Assembly (NCBI RefSeq): GCF_000165425.1
Contig: NW_001799222.1
Span: 186,001-250,000, forward strand
Reading direction: 5' to 3'
Length of the DNA stretch: 64,000 nt
DNA from: Paramecium tetraurelia
Lineage: Eukaryota; Ciliophora; Oligohymenophorea; Peniculida; Parameciidae
Below, in pieces: positions 1 to 64,000 of this stretch; within the stretch, counting starts at the first letter, position 1; each line of letters starts with the position of its first letter. The translations under genes and the position numbers were made by a program. Under the pieces are notes generated by a model, which was given only the letters and a program-made list of their open reading frames with translations, had not been told where the DNA came from and ran no database searches.

Positions 1-523
1 TTGGAAAAGGTATTAATTCAAAGAGAAGTAGGCTAATATTTTAGATTGATAGAGAATTATGATGAGGCTATTGAATGGTATGATAAAGTGATAAAAATAA
101 AACCAAATCATATAAATGCAATTTGGGGAAAAGGTTAATAATAAGTTTTATCTGTGTAGGCGAATCATTAAGAATGCAAGACAAATTCAGAAAGGCAATC
201 GCTTATTTTGACAAGGTTCTGAAATACCATCCAAAGCATTTCTTGTCTCTATATGGCAAAGGTATCATCAAAAACTATATGTTTTTCAAGGAGAAGCACT
301 TAGAATGCTCAAGTATAATTATGATGCTTCTGTTGAATACAAACAAGCACTTGAATTGTAGCCTAACCATATTAAAGGATTATTTGGATATGGGGAAGTA
401 TTAAAACTGATGAGAAAGTACCAATAATCTTTGGTATGCTACAAGAAAATCTTGGAAATAGATTAAGGCAATATGGAAGCAGTGTAGTTGAAATGTAACT
501 ATCTATTATTGAAATTTAGATGA
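1..523 (+). CDS. TPR-repeat protein, 3' part
   Basis: The gene enters from the left edge already in frame and ends at TGA 521-523. At least three tetratricopeptide units are visible; two read YDEAIEWYDKVIKIKPNH and RKAIAYFDKVLKYHPKH. TPRs are helical-pair scaffolds for protein-protein binding, so the partner cannot be inferred. Introns at 134-159 (26 nt) and 262-290 (29 nt) fall inside repeats and, once removed, restore repeat spacing. With the ciliate code the visible part gives 155 residues. The N-terminus is missing, so total length and any catalytic domain are unknown. Confidence 0.88.
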
Positions 524-748
524 GGTAGAACATTTCATTTCATAAATGTAATAAAAGGAATAGATTAATATAATGAGAAAGTAAGATCTCTAAAGCAATA
601 GTAAATTTTTTGATGGTCTTTAAACCAATACTCTAAATTTTAGAAAAAAGTTTTGAATAAAAACAAAGATGTATATGATAATACTAAAAAATTTTCAATT
701 ATTAATACAAAAATGAAAAGCTCTATTAATTTTTTGAATAGTAATTTA

Positions 749-2050
749 TCAATCATGATCATGTTATTTTTTTTTCTCTTCCTTTTTTCTTCTAACCTCC
801 TTGAATTTGGTTCTTAATTTAGCATCGTGTCTTTAAAGATTTTCTAAATTTTCTTTTTCTATTTATGCCTTATCGATATCCAAAGCTGCCAAATTTGTAT
901 AATCTCCTCTCAGTTACGCATCAGATGGTAGAAATGGAGGTTTGATGGTTACTTAATGTGGTTACTAAATATGATTTATGTATATTTACCATATGTCGAT
1001 GATCCCAATATCGTACGCCATCAAACTCTATGTATCCCATGTAAGTACCAAATATTTTACACAATTCTTATTAGCCCATATTAATGGATCCTTCAAAATA
1101 ATCGGTAGCTTTTCTTTTAACTTTTCCAAATTTTAAAGTTGCAGTCAATCCTTTATTTGTCTAATACGTAGAAACACCAAGAGTCTTGATGAATTACTAA
1201 TAATATACTTCAACTTTCATTGAACCCATGATAGTTCCACTGTAAAGTTCATAGGCAAAATTATAATCAATTCTCTGGCCCCCATTGAATATTATGGTTC
1301 TTTTACCCTTATTCTTGAGAGTGATAGAGTTAAGTCCAGCCGAGGCTTCGTAACAATAATTTCTAATCATATACAAAGGTGATACCCAAAGTATTTATAA
1401 GAATCATCTCTACCAACACCATAGAATTAGCTTATGGGTGGGTGGTGACTAATTTACTCTGCATATAAAGTTGTTCCATCTGACAAGAAACCTTCGACAG
1501 TTTCTCCCAAGATAGGATTTAAAGGCTTGTGGAAACTCAGGTTTATGTGGAATGTAGCTATGGTAGCAGTTATGACCAATTTCAACTACTCCATAAAATC
1601 TACTGTTTGAACGGCTCGGTTGATATACAAAGGAAAGAATATGGTAGATTATAAATTTTTCTCCAAAGCCGATTTGGCAATCATTGCCTTAATTGGAAAA
1701 CTGATTTTAGTGAGATTCATGTCTCCAGATAAAATTTTACGTCCGATTTGCTAAATCACATAGGTCCCCACGGATCTCATACATTTGATTTGCTTTTTAT
1801 CTTCGAATTTCTTTCCACCATCTTTCTATGCTTGATCACATCTAGAGTCATCCTTAGATTGAATCGGTTGAAATGTTGCTACCTTTTATTATATAATATC
1901 ATATGGATCATTATTGAAATGCCTAATAAGATTATTGATTTTCTCATACTCTTCTGTGATGTAAAATTGCACAGCATCAGGAGCAGTTTATTAGACTTGT
2001 TATATTCTTATATCGTTATCCAAATCTTCTGAACTTAAGGTGCTATTCAT
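749..2050 (-). CDS. Oxysterol-binding-protein-related lipid transfer protein
   Basis: This 417-residue protein carries the OSBP/ORP signature as EQISHHPPISQFYG near residue 198. It also has a lipid-binding core (NPILGETVEGF just before it) and a C-terminal LPSDAQLR block followed by a charged tail. ORPs exchange sterols or phosphatidylserine against phosphoinositides at membrane contacts. No PH domain or ankyrin repeats precede the core, so it is a short ORP. Introns are 1363-1385 (23 nt) and 965-989 (25 nt). The start is the first in-frame ATG after the divergent spacer, and the length fits short ORPs. Confidence 0.93.
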
Positions 2051-2340
2051 TTTATTTATTTAATTAAAATCAAATCATTTTTCAATGATAAAATTCATAA
2101 AATCACTTACTCACTTTTAATCCACATTGACCATTTCATATTTCTAAGTACTTTAAAAGTTCTAAAATTTATCATTCAAAAAAGATGTTAAAATAATTTT
2201 ACATTTTACATTGTTGTTTTAATATTATTACATATTTACTTAGGTTTTAATTTAGCTGATAATATGATGTGTACAGATATTATAGGAAGTAATTCGATTA
2301 ATTAGCATTTGATTAATTTGTTTATTTTAATAATTATTTG

Positions 2341-2847
2341 ATGCTGATCAGCAGTGCAAAGCAATCTGTTAGATCAAGTAACAATGAAAGCACAAATTTT
2401 AATTCTAGATTATGTAGAAACCTCTAATCGATGACAATAAGTGCAAGATTCTAAACAGAATTATTATAATTGGAATAATAAAATGAACCATTTTTATTCA
2501 GTTAATAACGATCAACACTTAGGTAATGAATAATTAAATTTAGTTCTGTGGATTTTAGTAGATAAATTAGTTCTAAACAATCATGTAGATCTAGTATGCC
2601 AAATATCAATATTAATGGATATCATAATCCATGTTCTAAAAGAAAAAATGATAGAATGATCCTAAGAACAACACCTTGTCTTATCTATATGCCTGGACTT
2701 AAAAGAGAAGACATCAAGGAAGATACATCATCATAACTCGCTTATCAAAAACAGATTAGAAGTCCTCTTTTGAAAACTCCCATTAAACACATAAGCTTTT
2801 AATTTAGAAATAGAGATAAGTGCAATCCACTCCATAAAATAAATTGA
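2341..2847 (+). CDS. Hypothetical protein, 161 aa
   Basis: A small two-exon gene (intron 2523-2543, 21 nt) coding for 161 residues. It is rich in Ser, Asn, Arg and Lys and has no membrane segment or recognisable domain. A Pro-containing segment (CLIYMPGLKREDIKED) sits in the middle and the C-terminus is basic. It diverges from the OSBP gene across about 290 bp and faces the small coiled-coil gene downstream. I do not recognise it. Support comes from ciliate-code openness and an exon sum divisible by three. Confidence 0.72.
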
Positions 2848-2954
2848 CTTTTTCAATAATCATTAATAAATTTGGATTGATGCATATTCTTCCTTAAGAT
2901 ACTTTCAATTTAATTAAGATTTTTGATTATGATATAAATGTTAGATGATAATCT

Positions 2955-3404
2955 TCACTTAGTAAGCGATTAATTGAATTTTTCGATATTTTTAATATCT
3001 CTTTAGTATCTAGTTCGCTCTTACAGTCGAAGTTATTGGAGCGTCTTTGTTTCAGTCATATAAAGGTCTAGTTTTTACTACTAATGTTTTTGTTGAGCCT
3101 TTGATGCACTAAGTTCTTTTCTGAGATTGAGATTTTCAAGTATTAGTTTTTCCTATTGAGAGAGAAGGGATTCAATTTATTAAGATGTCTTTGAATTCAT
3201 GTCATTGATCAGTTTGTCTTTGGCAGCCAATTCTTTTTTCAATTACTCAATTGTTTCAATGTTTGTTTGAATGTTGGAAAATGTTTATTAAAATTTAACA
3301 GTTTGAGGTTCGAGTGTAACTATAGAATCGGCACTTCGTTTTGTTTAATTCGGGGATTAGAACATTTGGTGAAGTTCATCTTATGTAATATATAGTGGAT
3401 TCAT
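2955..3404 (-). CDS. Small coiled-coil protein, 149 aa
   Basis: An intronless 149-residue protein. After about 45 polar residues it becomes a continuous heptad coiled coil (for example IETIEQLKKELAAKDKLI and QEKLILENLNLRKELSA). It ends in a basic stretch and lacks membrane segments or catalytic motifs. Such proteins are often cytoskeletal or basal-body components in ciliates, but that is inference. Its ATG lies only 28 bp from the ATG of the divergent gene at 3433. Confidence 0.75.
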
Positions 3405-3432
3405 AAAAGGAAATAAATATATTTTATTTCTA

Positions 3433-4133
3433 ATGCAATAAGATAATTAAGCTCAAGAAGCACAAATTTTAGAAGATTTAATTATCGAAGACTTCTAAAA
3501 AGTGATCACTTCATTGACAGATGCCCAGGTTGCCATTAATTATTTTGAAGATGATCCTGAAAATCCTAAAATATTAGTATTCCTGAACTTAGTAATCCAA
3601 TCTCTAAATCAATCCAAATCGAATTACTAATCAATCAACATCAAATATTCGAACTTAATGGCCAAAATCAAATTGATAAAACAACATGTTAAAGAATTAT
3701 GTTAGGAAATTAAGATCTAAATTAAATACAACACAATAGTTGATGAATATCTTTCTTTCTTTACAAACAAAATATTGGATCAATAGATTGGCATAGAGGA
3801 AAAGAAGCAATTTAATGTATCCTCAAAAGAGTCAACAAATGTTTCAGAACTCTTAAGTGCTCTCCCTGTAGAAAAATGGAATCATGATATCTTTATATCC
3901 AAAGAGTAGATTATTGCTAGTCTAATGTAAATTTTATAATTAATTATAGGAAGAGAAAAGGAAAGCTATTTTTGGAGATGTAGATGCTTTGGATTAACAC
4001 AGTCAAGTCAGAACCTAAAGTGGAGGAATATGGAAAACCTTTGTATTTGAGAGCAAGTTACAAGTCTGACTTGATTTTCTTTGGTGTTGCAGTATGTTTA
4101 TGCATAGTAGTTGCTTATTGCATGAGTTAATGA
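3433..4133 (+). CDS. C-tail-anchored membrane protein, 225 aa
   Basis: Two exons (intron 3927-3949, 23 nt) code for 225 residues. The N-terminal 190 are helical and polar. A single hydrophobic segment (LIFFGVAVCLCIVVAYCM) ends two residues before the stop. This tail-anchored topology is typical of SNAREs and outer-membrane adaptors. The cytosolic helices could be a divergent SNARE or Sec20-like protein, but no zero-layer residue is clear, so I leave it unnamed. The next gene starts 29 bp downstream on the same strand. Confidence 0.78.
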
Positions 4134-4162
4134 TAATTATAATAAAATTAATAATATATTTG

Positions 4163-6529
4163 ATGGATAATGAGATCAATAATTAAGATTAATAATAACA
4201 ATAATTTCTAGTTGACGAAAGTGTAAAACCATAGAATTTATTTACTAATCATCTTATCTCATCTAATAGAAGGAGTTACACAAATTTTTCTCAATCTCAA
4301 CTCATTCAGTCAAATCTCCCTTAATTATTAGAAAAAGTGTTAATACATATTTTATCTGAATAACTAATAGAAATGGGTACATTCGTAGTTGTTGACAATT
4401 GTGATTTAGAATTGTTTTGTTCATAACTATCTGTCTAACCACTTAAAGATTTTATTTAAAATTAGGATAGCTCCAAGTTACATCCTTAATAATTGTAGCA
4501 TTATCAAAATTATGAAAAGGATTTAGAAACAATTAAGATATAGATTGACCCAAGGAAATTAAGAATGTTGATTGTTTAATGTAATAAACTTGTTGTAACA
4601 TACAAATCTATCCAATTATTGATTAACAAATTTAAAGTACAGATGTATGCTAATTCTATTGATGGTGAATTGAGTAGGCTACAATGTCATCATCTACTTG
4701 AAAAAATAGAATAAGAACTTTCTCAAATATAGAAATATCACGATGTAGTTAAATAAAAATTAGCAGAGAAAAACGAAATTGCTTAATTTTTAAATTATCC
4801 CATAAAAGATGTGTATAAATAAGAAATCAAACGATAATTTTGTTTAATATTCATCCAAAAAGATTAATAGACATTCCCTTAAAAATAGAGAACTGAAATC
4901 TAGCCTACTTTAACAATCCATAAAAAACTTCCTAGTTATCGATAATCTACAATTAGTTTGTTAAGACCTGGCAAACATACTCAATCTATTTCAAATGACA
5001 ATAGAATTAGTGAAGAAATCTCAATAAAAAGCAGAATTACTTAACATTTTTATTCAATTGAAAAAAAAATCAATGATACAATGTCTTAGAAATAATTATC
5101 CTTCTTATAAAAATATAAAACTAAATTTTCCAATACTACTTATGACTCATTCACCATGAAATTAATCGAAAATATTTACTTATCAATTTAGACCAATTTT
5201 CTAATTAATAATATAGATGAAGTATTTGAGAATTACAACGATCAAATTAATCTTTAGCAATTATAAACAATTATGAAATTACTCAAAACTTAAACTTGTA
5301 TTAACATATTTGAGAAAATAATAAACTCTAAATCGATTTAGCTTAATGAAGAGTTGTGCAGTAAAGATCTAAAAGCCAAATGTAAATAAGATCTAAAGAT
5401 AATCTCGGATATTTTTACATAAGAATAACTTATAAGACTACATCAAAATATCCATCAACTAAATTAAACGATAACTTCATATTTAAATTAATTAGACAGT
5501 ATAATCCATTAAATATTAGACGGAAATAAAAATACCATTAACTTCAATTTACTTTAAATATAGGCAGATTTCTAGCAAATATCTGAAGATATTATCTCGA
5601 GAATGTATGGTTAAACTTTACTTATGCTAAAGTATATTCAAAATAATAGCATCATTTTATTGTAGTCTTTATCAAATTTCCTTTCTAAAACTAATTTTTC
5701 TGAATAGCATTTACTCCTTTATCCATTTCAATAATTGGCATCCGCAATCAATAAGACGATAAATTAGGTATTGCATCAAGCCTAAAATGAAATTGTAAGT
5801 AATCTCTTATTTGAAACTTATATATGCATTATTTCAAAACATATGATCGATAGAAGATAATAATATATTGAATAGCTAAATTCGTAAAGTAAGTTAATCA
5901 TGTTGCAAATTTCTTAAATCATCTAAGGGAAGTTACTAAAACAGTAGATTTACTCATATTCCCAATCAAAGGTTTACTTATATGATCTTAATGAAATTTA
6001 ATAATCCATCGAATGGCTATTTGATTAACATATTCTTAAGAAACAAATTAATAGAACTATGGATTCAATTGAAGAATTTTCATTTTTTATCACGCAAATA
6101 ATATCTTAGATTAAGGCTCTATTTGAGGAGGAATTTTTTAATGAAAATATTAAGTATAATAGAATTGCTTCCTAATTACAACTATTTGAAAACTATGTTA
6201 AATAAGAAATTCTAAAGAAGCCTTCAGAGCAACAGCTGAAAATTCAATGGTCAAACAAAATATTTAGACTCTTCCATAAAATCAATAATGAATATTTACC
6301 AACGTCAAGATCAATGACAAGAAGAAAATAAACAACAGAACCAAAATCTTTAGATAATCAAACTGCTTTATAAAGCCCAGCCCAATCTTCATAATAATAA
6401 AAGCTCACATTTTTTAAACAGAGTATATATGTAAAAGGTAATAGAACACATATTTAATAAACTGAAAGATTAACATAATCCACTGTAAAGTTTAAAGACT
6501 AAAAGGAATTGGAAAAAAAAATAAGTTGA
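4163..6529 (+). CDS. Large glutamine-rich helical protein, 788 aa
   Basis: A single intronless frame of 789 codons with no TGA. The protein is polar and Gln/Asn/Lys-rich, with long predicted helices and short coiled-coil runs (for example SNFLSKTNFSEQHLLLYP). The C-terminal 60 residues are basic and Ser/Thr-rich. I see no membrane segment, Cys cluster or catalytic motif. It may be a structural or trafficking subunit; long helices in the last 400 residues recall exocyst or GARP-type rods, but that is speculative. Confidence 0.8.
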
Positions 6530-7073
6530 AAATTAATTATTATACTTTTAATTCATGATACACAATAATTAATATTATAAGTATTCTTTTAGATATTTAA
6601 AGAACAAAATTTTTGATTTTCCTTTACTAATTATCTTATGGTTTAATAGAAAGAGGAATAATATAATTTTAAGAATAATTTTTTTGCTTTTTATTTATTT
6701 TATTAAGTTCGTAAATTAATTAAAAAAATACAAAATATATCTTTATATGACTTTCTTTAGTTCCTCATGAATTAATTTTCTCTTGTTGGGATGGTTAAAC
6801 GGTTAGGACTTATGTTTTATTAAGCAAGTCTTAGAGGATTTAAAAATAGTATTATACTAAAAGAAAGTAAATATTGGAAATTAAAGTAGATATGAAGATT
6901 ATTGATAATGTTTAACGATAAAAATATGAGTAAATATATTATATTGCCAATTTGAAATAAAGATTAATAAAATTTAATTGCTTTGTAATGAATTATATGA
7001 ATATATGAGTTAGAATAAATGCACATAAGTATTTGAAAGAAACTGATTTATATAATAAATCATTGATTATATA
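6530..7073. other. Intergenic, convergent 3' flanks
   Basis: This AT-rich stretch lies between two convergent genes. It has no sustained ciliate-code frame. A tRNA-like string near 6788-6835 was examined and rejected. Confidence 0.6.
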
Positions 7074-7977
7074 TCACATCTCAGTTAACCTTTTTTTTAT
7101 TTCTTGAATCAGATTCTCTTGAGTAGTTTGTTTTAATTTAAACCATTAGTTCAAATGATTGGCACTCAATCTTTCCTCAGGTTGGATACTAAACATTTAA
7201 ACGAATAAATTTTTGCATTCTTGATCTAAGTTTGATCGTATGTCCTTCCAATAGGTGTCCCATTGTTTATTTTTAATTAAATTCCACCATGGATCATGAT
7301 TGTCTGGATTATTTGATTCAAAGGGAGGATGACCAGTTATTAAAATGAAAAATATAACAGCAACCGAAAACAAGTCACTCTTTATATAATTTGGATTTGA
7401 TGTCCATATTTCTGGAGCAGTGTATCCTTCACTACCAGCTATGGTTTATTTTTCGATTGCCATCTTCCCATTCCATCTGGCAAAACCGAAATCACATAAT
7501 TTGATATTGTATTAACTATCTATAAGAACATTTGATAATTTAAGATCTCCATGAGTAAATCCTTATTCATGCATATAAGTTAGAGCTAGAGTTACCTGAT
7601 ACATGAGGGAGGCAGCTATGCAAACTGGAAATGGAGAGGATTTGATCAATTAAACTAAGGTGCCATAGGGACAATATTGAAGGACCAGACATGTGAAATC
7701 TTGGCTGTAGCCGAATAGCTCAATTATATGGGGATGCTTGATGTGGATGAGAATTTGTATTTCATTCTTAGTAACTTCAAGTTATTGGAAGTAATACGAA
7801 TAAGTTAATGGCGGTGTCTTATATTTTTTGGGCTTGGCACTTCAAGGCATATTCTTTCTTTTCGTTTCCTTTGGTCTCAAGCGCGAGAAGAACTTTAGCA
7901 TCATGTCCTTCACCCAAGGTAGATTAGATTTTTAAGCCTTAGAAAAACTGGGGAGGTAATGCCTAAACTTGTTGCAT
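7074..7977 (-). CDS. Serine/threonine protein kinase, 285 aa
   Basis: A compact protein kinase with little outside the catalytic domain. Seen in order: glycine loop LGEGHDAKVLLA near residue 20, ATP-site lysine in YALKH near 49, catalytic loop HGDLKLSN, magnesium loop CDFGFAR, APEIW, and the C-lobe D-x-FSVAVIFF segment. HRD is HGD: the Asp and the following Lys are kept but Arg is lost, typical of kinases not activated through a loop phosphate. Two adjacent 23-nt introns (7818-7840 and 7775-7797) must both be removed to keep the N-lobe in frame. The family is probably CAMK/ULK-like; the substrate is unknown. Confidence 0.9.
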
Positions 7978-8161
7978 TCGAATAATCTTAAATTAAATTA
8001 TGTAAAATCATGAACTTAATTTAATATTGGACATAAACTCTAATCTCTTGCCCTCTCTAAAAGATAATGATGCGGCAATTCTCTAATTTATAAAGATTAT
8101 TTTAGAATTATAGTCATGTATAGATTATCATAATTAATTTACAATCAATTTGCTTCTAATT

Positions 8162-8455
8162 ATGGCATTTATTAACTCTACAGGAGTGGTTGAAATTAAG
8201 ATTTTGAATATAAAAACTAATTTCAAAATCTTACAAACTTTGAATAGTGTAACTTTTCAAGAAAGGAGTCTATGATGATTTGAGAATCCAAAATTATAAA
8301 CCTCCTAAGTTAAAGTAAATATCGATACTATAAGGGCAAATAAAATTTTAGAAGTCTAATATCATATTCATAATTTCTCAATTTTTCAATTAGAGTAGGA
8401 CTACTACAATAAGTATTTGAAAATGTGTAACGAAGCTAGCAAAGAATAAATTTGA
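8162..8455 (+). CDS. Possible small gene, 82 aa
   Basis: A short candidate needing two introns (22 nt near 8252-8273 and 23 nt near 8413-8435) to reach TGA 8453-8455. The translation starts MAFINSTGVVEIKIL and has no recognisable domain. The first intron places a GTG at the donor. This may be a decaying gene or chance openness in AT-rich DNA. Confidence 0.25.
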
Positions 8456-8716
8456 TTAGATTTATATAATCTAATTAGAGATTTTAAATAAGAGGTTCTG
8501 AGGAATAAAGGACTAAAATTAGAAGTTTAATTAGCAACATGGATTGCACATGGAGGAAAATAGGATAAGCATTTCAATACAATATTGACTGAAATTCTGT
8601 TAATACTTTAAGTGGTATAGCTATTATCATTTAATCCTAAAGACATATATGAGGCCAATCAGGCAAATTTAAGTGAATTGCAGTGTGAATCCTTTTTTTT
8701 AGGTATTAATGGATGA
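8423..8716 (+). CDS. Possible small gene or gene remnant, 86 aa
   Basis: An open frame ending at TGA 8714-8716 that overlaps the previous candidate. A start at 8423 works only if 8427-8459 is a 33-nt intron, which would be among the longest here. The peptide looks helical and non-random (LRNKGLKLEVQLATWIAHGG) but I cannot assign it. It could equally be the 3' end of a pseudogene. Confidence 0.25.
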
Positions 8717-9298
8717 CTAACTTTATTGCCTTGGCTTGTTCAGGTAGTATGATACATAATTTAAAATTATAAATTAGTAAAATGTCAGAAATCTTGAACT
8801 ACCAAATTATGTACATAAATTATTAATATTTTACAATATTTAAGGATTAAATAATCCATATTTAATATAAAAAGGCTATCTATTATTATTTAATAAAAAT
8901 TTTGTTTAATTCTTGTGTTTTTATAATTCATTTTATCTATTAAATTTTCAATGAGTTTATTATTTAATAAATATATTAGTATCTTTATTTTGAGCTTCAA
9001 ATAATGGTAATCATATCTTTAAATTATATGAGTCTAAATTTCACATTCAATTAATCAAAATTATGATGAATCTAAGAATTTTTAAACAATCTTTCTTAAT
9101 TAGATTTGTTTTTTAATTCAGATCAAGGTGTCAATTTAATCCAAAATATTTTTGATAAATCTTATAATTATATGAATGGATGATGGCTAATTCTTATCAA
9201 TTAACTAGTGTAATTAATTAATTCTATTGTATTCTATTGTATTTTCTTCAAAGTCATCACTATTTTTGGATAAGAAATCTATTACGGAGTGATTTAAG
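8717..9298. other. Intergenic, nothing seen
   Basis: AT-rich sequence with only very short ciliate-code frames on either strand. No repeat or RNA gene was recognised. Confidence 0.6.
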
Positions 9299-9641
9299 AT
9301 GCTTCCTCTACTTTCTAAATAGTTCTATAATCAATATAAAAGTTCATATCAAAACTAATAAGATTGGATTGATTCATCTTTAGACAGTTTTATCTCCAGA
9401 CTAAAGAATTTATCTACTAATCTAAAGAAACCAACTATAAGAGTTGAAAAGTCTTATTATTATTAAGATATAAATATAAAGGATTTAATAGGAATTCATA
9501 AAAAGGAACAAAAAGATTTTACAGTTAATAAACATAAAAAGAAATCTGTAATTAAATTCCTGCATAAACAGTATAATATTATTTAAAACTAGAAAAGTCA
9601 AATATTACAAAATTAAATTAATAAGTTATCTGATCTTTTGA
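9299..9641 (+). CDS. Hypothetical basic protein, 106 aa
   Basis: Two exons (intron 9571-9592, 22 nt) give 106 residues ending at TGA 9639-9641, 15 bp before the next gene's ATG. The protein is Lys/Ser/Tyr-rich with no known domain. Without the intron the same frame stays open to about 10137, over the PH-kinase exons; I reject that reading because the kinase frame is better supported. The model is plausible but weak. Confidence 0.45.
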
Positions 9642-9656
9642 GTATCATACTCAATA

Positions 9657-10923
9657 ATGTAAAAGAATATAAGCTCATATTAAAAATAATATTAATGCGC
9701 TGTATAACATTTGAAGATCAAATTCAATAACAGTAAAATTAAATTCATTCATCTAAAATAATACAATGGTATTATTAAAATGTTATGGCAAAGGAAATAT
9801 CGGATTTTTAAACTGCGATCATCCGATAAGTTATTATATTTTATAAATTATCAGATAATTAATTTTTATACATGATCTGCTACAAAAGGAAATTCTTTTC
9901 AATCGAAAAGTACAACATTTTTATGTTAAAAGAAGGGATCCAATTTTCAAATGTAATTTTAAACGTATTATCAAGGATTAACACTCACTAGTAATATAGC
10001 TTTATTCGTTTGAACCGAAAATCAATTGGATTAAAAATGATAATTCTGACTTAATCTCATTTGAATTGTGCCAGAACAAAAATAAGTAGAACTTCAAATT
10101 TGCTCCGCATATTGGAAAACTATTAAAAGAGTTTATGAATGGGAAGGTCTGCTTTTAAGGAATAAATAATCACTATAAAATTGCCTAATATATCTAGAAA
10201 AGAAATTATGGTTCTGTATTTATCTTATTCTACTATTTTAGATAGTTCGAATGAGAAATATTTTCAACGAGGAATTAGTCACATGCAAAATTCTTAAATA
10301 GGGAACAGCGGAATAAGAACTGGTAAAATTTATGAGTAATAAAGGTATTTCGAAATGAAGTAATTGCCCTATAGTTTTTAAATCATAAAAATATTCCCAA
10401 GTTAAAAGAATATTATATTGAATCACACCATAACTATATAATATACGAGTTTATAGAAGGAGCTTCTTTGGATAATTTCATCAAGAAAAATATACTTAAT
10501 AAGGATCAAATTTATAAAATAATGAAGGTAAATTTTTGAAATTATCTATAGGATTTATTGGCAATAGTAAAATATTTACATAAAGAAGGATTCAGTCATT
10601 AAAACATCAAATTAGAGAACGTTTTTTATTGTTCAATCTAGGATCATATAACTTTAATTGATTTCGGATAATCAAAAATAAAGAATATAATACATTTAAA
10701 ACATGTTTCATCAATATACACTGAAATTACTTAAGATTAGACAAATGCCAATACAGATAGTAACAGGGAGTCTTCCATGGAATAAGATTATAAAGATTGT
10801 GGAATTGTGTTTTTGTAATTGTAAGCAATTCTAAATAAATTTAAGAATAACTCGAAAAATATTGAACAGTTAAGAATTGCTAAAACTGAAAGAAAATGGA
10901 ATAATTCGTTAGATTGTTACTGA
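9657..10923 (+). CDS. PH-domain protein with degenerate kinase domain
   Basis: Five exons (introns 9830-9854, 10216-10241, 10323-10344, 10528-10551) code for 389 residues. Residues 30-145 look like a PH domain, opening YNGIIKMLWQRKYRIFKL. A kinase N-lobe follows, with YGSIVRM and ATP-site lysine in VTCKILK, then LNHKNIPKL and the hinge YEFIEGASLDNF. The catalytic loop reads SHQNIKLENV: HRD is HQN, so the proton-acceptor Asp is Asn. DFG is intact (LIDFGQSK). The frame closes in the C-lobe at 10921, while C-lobe-like sequence continues in another frame to 11047. It is probably a pseudokinase, perhaps decaying. Confidence 0.8.
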
Positions 10924-11047
10924 GTTTCATAATTAAAATGTCTCTAAATTTATTATGAAACTTATTAACTATAGTAATTTATAAACCTTAGACAATCTTA
11001 ATTTTGCATAGACCTTTTATGAACCTATTGCGTCTATGAAATACTGA
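10924..11047 (+). pseudogene. Out-of-frame kinase C-lobe remnant
   Basis: Directly after the stop of the PH-kinase gene, the +1 frame reads VSKFIMKLINYSNLQTLDNL up to TGA 11045-11047. This resembles the last helices of a kinase domain (the usual 'LI..LL..NP..R.TLDEAL' block). No intron of acceptable size restores the frame, so I read it as the detached end of that gene. Confidence 0.4.
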
Positions 11048-11158
11048 AAATTTTGAAACTATTTAATTTGTATAATCGAAGTTTTGTTGATTTAATATAT
11101 GTGTACTCTTAATTAAGGAATTAATTCATTAAGTTTAATAAAATTTATTTATCCAAAG

Positions 11159-12504
11159 ATGGGTGATCATTTTAAGAAAATTGACATACTAATAAGGAAA
11201 TAGCAATTCCAAAAGAGTTTAAGTAAGCTAGAGAAATTGTAAGTTGAATTGAACACTAAATTAAATAACCCCGAAGAATGCTCTGAAACTGAATTAGTAT
11301 TATGATTATTAATGAGATTCTTCAAAGCAATATTTATGAAAGATATGCCCAAATCTTTATTGATATCAACTAAGTTTATCGTGCTATGCAATATTTGATA
11401 AATATGATCAAAATAGAAAAAGAACTTTTCAAAACTCAAAACGATAAAGAAAGCATTCTTAGACTATGTAATTCTTATGCTAAAATTGGTAATAATTGAC
11501 AATACTTTAAGGAAGATGTTGCTTTTATTGTTGCTACTATGAGTAAACCTTCAAATACCTTGATTATGCATAATAATTGTTGATCAAGCATGGCTTAACT
11601 TAAACTGGAGTATATGCTATGACATTAACACAATTGGGGAATTATTACAGATTTATGTTCCAAGATGATTTAGCGGAATCGATGTTATATGAGAGTATCA
11701 AAATTAGAGAAGACCTATTTACAAGATAATCAATAGTACTATTTCCTTACATATTTTAGGAAGTTGCAGATTCTTTGCATGGATTATCGTAATTATTTTC
11801 AGATGAAGGAAAGATAGAAGAAGCCATGAAATCCATTTCAGAAGCCATTTCAATATGGACAGAAGTTCTAGGTTATCAACATATAAAAACTGCCAAGTCA
11901 ATCTATTTGAAAGGCAATCTGTACTTAAGAATGAAAAATAATCAAGAAAGTAGAATTATTGTAATTTATCTAGATTTATCTGCTGCTGAAAAACTTATTA
12001 CTGAAAGCTTAGAAATTAATCTCAAGATTATGGGAGAGTCATCTTAAGATATTGCTGATTGTTATCATTCATTAGGAAAAATTAAAGCTTATAATAAAAC
12101 TTCAAATGAATTTGAATAATATTTCAAAAAATCTCAAGAGATCCTAAAAACCTTGTATGGTCAAAGTCACGCAAGTATCGCAATTATTCTTAATAATTTT
12201 GGAAGATCTTATTTTGAAAGAAAATAATATGAAGAAGCAGTTAATTGTTTTGAAGAATCTATTAAAATCTACACATAGTTATGTGGCAATATGCATGGTA
12301 ATTTAGCAATTACCCTCAAAAATTGTGCAGATTGCCACAAAGAACTCGGTCGATACAAATAAGCTTATATTGACTATCAAAGATCATTAGAAATTTATTA
12401 GGTATTTATCTTTTATAACGAAGAAAATGTAAATAAACTCTTCATAGGCAAATTAAATATAAAATTTAATGTCCTAAATCTCAGATAAGTACTTAGAGGA
12501 TTGA
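11159..12504 (+). CDS. Kinesin-light-chain-like TPR protein, 410 aa
   Basis: Six exons join into 410 residues of repeated helical pairs of the TPR_12/kinesin-light-chain type. Units such as HASIAIILNNFGRSYFERK and NLAITLKNCADCHKELGRY are spaced about 42 residues. Introns are 11297-11316 (20 nt), 11489-11511, 11736-11759, 11950-11973 and 12402-12423. The fourth is 24 nt with no TGA, so its retention would not break the frame, but removal restores repeat spacing. The protein ends in a short polar helix. It is a scaffold; no motor or kinase domain is attached. The first 40 residues are coiled-coil-like. Confidence 0.86.
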
Positions 12505-13845
12505 TATATAAAACTCAAATTTATCAAAAATTATCAATATTTCACTCATATTTACATGTTCTTAGATTGACCAATTCTTTTTTCTCATTCTTTAAAGTGA
12601 AGCAGCAATTTAGTTATAAATAAATTTTTAAAATAGGTGATACTAATTTAATTCATATTCTATAGAAGGCGTTAAATTACAAGGCAATTAACTGTAAATT
12701 AGTCAAATTATTGATATATAATTTTCAAATATTTTTGGAAATGGAAGATCTTAAATTCACCTTGAATTAAATCAATATTAAGAAGAGATTATTCATTATG
12801 TAGTTTAAATATGTAAATTATTATATTGTTATTAGTTGATATTAAATATTATTTATTATATAATATGCAATAATAAAAATTATTAAAAATTTTTGATTAA
12901 AAATGAAAATAATATGAAATATCAGATATATCTTAGATAACTCTCCTGGTGGTATTTTCATAAATAGTTTAATATTTGTTACTTATTTTATATAACAATA
13001 TTGTCTCATTAAAATTAATGTAATGTATTATAAATTCTTTTCTGATTAATCTTTGTATTATATTGAAATTTATTATTATCAAATTCAATTGTAAGATTAT
13101 TATTTTAACCGCATCATATTCAACATTCTTGGAAATATTCGTTTTAAATTAGAAAAAAGAGTTGCCTTTTAAAAATCCATAAATGAACTTCGCCCATGTG
13201 ATTTTATATAAGTAATAATCAAAGTCTAGAACGGAATTAGAATAGGATGTGTTATTACTATGTTTAGAGGTTTTTATGTTAAGTATATAGGAAATATGAA
13301 TTAATAATAAATATATTCCTCTTGCTTAAACCATAAATCAATAATAATATGTATTTTTACTTCAATTTCAAGATCAACATTTTATAATAGTAATTAGTTT
13401 TAAAATAATGAAGAATCCATATATTTAGAAAATTAAGGTGAATAATTTAAGAAGTTGTTTCTGTTATAAATACAATGAAAAATATACCAAATATATCTCA
13501 AGAATCTCATTAAACACCTAAACAATGCATATTAATAAAATATACATAGTAATATTTGCTTAACAATAGAGAAATTAAAAAAAATTCTTTAATTTTAATA
13601 AGTACTATTTTAGTTTTTGAATAATGTATTATTTTAATTAGAAAATGTAAATGAAAACTAGGATTCTCTTATAATATTATCAAATCAACTAATGTGTGAT
13701 TAATTTATATTATAAAAATATAATAAAAAAATTTTTTAATATAAACAAAGAAAAGTAAGTATCAAAAATTGAAATGAAATTTTCTAGTAAACTTTGAAAT
13801 AAAAATTGATTAAATTTTTGATTATATATTATATATTGTGAAAAA
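12505..13845. other. Long AT-rich gap with a possible gene remnant
   Basis: About 1.3 kb without a convincing gene. The only notable frame is 13018-13299 (+): 93 codons without TGA, including the non-random string KKELPFKNPQMNFAHVILYK. It lacks upstream context and a recognised domain and may be a relic. Confidence 0.45.
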
Positions 13846-14040
13846 ATGGGACTTACTAAGTTCTATTATTTAACGGTAAGAGAATAAATAATTTTGTAAT
13901 TATAAACCAGAAGTAATTGTTATCACATAGATCATCAAAGCAAAAACGAATTATAAGCTTTAGACTCTTACAAGTACACCCAGAAAAGACGAATCTTTAA
14001 CGTCGATGTTGAGGAACTAAGAACAAAGGTTGCATATTGA
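13846..14040 (+). CDS. Possible small protein, 64 aa
   Basis: An intronless 64-residue frame from ATG 13846 to TGA 14038-14040. The second half is charged and looks coding (SYKYTQKRRIFNVDVEELR); the first half contains several TAA codons. It lies about 100 bp upstream of the Myb gene on the same strand. No family is recognised. Confidence 0.4.
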
Positions 14041-14137
14041 TAGATTGCTGTTTATTTTGTATAAAGTAAAGAGAAAATTCTAATGAAGATACGAATTATA
14101 TTATTTCGTCATATTTAATGTATAAAAGGTGATAAAG

Positions 14138-15529
14138 ATGGATGATATTTTTGATAATATATTTAAAAAAATTTCTGCCTATAGAATGAGTGTTGCATCT
14201 GACTCTAAATGCGAAAATGAACCCAATCAGACTTCAAGTGAGGTATATTAAATAACATAAATGTTGTTTTAGATAAAATTCCTTTGGACGCCAAAAGCAG
14301 AGGAAAAACTTAAAGAGCTTCACGTCTTGTAATAAGGTAACTGGAAATCCATAAGCTCAATACTAAATGGTCCTTCGCCGATTGAATGCATGCATAAATG
14401 GCAATAACTTCATCCAGATTAAGTATGTTGTTTATAATAAAGAAGACTCATTCAAGACAACTGTGGTCCCCTTAAGAGGATGAATAGTTGAAAGAATTAG
14501 TATAAAAATATGGAAAAAAATGGAGTAAGATCTGTACAGTAATGAATTGGAGAACAGGAAAACAAGTGAGAGAGCGTTATTTGAATTAGCTTTAAGGGAC
14601 TATAAATTAAGATAAATGGACAGAGGAGGAAGATAAACTGATTCTGAAATTATATAGGAAATTTGGAACTAAATGGAGTTATATTTCAAGTTTTTTAAAT
14701 GGAAGACCTGTAAATAAAATATGTCTATAAATATAGGAAAATATGGTAAAGAATAGGTTTTATGCCAATCTAAAGAGAAGATATCAATGTGATCTAGGGG
14801 ATTCTGACGATGATGATTTTGAAAGGGAATCTGCTATCTCCTCTGATGATGAGAGAATTATACTGTAAAAAAGGAGAAAATTACCTAAATCAACAAAGGA
14901 TGATCAAAAATAAAAAAAAATTTAAGTTAAGGATGCAAATCAAGAAAATCTTTAAAGGATGACGAGATCAAAACTGATTAAATAAAATGATGAAAATAGC
15001 TAAAAATTAGATGGCTCTAATGAGAATGAAAATAATTCTGGTATTCATTTTCAATATACATTAAGGATAGCAAAATGCTAACTCTCTAATCAATAACCAA
15101 ATCACTAATATTAAAAGAGAAAATTTATTAAAAATTGATCACAGTAACATTAATTCTTAATTTCTTCAACAACCTCTTCCTACTTAGACAGCAAATTAAG
15201 AGGCCCAAATATTCAATAATTCTCATATTTTCTAATAATATTCCAATATGGCACTATTGAATTAGTCGAATACAAAAATAGTGACGGATCAAAATTCACT
15301 TTTATATTTACAACAAAATAAATAATCATAATTGCCTTTTGCAATTAATCAATACCCAGGAATTCAAATGATAAACCCCATCTTAGGGTTTGTTTCTCCA
15401 TAACAATAATATGTATATTAGTTACCATGTCAATAAAATTACTTTGATTAGATTAACTATTTTCAAAAATGGAATGAATTCTCTTCATTATACAATAATT
15501 AGTTATTGTAAAGTGGCTTGTAACCATGA
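14138..15529 (+). CDS. Three-repeat Myb DNA-binding protein
   Basis: A 429-residue protein with three Myb/SANT repeats between residues 40 and 195. Tryptophan-spaced helices read FLWTPKAEEKLKELHV, WSPQEDEQLKELVQKYGKKW and WTEEEDKLILKLYRKFGTKW; the third helix ends NGRPENMVKNRFY. The R1R2R3 arrangement is that of animal c-Myb and plant 3R-Myb cell-cycle regulators. An acidic patch (DSDDDDFE) and a Gln/Asn-rich tail suggest an activation region. Introns are 14243-14272, 14423-14442, 14710-14736 and 15041-15065. The third is 27 nt without a TGA and splits the last recognition helix; removing it restores the classical motif. Confidence 0.93.
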
Positions 15530-15597
15530 GATTACTAATAAGAATGTAAACAAATTATATATGTAATCGCATTATCTATAAGACATATAATATATAA

Positions 15598-15963
15598 TCA
15601 AATTTTCTTAATTGCCAAATTAAAATTACTCTATTTTATTTCCAGTTTTAATTTGTTTCTTAAATAGTGTCTAAGACTTTTGCTAGTAGAGTCATCATCC
15701 TCAAAATCGGATAAACCTTCTAAACTAACTCTTTTGTTATTAATGAATTATAAAACTTATTCATATAGTTCCTGATAGCTCTCTACAACTATTAAATTCT
15801 TTATCGACTAGTCGTTTTGAATTATTAAGTCTTTTATAAAAATTATAAAAATACCTTTTAAATGTTCCTTCTCTGTTTAAGTAATTAATTCTTCCTTCAA
15901 TAACTGTTGCAAAAGGAAAAAGACTTTTGCATATGGAGAATCAAATTACCCGTATTTTGCCAT
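15598..15963 (-). CDS. Hypothetical protein, 121 aa
   Basis: An intronless 122-codon frame, convergent with the Myb gene and ending about 70 bp from its stop. The protein is helical and acidic in the middle (SDFEDDDSTSKS), with a hydrophobic stretch near residue 40 (IFIIFIKDLII). That stretch may be a helix core rather than a membrane span. I do not recognise it. Confidence 0.65.
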
Positions 15964-16871
15964 TAAATATAAATATTATTATGTTATTTTTTAATCAAAG
16001 CAGCATTAAATATTATTTGTATCCAATAATTATTTTTAAGTTTTTTAACAAAATGAATACGAAAAACATATCATTCATCCAATAGATGATAGTAATTTAG
16101 ATATAATGCATTGATATTCATATATGAGGAAATTTTTAAATTTTCAATTAACTGAAAAAGATGACTTTTAAATTAAATTATTAATTAAATTTAGTGGAAA
16201 TAATTGTAATTAAAATGAAGCAAATAAACAGAACCATAATTAAATTGAGATTATTAAATTTAACCAAAGTAAGAGAAATGTAAATAAGCAAAATATAACA
16301 CTAATTTGATTTCCCTATAATTTCAATCTCTACACTTGTACTACCAAAAGTCATCTATTTACTTGGATGTAGACACCATACAGAGCATTAACTTAGAAAT
16401 TAAAGTTTAATGTATTATATATCATATAATATTGGTCATAATACAATTGTGTCTCATTATAAGATACCTTTGAACTGATGAAAATATCAGATTTAATATA
16501 CTTTTAGGTTGAAGGATGTTTTTTAATGCAAATATTATTCACCCATTTAAGTCATAGAATGAGAAAAATAAATAGAAATATTTATTAATAATAATTAAGA
16601 TTTTAATATTTTATTGTTCATGCCTGCATTGTTTGAGTGAAGGTTTATATAATTCAGCTCGTCTCTATCAATCATTTTTCTATTACAATATTATACAATA
16701 TTTGAGATCATAAAATTAGTTTGATAATAAAGAAGTCCTATTAAGGTAATTGATAGAATATAATCGTTTAGAGGGTATAATCCAAAAGGAAAAATTTTTT
16801 AATGACTAAGGTAACTTGGAAGTTAATACTTATTGAAATTTAGTTTATTAAATTAATGATTGATAATAAAT
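15964..16871. other. Gene-poor spacer with one weak frame
   Basis: About 900 bp upstream of the ADCK1-like gene. The only sustained frame is 16215-16478 (+), 87 residues without TGA, no domain and no clear codon bias. Given how rare TGA is in AT-rich DNA, it may be chance. Nothing else was seen. Confidence 0.4.
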
Positions 16872-18430
16872 ATGTTAAGAAAGGCTATTTTGTTAGGAGC
16901 ATTTACTACTGGATGCACATTCTTTATGCCCCCGCAACAAAAGAAGGATCTTCAAGGATTTACAGCAGGCTTCATCAATTCCTTCTCTGCAATCAAAACA
17001 TGTACAATGACATCTTGATTTAGTAATCGAATCTCTTTATGACTATCAAGTAGAGTTAACCAAATTTGAGTACAATACTGAGGAATATCATCAATAAAGA
17101 TCTATTGTAAGGATATGTATTCTTATTTGTAGATTCATCAAAGAGTTGCTGATAGGATTTTGAGATTAAGCATTGAGAACAAAGGGGTTTATTTAAAAGC
17201 AGGCCAATATATTGGGAATTTGGAGAGAGTTATGCCAAGGTAATTTATAGTTAAACTTAAGGGAATTTACATAAACACTAAGAGTTTTATAAGATCAAGG
17301 ACCTCAGGTGTCTTTTGAAGATGTCAAAATTGTGTTAGAATATGAATTGCAGAAACCAATTTAAGAAATATTTACAACATTTTCTCATAAAGCCATTGCA
17401 GCTGCTTCATTAGCTTAAGTTCATTAGGCAACTTATAATGGAAAAGAGGTTGCTGTAAAAGTACAATTTCCCTAGTTACGAGTTTAATATAGGTATGATT
17501 TAATGATAATACACAATATTGCTAAATTGTGTGATTTTGTTGTGTCAAATACTGGTACAAGTGAATTACATTTTTCTGATTTATTTTCTACATTTCGAAA
17601 GGCTTTGGAGAAAGAACTTGACTTTACTTTGGAGGTTTAAAATGCTGAAATAACTAGAACCAATTTCAAAAATAATACTAGAATTTACATTCCTCAATTT
17701 TATGAATTTTCTTAAAGAGTTATTATAATGGAATTCATTGATGGTGTAAAAATTAATGATGTAAATAAATTAAAAAATCCAAGGGAATGTGCTAATATTT
17801 TAATTGATATGTTTGGATAAATGATATTTAAATATGGTCACGTTCATTGTGATGCACATCCAGGGAATATATTGATCAGAGAACAAAATGGAAAATAATA
17901 ATTGGTATTATTGGATCATGGATTTTACACAGATATTGATCAAGAGATGTTATAAAACTTTAGATGTTTATGGAATAATATTGCTAAATTCAATTATAAA
18001 GAAGTGGAAAAATACGCAACGAAATTGGGCATCAAAAAGGAACATATCGAATTTTTACCATTAATTTTCTTTTATAGAACCATATCATCAAAAAAGAAGT
18101 TGGGGGATGCTTTCAGTGTTGAGGAGAGACAATATTTAAGAAATAAAGATCTAGTAACTTTGGAAAATATAAATGCCTTATTGAGATCGATGCCCCCTGA
18201 GATCATGTTTATAATTAGAGCAGCCAATTTAGTAGGAATTCATAATGCTTTACTTGGAGGTATTTCATATAAGGTATATTAACTAAGGTACTACAAGAGA
18301 CAGACTTTTAAAATTCACAGAATATTCTGTTAAAAATTCAGAAAAGAGTGTTTGGAAATAAAAGTTTGAGTGGATAAAACTAAAGATAGCTCTATTTTTA
18401 TTTGAATTTTTTGGTTTAACACATAAATGA
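16872..18430 (+). CDS. ADCK1-like ABC1/UbiB-family atypical kinase
   Basis: Five exons (introns 17002-17023, 17107-17132, 17240-17261, 18260-18287) give 486 residues. Family hallmarks are present: the KxGQ element LKAGQYIGNL near 95, the alanine-rich loop AAASLAQVHQA near 155 in place of a glycine loop, VAVKVQFP, ELDFTLEVQNA, the catalytic HCDAHPGN near 302, and LLDHGFY for DFG. The LDHG variant and the spacing match ADCK1. Members act in mitochondrial lipid/quinone homeostasis. An N-terminal hydrophobic stretch (AILLGAFTTGCTFFM) could be a targeting or membrane segment. The next gene downstream, PPOX, is also mitochondrial. Confidence 0.93.
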
Positions 18431-18692
18431 GTATTTTATAATGTAAATTATATCTATTTTATGAATAATCTATCATTTGAGCTAAAAGTTGGTAATCACT
18501 ATTTTACTGATTCAAAATAATTTCAGTATTATTATAAATAACTTTAATATTATTTTAATATAGTAGACTTAATAGAAATGATATGATAAAGTTATCAAAA
18601 GAATGTATTTGAGGTAGATGTGAATGTGTGAAAAAGATATTAATCTATATCCTTTCTTAAAATAATAAATAAATTTATTTAATATATTGAAT

Positions 18693-20130
18693 ATGTCTCA
18701 CAAATTTGTAATTGTTGGTGCTGGTCTTTCTGGATTGAGCAATGCATTTTTCATTAAGCATTTTTTCCCAAAGGCTTAAATAACTTTAGTAGAGTAATCT
18801 AATCGTGTCGGTGGGATGATCATTTCAAATAATAGAAATGGATTTATTTGTGAGGAAGGTCCAAGATCAATAAGAATGGGAAAGTACAATAGACCACTAT
18901 ATCATATTCTAAATAAGATCGGACTTTATAAAGAATGTAAAATAAGTAATCAAATCAATAGTTGTGCCCAGTATTCAGTAGCCATATAGTTATATATATT
19001 GGAATGGGAAATTAAATGCTGTTCCTCTGCAAATGAATTTAGAAACAATATCCTAATTTGTATAGGATAATGGAAGTGGGGATGTCTTTAAACTAATAAA
19101 AGCATATCCGAAGATGTTGTTTAAGAAACTAGATACGGACAATTTGGGAGATTACTTGGAGTTGGTATTGGGAAGGGATTTGACTGAAAAATATGCTGAG
19201 TCCGTATTTTACGGGATCTATGGGGAATCAGTGTATAATTTATCGAAGGCTTTGTGTTACTAGAAGAGTCATATGAAAGGATATGATGAATAGCAAATAA
19301 GCAAGGATTTGAGTTTCGATAAGGACTTTGAATAGGCGAGGGATTAGAAATTGAAAGGAGGTAACAATGATGATTATGCATAGCAAATAGTTATAGATTC
19401 AAAGAAGGTGTAGAGTCTCTACCAAAGAGGATGCATGCTTATTTATAAGAGACATATGAATCGGATTATAAGGTGAAGTTGAATTCGAAGGCTAAGTGTA
19501 TTGATCTGTCAAGAAAGGAATTGGTAGTTGAGAGTAGGGAGGAATAGGAGGAGTAAAGATTAAATTATGATTATTTGATATTGAATGCTCCTACTCATCA
19601 GTTATCTCAGATAATGATTAATTCTAATTTGAATAAGGTTGGGGAGATGTTCAGAGGAGTTAAGTGCAATACATTGGTGACTAGAAATATATGTTGGGAT
19701 CAAAAGATATTGCCTAAGGAAGTATGAAATAGATAGTAATATTAAGTTTAAAGGCTTCGGATATTTAATAAATCCAAAGTAGTAGTAGGTGATTTTGGGG
19801 ATGGTGGCAGATTCACTTTCCTTTCCTTCGTAATATCCTGAGAATGCTACCAATTTATCTGTTATGTCAATATATGATGTGAATGATCATGTGATTTTGA
19901 GTGAGTTGAGTAAACATTTGGGAGTGAAGATTCCTGATCCAAAAGAGATAGTCACTAAAAGTTGGTCAAAAGCATTTACTCAATTTTCACCTGGACATTA
20001 GGAGGAAATGAAGAAGATAGAGTCAGAATTGAATGCAAAAAGTATAATAATAGGAGCCAACAATTACACACTGGCTATCCCAGAATTGGTGTACTTGTCC
20101 TATAGTAAGGTGAAACAATTATATTTGTGA
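18693..20130 (+). CDS. Protoporphyrinogen oxidase
   Basis: A 456-residue FAD enzyme of the PPOX (HemY/HemG) type. The dinucleotide-binding motif is at the extreme N-terminus (VIVGAGLSGLSNAF), followed by the acid that binds ribose (LVEQSNRVGGM) and CEEGPRSIR. Later blocks are YGIYGESVYNLS, FKEGVESLPKRM and LNAPTHQLS. It oxidises protoporphyrinogen IX to protoporphyrin IX, the penultimate heme step, on the mitochondrial inner membrane. Introns are 18971-18989 (19 nt, among the shortest here), 19361-19383 and 19722-19746. The C-terminal GGTxxP-like region is poorly conserved. The N-terminus starts directly with the FAD motif, so no separate presequence is visible. Confidence 0.9.
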
Positions 20131-20173
20131 ATAATAATTTTCAGTTAGTGCTTTTAAATTTAAAATATAAAAC

Positions 20174-21643
20174 ATGGATTATGAAACTCTCTTTGCCGTT
20201 CTGCCCAAAGAACCAAAAAAATGGTCAAGGGAAGATGTATCGTAATGGCTCAACTTTGTTGGTTTACAGTCACTGTAAAGCACTTTCAGTATGTATTTAT
20301 TTATAAGAGTAGTAAATAATTCAATTGATGGATCATGTTTAGAATTAATAGAAGAAAATGACTTAATTGATGATCTCGGAATCAATAGTAAGATAGTTAG
20401 AAAAAAGTTAATGCATTGTAAATGTAATTTTAAAGAAAGGGTTGAAAAATGGATTAAAGGAGTACACTTAACATATTAAATCAGTAATGGTTGACGATAA
20501 GCGATGCGATAAGATGGAATAAGAAAACACTTCTCTTGAAAATACAGAATCAGCACAAGCATAATATGGATAAATTAATATATCACATGACATGATGACT
20601 AATTACATTAAGAATAATGAAATGTTATCTCAATAGTTCTAACAGCCATTATGCGAAATGTAATCGCTATACACTATAATCTAGTGAAAACAGGCCCTAG
20701 TTTTTAAAGAAATAATAAACCGGCATTTAATTAGAATAGGAAGTTGAAAACTTTGCACCTAAAATATCAAATGAACTCATTATTCAACCAACTGAAGGAC
20801 CTCAGACTAATTTTTATTGTATAAAGGAATCAGGTGGTAAGATAGGCAGACACTCTAGCAATTAGATATTAATATTGGAAGAAAGCATTAGTAGATTTCA
20901 TGCCGAAATAGTCTTTTAAGATGAAGATGTAATTTGAGTGTTTTATGAAATAGTTTTTCATTAAAGACATTGGATCAACTACTGGCACTTTCATCAAAGT
21001 AGAAAGCAAGTTAGAATTAGAAATTGGAATGGTTATAGAATTGGGCAGCAATTAATTTGAGATTTAGTAGTTGACTTCTAATAATCAAACAGTAGAAGTA
21101 AAGCTATCTTTATCTATTTATAGGTTGTCATGCTTATTATTGAAGGACTTAATTCCTCAGAAAAGCATATCATAGCTTTGAACCCCTAAAAGTGCGTTAC
21201 GACTGTAGGCAGAAAGCAAACTGCAGATCTCACTTTCAGCGAAGATCATCATCTCTCAAATATTCATGCCAAGATCTGCCTTATTGAAGGACGTGTGTAT
21301 CTGGAAGATATGGGATCAACTAACGGGTATACTTATTAAATGTTATGGTAGTTCCTGGTTGAGATTGTCTAAAGAAGGACTGTTCTCATAGTTATATCCA
21401 TTACAAAATCAAACGGCTTTCAAAATTGGAACCACTTCTACATATTTATGTAAAAGAACTACTTAGTTGATTACCGACAAGAATAACGAGAATAGTTGTA
21501 TAATTTGTATAGAAAATGACCGAGATGCTCTATACATGCCCTGCAAACATAATACTGCTTGTCTAAAATGCAGCAAGAATTTAAAAGACTGTCCAATTTG
21601 CAGAACCAAAATCCAAGATGTTATCAGAATCTACAAAAACTGA
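20174..21643 (+). CDS. SAM-FHA-FHA-RING protein, probable E3 ubiquitin ligase
   Basis: Seven exons (introns 20289-20312, 20418-20439, 20660-20684, 20929-20953, 21098-21123, 21327-21351) give 440 residues. Residues 12-85 form a SAM domain (WSREDVSQWLNFVGL ... LMHWLKNGLKEY). Two FHA domains follow: GGKIGRHSS with IKDIGSTTGTF near 197-225, and TTVGRKQ with DMGSTNGS near 303-335. A C3HC4 RING with C-x2-C-x11-C-x-H-x3-C-x2-C-x6-C-x2-C ends the protein (391-425). FHA domains read phosphothreonine, SAM oligomerises, and RING recruits E2. CHFR and RNF8 pair one FHA with a RING; SAM plus two FHAs is not an arrangement I recognise. All domains become continuous only when every intron is removed. Confidence 0.94.
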
Positions 21644-21687
21644 TATTCTTATTAGATATATATATAAATTATATATTATTTAAGTTA

Positions 21688-22950
21688 ATGGGATCTATTT
21701 GTGCAAAGGATAAAACAAACAAAATTGTCATCAAAAGCTATGCAAAACCTGGAAATACACCAACTCCTAATGTTCCACCAAAAACCATGAATACATACAA
21801 ATATGTTGGTGAAGAGTTTCAATAAGAAATTGAAAAAAATGATCCATCTTATTCTCAGAAACAATAAAAGTGGAATCAATACTACTAGAGGAAATATGAC
21901 CTATTGAATGATGTGAATTATAGTGCTTTATTAAAAAGATCACCATCGATTGAGTAATTATAATAACAGACTAATGAAGATGATCAATGCAAAGAGCCGA
22001 AATTAAATTCTAACAAGCAGTTTTCAAAGAAATTAATATTGTAGCTAGCATAACAACTTGGTGGCCCTTTCAAATTGACAAATCAAGATATTATAGATGC
22101 TTATCTTCTAAAAGAAATCAATAACGAAGATTTTAAAAACATTCTTATGGATGGAGCTATTTCCAAATACAGATGGAATTTTTGGATGGCTCAAGTTTAT
22201 AGGAACTAAGATTATGATCCTCTTCTTTATTAAAAATTGAAAAATGAAACTCCATCTCAGAAAGTCCTCGAAGATATAACCAAGGATGTCAATAGAACTT
22301 TTCCTTCTCATGATCACTTCAAAGACAACAATTAAGGTTAGCAATAATTATTATCTGTTCTCAAAGCCCTTTCCATTCTCAATGAGGATATTGGATATGT
22401 ATAAGGAATGAATTATATTGTTGGCTTCTCTTTAATTGTCAGCGGAGGTAAAGAGGAGGAAGTCTTTTGGCTTATCCATTTCATTAATACCAATCCTCTC
22501 TTCTTCTGGTGGGAAATATATAGAGTCAACTTTAATTACACCAAAGCTTTGTGTCAAGTCTTCTTAAAAAATTTTTATGAATAACTCCCAGGTCTTTATC
22601 AGCATTTCTAAGATGAAGGAATAAGTGAGTAGTAATACATTTGGCAATGGATTTTAACCTAGTTTTTATATACATTCCCCATCGATAACGTGATTTTCTT
22701 TTGGGATTTCATATTGGCAACCGACATCTTTTCAATCATTAGAATTAGTATAGCTTTTCTTAAGGAATATGGATTTGATTTAGTCAACAAAGACATTGGT
22801 GAAATTTCGGAATATTTTACTGGGTTCATTAAAGATCAATTACAGATAGACATTCCACAAATAATCGAAGCTGCAAAAAAGATAGATGTAAATATGACTG
22901 ATGACTAAAAACAATTCTTTAAAAATTATAAACCTCAATCATCTACTTGA
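21688..22950 (+). CDS. TBC-domain Rab GTPase-activating protein
   Basis: An intronless 420-residue protein. The TBC domain spans roughly residues 150-370 and keeps both catalytic fingers: the arginine finger IxxDxxR as ITKDVNRTFP near 197, and the glutamine finger YxQ as YVQGMNYIVG near 236. It should stimulate GTP hydrolysis on a Rab protein. It starts MGSIC, with Gly2 and Cys5, a good N-myristoylation/palmitoylation site that would anchor it to membrane. The 140 residues before the domain are polar and probably disordered. The gene starts 44 bp after the SAM-FHA-RING stop on the same strand. Confidence 0.93.
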
Positions 22951-23050
22951 TATTACTAAATTTCGATTTTATATGTAAATAAATTTTATAGAAATATTAA
23001 TTTAATATGCTACATTATTTGTAATATTGAAGTGCTGTTCTTTAATTAAA

Positions 23051-24011
23051 TGAATTAGCAACAGAAATTAAGCATCTATTATTCATTGTAATTTAAGCAT
23101 CAACATTAATCTTCCACACCTAAAAACTCAAAGTATTAGGATATAAAAGATAAGTGATATATCAGTATAATTTTGATCCATCTTTAACAGGTATTTTTTT
23201 AACCAGTATGATAACAGAGCTAACATAATAAATATATTAACCAACATGATATCAATAATTTTATATGGCTATTATGATCATGATGTAAAAGAAACCTTTT
23301 AAACATTTGCTATAGATAATTTAAACTTATTCAAAATCATTTTTTGTATTTCTCATTTATAGAGTTGGATCTGATAGCAATTTAGAATAAGAAAATTTAA
23401 AAACAGTTCTATATATCTTATTGAAATAGTAAATGAAAACTGTATTAGGATAAATTTCAATCAAAATTGAAAGAAGCATCTAAAGAAATTCCAGTGTCAT
23501 CTCAATGTAAGAATAACATGTTAAATGGTTATAATAATTAAAGGAAACATAAAATGAGGTAGCCTAGAAAGAAGGATCATTTAAAATATGGATATTTATC
23601 AGAACAGGGCTTGGAGTTAAATTATTGATTGGATATAATATATTGTAATAGTAATAATCAGCATGAATAAATCAAGAGTAGAATAATATCAAAAATTATT
23701 AAAAATACGTGAATATATCAACTCATAATAATCATTTATACTTAACAATACTTAAATAACAAATCCCTACTCCAGCAGCTGCCAATACTTATGTAGGATA
23801 GCTATATCCCCAATCTTCCATATAGGCGCATGTGATTTAAAATAATGCTAGCATAGGAGGAAAACACAGAGCCTTTGATCCTATGAATTTTGCATAGTCT
23901 AATCTAAGCTAGGATTTTGTCCAAGTTGCGTTTGCAGAGCTGAAGGGATAATCATAGATCCCCAAAAAGATTGAAAATAATAATCCATTACAATAGCCTT
24001 AAATAAGTTGA
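23051..24011 (+). CDS. Glutamine/asparagine-rich protein, exon structure unresolved
   Basis: Coding-like sequence fills this stretch, but I could not find one consistent set of introns. A start MNQQQKLSIYYSLQ is at 23051. A middle exon reads MRQPRKKDHLKYGYLSEQGL in another frame (about 23440-23628). The last exon (about 23760-24011) contains PTPAAANTYVGQLYPQSS and GGKHRAFDPMNFAQSN and ends at TGA 24009-24011. A second start at 23663 raises the possibility of two small genes or a decaying one. No domain is recognised. Confidence 0.4.
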
Positions 24012-24043
24012 CTTTTTTTCTTTTAATCCATTTTATTATATTT

Positions 24044-26889
24044 ATGAATATATTAATATTATTGATTTTATAGCCATGTCTTATGATATAATTGTTGGAT
24101 GGACTAATAGTAGTGGAATATCAATTTGTTGACTACAACAATATTTAATTTGCTTTAACTTGCAAAACTTAATTCTGGTGTTTAATTGGATTTGGTTCCA
24201 CATATTCAAATGCTGACATTATCAGGATGTCTAATGTTAATGGAGTTTTGAAAATTGAAGACACCCTAGAGCAGAACAAGATTTCGTTTACATCTCCTAC
24301 TGTCGATGCTTAGCAAGATATATATGTTTTGGATGCTTTGATAAATGATACATATATATTTTCTTCGTTTTTAAAATCGACGAACTCAGATGATCCCACA
24401 GATGAATTAATAGACTCTTATAATAATGTTGAAATGTTTTATGCCATCAATGAGAAGAGTATAGATTTTGATACTTACACCTAATTTGGTAGGTTTTAAC
24501 TTCAAACTTATTAATGTCATTATACTTGTGCCACATGTTATGGACCATTTGCATATTAATGCACAATGTGTAATGATAATAGCATCCAAGTTCTGAATGG
24601 CTAATGCAATTCTAATTACTATAATAATGTAACTGAATTGCTAAACAAGCAAATCTTAATAAAGGATGAGTTTATTCTTTAGTGGGAATATGATAAAAAT
24701 GATAATATTATCTTATAGATAGAAATATTCTCATGTGATTGGTTTGGCTTGGGATTTAACAACGATAAGTAAGAATTGCAATTTAATATAGAATGGAAAA
24801 TACTGATATGTTACTCATTACTATAGAAACAATAACCATCAACAATGACAAAGGGTATTATGTCTAGATTGATGACATGTTTGGAACTCAGAATACTGCT
24901 CCATTATCAGACACTCAGTTATTTGGAACCTAAGATTGGATTTTGGATGGCTTTACATACAATAATGTTACAGATTTATTAGTTATAAGAGTTCATCGTA
25001 AATTGGTCACTTCTGATAAATACGACTTTGACTTTTCGTAAAAGAAGGACACCTTGAGTATTTATGCATTTGGTCTAAATGGTCAATAATACCATAGTGC
25101 CAATAGAGGGGCATTTCAATTTGAATTGTCTAAGAATAATTAATCCTATTAAGAAGATTATTGGGACAAATTAGTTCATAATGGTCACGTCATACTCATG
25201 TTATTATTTTGGTCATTTATTTCAGATGTCGGCATATTTTACGGAAGACAATTGAAGAGTTATCCAAAGTATGTTCGAGTCCATGGCATGATATTTCTAT
25301 TCTTATCAATAGTCACCTACTTTTTTGTATTTGGGATGATATCGTAATAATAAAAAAGAATATAACAATTAGGATATTAAGAAACCAAAATAATTCTTCA
25401 CTTTATTCTTGGAGTTGTCATATTATTAATAATGACAACACAAATATTTTTAGGTTTACTAGCGAGAAATAATTTAGAATCCAATAATGGCACATATTTG
25501 ATTTACAAAGTGAAATACATTCATAAATATCTTGGTTACTTATTGTACATAATTACAAAGATACAAGTAATTATTGGAATTACCATATATGATTCCTCAT
25601 ATATTGGACTGTTCATTATCTATTACGTCTTATTGTTTTTAATTAAATTTACCATCGAAATGCTCTATTATTATTAAGTGTCTGCAATGTCTCGAAAGAG
25701 AATTAAATACAGTTAAATTGAATAGGACCAACAAACTCTCTATGAGAGCATTATTGAAAAACTGAACACTGGCACTCCATACTAAGAGATGATAGAAGAC
25801 TATCCTAAAATTACATACATTATTCTAAGAGAAGCAGTCTATGATGTGAGTGATTTCAACCATCCAGGAGGATAATACATCTTCAGAAAAATCAAAGGTA
25901 GAGAAGTTGGACGTTATTTCTATGGATCCTACCCAATTAAAGACACTAAATTACATAAACACTCTTAGTTTGCAATCAATTATATCGAAACTCGTTATTT
26001 AGGAGATTTCAAAAATGAATCATGTCCCATGCTTTACACTGTCTCAGATTTTAAGAAACCATCTCATGTTTGGACATTACAAGAAATTAAATCCATGGGT
26101 ACCAATGTCTCTCTGTTTAAGTTCATTAACTAAGATTTTAAAGTGAATTAAACTATCTAAGGAGTCTAGTGGTTTGGTAGATACTTCTATATCAAACCAT
26201 ATGGCATTGGAATAGATTTCTAAGAGAGACCTTACACAGCTGTTTCATGCTTAAGTGAAATGAATATCAAATATAGGTATGAATTGATTGAGTATCTCAA
26301 ATCAAAAGATTGGACTAAACCTTTGCCATAACTGCCACAATTATCAAACATTTTATAGTTTGTTATCAAAAAGTATAATGGCCAAAAAAACTTAAGCAAG
26401 TTCATTCACACTGCATCTCATAAGAGATTTGAAATCACAGGACCTTATGGCTTTGGATTGGAATTAGATGATCACAGTTCTGGAGTGCATTATGTATTTT
26501 GTTAGGGTACTGGTGTTCTGCCATTTCTGGATCTATGTGATTATCTTCTAAGAAAGGCTATATTTTCCATTATGTACCAGGATGGGTTGCCAATTCAATA
26601 GCAGTATAATTCATTGGACAAATTTAAATTGATCCTCTGTGTGTCATCCAAGACTTAAATTTTGGGATATCCTATTTTATAAGACTTAGAATATTTGAGT
26701 GGCTAATATAATCTAAATTTATTTGAGTTCCACATAACAAAGTTGCATTACACTAAAAGAGACATACAAGATAAATTGAAATATTAGGCTGCAAAGGTTT
26801 ATGTGTGTGGATTCCAATAATTTGAAGATGACTTAATAGAATTGCTCTAACAATGTGGTGTAGACTCCAGATATATAGTATAAATATGA
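24044..26889 (+). CDS. DOMON-cytochrome b561-cytochrome b5-flavin reductase fusion
   Basis: One intron (24769-24791, 23 nt); 940 residues. Order: signal peptide MNILILLILQP; lumenal region with a Cys-rich block near 157-187 (CHYTCATCYGPFAYQC); DOMON-like fold to about 355; cytochrome b561 core with membrane helices at about 373-395, 403-425, 443-470, 485-505 and 515-537, with heme-type histidines near 375, 407, 446 and 485; cytochrome b5 near 578-640 with HPGG at 597; then ferredoxin-reductase-type FAD and NAD domains with RPYTAVS near 720, GPYGFG near 791, QGTGVLPF near 814 and VYVCG near 911. Electrons could pass from NAD(P)H through FAD, b5 and b561 hemes to an extracytoplasmic DOMON heme. 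Substrate (ferric iron, copper, ascorbyl radical) is unknown. Confidence 0.93.
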
Positions 26890-26960
26890 GAGCTATCAAT
26901 CTGCGTTATAGTATTTATTAATCACAGTGTAGAGAATAACTCTCTTTCTTCTGAGATGCA

Positions 26961-27205
26961 TCAACATCTATATCTTTATTATAGATTGCTTTCTTTGTTG
27001 TTGGTTATTTCATAAATTCTTCTTTATTTTCTCTGATTTCTCAATATATATTTTGATTCTTTTAAATAATATATCATCTATTCCACTCTTTAAGATATTA
27101 TTTCAGCTTTTGTAAAATCATCCTTAAATGTATATTCTTTATTTCATACTGTTTCAAATTTCCAGTTAATTCTTATAAATCACTAATACTTTTTGTATGT
27201 AAATT
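26961..27205 (-). CDS. Possible small gene, start not found
   Basis: Two exon-like pieces on the minus strand join across a 27-nt intron (27123-27149) into LTGNLKQDDFTKAEIISQ followed by a long basic helix, ending at TGA 26961-26963. No ATG was found upstream in frame, so it may be partial or a relic. It is convergent with the redox fusion gene. Confidence 0.35.
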
Positions 27206-27464
27206 GCAAAGTAAAAACAAAAAATTAATTATTGATATAATAAATTATAAATTATATATGAATTTAGAATTTTTATAAAAATAGATGAGTTAGTTAGGAC
27301 TCGATTCAGTATGTACTAATACGTACAATAAATTTATTTTTAATTTGAATAAAGGTTCATTCTTGAATTTTATTTGGTTGGCTTTATAATTTAATAATTA
27401 TTCACTATCGATTATAATTTCTGGACAATATCTTATTTATCAATTATAGATATTCCTTTTCAAT
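27206..27464. other. Intergenic, nothing seen
   Basis: AT-rich spacer upstream of the helix-turn-helix gene. No frame, repeat or RNA was recognised. Confidence 0.5.
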
Positions 27465-27512
27465 ATGTTTTAAGCTCAGCAAATTAAATCTAAATTGAAT
27501 ATTTTCTTTATT

Positions 27513-27830
27513 ATGATAGAATAGTCCAAATAGAAACGATCTTACACCAAAATACCTCCAAGTAAAAAGAGAGCTTTGATTCATAAGGTTTTTCAAAATG
27601 GATTGCAAATTAAGCAAGTATGCATGAGTATGAAAATGTAGGCAGCTTAGTAATTATAACTGAAGTATGCTACGGCTAAAACAATAATACTTCTTTACAG
27701 AATCAAAGTGGTGAGGAAAAAACTTATATTCCCATCAAATAAACGTTGTTTAATTCTTCCTTTAGACAATAAGAAAAATAATGTTATGATTGTCTCTTTG
27801 GTTGCTGGAAAACTATAAAATTAGAAATGA
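27513..27830 (+). CDS. Small helix-turn-helix protein, 97 aa
   Basis: Two exons (intron 27618-27641, 24 nt without TGA) give 97 residues. The core KRALIHKVFQNGLQIKQ followed by AAQQLQLKYATAKTIILLYR has the pattern of a homeodomain-like or transposase-type helix-turn-helix (LI..V..G..I..AA..L.I...TAKTII..Y). The basic tail would favour DNA binding. Intron removal joins the two helices directly; retention would insert eight residues in the turn. An upstream in-frame ATG at 27465 would add 16 residues. Function is inferred from pattern only. Confidence 0.65.
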
Positions 27831-28530
27831 AATATTAGATTTAATTCAAAATGAATTTTTCTTCATCTTGTCCACATAATTACATTTTTTCGAGAACTTA
27901 GTGTTATCAAAACTTTTACCTATTTTTGGTATTTACATAATGCTAAATATCTTTGTACCTTTGAGTCATAAATTGATGAATTCTAGAACGGAAACAACCA
28001 AGATTTTATGATTAACAAAATATATATCTACATTCAAATAGGATCCCTATACTTTTTTAAATATTTTATATAGTTAACTCCAACTATTTAACAAAGAGTG
28101 CAAGTTTTGATAAATATATTTAAAATTAAAATTAATATTATACTGTTATAAACAAATTCGTCAATCTTATTTTGGGTTAAGTAAATGGATGGTGCTTCTA
28201 CTTTAATTGAGTCATTATTAATATTAAATTTATTAATTATATAAAAATATATTCATAGTAATCTCTACTTGATATAAAATTTTAATATAAACTTATTTAT
28301 AATTTTTTTTCTTCTCTTCTCCAAAAAATAGATAAAACTTATTAATTTTCTCCATAAAATTAATGTAAGCACAACATAACAAAACATAATGAGCATTCAA
28401 AAAGTTCACTACAATCTAGTTGATTTTCATTTCAATTTTGGAAATTTATATAATTTGATCTGCGTTTTTCTTTATAGAATCTATGCTACATTAAATATGA
28501 ATCAGCTTGATAAATTGGATTTGAATTAAA
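27831..28530. other. Gene-poor spacer
   Basis: About 700 bp with only short open stretches on both strands. Nothing else was recognised. Confidence 0.5.
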
Positions 28531-29136
28531 ATGAGTGATGTATATTCATTCAAATTTGATACTATATAATTTATTTATAAATCTAATTAGAGAGCTGCTT
28601 AATACAAATCTAAAATATTATAAATGGGATGTTTGAAATGATATGCTTAGATATAAAGTATTGATGTGTATGACGGGTAAAATATAATATAATAATGATT
28701 TGAATATTTTCATAAGAATCATGCAGATGTTAAACTGACGCTATCCCTAAGTTGATTAATTTAGATATACTGTAATTCTTCATCTTATTCTGATTCTGTT
28801 AACTCATCCATTACAGGAATTCTAACTTAAGTCAGATTATAAATTATTAATCTATTGTTCAAGATTGTCAAAGCTGGACCAAATTAAATTCTCTAACTTC
28901 TCAAAACAGGCATTGCTATTCTTGATATCAAACGAGCAAACATAATATTAAAATATTAATTATGGTTAATTGATATTATAAAGGAAGAATTAATTCCAAT
29001 TTAATATATAATATCAATTCAATACATAAAGAATTTGTTTGGATTATGTAAAATGAATTCGTTTATAAAATTGCTCCTATAAGAAGAGAGTTAGTTTATT
29101 TTACAAGAAATATTATTGTAATATGTATTAACAACA
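28531..29136 (+). pseudogene. Possible relic of an armadillo-repeat (importin-alpha-like) gene
   Basis: Fragments in different frames look like helical repeats. After an ATG at 28531, a frame from about 28831 reads VKAGPNQILQLLKTGIAIL and later FIKLLLQEESQFILQEILL. The spacing and the 'L..I..L..Q...LQ.E.LW.L' flavour recall ARM repeats of importin-alpha. No intron set joins the pieces, and its 3' end meets the RING gene on the other strand. The assignment is tentative. Confidence 0.25.
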
Positions 29137-29972
29137 TCAACGAAAAATTTTCATACTGCCTGTTATTGGCTATTAACAGATACTACACTTCTATAAATTG
29201 ATAGACATAAGAGCACACTATTCACAATACTTCTAATGTCCACATGGTATTAATGCATGAGTAATCTCTCTGTCCATACAAATAATACAACAAGTGTCCT
29301 GTTGTATTTCAGGTTTTTGAGGTTTTTATTCTTCGTTCAAATCTTTAATCTCTTTTATAACTATTTATTTTTTCACTTACCGTTTATTTTATTCAAAGTT
29401 TATTTGTTATGCCATTGATGATTGAATCTAATTAAACTATTCAATTTTATCTTAAATTTGACCTCTTAACTCTTAGTTCTAGGTCTAATTTAGAAATATC
29501 TCCAAATTTGATAATTGTTCATTGATATGATGCTACTGAGTATGGAAATCCATATCAAATAAAGCTGACAGGATACTATCGCAAACCACGAGCATTTCTT
29601 GAATTTGAATGTCGAGGTTTGGATTTTATAATCGATTTTCACTTTGGAAATCCCTTTAGGAAATTTCAAAAACTTCCACGTTCCTTCCATTCATCAGCAG
29701 AAAACATTAATCTTATACTATAACTATCTCAAATTTCAAGTTTTCAATTTTGATCGGAAGCTTGAGATTACGACTTTGTAATAAATTTGGTTATACTTCA
29801 TTTTAGTTTCAAGTATGCAATTATTTAATTTTACAGACCCCTTTTTAAAATCCTAATCATGATCAACAGCAAATACATACACAAAACCATTCTTAATTCG
29901 TATATGCCATTCTTTAGATAATAATTTACCTTTAGGGAACTCTCGAGTATTGATTAGTTTATATTCCTACAT
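29137..29972 (-). CDS. PH-like/coiled-coil/RING protein, 270 aa
   Basis: Two exons (intron 29774-29796, 23 nt) give 270 residues. The first 110 residues are beta-rich and PH-like (FPKGKLLSKEWHIRI, VKLNNCILETKMNRN). A Gln-rich coiled coil follows (HINEQLSNLEIFLNQTQN). A C-terminal C3HC4 RING carries C-x2-C, C-G-H, C-x2-C and C-x2-C ligands (CCIICMDREITHALIPCGHQ). It is a probable E3 ubiquitin ligase, with the N-terminus perhaps binding lipid or protein. It is the second RING protein in the window, and both end within 20 residues of the last zinc ligand, as do cIAP/MGRN-type RINGs. Confidence 0.86.
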
Positions 29973-30325
29973 ATATTATGACTTATTGTAATTATTAAAA
30001 TATAAATAATTATGAAAAGTAGAAGTAAAACACTTGTTTTTTGATAAATAAAATTAGATTACTATAGAATAAGATGTTGAAACATTTGAAGTAGTGATGA
30101 ACACTTGAATAATTCAATTAAATAACAAAAGTTTTAAAATTAATAGGTGGAACTCTATTTGTTAAATATGTTGATTAACTACAATTGATGATGGAAGAAA
30201 TTGAAATCAAAAGAACACCCTTGAATTTCTTTGGATTTATAAATGTAAATTTTGTAAATATTCTGGGAATTGTTAATTTCTCAATATAATATAAGTAAAC
30301 GATTATGAAATGTAATTAAATTAAT
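29973..30325. other. Intergenic, nothing seen
   Basis: AT-rich spacer between the RING gene start and the PP2C stop. No sustained frame. Confidence 0.6.
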
Positions 30326-31348
30326 TCACAAATATAAGACCACACAAGTAATATCATCCCTAGCTAAACTATTTCTTTTCCATGCATCCACTGCAAAATT
30401 TAGTAATTTTTATGCTGCCAATTCAGCATTTATATTTTTATCATAACATTGACTCAAAATTGAAACTACATCTTGGGATGACAGGTACTCCCAAATCCCA
30501 TCTGAAGCAAACACTAAGATTTTGTCTTCGTTTGTTAATTCGTACTCTGTAATTTCAGGAGTTGCTATAACTCCAGCTTAAGCACCTAGTCTATCTCCCA
30601 TTGCTCTTGTCATAGCTAATCCTGGTGCATTCAATGTTTTCAACCAGACTCGAAGTGGACCCACTTAATTACCATAAATATCTTATTAAGCAGCTATACG
30701 CCCACCAGCTTTTAATATTCTTATAGCCTCATCTTCTCTAGAAGGCTTTTAGTCCTTTGTTAATTCAATAGTCTACCAAGAATTCCCAGTTTACTTTGCT
30801 ATTACACATCTACTATCACCTACATTGGCTATGTATAACTTATTTAATTTTATCAAACCACAACACAAGGTTGAACCTGCAATAACAGTTTCAATTTTTG
30901 AATTATTGACCAATTCATTATTTGTTTATAAAACACCTTTTATCAATGTTTCTCTTGGATCTAAAAGACTTTGTTCAATATATTTGGGTAGAGTGATTCG
31001 AATAAATCCAGAAACACGCTCACCATTCACCCCATGTCCATCAGCCACACCATAGAAATTCAGCCTCTTTTCTATTATAAATGCATCTTAATTAGTCTTC
31101 TGCTTTCCGCTCATCAATTATCCAGGCAAACTCATTACTCCTAAATTTGTTAATAATTCTTTGCGACCAATTTTCCAAGACTGTCTGAATTAGATTACAA
31201 TCTTACTTAGCATCTGATGTGATTGATGGTAATTTTGGTAGCCTATCGAATGATTGATATTAATAGCGTTTCGGTGTTTCAACTAACAATTGACATCAAA
31301 TAACTTACTGTAAGATTTCTTATAACCATAGGAATACCTGTGAGTCAT
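30326..31348 (-). CDS. PP2C-family protein phosphatase
   Basis: Three exons (introns 31283-31308 and 31185-31206) give 324 residues. PP2C motifs in order: GVMSLPGQLMSGKQKTNQD (residues about 55-75), the metal-binding VADGHGVNGE, ANVGDSRCVI, GPLRVWLKT ... LAMTRAMGD, FASDGIWEYLSSQDVV, and ARDDITCVV at the end. The Asp residues that hold the two Mn/Mg ions are present. It removes phosphate from Ser/Thr. The first 50 residues are polar. The gene starts 20 bp downstream of the stop of the next gene on the same strand. Confidence 0.94.
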
Positions 31349-31368
31349 TTAATTATTATTAATAATAT

Positions 31369-32078
31369 TCAATTCATTAATTCCTCTTTAGCATTGCTTC
31401 TCTTATAACTTCCAAACACACCCAAGTTTCTCGTTTACTTATACTTTTGACTAGTTCTTAATTTTATTTCTCCCTGTGTATTTTCTTATTTAGGAGTGTA
31501 TTAACTATCTTGAATGGAGACAACATATTCTTCCTCTAATTTGAAAATAGCATCTAACAAATGAGAATTATTATCGAATGCCAACTATTTAGCCTTTTAA
31601 AACAATTCAGCTGTTCCCTCCTATTTTGTGAACACAATTCTTAATTGCAAGATTTCTATGTATAACTATACTTATTATATTGGATCTCGACTGATCTTGA
31701 TTGCCTCTAAATAACTAAGTTCTGCAATATCATTTAAATCAACTCTAAAACATCATTAAAATGTATTACAAGAAATATAAATCACCGATTAATGAATAAA
31801 TTTTTATCAACAAATCATCGTCTTCACATATCTCAGCAGCCACTGTTAAAAATTCGTCAATTTTTTTGAATTCTTGTGTTACATCTTAAAATGGTAGTGT
31901 ATTCTCGATCTTTTTAAATTCAATTAACCCATATAAATAGAAAATCTGCATTAATGTTTAGGCTAAATACTTGGCTCATTTAAGGGTCTAATGGATCAGA
32001 GACTCCCATTTTCAGACTCTTTGTTTCAATTGCATGGAGAGCTGATTCATAATCTTCCAAATTTAAATTTAAATTCAT
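31369..32078 (-). CDS. TPR-like helical protein, 219 aa
   Basis: Three exons (introns 31946-31970 and 31745-31769, both 25 nt) give 219 residues built of helical hairpins: EDYESALHAIETKSLKMG, QIFYLYGLIEFKKIEN, VDLNDIAELSYLEAIKI and ELFQKAKQLAFDNNS. The long acidic linker between the first and second helices of a hairpin recalls SHNi-TPR histone chaperones of the NASP/Hif1 family, but the evidence is only the pattern. The C-terminus is basic. It is probably a protein-binding scaffold. Confidence 0.78.
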
Positions 32079-33172
32079 ATTAATTAAGTGAATGTTAAAA
32101 TATTTTCTGTTTTTTGAATGTATTTCCAATAGAAAATATATACAAACTAAATATATCTAGAATTATATTTACATTATTTTTGGATGTGTTAATTCAATTT
32201 TTTGATAATTTATATGGAGTTTTTATTTATTATATAAATAAACTTGTTAGAAATATGTTGATAAGAGTATTTGAAAAAAGTCATCATGATCTCAAAAACT
32301 AAGAATAAATCAAATATTTATTAAATTTAAAATGAAGAATAAAGAATTTAAGTTAGACTTCAAAGGGATATATTAATTACTAAATAAATTAAAATTAAAT
32401 TATTTTTATTATAAGCAATTTTAATAAAACACATTTCATTAATTATATAACTCTAAAGATTTAAATAAATTAGTGGATAAATTAAGAAATTTGTCTAGAT
32501 TCGATTAAATAATCAAGATATCACAATTCTTTCTAAATTTCTCTAATTTTTTAGTAAGTTTGAGTAATTTGTAAATAAAATATAATACCAAGATCTAATA
32601 TAAACAATAGAAATCTGTTTAATTAATTTATCAAAAAAACTAAATGATATAAATACTCTATTCCAATTAATCGACTTATGAAATAATGTTCTTCAAAATA
32701 AAATGTTGAAATTTTTGACGTAGTTATCATAAAACTTAAGGTAAATTATACAAATTATTTTATTAAATTAATAGATTCTAGCAAATACCCTAAAAAGACA
32801 ATAATTCTTATACTATTTTTGCAACGAATAATTATTTCTAAAGTATATATCTAATCATCTTTAAAGCTTATGATAGAAGAGAATAAATCATAAATCATCC
32901 AAGTCATTTTCAAAAGAACATGTAAAAAAGTTTTATTAATATAATTATTTTATTATTTTATTTTCGTTTTTTCACTTAATTCTTTTGAATCATTGTTATC
33001 AGTGACTTTTAGCAATTTTTGGTTACGAACCGATTAGTAATTAGGTTAGATTTACATTTTATAAAGTCCAGTTTCTTACCTGAAATTTATAGAAATTAAC
33101 ATTGTCGCAAGTTTTGAATTCTTTGAATATAAGATAATGTATCAGAAGAATGATTTATTAATCAATAAATTA
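32079..33172. other. Gene-poor spacer with one open frame
   Basis: About 1.1 kb between divergent genes. A frame at 32332-32709 (+) runs 125 codons without TGA (DLNKLVDKLRNLSRFDQI, then SQFFLNFSNFLVSLSNLQI) and might be a small gene or an LRR-family relic. Chance openness cannot be excluded. Nothing else was recognised. Confidence 0.35.
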
Positions 33173-36100
33173 ATGGGAATTTGCAGCTCTAAAAAATCTG
33201 ATAAGGAAGCAGGAATATAACTGCAAATAGAGTAAACAGTAGCAGAATAGAAAAAACTGAAAATTGAAGAAGAGCTCTAAGTATAAAACTCAACCAGGCG
33301 TTCAATTTGCAATTAATTTTCTACACTTAACACAAATGGAAATGCTGTCACACTTCATTAAGCTGAATAAGAGGTCTAAGAATATTAGGATGGTGAGCCA
33401 GAACAACAATAACAGCCCAAACAAGCCAAAACTTCAAAGAAGAAGCCTAGATCAACAAAAGATGACGTAAATTACTATAGAAGATCAGATCACGTACTGA
33501 AAGTCTTTTCTTTAGTGGTTGAATTAACTCAAAATGATCAAAAAAAATATTACAATATTACTATTGGAACAAAAATTAAAGATTGTGTACATTATGCTCA
33601 TATGAATGGCATATTGATCACTTAAAATGATTTTGAACTTTTTACTTTACAACCAGAGACATTTAAAGAGGCTAATAAATATTCTCGAATACCAACATTC
33701 TTTTCTACTGATAATTATTTTAATATTGACAAAGAGAGTCCAAATAGCTTTATTTCTTTTGAGAAACTATTAAATATTGAAAGAAAGATTGCTCTAAAGT
33801 AAACTCAAATGAGATCAAAGAAGAAACAGAGCATGATATAAGATTAGCATCTAAATAAAAAAGAAGCTGACTTTATTTTGACCACTAATTTAGAAATGCT
33901 TGAAATTATAACTGTTGTTGATATTGAACAACAGTCAAGATTTTTAAATGTGTTGTTTCATTTGATCCTATAACACTATCATTAAAATCTAGATTAGTAT
34001 TTAGTGTTTATAATAAATACAACATTCTTGTTTGATATACCTCCCTAATTTGATTAACCAAACATGTATAGGTTGGCATTGTTCTATGATAGTCTCTCTT
34101 ACTCTTTAAAAGATCTGTAATAGATTTTACTTAATGATAAAAGCGAATTAAGTAATGTACTACACAAAAAATTGTCATTAAACTTAATAGAGATCCTCAT
34201 TGGCTGTTATGAGAAGTATCTCTACAGACTCAATTTCACAATATCAACAGTATTTTATGTTCCAAAATATAAATCATTTAAGCTGGAATCGTTTGGTAGA
34301 ATGAAAACTTTAATAGAATTCGGTCAAAATCCAGAAGTGACTTTGAAGACTTTGGAGGAAAAGAAATATAAGACGTTTGTAAAAAGTTTCAAGAAAGATT
34401 TATATGCAATAACTGATATGATAATCTACTTCAAAAGGGTTTAGACCTAGAATTTAAGAACCATAACGACAACGAGAAAGAAGTACTTTGTTAACATGAA
34501 GAAAGAGTAATTAGAGAATTTAGAGGAAGAGAAGAATTATTGTTTATTAGCTGAGAAGTTGTTTTGTCATAATCAAGATCGTTATCTACTTGAATTCCTT
34601 AAGATGGCCATATATTCACATGAAGGGAGTGATGTTGATAAAATGATTTAGGATTTCAAATAAGCTACAAACTCTCTTCAGAAAGAATTAAATGAAGTAG
34701 ATTTTTAGTAAGACTCAAAATAATTCGATGAATAAGATTAAAATCAAGAATAGCAAAAACAATCTAACTCTAATTCAGTGGATTTGGATGAGTTGGCTGA
34801 AGTAAAGTAAATAGACAGCTTTCCTGTGAATATAAGAGAAGACTATAAATCTATTGCGTTGAATAAGGACAAAATTTCAGAAGTAGACCAAACGTATTAG
34901 GAGATAATATATCAGTCATTACTCTATGGTAATAAATTTCAAGCTTGTTATGAAAAGTTTCAAACTTTATAGAAACCTATTTTTTAAAATTGTTATGTGG
35001 AGATACTTAATATTTTCTATTTTATTAGACAATATCCAGAAGATTCATGGCAAGAGAAATTAAAAGTTGTTTCTTAAAAGATGGACAAAGTCATTGATAT
35101 CATTAAAACAATAAAGGATGATAGCGTTGACAATTTCCATATTACTCTCCTATTTTAAATTATGACACTGTCTTAAAAGAAACCCTTTGTGATTTTAAAT
35201 TAATTATAGAAATGCATATCTAATCAACTGAAATAAAAGATGTAAATGGATCATAGATTAAGAAGTCAAAATTAAGCTAAAGGGTTACTTGAATAAAAAA
35301 AACATGTAATGTTATAAGTTTGGTCAGCTCTGTCTTATCTCAGCTCAGATAATTATTTTTAGGCAATCAGCAAAATCTAAAAAGCGATAGGATTCTAATT
35401 GAAAAATCAGCATTAAGCATCATTGTCCTATGGTTATTCTTTGTTAGTGAGTGGAGAAATAGCCAGAATAAGTTTAGCACCAGTTTCAGCTATGCTTAAC
35501 TTAGAAATGAGTTTAGTAATTTACAATCAATTCTTTCCAGAATTCAAGTCGGTTGAAGATCAATTAGACATTTAGGATAAATCAGAATACAACCCTTTTT
35601 AAATCAAATATAAAGATATAAAAGTCAAAAATTTAGCTACAAGTAACAAAGCTAAAGTAGAGTTTTTGCTTGGAATGAGTTACTTTGATATCCATGATTA
35701 AGAAAATTCATTGTTGTGCCTCAAAAGAGCTTAAGAGTTGATGTTACGATCATTTCATATTTATGCAGAGGAAGTTGTTTTTCTAGTATTATAGTAATTA
35801 TGGATACATGTTTTACAGGATGACATTGGACATGCTATGAACATTGCATTGTTTTATGCTAATGATATGAATTTATAATATAGAAATGGTCGAGAATTTA
35901 AAAAGAAGATAATTTCAAAATTATAGTTCATAATAGGGTCAATCTTTGAATTTAATGGATAATATTTAAGTGCTATTAGATTTATAGAACGTTCTAATAG
36001 GACATTGACTAATGCAAAAGGTAATAATTTTGTAATTTAAATGCATTACTAAGCCAAGAAGATTCAAATAATTTCAAAATTGAGAGAGGCTTTTTTTAAA

Positions 36101-37270
36101 ATAAAAAGTAAATAATAAGTAAGATGTGAATAAGATTTGAGTTTATTCTAAACTTTGAATGAATCTTTGGGCCAGACATTTCAAACACTTTATTTTAAGT
36201 AACCAATTACTCTGAAAACCTCAGTGTTATTGGGTAAAGTTGGCAAGTAGATAATTCATATTCAAGGTTTGATGAGAACAGATGGATAAACTAAAGCTAT
36301 GAAATTATTGGGAGAACTGATTAAAGCTTTAAATAAGAGTAAAAAGGATGAAATCTATGGTTTGGTCTAGGATAAGTATCTAACATTATCTTTGGAAAAA
36401 ATGAATCCGAAAGAAATCGAAGTGTAAATTCATAGTATAATAGAAATTCATGATAGATACTTGTAATTTCCATTAAAGTAACATCATGTACTCAAGTGTT
36501 AACTTATCCTATTGTGTGTATTATTAAAATAGAAATCCACTAATTAAATATTTGAACATTTCAAAAATATTGAATAAACAATTGAGGATTTCTAAAATAT
36601 CCTATAATGGAAATCATTATCATCTAGTAGCAAAGATGATGTTTATGTTTAAAATAAATTTGAGACCATTGTGAAAAAGGGAAGAATCGCTATGGTCTAT
36701 CAAATTGCTAATGTTACAGAACTAATTGAACTCTTCAATAAATTTAAGAAAAAAATATTTGAAAACTTATAAAATAGGGATAAGTTCGTAGATCTAGCCA
36801 ACTAATATTAGAAGAAGATAATAAACAGTTAAGCTTTTCTAAAATTATTGGAGACTAAGCAAGAATGTTTGCTTGGAAGTTATTCTTAAGTGAAAATAAT
36901 TAATGATGGAGAACATGAATTACAATAAATAGAACCAGTTGCTGCTATTTAAAGGTAAAGTACACAACACTTGAAAGTAGTGGAGTAATCAACAGAGGTT
37001 GATACGAAGGAACATTAGAAGTTGGTTTTTGATTTGAGAAGCATTGAAGAATTAATGGTAGAGAAGAAGTTAGCCCATCATAGAAAAGGGAAAACTTAAG
37101 AAGAACTTTTAAGAATTGAAGAGACACCTGAACCAGAAAAAATGAAGAAATCGCATAAAAGAAATGAGACTGAAATCCCTGTTAATAATGCTCTAAAAAA
37201 GAAGAAAGCTGATTATAAAATAAACCCATTCCAAAGTACTTTGAAAAAACAATAAAAATAGCAATTATGA
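33173..37270 (+). CDS. Very large intronless orphan protein, 1365 aa
   Basis: One uninterrupted frame of 1366 codons. The N-terminus MGICSSKK is a strong myristoylation/palmitoylation signal, so the protein is probably membrane-attached. It has long alpha-helical, TPR- or HEAT-like regions (YLLEFLKMAIYSHEG, QLSAIRFIERSN-type segments), a Gln/Asp-rich linker near residue 520, and a Lys-rich tail with repeated KK. No transmembrane span or catalytic motif is visible. I do not recognise it. Candidates include a cortical scaffold or a ciliate-specific signalling platform. Confidence 0.88.
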
Positions 37271-37594
37271 TTTTATAGAGTTATTAAATATATTTATAAT
37301 TTAATTTAGTTTATGGCATTATAATTGCTGTTTGATATTAAATTGATTGGTATTCCAAATATGAATTATAATAACTCAATCATTTACTTAACAAATTAAT
37401 TTTAATATGATATCTGTATGAATTACTCTCAAAAGTTTAATTTATATGGCAACCATAATATTATTCATATGTTAAAATGCCAAATAATTATAAATAATGA
37501 AATTCATATATATAATAAAGTTTGTTGGGTTTATTTAAATTAAAATTACTATTAATGAAATTAATAAATTATACAACGAAGGCTTTATTCAATC
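37271..37594. other. Convergent intergenic, nothing seen
   Basis: AT-rich 3' flank between two convergent genes. It has no sustained frame. Confidence 0.6.
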
Positions 37595-39095
37595 TCAAAG
37601 TGTTTAAGTTAAGTCTTAATACCCTAATCCATGATTAAATACAAGCGTTTTTTGGAATGACTTTTTGAGCATTGCTAGATAATATTAGATGAGTAGTGTT
37701 ACAATAATTGATGTAAAATTACTGCCTTTTTTATTTGACAAACTCTATTGCTTCTTTTAAATCATATTAAAGGATTGAAGCCAAGTAAAGCACTACTATG
37801 GAGGGAGCTCTGCCTATTCCAGCTGTACAATGAACATAGACATATTCATACTCATTTATTAACTTCTTAAGAATTTAAACAGCTTTATTAGATTTCTTTT
37901 CAAAATCTTCAGAATCCATATCGAATATTTAATAGTTCTTCATCACAATATTATGTCGTTTGTAAGCATCTACTATTTGCTCCCAATTGACACCACGATG
38001 AAACATATCCAGACGAGTTTGGAGATTGAGAACTGCTCTCACTTATTTTTACTTTAAGTATAGAATATCCTATTCATTTTATGGATAAGGTCCTATCAAT
38101 ATATTCTCATTTATTTCATAGGTTTAGAATTGCACTACAAAATTCCAATCCAACTTATTTAATCTTCCGAATTCTTCATAATAAAAAAAGGAAGGCTCCT
38201 TATCAGCAAAAGAGTATCCCTAATTATTTTTTTTGATCTTAGATTTTGGAATTTTGGAAGAAGAGAATGATCCATTTTTATGTATTTATCTAGCCTAGAA
38301 TGCAGTGTATATTTGAGTCTTCACTTTTATGGGGTGAAGGTCATATTAATCCAACACTTACCTTATTGAGGATAAATCTGCTGTTTTTAAGTAACGTCCA
38401 TTGCCTCGTTCCCATATCATATTTCCTGTTTCGTCATTTCGTATCACATAATAATATCGAAAGAAGAAGTTTAAAGGATTTACAATAAATGATATCGACC
38501 ATTATTGGATAGGTTCTTGAGTTACTAGAATCACATATGATTGATTTTCTTACAAATATCAATTTTTAATTGCTATTTCATAAGTACAGGTGATTTCCAG
38601 GAACCTATCTCAGGAATAGATCCTATTATCATCATGCGTTCCTTTGGTTGTAGGGTGTGATTGAGTTTTAATTTTATAGTTCTATATCCCCAAAATTCCT
38701 CTAGAATAACATTAGAACTGTATTACGATTGAAGTACTCGCTCTTCTTGCCATTAAGAAGCAAATGTTTGGTGATAATACGATTTTCACCAGGTTCCCAA
38801 AAAGCTTTGCAAATGGAAGGCTCATTATAATCGTTGACTAAGAATTTGTACTCAAATTTTCGGGCGATCCGAGGCATTTTGACACAAATGGTCCATTCAT
38901 TATTCTTTTGTATTTATTATTATATACTTAATTCCATTATAAACGAAGTGCCTTACAAGGATCCCACATTCCTAAGGATTCATCATCTCCACATAAATAA
39001 ATAGCTTATCCAAATTGTGTGATGTAATGAATCTTAAAATAAATTTTAACAATGCGAACATCCGTAAAGGAAGTGTTAGTGGATACTGAGTTCAT
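37595..39095 (-). CDS. Laforin-like phosphatase with two CBM20 domains
   Basis: Five exons (introns 38905-38927, 38718-38737, 38525-38553, 37624-37642) give 469 residues. Residues 8-110 are a CBM20 starch-binding domain (LCGDDESLGMWDP ... YKFLVNDYN ... WEPGENR). A second CBM20 follows at about 125-230 (MMIIGSIPEIGSWKSPVL ... FRYYYVIRND ... WERGNGR). After a linker comes a dual-specificity phosphatase, starting ILIGPYPQNEQD and carrying the P-loop HCTAGIGR near 397. Human laforin has one CBM20 before the same phosphatase and dephosphorylates glycogen. This protein should act on the ciliate glycogen/amylopectin store. It could also be a plant SEX4-like glucan phosphatase by convergence. Confidence 0.93.
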
Positions 39096-39558
39096 TAATA
39101 AATAAATAAAAATTTTAAGATAACTAAAATTATTTTCAAATTTAATTCATAGTCAAGTGGATTTTCAATAAGATTAGAATAAAATCTAAATCATTATAAA
39201 AGTTCACCATATTATTCCTACAAATTATTATCAAAACATATTTCACATCAATGATTAGAGCTAAAATAGATGTTTACATTTAATATTACTATCAATATTG
39301 CATTCTTTATAACATGATAAATAACAATTATTTTACTACATATGCAATGTTGACTACACTCAGTAATTAACAAAGCCAAAATATGCATAATTAATATTAT
39401 TAAATTTTAGTTTTTGATCTTTATTTGTAATTATCAACAGGAACTTACTATTAATAAGTCCGAATTTTCTTGTTTAATTCTTTTTATATATGATAAACTA
39501 ACAATAATAAAAATAAAAACTAAAGTCACTAAAAATAAATTTATATTAAAATTATGAT
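39096..39558. other. Intergenic, nothing seen
   Basis: AT-rich spacer between two minus-strand genes, long enough to hold the laforin-like promoter. No frame or repeat was recognised. Confidence 0.6.
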
Positions 39559-40542
39559 TCAATTATTTCCAAAAACATATCTAGTATAGCCTGGTAATCT
39601 AATCGAATCATCAAGATCTTGTGAAAATCTGGACTATTGTGATATTTTTGAAGTTATTTCATTTTATTCCATTTATTTGCCTTAAAAATTGGTCGTACTA
39701 TCGATTTTGTATTGAAGAACAGGCTATTATTCGATTGACTATCTTGCAGCTAATTGAGGAGGATGAATTAATAAATCTAATTAATGCAAATAGTTATTGT
39801 AAGATTCTTTAGTTGAAAATTTCTTTAGAAACTCATTAAAACTAATTCTACCTGATTTATATTATTAAAGCATGAAGAATACCCTATAATAATCATTCCC
39901 TTTAACTTGAACTCCCTTAGATTTAAGATAACTCACAAAGTCATTGAATACTAAATAGCCTTTTTATTTCTAATCTAATTTTCTAAAAAAGTTTTCAAGC
40001 TATTGAATATCATTTCCTATTTATGTTCTCAGGTGTAAAATGCTCCTTTCCATTTTGGCATATAAGCTAAATATCTAGTGTATTAATTTCTAGTGATCTT
40101 AATTCAAAACTCCTTCGGATAATTATTTTGATTATCTCCATTAAGGTGTAGGTGTGAACTTAAATAGGTTGGCAAACTCTGCATATGAAATTATATTATC
40201 ATCTTCACCACCTAAAGTAGAAAACAAGGACTCAATTTCTTCTCTTTTGAGCAGAATATCTAATTTTTGTAATGTGATAATAAAATCATCTAATTGCAAT
40301 TTCCTATCTCCATTCACATCAAAGAACTCAAAAAGTTTCCATAAACTAAATGTCGGATCATTATTTAATTTGTTTTAGCAATTTGTTAATTACTCAAAAA
40401 CATGATTGGTAGCTATTAAGAAACTAAAAAAATGATATTCCTCAGGTGTAAGTTATTTAAATTATTTTTAGAGTACATTTTTAATATCGTATTACTTATT
40501 ATCATCAACAGCAAGAGGTATAAATGGTTAGGCTTGTTTCAT
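39559..40542 (-). CDS. EF-hand calcium-binding protein, 327 aa
   Basis: An intronless 327-residue protein. The first clear EF loop is DVNGDRKLQLDD near residue 93, with D1, N3, D5 and an Asp at position 12. Paired helices follow (EEIESLFSTLGGEDDN). A second pair is degenerate: DQKQKGYLVFND and QYKSGRISFNEF keep hydrophobic positions but few ligands. The C-terminal 90 residues are polar and end RLPGYTRYVFGNN. It is probably a Ca2+ sensor with one or two functional sites, of calmodulin/calcyphosin style. The start is the first ATG of the frame; the gene is divergent to RAE1. Confidence 0.85.
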
Positions 40543-40833
40543 TTTCAAAAATTTTATTTGAAAAATAATAAGTTAAAAAAAATTAGCGCAATCAATCTAT
40601 ATAAATCAAGGACATATTATCATAGTTTGAGAAGAACTTGGATTCTTAGTAAGAATTAGTTTCAAATTTTGTGATTTTTAAGTGTAATTTTATAATTAGA
40701 ACCATTATTCCATGTGATCTTGTCGGAATTAGTCATTTTATATTTATATTTTTGATAAAATATAATGGAATCTAGGATAATTAAATTTTAAATAGTATTT
40801 ATTAGTAATTATTTTAAATAATTTAAATATATT

Positions 40834-42759
40834 ATGTTTGGAGGTGGCATTTTTGGGAATTAAAACCCAGCCTAAACAACTGGAGGAATAGGATAATTAT
40901 TAGGTAATGTAATTTAAGACAATTAAGGTCAATAATAACAATCTACATTTGGAGCACCTTAAGGAGGAGCTATATTTGCAAATCCAGCACAATAATAAGG
41001 TTTATTTGGATCTGCTCCAGGAGCACAAGGACAAACTGGATTTGGTGGCTTAATGGGAGGACAAATGCAATAAGGAGGCCTCGGTGGAGGATTAGGACTT
41101 TAATAACAACCTTAAGGCACATTTGGTTTAACAGGTGGTTTAGGCCAACCTCAAGGATTAGGATAATAAGCTCCTACATTTGGTGGTTTAGGAGGAGGAT
41201 TAGGAACAGGATTAGGAGGAAACCCTGGAAGTGGATTTGGATAATAAACTGGAATGGTAGGTTAAGCTCCATAAACAGGAGGTTTATTTGGTTAATAACC
41301 TTAAAATGGAGGAGGATTGTTTGGTTAATAATAATAACCAACTTTATTTGGCTAATAGTAGCCATAACAACAACAAGCAACAGGATTATTTAGTGTTTAA
41401 CCCCCTGTTAATTAACCTTATGGATAATAATAATAATAATAAGGAGGTTTATTTGGGTAGACACCTTAACAACCCTAACAAGCAGGATATGGTTATGGAT
41501 AATAATCAACTACTCCTTCATTTGGTGGGAATTCACTTTTTGGCTAATAGTAACCTCAATAATAGGGTGGTGTTCTTGGTATGGGAGTAGGATTAGGACA
41601 ACAAGCATAACCAGGTAATTAAATTGTATTGCCTGGAGGTGTGGATGATTCAGTAAATGATGCATCTTTAGAATAAAGAGTTAGATTGGAGGATACAGTA
41701 TCAGCTATTAGTTGGGGAACAACAATACCAAATTTCTTAGCGATATCCTCTTGGGATGGAAAGGTCAGAATTTTGGAAATCTAATAGAATTCATATAAAA
41801 GAGAATTATTTGAAAGAAGATCATTTTAAGTTGATGGGTAAGTTGGATAAGTGAAAAATCCTATAATTTGCATGGATGCTAAGGGAGATTTGTCTCAAAT
41901 TTTTGTAGGATGTGGATTTGATCATACAGTAAAAGTTATAGATACCAACTCAGGTTAAATTGCATCAATAGGATAACATTAAGCTCTAATAATATCAGTT
42001 TATTGGATAGAATCTGCCTAAATGATACTATCTATTTCAACAGATTAATCATTAAAAATGTGGGATGTCAGAGCCCCAGGATAACCAAGATTTTAATGTC
42101 AATTCTAATACAAACCACTTGTGTCTGATTGCAATTTCCCATTATTGGTTATTGGATTTGCATCTGAAAAATTATCCATAATCAATTTGAATGAATTATA
42201 ATAGTTACCAGGAAGATTTTAATACATCGATTCACCATTGGGAACCTATTCACAGTTAACTGCTTTAGCAATATTTCCCTCAAGAGATGGATTCACTTTA
42301 GGTTCTATTGATGGAAGAGGACATTAAACCAATATCACAACCAAATAAACATAAGGTATGCCTACTGAATTTTAATTAAAATCAATCATGACTTTTAAGG
42401 CTCATAAAGTAAATATTTAAATGTTATTTTAGGTTGAAGACAACTAAAAAGGAAAAGTCTAAAACTATTTCTTCCCCGTTAATTGTATCTAAATGAATAT
42501 CAAAAATAACTACTTTCTAATGACTGCAGGAGGAGAAGGTTAAATGATATTTTGGGATATCAATGTAAGAAATAAAATTAGAACATTTTAATTCAATTGT
42601 AATCCTATCGTTTGTGCTAAAATGAGTCCTGATGGTTCCATGCTGGCATATGCTTTAGGAAATGATTTTTCAAAAGGGCCTGAATTCTTTAATGAATTCT
42701 AACCTAAAATATAAGTTCATTTTATTCCAGAAAATGAATTAAGATACCCTAAAAATTGA
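40834..42759 (+). CDS. RAE1/Gle2 nucleoporin with N-terminal GLFG repeats
   Basis: A 641-codon frame. Residues 1-265 are Gly/Gln-rich with many FG, GLFG and related motifs (GGLFGQQPQ, GGGLFGQQQQ, SLFGQQQ). From about 275 a WD40 propeller follows, matching RAE1/Gle2: VSAISWGTTIPNFLAISSWD, IFVGCGFDHTVKVID, QSLKMWDVRAPGQ, then FFPVNC and FWDINVRNK. RAE1 acts in mRNA export at the pore and normally binds NUP98, which supplies the GLFG repeats. Here the repeats are on RAE1 itself. Two 24-nt GT...AG stretches without TGA (40904-40927 and 42409-42432) are likely introns; the second interrupts AHK|VEDNQKG in the propeller. Confidence 0.92.
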
Positions 42760-43009
42760 TATATATCTATATATTTTTATTCATTCATTTTACTATTTAT
42801 ATCATCCTAAATCTTAATTATCATTTTAAAAAAATGTTATCATATCATTAAGAAATAGATTACTCAAAAATATTTGAAATTGATATTAATATCTAACAAT
42901 AAATATAGATTCTGGTTACTTATAAAATTATCTATAGATTATAATCTTTAATTTACAATAAGACTTATTAATTAATTTTATTAAGTTTTAATACTTGAGA
43001 TAAATCATC

Positions 43010-43808
43010 ATGGGTGCTTCATAAGCTCAAAAACTATTTTAAAAAGCAATAGAAACAGATAATGTTGAAAATGCACAATAAGTTCTTAAATAATTTCCAG
43101 AATTACTAAATACCATTCTTTATCCGGCTGGGAACATCTCTCCTCTAGCAAGGGCATCATGGAGAGGATGCTTAGATATGGTTATGTTGCTTTGCGAAGG
43201 AGGAGCAAATCCAGATGCATCAGATAAAGATGGGTTGACGCCATTAATGTGGGCAGCAAAGAGGGATCATGCAAATATTTGTTGCACATTATTGAGATTT
43301 CATGCAGATATCTCAAAAAGATCAAGAGAAGGATTTACAGCATTAGATTATGCTATTTTACTGGGGAATTATGATTCCGCCTATATTATTTATGAATTTG
43401 ATAAATTGATCTAAGACCCTGCAAGTTATGAATTAATTCGAACTATAAAATAGTGGAGATATGTAAATTATGAGATATTTCTTCAATCATTACAATAATC
43501 AATTATGCCTTAAAATGTTGGTGACTATACTACGAAGCCTTTAGGTAAGGAATATTATGATTTTAATTTAAGGTCGAGTGTACAATGATCCAGTTGTGGA
43601 TCCAAGAGAATCATGGAAGGATATGCTCAAAAGAATCATGAAATTTGATCCTCCTCCTATCTGTGAGAGAAGTGAGTTACCCCCTCATCTATAACCATAA
43701 AATCGATTGTTGGGAAGACTCAATAGTTACATATATGGCATGAATCCTATGCCTATAGAAGGTAATTCAATGGAAATGTAAGTACCTGAAACTAATGATA
43801 TTGCATGA
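43010..43808 (+). CDS. Ankyrin-repeat protein, 256 aa
   Basis: Two exons (intron 43545-43572, 28 nt) give 256 residues. At least three ankyrin repeats are visible at about 15-145, the best being GGANPDASDKDGLTPLMWAA and the following SKRSREGFTALDYAI. The C-terminal half is Pro/Arg-rich with no domain. The start MGASQAQK suggests N-myristoylation. It is a protein-protein adaptor, probably membrane-attached; the partner is unknown. Confidence 0.88.
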
Positions 43809-44057
43809 AATAAATTAATAATATGAATTTGATATTGTAATAATATTATGCTCATAATTTTGTATTTCATTTATCTTCCTTTCTTAAACATTTAAAATTA
43901 AATAGATTAAGTAATATGCAAGAAACATATAGATTTGTATAGAATACAATTTTACATTTAATTGCCTTATATGTATTTAAACTAGAAATTGCTAAAATTA
44001 GTAAGTTAATAGTGATTGTGGTTATAATGATTTAATTTTGTATATTTATCGATTATA

Positions 44058-44572
44058 TCATTCAAACTTTGGTTTGATGACACCAACATTATTGTAATAT
44101 TCGTCATGAATTTATGATCTATCTGTATAAGTATGAGCAAATATGAATGCTGATCCAAAAACAAGGAATGAATATAATTTAAATCTTCTCCAATTTTGAT
44201 TTTACAAGTATCCTTATTTGAAGACTGCTTTATTCTTTGGTCTACAATATAATTTTAGATAAATACTGATAGTATGTTGGAACTCCAGTTGATGTTTATC
44301 TGTAAAAATATGATACTGGGATGAACTAATGAATCAATATCAAATGTTACATATAACAAGCTGAATACAATTCCAGAGGCAGCAAAGTTAAGGATCCATT
44401 CATATTTGAATGTATTTAATTTATCAGCATAATCCATTTTTCTTTCTCTTAAAGCTTCATTCATATAAAATTTATAGAGTGGTTAGTCATAGAAAGACTT
44501 TTCAACTGTAGCAATATATCTCTTTTCTTGATCTCTATTTGGAATTGGTGGAATCTAATCTTCGAATCCCAT
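44058..44572 (-). CDS. Small two-span membrane protein, 154 aa
   Basis: Three exons (introns 44326-44350 and 44242-44266, both 25 nt) give 154 residues. Two hydrophobic helices are seen at about 65-88 (FAASGIVFSLLYFIPVSYFY) and 118-134 (LYSFLVFGSAFIFAH), separated by a basic loop. The N-terminus is charged. The size and topology resemble accessory subunits of mitochondrial respiratory complexes in ciliates, but that is inference. It starts 26 bp after the NTF2 stop on the same strand. Confidence 0.75.
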
Positions 44573-44598
44573 TTTAATAAATTTTTATTATTAATATA

Positions 44599-44995
44599 TC
44601 AATAAACTAATCTGAAGATATCATTATGCACGTATAAACCTCCTTAGCCATTTGGAAGAATTTAGAAACTTTATGAGAATTTGTATGTCTCAGCTTCATC
44701 CATCTGTAATTACCCAGTGACAAAAATGAATAGAGAATTCTCCAATGCTCCTGGTTAGACATCCATATCATCAATTTTATAAACTATTTTTTAGAAAGCC
44801 AATGATTCCAATTTCTCGTTGATTTATTTCAAGCCATCATGTTGTTATCCACCTTTAAATAATAAAATTAAATAAAAAACCATATGTCATATGAGAGGCA
44901 TCAGTATAAAATTAGATTAAACCCATTTTGTTTGTCATTAAAGTCTAATAGTATTGTTAGAGGAATTGTTATGCTATGGTTTAGGCGGGATTCAT
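44599..44995 (-). CDS. Nuclear transport factor 2
   Basis: Two exons (intron 44853-44880, 28 nt) give 122 residues, the usual NTF2 length. The characteristic opening AQQFLQQYYQTLMTNK is followed by LIQFYTDASHMTYGG, the middle helix LKQINEKLESLAFQKI, and the C-terminal strands FIFVTGQLQMDEAE, FSQSFQILPN and YVHNDIFRLVY. NTF2 dimers carry Ran-GDP into the nucleus through FxFG repeats. It lies about 2 kb from the GLFG-RAE1 gene. The acid equivalent to the Ran-binding Asp/Glu patch is present (TGQLQMDEA). Confidence 0.93.
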
Positions 44996-45117
44996 AATTA
45001 AAAAAAAATAAATATTTTTAATGTTTTGAATTATTTAAATTTCTGTATTTATTCTGGAAAATAAGTGAAAATTTAAATAATTATAAAAATAAACAAATAT
45101 ATAAAAAAGAACATAGT

Positions 45118-45693
45118 TCACTTATTTGAATGATCACTCCATCCACTTATGTTGAAATTCTTTTGTTAAATTTACTAATTTTATGATATTGATTTAGTTT
45201 TAATTATTGGTTTAAATGAATGTGAATACAACTATATCGATAATCTACTAGTTTAGCTATTCTCATTCCGACTTTGATGCTACACACCATTATGTAGCTT
45301 CACAGAAGCTATTGTTTATTTTTTGAGCAATGAATATTCTTCAATATATGAATTTAGTTCTAAGTCCTTGTAACGAAAGGTTTCTGGCTTTTAGTCAGTG
45401 TAGTGTTTATTGCAATCTTCATACACTGGTGTTTCGAATACCTTATTTTAAGTTAAACTTCATGTCACGAGAGTGGATTTACAGATTTTTCTTTTGAGAG
45501 AGTTAGATTAATTTATTCTTGGCTGAAATTCCTTTGAAAGTTCTAATTTTAGGCCTTTGATAGGGGGTTTCAGTTGAGTAACTCTAGAGTTTAATTTATT
45601 TTCTTTGAAGGTCTTCTCTATTGGTAAAACTTTATTTGGGCAAACTTGCTGATTAATAGCTTTTGGGCTCATAAAAATAGATATGATATTCAT
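45118..45693 (-). CDS. Hypothetical basic protein, 182 aa
   Basis: Two exons (intron 45442-45468, 27 nt and containing an in-frame TGA) give 182 residues. The protein is Lys/Ser/Asn-rich with short Pro motifs (VTQLKPPIKGLKLELS) and no membrane span. It is probably disordered. A second ATG at codon 8 is an alternative start. I do not recognise it. Confidence 0.72.
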
Positions 45694-45943
45694 ACTATGT
45701 TGAATTGAAGAGAGATTAGCATTACCATTAAGTTTTCTTTAAATATTGTTTTATTATAAGGCAAAAAGTCGTATTTAAGGGTGAATTTAATTGGATCTTT
45801 AATAGTATGTAAAAATGTTTTAGTCACAAAATTCCTTATCAACAAGTATAGACTAGATTAGTTTAAATATTTACTTATTATTCATAGTTTTTCATAATAA
45901 TTAATATTATAAATAATTTAGTAAAATATTTATGTAAGGAGGG

Positions 45944-46488
45944 ATGGATGATACTTAAGATAAATAATAAGGAGATCAAGATTTGAATAATGAAGAAAAA
46001 CATATTTTAGAATAAAAATGTATAAAGCATTTAAAATATTGATAAGAATAAATATTGAATAACAGTGGTGTATTGGCTGCTTATGAATATTTTTTGAGAA
46101 GACTTTGTAAGGATGGATTCCCAAGTGGAAATGTATATGAGTATGCTGCTTAAGCTGTTTTAAAATATGAAAAAAAGAAGTAAGCAGAACAGTTTCGACA
46201 ACAGACAATGGCAAAATCATTGGCTGAACTCTAATTAAGTAGCATATCCTCAAATAAATTAAGATGAAAAACTCAAGGCTTAGCTTCAAGCAAGTAAAAC
46301 AGATGGTAAAGCTGATCCAAAAAATGATAAAAATAAATCACCTTAGAAAGGCAATAAAGATTAAAAGGAAAAAAATCCAAAAGATCAAAATTAAGGAAAA
46401 AATGATAAGAAGGATACTAAAGCATAAGGTATATAGTTAAGATTAAATTCATTAAGATAAAACAGATCCTAAGCAAAAGAAGAAATGA
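45944..46488 (+). CDS. Hypothetical lysine-rich protein, 154 aa
   Basis: Four exons (introns 46020-46046, 46239-46263, 46429-46456) give 154 residues. A conserved-looking helical core, NNSGVLAAYEYFLRRL then DGFPSGNVYEYAAQAVLKYE, spans residues 30-70. It is followed by a coiled coil and a Lys/Asp/Gln-rich tail with repeated KNDK and KDQ. The core suggests a small conserved helical domain that I cannot name. It is convergent with the cyclin gene, stops 122 bp apart. Confidence 0.75.
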
Positions 46489-46610
46489 GTTACATATTTT
46501 AATTTATTTCTTAAAATAAGTTATTATAATATAATGCTGTAAATGACAATCTATAAGATTAGTTAATATTGGAGAGCTATTTATTTATATAGTTATAATT
46601 AGGAGTAATC

Positions 46611-48584
46611 TCAAAAACTTTTATTTAAAGTGTTTAAAAATTATTGCTTTGTCATCAACTATTGACCACCTCTTTATAATCTCAGAACTGTTGCAATATC
46701 TAGTTATTTGACAGCATAGCTTCGTTATTTTTTATCTGCATATGTTCTCAATATAAAATACGATTAAGCATAGTCTCCAGAATTGACATAGAGATGATAT
46801 TCTATCAATTTTAAAAACACCTTCTCCATTTCATTTATTTAAATCGTTGAAAACTATGGAAGTACTTTGGCAAAATTATTATTTTCAAATGATTCATCAT
46901 CCCATATTTTTGATGCCATGACTAAAGCAGTAAATAACACTTTCTGCCAGTTCAAACAATTGATTTCTATTCCTTGATTATGTTCTAATAATCTATTTAT
47001 ATATATCATCGATATAATTGCTACTTCCCTTTCCATTTTTGTTGTTGTCATTATGTTTTTACAATAATTTTGAATGATATCCACATTTGGTATATAATTT
47101 GTCAATTACATATCAATAAACACTTTATTAAATAAAATGGATTCTTATAAATTTAGTGTTGTGTCAACTGAAAATTGAGATTTAGGTAATTGCTAACTTA
47201 AATAATAGTTTTAGATATTAACTTATTTTCATCATATGCTTAAAATTATTCATCCAAGTACTCTGACTCTGGATTACAATTTTATTGTTCATTATTTTCA
47301 AACTCTTCAAGATAATCTTGTTCTTGGTCTTCTTCTTAATAAAGAGATTCCTTATTAATATGCTATTTTTCAGTATCAACTTGCTCCATTTGGAAATCCT
47401 AATCTTAAATGTAATCGCCATTATTCTCATCATTTATTATATTCTAACCTAACATTATTATTGTTTTATACTATCTGATAAACTGGATACATTATCAACC
47501 TATTAAATTGCATATTTATTAATGTTTTTTATTTAATCTAAGTCAGCAAGAACCATCATTTTTTAAATTTAAATACCAACACAATAACTTATTTCTTCAA
47601 TATCAATATTAATCAATGTTGATGCTAATCTTCCATTGTCAAAAGATTGATACATCATTTAAATTTATTCTCTTTCTAAATTTATTTCATTCTTGTTTTT
47701 CCCATTAATCAGCAATAGTTTATTGATAAATTTATTTGGTTTTTCTTAATGAGATTTCTAAGTAGACAATTTTTACTTTATTTAATTTTAAATAGGATTC
47801 TTAACTGTCTTTGCTGCTTGTTTTGAAATACTCTCTTTTGTATTTGTCATCTATACAACATTTGTAACTTATAAATCTTATTACTTAGAATTTATTTCTT
47901 CAAATTATGGACTCCTTTCTTTTTTGCCTTTACTTTAAACCTTTTCTAATTTTGGTAATACTCTAGGTTTGATTTAAGTCTACTCATGAGAAGGTGAAAA
48001 ACATTTTAAAGATGCTCTTCTATTTATGGGTTTTAGTATTTCTGTGAATACTTCTTTAGCTTAATCAATTTATCCATTTGAATTCAATGAACCAGGTAAA
48101 GTATTACGATTTTAAGCAAAATTATTATGATTTACTACCTTGTTATCATTGCCAGGTTCCTATTATTCATTTAATTATTTGAATAGATCCACAAATTTTT
48201 ATCTATGTCCAGGTAATAATTTTATCTCTTCTAAGACAATGTTTTATGATTCTTATGATTATGATGCTAATTATTGTAAACCACTTTTATATCCTCTTAA
48301 CAATAATTTATTTGTATATTATTATAAATTGTACTCCACTAATTATCTATTATTACTTTATTCTAATTACTTATAAAGAACACTATCTTTAAAACCTACT
48401 AAATCTGACCGATAGGTTGCATTGCTACTATATTCAGTATCTCTATTGATTCTCTCTAATATCAAAATAGCACTAATTTATTACTTTTTGAAGCAGTATT
48501 TAATTTGTTCGTCATAGTTGATTTAACGTTTAGTATTTTATTAACATAATTCTTCAATCTTGCATCATCATCCCATTTTTTCAT
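46611..48584 (-). CDS. Pho80/cyclin-Y-type cyclin with long N-terminal extension
   Basis: Four exons (introns 48456-48484, 47471-47490, 47197-47222) give 632 residues. The C-terminal cyclin box starts ESILFNKVFIDMQLTNYIP near 475 and contains MEREVAIISMIYINRLLEH, LNWQKVLFTALVMASKIWDD and NNNFAKVLPQ, matching PHO80/CYCLIN-Y families that bind CDK5/PHO85-type kinases. The first 450 residues hold a SAM-like helical segment (RQLVEYNLQQYTNKLLLRGY ... ILLEEIKLLPGH-type) and a Lys/Gln-rich linker. No TGA separates the halves, and the 20-nt intron at 47471 links the frames exactly, so I read one gene. A split at ATG 47455 is the alternative. Confidence 0.8.
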
Positions 48585-48659
48585 CCTATATTTATATTAT
48601 TTAGATTATTTATAATAAACAAATATAATCATGATCATTGAAATAAAAATAATTCTCTA

Positions 48660-49227
48660 TCAAATATGTCTATATTATCTATCACTATTTTATAATGTTT
48701 ATCTATAGGCTAATCTTGCCCTATTTTATTGAATATAATCAGTACCAATAATTCCTACTTTGATTATTCGTATCTATTTTCTGGAAAACAAAACTTTCCT
48801 CCAAGGATTCTAATTTGATTTAAAATGTATTTTTTCGACTTTGTAAACTAAATTTTATTTCATTTTTATGGTCTGTTGATAAACTTGAGTTGCAGACGGT
48901 ATTTAAATCTTTCTAATTCAGAGACATCAAACGTTCAACCCTCAGAATATTTCTCTATTTTATTTTATCTAATTATCTTTGGTCTTTTTCTAACTTCTGT
49001 ATCAAAGTAATAGTTCTCTATTTTTATTTGTCAAACTTATGTTGAAAAACTCCATGATTCATTTATAAATTATTATTCCTTTATCTTAATAATCCATTTA
49101 TAAAATTACTTATAGTAACATATATAGAGCTTATTTCATAGTTCACTAATAAAATTTTATACACTTTTGAACTCTGATTATAATTATTACAGAATAGATC
49201 CATCTATATTCTTGTTTGAATGGACAT
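48660..49227 (-). CDS. Hypothetical protein, 180 aa
   Basis: Two exons (intron 48721-48745, 25 nt) give 180 residues, Asn/Gln/Lys-rich with a short coiled coil (LIQKLEKDQRQLDKIKQR). No domain is recognised. The N-terminal 60 residues look less coding-like, and the ATG of MNHGVFQHKFDKQ is an alternative start. Confidence 0.55.
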
Positions 49228-49327
49228 TCTTATTATTTATATCTATTCTAGATTCCAAATTTATATGGAGGATATCTATAAATAAAAAATTCAATTAACA
49301 GTTTAAAGTATTTTAAATTTAAATATA

Positions 49328-51943
49328 ATGTATGACACTAGACAGACGTACTTTGATAAAGATTCATCCCTTCATAATATCAGCAATCTTAGTGATAAAA
49401 AGGATTATCATTTTTATCAAAGAGATCTTTTAGCAGAGTTAAATCATAGTTAATAAAGATTAACTGTTTAAGAATTGGAAAATAAAGTTGTGATGTTAGC
49501 TACTGAAAATGAACGGTTATTGTCATAATTAAATGATAAAAATAGAGAAATTGAATTGTTACAAGAAGAATAAAGGATGCTTTAGAATGCTTATTAATCA
49601 TAAAAAGATGAGAGATATAGAGCAATTGAAAATAGAACTACAAAAATGATATATGAAAATGAGAAAGTAGTTTTAATGAATTAGAGTTTACAAATCTAAT
49701 TAGAAGAACTGTCTTATCAGTATGAATCATTGCAAAAAAAGTTTTAAGTAGAAACTGAAATTATTGAATAAAAATGGAAAGCCCATTATGGAGAATTGTT
49801 TGAATAGTAAAACAAGAATCTAACAGCAAATATTGAGAAGCTTCTGACTGAATTAAAATAGAATTCTGATCTTATTTCATCATACGAAGATAAATTGAAG
49901 AGTTGCTCCAAGGAATTATAAATGGCAAAGGAATAACTTGATTATAAAGATAAAAAAGGGAATGAGTTACTTAATAATAATCAACAAATCAGTAATATTA
50001 TTGAATAGTAAGATGCGGTTATAAAAAAGAATACTGAAAAGATTCAATAATTACAAATGTAATTAGAACAATAAGTCAATGAAAATAGATAATCAAAACA
50101 GAAATTGATCCATTAAGAAAAAGATATAGAGAGTAGAAGGATTAAGTATGAAGAACTGATAATTTAATTTGAAGAATTAAAATTATTGGAAAAAGAAGAA
50201 AGATTATAATTAGAAAAAAATGATTAAGAATTCCAACAATATAAGCATGAAATAAATTAGATGAAATCCAACTTAAATGAGTTGAATAGAAATCATAAAT
50301 TATAACAATAAGAAAATCAACATAATTATAATAAAGAAATCAATCATCTTAAAAAGTAAATGTAGTAAGTGATTATGGAAAATGAGGATTTATAAAAGCT
50401 ACTTACTTAAACTAGATAAAATTTAAATCATGAAATTACTAAAACCAATAACCTAGAAAAGTAAATAGCAGACAATGCACAAGAAATCTAAACTAAGGAA
50501 TAGCAATTACTAATGTAATATAAAGAATTGGAAGCCTAAAAATTAAAATTCGATAAACTATTCCAAGAAAATACATCCTACTTAAAATAATAATAAAACC
50601 AATTTGATATCAAATTGCTATAAAATTAACAATAAAATAAATTAGTAATTATTATATTTATTAAGTTAGTAAACAGAACAAATTGTATAGTAAAAGAATA
50701 AAGAAATAAATAATCTCAATGAAAAAGTCAATGTCTTATTACAGAAAATAGATGAATAGACGTCCTACATCTAATAATTAGCCTACCAAAGTAATATTAA
50801 AGGGGAGGAAATTGAAGAAACTAGACCATAAATACAAAGTCTAAGAAATGAATTACACAGGCTTTAATAACTTACAGTAGAATAGAGTAATGAGATAGAC
50901 AATTGGAAACTGAAGACGATACGCATGGAGGAAAATTATGAAATGTAGAATAAAGATCAACTTGAGAAGTTGTAAAGATTTCAAGATGAAATACAATAAC
51001 TATAAACTAAATTACATAAAACATAAGAAGAAAATATTAAAGTAAACAATAATTTATAGGAAACTTTATCTAATTTAAATCAAATACAATAATTATTATC
51101 AGAGACTCATTAATAATTGAAATTTGCAGAAAATAAAATAGAAATTTAATCTCAAGAATTGGTTGAAACTATTCAACTTAGGGAATAATTAAATTTACTT
51201 AAAGAAAAACATCAAAAAGAGATTGAAGCCTTAAAAAAGGCAGTAGATTCAAGTTTGAAAGTTAAAATTGAAAAGGAGATTGCTTAGGAAAGAGAAAAAC
51301 TTGAAAACTATTCTTAATAGATAACATTAGAAAAAAGAGGCTTAGAAAATGTTATTTAGAATTTAAATACCGAAAATCAGTTGTTGAAAACTGAAATAAT
51401 GCAATAATAAGAATATTTTAAACTACAAGTTTAAGATCTTATTGTAGATTAGTAAAAGCATTTGATAAATATCGATCATGTTTATAAGTAAATAATCTAT
51501 TTATAATTTTAGATTAGAATTAAAAGGTTTATCTGAAGCCTAGTAAATTTAGTATAATTAGTTTGTTGTCTAATTGCATTCATAAATTGCAACATTAATA
51601 GAAGAGAATAAAAATTTAAAGGAATAATCTTAATCATGGTAATAATAGCTCAAAAAATCTGAAAAGTAAAGTTCTAAACTAATTACCGAGATGGGTAATA
51701 AATTAATTTTATATGTTATTAGAGTGCCGTGTATAATCTTTAAAAAAAGATAACAGTAGACTAATAGATGAGAAATGTTATGAAAAATCCAAGAACACAT
51801 TTCTCGAGACTTAAATAAAGCGTTCCACTCCTGTTCGAGAAGTTCGGTCATCTTCAACTTATGTTGTTGGAACTCCAAAAAGGAATAGGTACGGTCGATA
51901 GTCAGTTCTAAGGGAAATAGATTTAATTAATCATTACTATTGA
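49328..51943 (+). CDS. Long coiled-coil protein, 845 aa
   Basis: Four exons (introns 50645-50669, 51488-51512, 51695-51722) give 845 residues. From about 45 to 790 the sequence is nearly unbroken heptad coiled coil rich in Gln, Glu, Lys and Leu (LENKVVMLATENERLL; EIEALKKAVDSSLKVKIEKE). The ends are short, polar and Ser/Arg-rich (RSTPVREVRSSSTYVVGTP). A rod of this size would be about 100 nm long. It suits a basal-body, ciliary rootlet or cortical cytoskeleton component, but that is inference. Confidence 0.88.
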
Positions 51944-52105
51944 AAATTTTTAGTTTAAATATATTAGAATCATCATCCAGAATGCGATTATTATAAACTA
52001 AATCATTAAATTAAATATTAGTTTATAAAGTTTACTTTAATTCTTAACCTTGATATAGAAATTTCACATTAAATTATCAAATACATTTTTAAAGTAATAT
52101 AATGA

Positions 52106-52914
52106 TCAAGATCTTTTGGTTAATGTACTTATGGTTAGAGCAATTCCAGAATTTTAGGTTTGGGGAGACTCGTAAGGTTTACTGTGATGAATATTTCTTT
52201 TGATACCAAAATTAGGCTCCTTTTTGATATTGGTGATAGATGTCTTTTTGTATCGTAAAGAACTAAATTATATTTGAGAAATTTACAAATTTTGTTAATC
52301 GGGTATTTTTTCTAAGATAATATTTTTTGAGGATTTGCTTTTTAATTGTTCCAGCATCTAATCATACATTTCTTTAGATATTCCAATATGTCCATGACTA
52401 GGACTTTGAGTTGGAAGATCAGACAAAGTTTTTCTAAATAAAATAAAAATAATTACTCTAACTTCTGACTTATTTATATTATTTTAGCAGCCTACTATTC
52501 AAGCGTTTTTGATGCCTAATTTGATATTCCCATTTATACAGTCTAATCTTACATTTAGGACCTCTCTCTCTATAAGGATATAATTTTATCCTCATATATA
52601 GTTTTTAAGTCTTATATTTGTTTTTTATGTTTTTTTTACATTTCTTCGAGATGTTGGTTGAATAAAGTTTCTTGAACTAGTAATTACTCAGATTCTTATT
52701 CTTAAATTTTTTCTTATAAATTCATGATATCCTTTTTTAGGGTGATATTTTCAGCTTTTAAGTTTTAGTAATCTGCTACCTTTGCTTATAATTATTGATT
52801 TTATTTTATAAGTAATTATACTTATTATGTTAAGACTTCTACTTAAAGAGATAATTTGTTATTTTAGATGTTTAACTGATGATTTAAGATGTGCTAATCT
52901 CCTGTTTAATTCAT
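52106..52914 (-). CDS. Coiled-coil protein with basic tail, 261 aa
   Basis: Two exons (intron 52434-52456, 23 nt) give 261 residues. Residues 8-160 are coiled coil (VEVLTQQVQLLIKQNQQL; HLEEMQKKHKKQIQDLKTI). The tail is Ser/Pro/Lys-rich with possible phosphosites (LPTQSPSHGHIGIS). Convergent with the previous coiled-coil gene. It is probably structural. Confidence 0.82.
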
Positions 52915-53058
52915 TTTTAATTTGATATTTATTAGAAAATAAATCAGACTCTGTTCTTAATAAATATGATTACATTATAATATAATGAAATCTAAATTTA
53001 GATTCTTTATTTAATAGTTGATTATTTATAATCTATGAATAGCTATAATTTATCATCA

Positions 53059-53961
53059 TCATTTTTTCTAGGTCTAATCCATAGACAAGAACAATATTTT
53101 TGGATTTTTATTTTTGGCAATTAGTTAGATGGTTTCAAAATATCTAATCTACATGGCTGCTTTTGAATCCAACATATCAGCAGCCTCCCTCATTAGTTTA
53201 GCAGCTTCAACATCACTCTTTTTTTAATAATAAAATAGTACTTTTGCGGAGATGATTTTTGACTAAGCAAGTCTTTAAGCTTTAGGAGCATTGGATAGGG
53301 AAGATTGCAATTCCTCGCCCATTTACATATCCTTAATAAAAACATGTTCTAAATAGATTCCTAAATGAAATCAACAATATTGAATACCCCATTCTGAAAC
53401 AACATCAAAGACGAATCCTTCTATTTCATCAGCAATCTTCTATCTGTTCTCAATAATATCCTATAGTGTGTGTTCACCAGCAACAGTTCTTAGAGTCTTA
53501 AAATTATTATTTTATTACCGCATAAGTTATTTCTTTAACTGCTTCAACAATTTTCTTTACTCTATAGGCTGATCTACACACATCAACAACTCTGTAATAC
53601 ACAATAGTGTCAATATTGACAGTGATATTGTCTTTAGTTAATATAAGTTATCTTTCCAAGTCGATAATGCTATATTATCAAAATTAATTGTTTTACAATG
53701 TCTTTGTGCTTACAGGAATTATTCGATCTGTGAATCTAAGAAATTAACATTTATGATATACGGATTGAATTCATGTAGTCCTGGCTCCAAAGTTCTTTGG
53801 TATTTTCCAAATTTTTATAACAATCCCTTTTACCCTTAGGTTATTTCATAGTATGGATAAGGACAAAAACAACAACAACATGGCAACCAAGCTCTCAAAG
53901 TTCCAAAAAAGGATCCGAAACAATTTAAAACGCTTTCATAACAGGTCATTTTTTCATTCAT
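53059..53961 (-). CDS. Stomatin/podocin-like SPFH protein
   Basis: Five exons give 261 residues. A Cys-rich N-terminus (LRAWLPCCCCFCPYPYY), probably palmitoylated, precedes an SPFH domain: KFGKYQRTLEPGLHEFNPY, ILTKDNITVNIDTIVYYRVV, VKEITYATLRTVAGEHTL, EWGIYLEHVFIKDM and AAKLMREAADML ... MQIRYFETI. SPFH proteins scaffold cholesterol-rich membrane and regulate channels; stomatin relatives affect mechanosensation. Introns 53497-53518, 53361-53387 and 53218-53241 are ordinary; the last is 24 nt without TGA. One join (53670-53713) needs a 44-nt intron, far longer than all others, or else hides a frameshift; a match to KTINFD in that stretch supports partial exon content. Confidence 0.88.
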
Positions 53962-54203
53962 TCCGTCATCCCTTCATCAATAAACTATGGAAATTTACAT
54001 TTCATTCTCGAAATTGGTTTTTGCTCTTCTCATTTATCTCTTCTCAGCGAAATTTGCTTCTCCTTGTAACATTAAATAATATAGTAATTTAATTAATGGA
54101 ATCAATTATTGCATAATGGAAATTGTTGAATCTTATTCTCCTTAACCGAAATCAATTTATAATCATAATGATACTTCAATCAAAAATAATATAGATCAAA
54201 ATC

Positions 54204-55563
54204 TCATTTCTCAAATGTTTAATTAACAACCATTGAATGTGCTAGTTGATTCACTATTTTCTCATTCTCCACATAAATCTTATTTGCATCCTTTACCTAT
54301 ATACACATATAAGATATTTGCTATTATAATCTCTATATTTATTACTTTCCCATCTATCTCACAACTTATTTATTTCACTTCTGGCTCTATTATAAACACA
54401 TCTGTTAATTCTCTAATTTTCTCATAAATTTCTTATGAAGCATTATAAATTGATAAACTCGTAAAATTCAATTTACTATCAACTATCACGAATCCAGCAG
54501 GTACTGTATTTTACTCTGTGTAACTTACCAAACTTTTACTAGCTAAAATCAACCCTTTGTTTATTCCATCTTTCAAATCTCCTATAGTACACATTTAAAG
54601 AGGATGATCAAATCCTTTTGGTTATTCTCTCAAACCTATTGGAATCTATTTTACTATGTTCTACAACTTTTTCTATGTAATTCTGCCTTTATTGGTGACC
54701 AAATCATAGACTTTAAGCACTTTCTATTACACTTCCTTTAATGTATCAGTTGTTAATGATTAGTCAATCTTGTTTGCCTTAATGTAGTCATTAAAGGCTA
54801 ATTAATAATCCTCAAAATAGCAATGAATCTAAATTTATATGATATTAAATACGTTTCCTCTATTGAAATACAAATCAGGGTTTTCTCTATTTTGATTCTT
54901 TTCAGATTGGTTGTAGGCAGACAAGGCCAAATTTAATTCATTATTATTTTTCTTTGGATTCATAAAATAATCAGAAAGGTATGCATTTCCAACTAAATAC
55001 CAGGATTGTGCATTTTTTAAATCAAATGTCAATGCTTTCTTTGCAATTTCCAATGATTTTGTCACATTTTAACTCTTATCCTTCTGATCTCCAACTTACC
55101 TCAACACTATAGACAAATATTGCAATGACTTGATATTATTTGGATCTTTTTCAATTGCAGTTTCAAAACATTACTTTGCAGCTACATAATCCTTTTTCTT
55201 CCACAAAATATGCCCTAAAGTATTTAAGCTGTCTATGTGAAAAGGATTCAATTTCATCTAAAAATTGATTTTGAATTAATTTTACTGCTTTTGTAAGTGC
55301 CTCTTCAGCAAATTTTGAATATTCAGGTAGAATGTCAGAGGCCTTTCCTTTCAAAAAATATAGCTCTATTTTATGCTTTTTTGAGACTAAAGAATTTTAA
55401 TATTCAAATTACTTTCTAAATCTTCATTATCAATCAAGGAGTCAATTTGTTTAATTATCTATGTAACTTAAGGTTTATAATGTTCTCCTTTTTGAAAATC
55501 ATATTCAGCTTCTTCTGTCAGCTGATCAACTTAAAGCTTTAATTCTGAGAGTTTTTCCTCCAT
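54204..55563 (-). CDS. TTC5 (Strap) homologue
   Basis: Six exons (introns 55387-55412, 55258-55285, 55073-55099, 54829-54852, 54279-54306) give 408 residues, close to human TTC5 (440). A TPR superhelix spans residues 30-255 (EEALTKAMKLNPFHIDSLN; VAAKQCFETAIEKDPNNIKS; AQSWYLVGNAYLSDYFMNPK). A C-terminal OB fold follows (TIGDLKDGINKGLILASK ... ILYIYVENEKIVNQ). In animals TTC5 binds p300 and also reads the nascent tubulin N-terminus at the ribosome to trigger tubulin mRNA decay. The TPR groove and OB fold being both present suggests conservation in a tubulin-rich cell. The fourth intron is 24 nt without TGA. Confidence 0.88.
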
Positions 55564-55861
55564 TTAAATTAATTAAAATTAAAAAATTAATAAGAAGAGT
55601 AATTGGTTGTTCTATTCTTATAAATGTAATTGTTTATACTATAATAAATACAAAGGAACTAAGCAGAATGATGATTATTTTTATAGTATATTAGCTTATT
55701 AGATTGAAAACTAAATATTTATATTTTTTATTATTAAAATTTTAAATAATTATTATTGATTAATAAGAAAAGTAAAAGAAATTAATCAAATAGGAAATGG
55801 TGTAAATATAAAAATTAATTAATTATGAACTATTAATAGATTAGAATTTATATCTATATTT

Positions 55862-57696
55862 TCAAAAAACTTTATGTTCTTAAAATGTTGATAAAACTGC
55901 TTTAATTGATCTAGCTGAAAGCAGCTCAGTTAATTTATTAATATCTTTAGCTAATTTATGATTTTCGATGTCACTTTCTCTTAATGTTTTGTCTAAAGCT
56001 TCATCTCTATGTCTGCTGTCCTAAAATAATTAAGAAATGTATTACTTCCTTAAATTTAGAGTGATAAGTAGTATCATTTTTAAAGTTATTATTAATTTTA
56101 TTCATCTATTCGACTTCATGGTTATTAATTTTAAATTCCTTTTCTTTGATTTTAGTTAACTATTCGAGTACTTTTTTCTCTAGATCTTTTCTATAGACTA
56201 AATCTTAAGTAACTGTTGATGAAAATTATTCCAATTGATAATTATCTACAGAAAGATTTCTATTTTCTAATTCCATTCTGACTTTATCTTTCAACATGTC
56301 AGAATATTATTCTGTTATTTATCTAAGTTCTTTTTGGGCTTCTAAAATACATTATTGACTGTCTCTTATAATTTTAAGTCTATCTTAGTCTATTCTTTCT
56401 ACTTATTTTTCCATTTAGTTTAATTTTTCTTTAAATTCTTCTAAAACTAATTTCTTTACTTTTTCAATAACTTCCATAGTTTAAATTTAACTTGATGAAT
56501 TAAATTTAGCAATGTCATCCTTAACCTTATTGCATTATTCTGATTAAATTTAAATATGATCATCTAACTTTCTATTTTCATCCATCATCTAATCGCATTT
56601 TTAGCCCCAATCGTTATCGATTTCTCTTAGATTGAAGAAATGAGCTCTTTATTATTCTGCCAATTCTTCTTATTGTTTCTTTTCAAGATCTCTAATATTT
56701 TTTTCTGATTCTTAAAATCTCTCCTCTAAAGCTTTTGTGGTAAATGATCTTTACTATTAAATTTATTTGATATTATTGTCCCATTTTTGAATCTCATTTT
56801 TTAATATATTTTTATGATTCTATAATTCACCTGCATTTCTTTCTAACTAATCTTGTTTAGCTTAATTTCCTAAAAGCTTTTATCTCCATTGCAAAGTCTT
56901 CTCTTCATATTCTTCTTTCAATTACAAACCTAAGGCTCTCTCTCTTTCAATCAACTTTTCCAAATGTTTAGCAACAGCTCTTCTTTCTTCCTCTAAATGT
57001 TATGCCATTTCCTTAAGTGGTTATCTCTATCCAGGCTGATATCTTCCTTAATTTTTGCCTGGATCTTGCATACCAGCCATATTCACATTATCTTTATTCT
57101 ATTTTAGAACTGAATTCAATTCTCTTATTGAATCTTCTGTGGCTCCATTCCCTTGAATTTCTATGGATAAAATGTAACCATTGGCAGCAGCAGCTGGAAT
57201 CAACATTCTAACTCCTTAATTTCCTAATTCATTCCATCTGAGATCCAATGTTCTCAATTAGGGATTATTTCGAATAATATTTGCAAGCAATCCTGCACAT
57301 GTTGTGTTCAACCTATTATTTTGTATGTCAATGTGAGTAATAGATTTATTTATAGACATGACTTGATACAGTAATTCAAGAGCCTTTAGATTGTTGTTAG
57401 CACAAAGTTGATTCCATTATAAAGTTAAAGTTCTTAAGGACTCTTAATAAATACAATAGATTTACAATATTAGTTTTGAGTGCTTGAAATATTTCAATAA
57501 ATCCGTTGGGACTAATATTATTTCCTTTGAGATCCAGGATTCCAATATTTGGATAATTTTTGATAGTGTCAGCCACCAGTTTTGCTCCCATATCTCCAAT
57601 ATACATATCGTTTAATGTGACTCTTCCAGTTGGACATTGTCTTTATAGGATTGGAACTAGAGTTGAAATAGAAGGTCCTTAATTGTTTCTGCTCAT
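55862..57696 (-). CDS. Leucine-rich-repeat and coiled-coil protein, 594 aa
   Basis: Three exons (introns 57441-57465 and 56021-56045, both 25 nt) give 594 residues. Residues 15-190 are RI-type leucine-rich repeats (IGILDLKGNNISPNGF; LRTLTLQWNQLCANN; LRTLDLRWNELGNQGV). From about 230 to the end the chain is coiled coil (RRAVAKHLEKLIERERAL; FQESEKNIRDLEKKQQEE). The LRR plus long coil is common among axonemal and basal-body proteins such as LRRC45; LRRC45 is a plausible comparison, since it has the same RI-type LRR-then-coil layout and links centrioles to fibres. Start codon is 91 bp from the divergent STI1 gene. Confidence 0.88.
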
Positions 57697-57787
57697 TTGA
57701 ATTTTAAATCGTTATAATAATTAAATAATTCTTGTGTTTCTAAGAACAATTAACATTTTTGGTTTATTATTATTTAATATATTAATC

Positions 57788-58625
57788 ATGGACGATGATA
57801 TTCCTGACTTGGAAGATTTTAGTGAATAACTCTAAAAGAAAAAGGAAGCATCTGTTGATATTGGTGATTACGCTAAGCCGGTGGAGGAAAAACCTATTCA
57901 AATCCAACAACCCAAAAAATAAGATAATGATTTAACAGGTTTGAAGAAGGGATTCTTGAACGATCAAAAGAAAGACGATGATATTATTAAACCGAAAGAA
58001 AAGAAAAACCCTTTATAAATAGATGAAGTTTAGGAAAATATGAAATAAAACAATTAGTCACAATTTGGATAATTCATGTCATAAAATAAAGAGGAATGGT
58101 TAAATCAAGATCTATTACAAAAAGTAATTGATGCTTAATTAATTGTAGATTGCTAGTAATCCAAAATTATAAAAATTATTTACTAATCCAGAATATTTAT
58201 CAGCAGTATAATAGATGTAGAGTAATCCAACTGGTATTATGTAGAGATACAAGAATAATCCTGAATTTGTAGAATTAATGTCAGAGTATATGAAAACAAT
58301 GGGTGAGCATTTCTAATAATTAAAACCTTAAAAATAAGATAAGCCATAATAATAATAATAATAATAATAGCCTAAAATTATTCCTGTTGATTAGAATCCA
58401 CCAAAAAAATAACCATAAACATAAGAAGAGAAGGTCTAATATATTATAGAAAATGATAAAGAAGTAAAAGCTGTTTTACAGGATCCAAGAGTAGTAGCAT
58501 TTATTGAATATTTATAAAGAACAGGAAAAGCTGACTTTTAAGAAATTGCTTACAAAGATCCACAATTAATGTAGAAATTACAAATACTCATCCAAAAAGG
58601 TGTTTTAAATGTATAACGTATGTGA
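57788..58625 (+). CDS. STI1-domain (DP-repeat) co-chaperone, 270 aa
   Basis: Two exons (intron 58124-58148, 25 nt) give 270 residues. Two STI1/DP modules of Asp/Asn-Pro-x helices are seen: IASNPKLQKLFTNPEY with SNPTGIMQRYKNNPEF at about 112-165, and VLQDPRVVAFIEYLQRTG with YKDPQLMQKLQIL at about 220-265. The DP fold occurs in HOP/Sti1, Hip and Rad23-like proteins and binds clients or peptides. No TPR that would dock Hsp70/Hsp90 is present. Between the modules lies a polyglutamine run written mostly as TAA. The N-terminus MDDDIPDLEDF is acidic. The stop is only 14 bp from the stop of the convergent gene. Confidence 0.87.
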
Positions 58626-58639
58626 TATCTAATTATTTA

Positions 58640-59026
58640 TCAAAAAGAGTTTTTTCTCTGCTTGTGATTTCCAATTCTCTTAGATTTTGGAAGATCAGAT
58701 TTGTCGGCTTTTTTCTTATGTTTAAAACTAGTCTCGAAATTCTTGATCTCCTTTTTATTATCTTTAGAATAAGTATGCACTGTGTTGAGACTTTCATCAA
58801 AGGACACTTTTCTAAATTCATTGTTAGAATAAAATCTTTTTCTGTCCTGAGTTTGATCATCTGTAGTGATTGAAAGATGATTGATCTTAAGAATCGATTC
58901 TGTCTTTTGATCTTCCCATTCAGCAATTGGATCTGACTATCTACATAAATTAGTTTATGGACAACTATTTTCTAATTGATTGTTGATGGCAATGATTAAT
59001 TCTTAATTGGTTTGATTGCTTAACAT
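58640..59026 (-). CDS. Possible PP1-binding small protein, 128 aa
   Basis: An intronless 128-residue hydrophilic protein. Residues about 82-95 read RKVSFDESLNTVHTYS, in which KVSF fits the RVxF docking motif for protein phosphatase 1. The tail is Lys-rich and basic (KHKKKADKSDLPKSKR). It has no fold-like hydrophobic core, as expected of disordered PP1 regulators. The motif is short, so the role is only a suggestion. Confidence 0.72.
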
Positions 59027-59130
59027 AATAGAGGAAGTCTTTAAAATTTTAGATGATTGTTAAAATTATAGAAATATAGTATTGATAATTGATAACTGTA
59101 TGAAAAATATAATATACTGAGACATCAAGA

Positions 59131-59799
59131 TCATGACTTATTGTCAATTACATGCATAAAGTCTTCGACAATTGATCTACAATAAGTGTAATAATTATGT
59201 AGGGATCCCTTAATTAATTGATCAGATACAGGTTGATGCAGAGGAGATTAATCAATAATCTTCCATCCATCAATTTAAAGCAACTTCTCCATTTTTTTAG
59301 TTTGAAAGTACTCCTCAATTTTCACTTAATCTCTTAAGGATTGATTAGATTGTATCTACTCTATGACTTTTTACAATTTCAAATATTTATCTTTTTTTTT
59401 TAATTTTTTATTATATAAACTACAAGATTCTTACTCAGTACTGGGAGTGTTTATGTGAATGATTGGGATTTTGTAATGTTTACGAAAGGCCTTCTATTCA
59501 TCCTTCTTCCTTTGTAATCCAAATTGCAATAATTGAATATGAAATAAATCATTAATTGTTCTATCATTCTCTTTAATATCTGATCTTGCTTATCCTAAGC
59601 ATTTCCCTGTCATTTCACATAATTGAATATAAGTGTCAACATTCCTGAGTCTATTAAGTACCATAAACTCGGCTATGTCTTAATGACTTTTAGGAACAAG
59701 GGACTAAGTTAAATGGTGTTACTGAAGTTATTGAATGAGGGAATTGATTTATTTAACTATGATCTCTTTTTTCTTTAATTCTTCTAAATACGAGTGCAT
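59131..59799 (-). CDS. Hypothetical helical protein, 222 aa
   Basis: An intronless 222-residue protein with an N-terminal coiled coil (YLEELKKKEIIVKQINSL), a helical centre (RLRNVDTYIQLCEMTGK) and a short C-terminal domain ending VEDFMHVIDNKS. It has no membrane span or known motif. Its start codon is 12 bp from that of the large divergent gene at 59812, so the two must share promoter sequence or overlap at their 5' ends. Confidence 0.78.
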
Positions 59800-59811
59800 T
59801 TAATTTAATTA
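59800..59811. promoter_or_regulatory. 12-bp divergent intergenic spacer
   Basis: The whole gap between two divergent start codons is 12 bases of T and A, close to an inverted repeat of TTAAT. Any core promoter for either gene must extend into the opposite coding region. Confidence 0.6.
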
Positions 59812-62800
59812 ATGATTGCCTTCTTGAGTGGATTAATTTTGATGGTCATTCAAGTGATGGCTAAAAAATAGAAGGATTTCTTATTCGATTTAAAGGAGAG
59901 TAAGTCAATATAAGTAGACCTCTCCACCTCTAAATCAGATAAGGATTATTTGATATTGTTTGTTCGTCCATAAGAAGATGAAAAGGATGTTGATTTGGGT
60001 GAAATTTAATTTAAAAGTGCTGATGAAACATACAAATTAGAGGACTTTTATGAAAATGCCATATTTAAATCGAAATCAAGTGAGATCAATTTAAAATGTA
60101 TCACATCTCCATGTAAAGGCAGAATCACTTTGGTGAATAGTGATGTCTTAGAATTGACAACTTCAACATAAGAATTGAGTTTGACACAAAAATAACCAGC
60201 TTAGATTGTCTAATTAATGCTTCCTAGCTAGTATGATAGATTAGTGGGAGAATTTAAATTATTGGATGATGAATCAGATAAGATAAAAATAGAGGTGTTT
60301 GATGAAAGAGCAAGGTTATATGGAGACAAAGTTTAAATATCGGTTGCATTAAGTAGCAAGGATTGTGAAAAATGCAAAGTATTGGTTGTGTTGAGTGGAG
60401 ATTTGAATTTTAAAGAAGAGACGACAATTAGCAGCTAATTGCATTTATATCGAGATCTATAGGATATAGAGATCAATGAAGATGTGCAAGATTACCTTTT
60501 TGAGAGGAATGAAAATCAATATAGAGTCAAATTACCACAATCATACAATATAATATAAATTGGTATTCTTGGTGATTTATTACCTGTGATTAGAGTAACT
60601 AATAACCAGGACTCTGAGATATTCAATTCTTAAGATCCCATCTAAATTTCATAAAAAGGACAAGCCTATCATATCCATTTAAGAAAGGCAGAAGTCAATA
60701 ACAATAATGAAATAATTATTAGAGTAAATAAAGGAGGACCTTTAAAATATTCATTAGTAGTTAAAATTTTAGATGAACCGATATTATATAATAATTAAAT
60801 CATATTAGCAACTATTTCAGATAAAGGATCCCATATATATTCATTTAAGACAAGTTATAGTGATTAGGAGATTGGAGTTCATTTAAAGTATTATCAAAAA
60901 GGAATGAACTCTCTAAAAATAGGAGAATGCGATGGAACTTGTACTACAAATACTGAAGATACACACAACATAAGATTCCGTTAACATGAATAAAACCCAT
61001 CAGCCTATGTGAGTCCAGAATGTTCTAGCAAGGATTAAGAGGGATTTTGTAGATTCCAAATCTAGATTATCAGTGAAATGAAAAATACTTACCTTCTAAA
61101 TACAGTAAATGAAATAAATCGTAAAATCATCAAATCAGATATACCTTATTAAAACTATTTAGAGAAATAATAGTAGGAAAATCTGATTGTTAAATATTAG
61201 CATCAAGATGATGACGTGGAATTAATATTTACAGTTAATACTCATAATGTTGTATACTTGATAAGTAAAGACAGTAGTTGCTATCCTGTTAGATAAGAAT
61301 GTGCAAAATATATTGGAGGATCTGATCATTTAGTTATACTCAGAGGAGAGTAATTAAAGCATACTTAATTTTATGTAACTCTGACTACCAGAGAAACTAC
61401 AATCTATTAATTCTAGTTAAAAGTTTTGAAATAATCAGATATAGACGTTAAAATTTTAAAAGAAGATGAAACGTATCGTGGAGTATTGTCATTCATTAAT
61501 GGACAACAAAAGATTCAGTATTTTAGAGTTGTCATTTCCGATTAGGTTGATCAAAACATTGAAATTATTCAAGATAAGGAAACCTCACCAACTATTGAAT
61601 TTGCCATTCATTCATCACGAATGTAGGTTGCTCTTCTTTTCAATAAAGGCAATCAACTGCCAAACTTAGAAAATTATAATCTAATTACTAAAACTAATTA
61701 TCTATCTATTTCACCTGATAATTAATATTATACAAATTAGGGAAATTATACAATAGGAATTGCTAATGCTTTTGACAAAGCTACAGATAAAGAAATAATG
61801 TATACTCTTACTTATTCAACGAGTAGAACAGTTAAAACCTTGCACGTTGGTTAATAATTTGTGGATATGGCATTTGGAAGGAAGAGTAAATACTTTAGCT
61901 TTTATTATAGTAGGAACGCATCATCTTTTTATGTTAGTTTGTAAGGTAAGGATTCATAAAAGCTGATACTTAAAGTATCTAATGATATTTCATAAAATTC
62001 TTAAGAAGTGAAATATTTTAAAAAGGAGCATTCAAGTACCTTGCTTTTGGAATAATTTGAATTAAATAAATTATGTTTAAATGGTTTGACAGAAGAATAA
62101 AAGGAGGAGGAAGAAGATTCAAATTAATTGCTGTTTTGTTAAGCTTATGTAATAATTGAGAACAAAGGTTAGGAGGATATTCTATTTTAATTGAACATTT
62201 GGAACCCTGATGCTAGAATAGAAATGAAAGACGGACAGCAATATTAATTTAATTTAGAGTATTTATCAAAAGAAACCTTTTTATATTATAAAATTATCTC
62301 TAATGATACCGATGTTTAATTACATATTAATTCACATTATGGTTATACTAAATATGAGATTGAAATTATTGATACTTAGAATTAATAAGCAGTTTCTTTG
62401 TTTGCAAAAGAAGAGTACAAAACATAGCATTCCAAAAGCATTTACATGAGTGCATTTGCATTTTGTGGCAAAAATTGCTTATTAAAAATTTCATTAGTAG
62501 CATAACAATAAGAATACAACATTTCATAAATTAACAGAACCTTAGATTTTGATGATTTGGTGTATGTCACTGTGACACAAGAATTTATGGATATACAGAC
62601 TGGCATCCCAACTTAAATTCAAGTTAATTAGAATTCTCCAAGAAAATTCATTTACAATTAGATAAATGATCTGTCATAAGAATCAAAAATGAAATTAGTG
62701 TTACATGAAATTTATGGAAGAGGGACGATTTGTTTATCATTTAATGATGAAGACTAATAAAATTTAGAGAATTGTGAATTTTAAGTATTAGGAAATGTAT

Positions 62801-64000
62801 TAGAACTAACAAAGCAGTAAATATAATCGAAATTGGATGAATTAAAACTAAAACAAAACCCTTACATTGTAATAACAGTATTTTCATTAGTGAGTACTAG
62901 CAAATTGCAATTATCAATAGAAATATTCGATGACAAAAATAATCATAAATTGGTTTTAGGAATTCCTACCAGGATAAAAATGAATGCCTAAGAGGAATCA
63001 TTTTATTAATACTTTAATATTCAAAGTAATGATGATTTATACTTCAAATTCATAAAAATGCAAGGGCAAACCTATATTGAAGTAAGTAGATGCCTAGATG
63101 ACTCAAAAATAGCATGTGAATCAGAAGTAATAATAAATGAATAATTTTTGACTGGCCAATCTTATAGTCAACACATTATCCATAAATCGGATATCAAAAG
63201 ATATTGTGAACTATGTACATACGTAATTAAAGTTAAAACCATTGGCAATTCTTTGGATTTATTAATAGTAATCACTTCATAATTAAACTTTGTGTAACTC
63301 CCTTAGAATATAGCATTCACAGATTTTTTAGATGGACCAGATGACTACAATATTTATCATTATTCTTATGATACAGATCATCAAATAGAAGTTCAAATAA
63401 ATCAATATAATGGAGACACTTAGATGTGGATTGGATATCATGCAGATCTTAATATATCCAACTATCTTTATGGACCATACAACACCATTAAATAAATGAA
63501 ATTGATGAATATCACAAATTCAATTACTTACTATTAAGCCATTATACCACCCAGATAACACTTAGAAGAGAATGACAAAGATTACAATATAACTTAATAG
63601 ATCAATGGAAATTAGACTCTTGTTGGACATTACAATGATGATGACATCTATATTATTGTTAAGAACAATCAGTAAAGACAAACAAATTATTCTATTATTG
63701 TTACTCAATCTACAACAGGCAATGGTTAACTATTATAGGACGGAATAATCACATCTGCATATTTGAGCAAGCTGACCCCTACAATAACATTCTATCATTA
63801 ATAAAAAAATTAATAATAACTCTAGCTCTTTGTAAAAGTAAATCCATATGGAAATTTGAATAATTTACCTTTTGAAGATTATTTCAAAATAGAAATATCA
63901 GATGAAGCAAATTCAAGTAATTTTACAATAATCCATGCTTTTTCAATTCGTAATAATTAATTAACTTATATACTTCCAGTGCTTGAAGGCATGATAACAA
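59812..64000 (+). CDS. Giant secreted or membrane protein, 5' part (at least 1396 aa)
   Basis: An intronless frame open from ATG 59812 to the window edge, about 1396 codons without TGA. The N-terminus MIAFLSGLILMVIQVMA is a clear signal peptide. The rest is beta-rich and repetitive in style: strands of alternating hydrophobic residues, many predicted N-glycosylation sites (NYT, NAS, NIT) and paired cysteines (CEKCKV; CDGTCTT; CYPVRQEC). No kinase, TM span or named domain is seen before the cut. It resembles very large ciliate surface or transmembrane proteins; a membrane anchor may lie beyond the edge. Function is unknown. Confidence 0.88.

Follow-up and report, generated by a model that had tools for sequence, protein, structure and literature searches.

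The plant CYBDOMs (DOMON plus cytochrome b561 proteins) HYP1 (PMC10784544) and CRR draw on cytosolic ascorbate. A gene at positions 24044–26889 (+) of the 64,000-nucleotide stretch of Paramecium tetraurelia DNA analysed here (the window) raises the question of whether a protein of this kind can carry an electron donor of its own. The encoded protein comprises, in order, a hydrophobic N-terminus, a DOMON domain (DOMON1), a spacer with six cysteines, a second DOMON domain (DOMON2), five predicted transmembrane (TM) helices, a cytochrome b5 domain and an FNR-type reductase. We consider that it is probably a CYBDOM-like protein that moves electrons across the membrane and is supplied by a b5-flavoprotein donor in the same chain. 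The sequence shows how the modules follow one another in a single open frame, and it offers candidate ligands; from these we infer topology, heme content, direction of transfer and acceptor.

Gene structure and reading frame

The gene was translated with genetic code 6, as TAA and TAG must both stand for Gln for it to be read; the GC content of the window is 21–31%. The start was placed at the ATG at 24044, upstream of which lies an in-frame TGA (23972) with no in-frame ATG in between, and the stop is the TGA at 26887–26889. A 23-nt intron (24769–24791, +, GTAAG...ATAG) lies inside DOMON2, and the frame requires its removal: if it is left unspliced, translation stops after 337 aa, and with this one splice a protein of 940 aa is obtained. 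The Pfam DOMON score rose from 80.6 bits for exon 1 alone to 108.4 bits for the spliced protein. Paramecium introns most often measure 25 bp, according to the available part of PMC5014332. The initial annotation had described a single gene for a multi-part protein at 24044–26889, and this was borne out, with one spliced frame of 940 aa whose DOMON and b5 domains score above the Pfam cut-offs.

Of five other candidate introns, the four other than that at 26878 were examined for their effect on the 940-aa product and rejected. Three of these shorten the protein, to 172, 498 and 845 aa, and a 19-nt candidate at 26860 would alter the C-terminus, lengthening the product to 1049 aa. The candidate leading to 498 aa is a 29-nt intron-like stretch (GTA...TAG; 25344–25372, +) in the TM2–TM3 interval, and is possibly a regulated or cryptic splice site.

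DOMON domains and the cysteine spacer

Residues 1–26 (24044–24121, +) are hydrophobic, with a Kyte-Doolittle peak of 2.14 over residues 5–23. A signal peptide had been proposed here; the hydrophobic stretch is present, and on this hydropathy basis it may be a signal peptide.

The Pfam family PF03351 (DOMON) matched two stretches at E 1e-4 or better within residues 19–372, ahead of the TM region, with 108 bits in total. DOMON1 (residues 19–135; 24098–24448, +) scored 78.5 bits by itself. There is no His in residues 19–157, hence no Met/His pair, and DOMON1 should therefore not hold a heme of the Met/His type. At the position of the Met it has a Tyr, as read by eye from a short BLAST alignment with DOMON2. 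Lacking heme ligands, DOMON1 may have a structural or ligand-binding role. It is followed by the spacer containing C158, C162, C165, C173, C176 and C188 (24515–24607, +).

DOMON2 (residues ~189–360; 24608–25146, +) is the second of the two PF03351 stretches and is split by the intron. When DOMON2 was scanned without DOMON1, either alone or with the cysteine spacer, no Pfam match was found, which we interpret as an effect of the HMMER prefilter. Its candidate heme ligands are Met243 (24793) and His343 (25093), assigned by eye and from one short BLAST alignment. The Cys-rich and DOMON-like regions noted earlier were thus confirmed, and it could be added that the DOMON domains are two in number and that the candidate heme Met and His occur in the second only.

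The membrane region

Hydropathy placed five TM helices at residues 375–393, 407–425, 447–465, 489–507 and 512–530, within a region (residues 374–530; 25186–25656, +) that we read as b561-like. His374, His406, His445 and His486 stand at the starts of TM1 to TM4, one at each. Random placement of five His residues put one at all four core-helix starts in 33 of 200,000 trials, and in 24 of 200,000 when placement was confined to hydrophilic positions; this test was devised post hoc, after a preset test of His spacing had failed. The preset test failed because the H2–H3 interval is 39 residues, 31–36 being allowed; the observed spacings are 32/39/41, and 54 of 20,000 shuffles passed. Spacings calculated from the residue numbers in the available parts of PMC10784544 and PMC10691727 are 34/33/36 for HYP1 and 36/34/39 for Dcytb, so that the H2–H3 and H3–H4 intervals of the ciliate protein are longer than in either.

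The b561 family PF03188 scored 14.1, 14.8 and 18.2 bits in the three forms of the sequence scanned, all under the cut-off of 23 bits. The score of 18.2 bits was obtained for residues 366–530 and covered profile positions 2–131 of 137, and none of 20 segment-preserving shuffles matched this family. Such shuffles do match other families (lowest E 0.0007), and DUF2231, Pox_A14 and Cation_ATPase_C scored similarly to PF03188 on the real TM stretch. The region was not recognized by a profile made from two sequences, human Dcytb and AtCytb561-B: 3365 of 5000 shuffles scored equally or better, and in a second build 4131 of the 4829 reported shuffles did so. When PF03188 was searched for in proteobacteria, matches appeared in 2 of 150 genomes, both under the cut-off.

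In a single-sequence AlphaFold model, the b561 region by itself was predicted as five helices, with a pLDDT of 65 (low confidence). Foldseek of this model against the PDB returned 51 matches, none at E ≤ 0.001, and among the 50 of 51 listed none was named b561. A single-sequence model of exon 2 (698 aa) had a pLDDT of 39.8 and was set aside. The initial annotation had seen a b561 helix bundle with four spaced histidines. The four His at the TM starts and the absence of PF03188 matches in the 20 shuffles speak for it; the family score lies under the cut-off, and structure prediction did not confirm the fold. The adjoining DOMON domains and the arrangement of the His residues make b561 the best reading of the membrane part from its sequence; it is also the weakest part of the case, and is not proven.

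Topology and the ascorbate site

In CYBDOMs, the b561 core consists of TM1–TM4, with H1 and H3 holding the outer heme and H2 and H4 the inner one, according to the available part of PMC10691727. That text gives CYBDOMs an even number of TM helices and an outside C-terminus, whereas for plant CRR the consulted part of PMC10784552 reports five TM helices and, by split-GFP, a cytosolic C-terminus. With five helices, as predicted here, the b5 and reductase domains would be cytosolic and the DOMON domains outside or lumenal. Loop charges (Lys+Arg/Asp+Glu) were 4/0 for L1, 3/1 for L2, 3/1 for L3, 0/1 for L4 and 4/3 after TM5. These back the topology weakly: L1 and L4 agree with it, and the outer L2 and inner L3, both +3/−1, do not discriminate.

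Cytosolic ascorbate is bound in Dcytb and AtCytb561-B by three basic residues, located seven and three residues before H2 (H2−7, H2−3) and seven before H4 (H4−7), as set out in the accessible part of PMC10691727. In the insect CYBDOM CG8399, as far as the same text goes, only the Arg at H4−7 is fully conserved among the three contacts, and the positions H1+23 and H3+21 are basic as well; H2−3 is non-basic in insect CYBDOMs too. In HYP1, H4−7 is R307 (PMC10784544). The ciliate protein has Tyr399 at H2−7, Val403 at H2−3 and Ile479 at H4−7, so that the basic ascorbate contacts are replaced. These contacts are where the studied CYBDOMs accept their donor; belonging to the family does not formally depend on them. 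Its H3+21 residue is Ala466, and H1+23 is Lys397, which is basic. Since Lys397, Arg467 and Lys483 remain on the predicted cytosolic side, though the key Arg is gone, ascorbate might be bound through another arrangement.

The cytochrome b5 domain

The b5 domain (residues 575–650; 25789–26016, +) starts about 45 residues after TM5. PF00173 scored 25.7 bits in the whole protein (residues 583–632) and 27.4 bits in the fragment, against a cut-off of 23.7. The first candidate heme ligand is His599 of the HPGG motif, and the second is His630 or His632, 31 or 33 residues further on; in classical b5 the second His comes about 24 residues after the first. The HPGG module claimed for the sequence is therefore present, with the motif at 599 and a family score above the cut-off. 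It may be noted that the fused b5 domain is non-acidic, with 12 Lys/Arg versus 9 Asp/Glu; free b5 proteins are usually acidic.

The FNR-type reductase domain

The C-terminal domain (residues 690–940; 26134–26886, +) contains RPYTAVS (721), KKYNG, GPYGFG (792), QGTGVLP (813) and VYVCG (911), in this order. The rules for FNR motifs are RxY(S/T) for the flavin, GxGxxP for the nucleotide and a C-terminal CG, and the corresponding RPYT (721), GTGVLP (814) and CG (914) occur in sequence. FAD_binding_6 and NAD_binding_1 were not listed by Pfam at E up to 10. Of 103 bacterial reductase sequences, 29 went into a profile, whose score on residues 651–940 was 23.6 bits, compared with 4.6 for the best of 2000 shuffles. 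Its alignment starts after RPYT and ends beyond the CG motif, and across 314 open reading frames of the window the sole other comparable match was to the same frame. As 11 of the 29 sequences descend from loci found by the query itself, the test was repeated with the other 18. This profile scored 12.2 bits, above all 2000 shuffles (best 9.5); the margin is small, and the full-length frame (8.1–8.9 bits) scores under one shuffle.

Weak NCBIfam matches covered overlapping stretches (BoxA 0.007, PyrK 0.021, PetH 0.051), and we take all three models to be of the FNR type. In a tblastn search of plasmids, seven of nine records (E 0.02–1) were annotated as FAD, FAD/NAD(P) or 2Fe-2S oxidoreductase-type; these seven are near-copies of three proteins, and the remaining two are nucleotidyltransferases. 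A Pfam match to DmmA-like_N (0.029) was left out of the evidence. The two profile tests and the ordered motifs make the FNR domain well supported at the sequence level, and the FAD/NAD reductase first recognized by its motifs now also stands above all 2000 shuffles in two profile tests.

Proposed electron path

In the path that we propose, NAD(P)H would reduce the FAD of the FNR-type domain, and electrons would leave the FAD one at a time for the b5 heme, the ligands of which would be His599 and either His630 or His632. From there they would pass to the inner b561 heme (His406/His486), then to the outer one (His374/His445), and on to the DOMON2 heme (Met243/His343), which would deliver them to an outside acceptor. 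By analogy with HYP1, CRR and SDR2, this acceptor would probably be a complex of ferric or cupric ions; oxygen is possible. Yeast without FRE1 and FRE2 that expressed CRR reduced ferricyanide, and Fe-malate to a lesser extent, only once an ascorbate precursor had been supplied, as described in the available part of PMC10784552.

That NAD(P)H could drive reduction outside the cytosol through the attached b5-flavoprotein had been suggested at the outset. The four-part architecture, the replaced basic contacts for ascorbate and the five-TM topology are consistent with the suggestion; that the attached donor has replaced ascorbate is a step that we infer. With somewhat less than even confidence, we tentatively see the protein as a CYBDOM that gave up ascorbate and gained a b5-FNR donor. 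It would then be a one-flavin, four-heme wire for NAD(P)H-driven outside or lumenal reduction, following a b561-based route independent of NOX/FRE and possibly confined to ciliates.

Alternative explanations

Other explanations touch on the unity of the gene, on the nature of its membrane part and on the partner of its reductase. Two neighbouring genes could have been taken for one, the first coding for the DOMON-b561 part and the second, with a separate start, for the b5-reductase part; in-frame ATGs do occur around the junction, at 25660, 25687 and 25789. The first of the two supposed genes would be without a stop, because the exon 2 frame has no TGA in 698 codons; the chance of this is about 1.2e-6 from base composition, and the five remaining frames of exon 2 have 12–23 TGA each. 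GC3 across three segments is also even (0.29, 0.29 and 0.32), and we regard two genes as very improbable. A single chain could still be a NOX-like or FRE-like enzyme whose membrane part is a ferric-reductase domain, the product being superoxide or ferrous iron. Such domains have six helices, and their His are paired 13–14 residues apart. Five TM helices are predicted here, and none of the His of the region (371, 374, 406, 445, 486) form a pair at that distance; PF01794 is absent from the matches listed at E ≤ 10, whether the whole protein, the fragment or the TM region was scanned. The ferric-reductase domain was rejected for the TM part on the absence of PF01794 and of the His pair. The same logic of DOMON outside and reductase inside is found in eFRE proteins, by the available part of PMC3591440, and still we hold this assignment to be quite unlikely.

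The b5-reductase might instead mainly serve another partner, such as a desaturase or hydroxylase, with the DOMON-b561 part as a separate ascorbate-driven module and the fusion merely co-localizing the two. Pairs of b5 and reductase commonly supply lipid enzymes, and K397 (at H1+23, basic in insect CYBDOMs too), R467 and K483 would still be available on the cytosolic side. Against this, the Arg at H4−7, which is fully conserved in the CG8399 sequences and corresponds to R307 of HYP1, is an Ile in the ciliate protein, and the contacts before H2 are Tyr and Val; the b5 domain, moreover, lies about 45 residues past TM5. This arrangement appears unlikely to us, and we keep to a CYBDOM-like protein with an attached donor.

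Comparison with known proteins

Like the CYBDOMs (plant HYP1 and CRR, animal SDR2, insect CG8399), the ciliate protein has a DOMON domain, predicted to lie outside, with a candidate Met/His pair, followed by a putative b561 core of TM1–TM4 with four His, and it resembles CRR in its five predicted TM helices and predicted cytosolic C-terminus. It differs from CYBDOMs by adding its own b5 domain and FAD/NAD(P) reductase, by its replaced ascorbate contacts, by an extra DOMON domain without heme ligands and by the cysteine spacer.

In eukaryotic nitrate reductase and Ncb5or, an FNR-type reductase comes after cytochrome b5, with a CS domain in between in Ncb5or; to our knowledge, neither has a DOMON domain or a b561 membrane part. 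We also know of no FRE protein with a b5 domain. The eFRE proteins of Naegleria gruberi, Albugo laibachii and Phytophthora infestans carry extracellular DOMON domains together with a heme-bearing membrane domain and with domains for FAD and NADPH, and b5 is not mentioned in the available part of their description (PMC3591440). According to the same text, their membrane part is of the ferric-reductase (FRD/NOX) type, whereas that of the ciliate protein is b561-like and is joined to b5. The initial annotation had not recognized the architecture and had thought it possibly specific to ciliates; that the scheme resembles nothing known, and that ciliates alone have it, are the less supported points. 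Since Naegleria and oomycetes already have DOMON fused to a ferric reductase with FAD/NADPH domains, the principle exists, and what is new is the build with b561 and b5.

Among the papers listed from an open-licence library, no description of a ciliate DOMON-b561-b5-reductase appeared, and among papers on DOMON with Tetrahymena or Paramecium none appears, by title and start of abstract, to concern a ciliate DOMON protein. Such a fusion may already be present in protein databases, unremarked. Four pattern scans of viral contigs gave 13, 7, 10 and 21 matches, with no relative among them. Against PDB sequences, exon 1, exon 2, the FNR domain and the b561 region brought up nothing beyond a rhodopsin and a further match, both by chance, and weak matches to b5 with E values of 0.21 or more. 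If the reading is true, a b561 core can run on a flavoprotein donor, and beside NOX/FRE there would be a second evolutionary solution to NAD(P)H-driven transmembrane reduction. The natural fusion offers a direct test of the electron entry point in a CYBDOM.

Neighbouring frames and other features of the window

When 27 other open reading frames of the window were scanned with Pfam, frames for an ABC1 kinase, an amine-oxidase-like protein and a RabGAP were found close upstream of the DOMON gene, and RING and PP2C frames close downstream. These neighbours say nothing on its function. An open frame at 23732–24031 (−), for which no Pfam match was found, has its first internal ATG about 12 nt from the ATG of the DOMON gene; if real, the two form a very tight divergent pair. 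Pieces of an FHA domain in two overlapping frames at 20621–21516 (+) suggest another gene with an intron. At 40756–42756 (+), a WD40 protein is encoded that has an FG-nucleoporin-like PF13634 match (E 2.5e-5, 25.5 bits, under the cut-off of 32.2); the composition of this stretch is unusual, and several frames are open on both strands.
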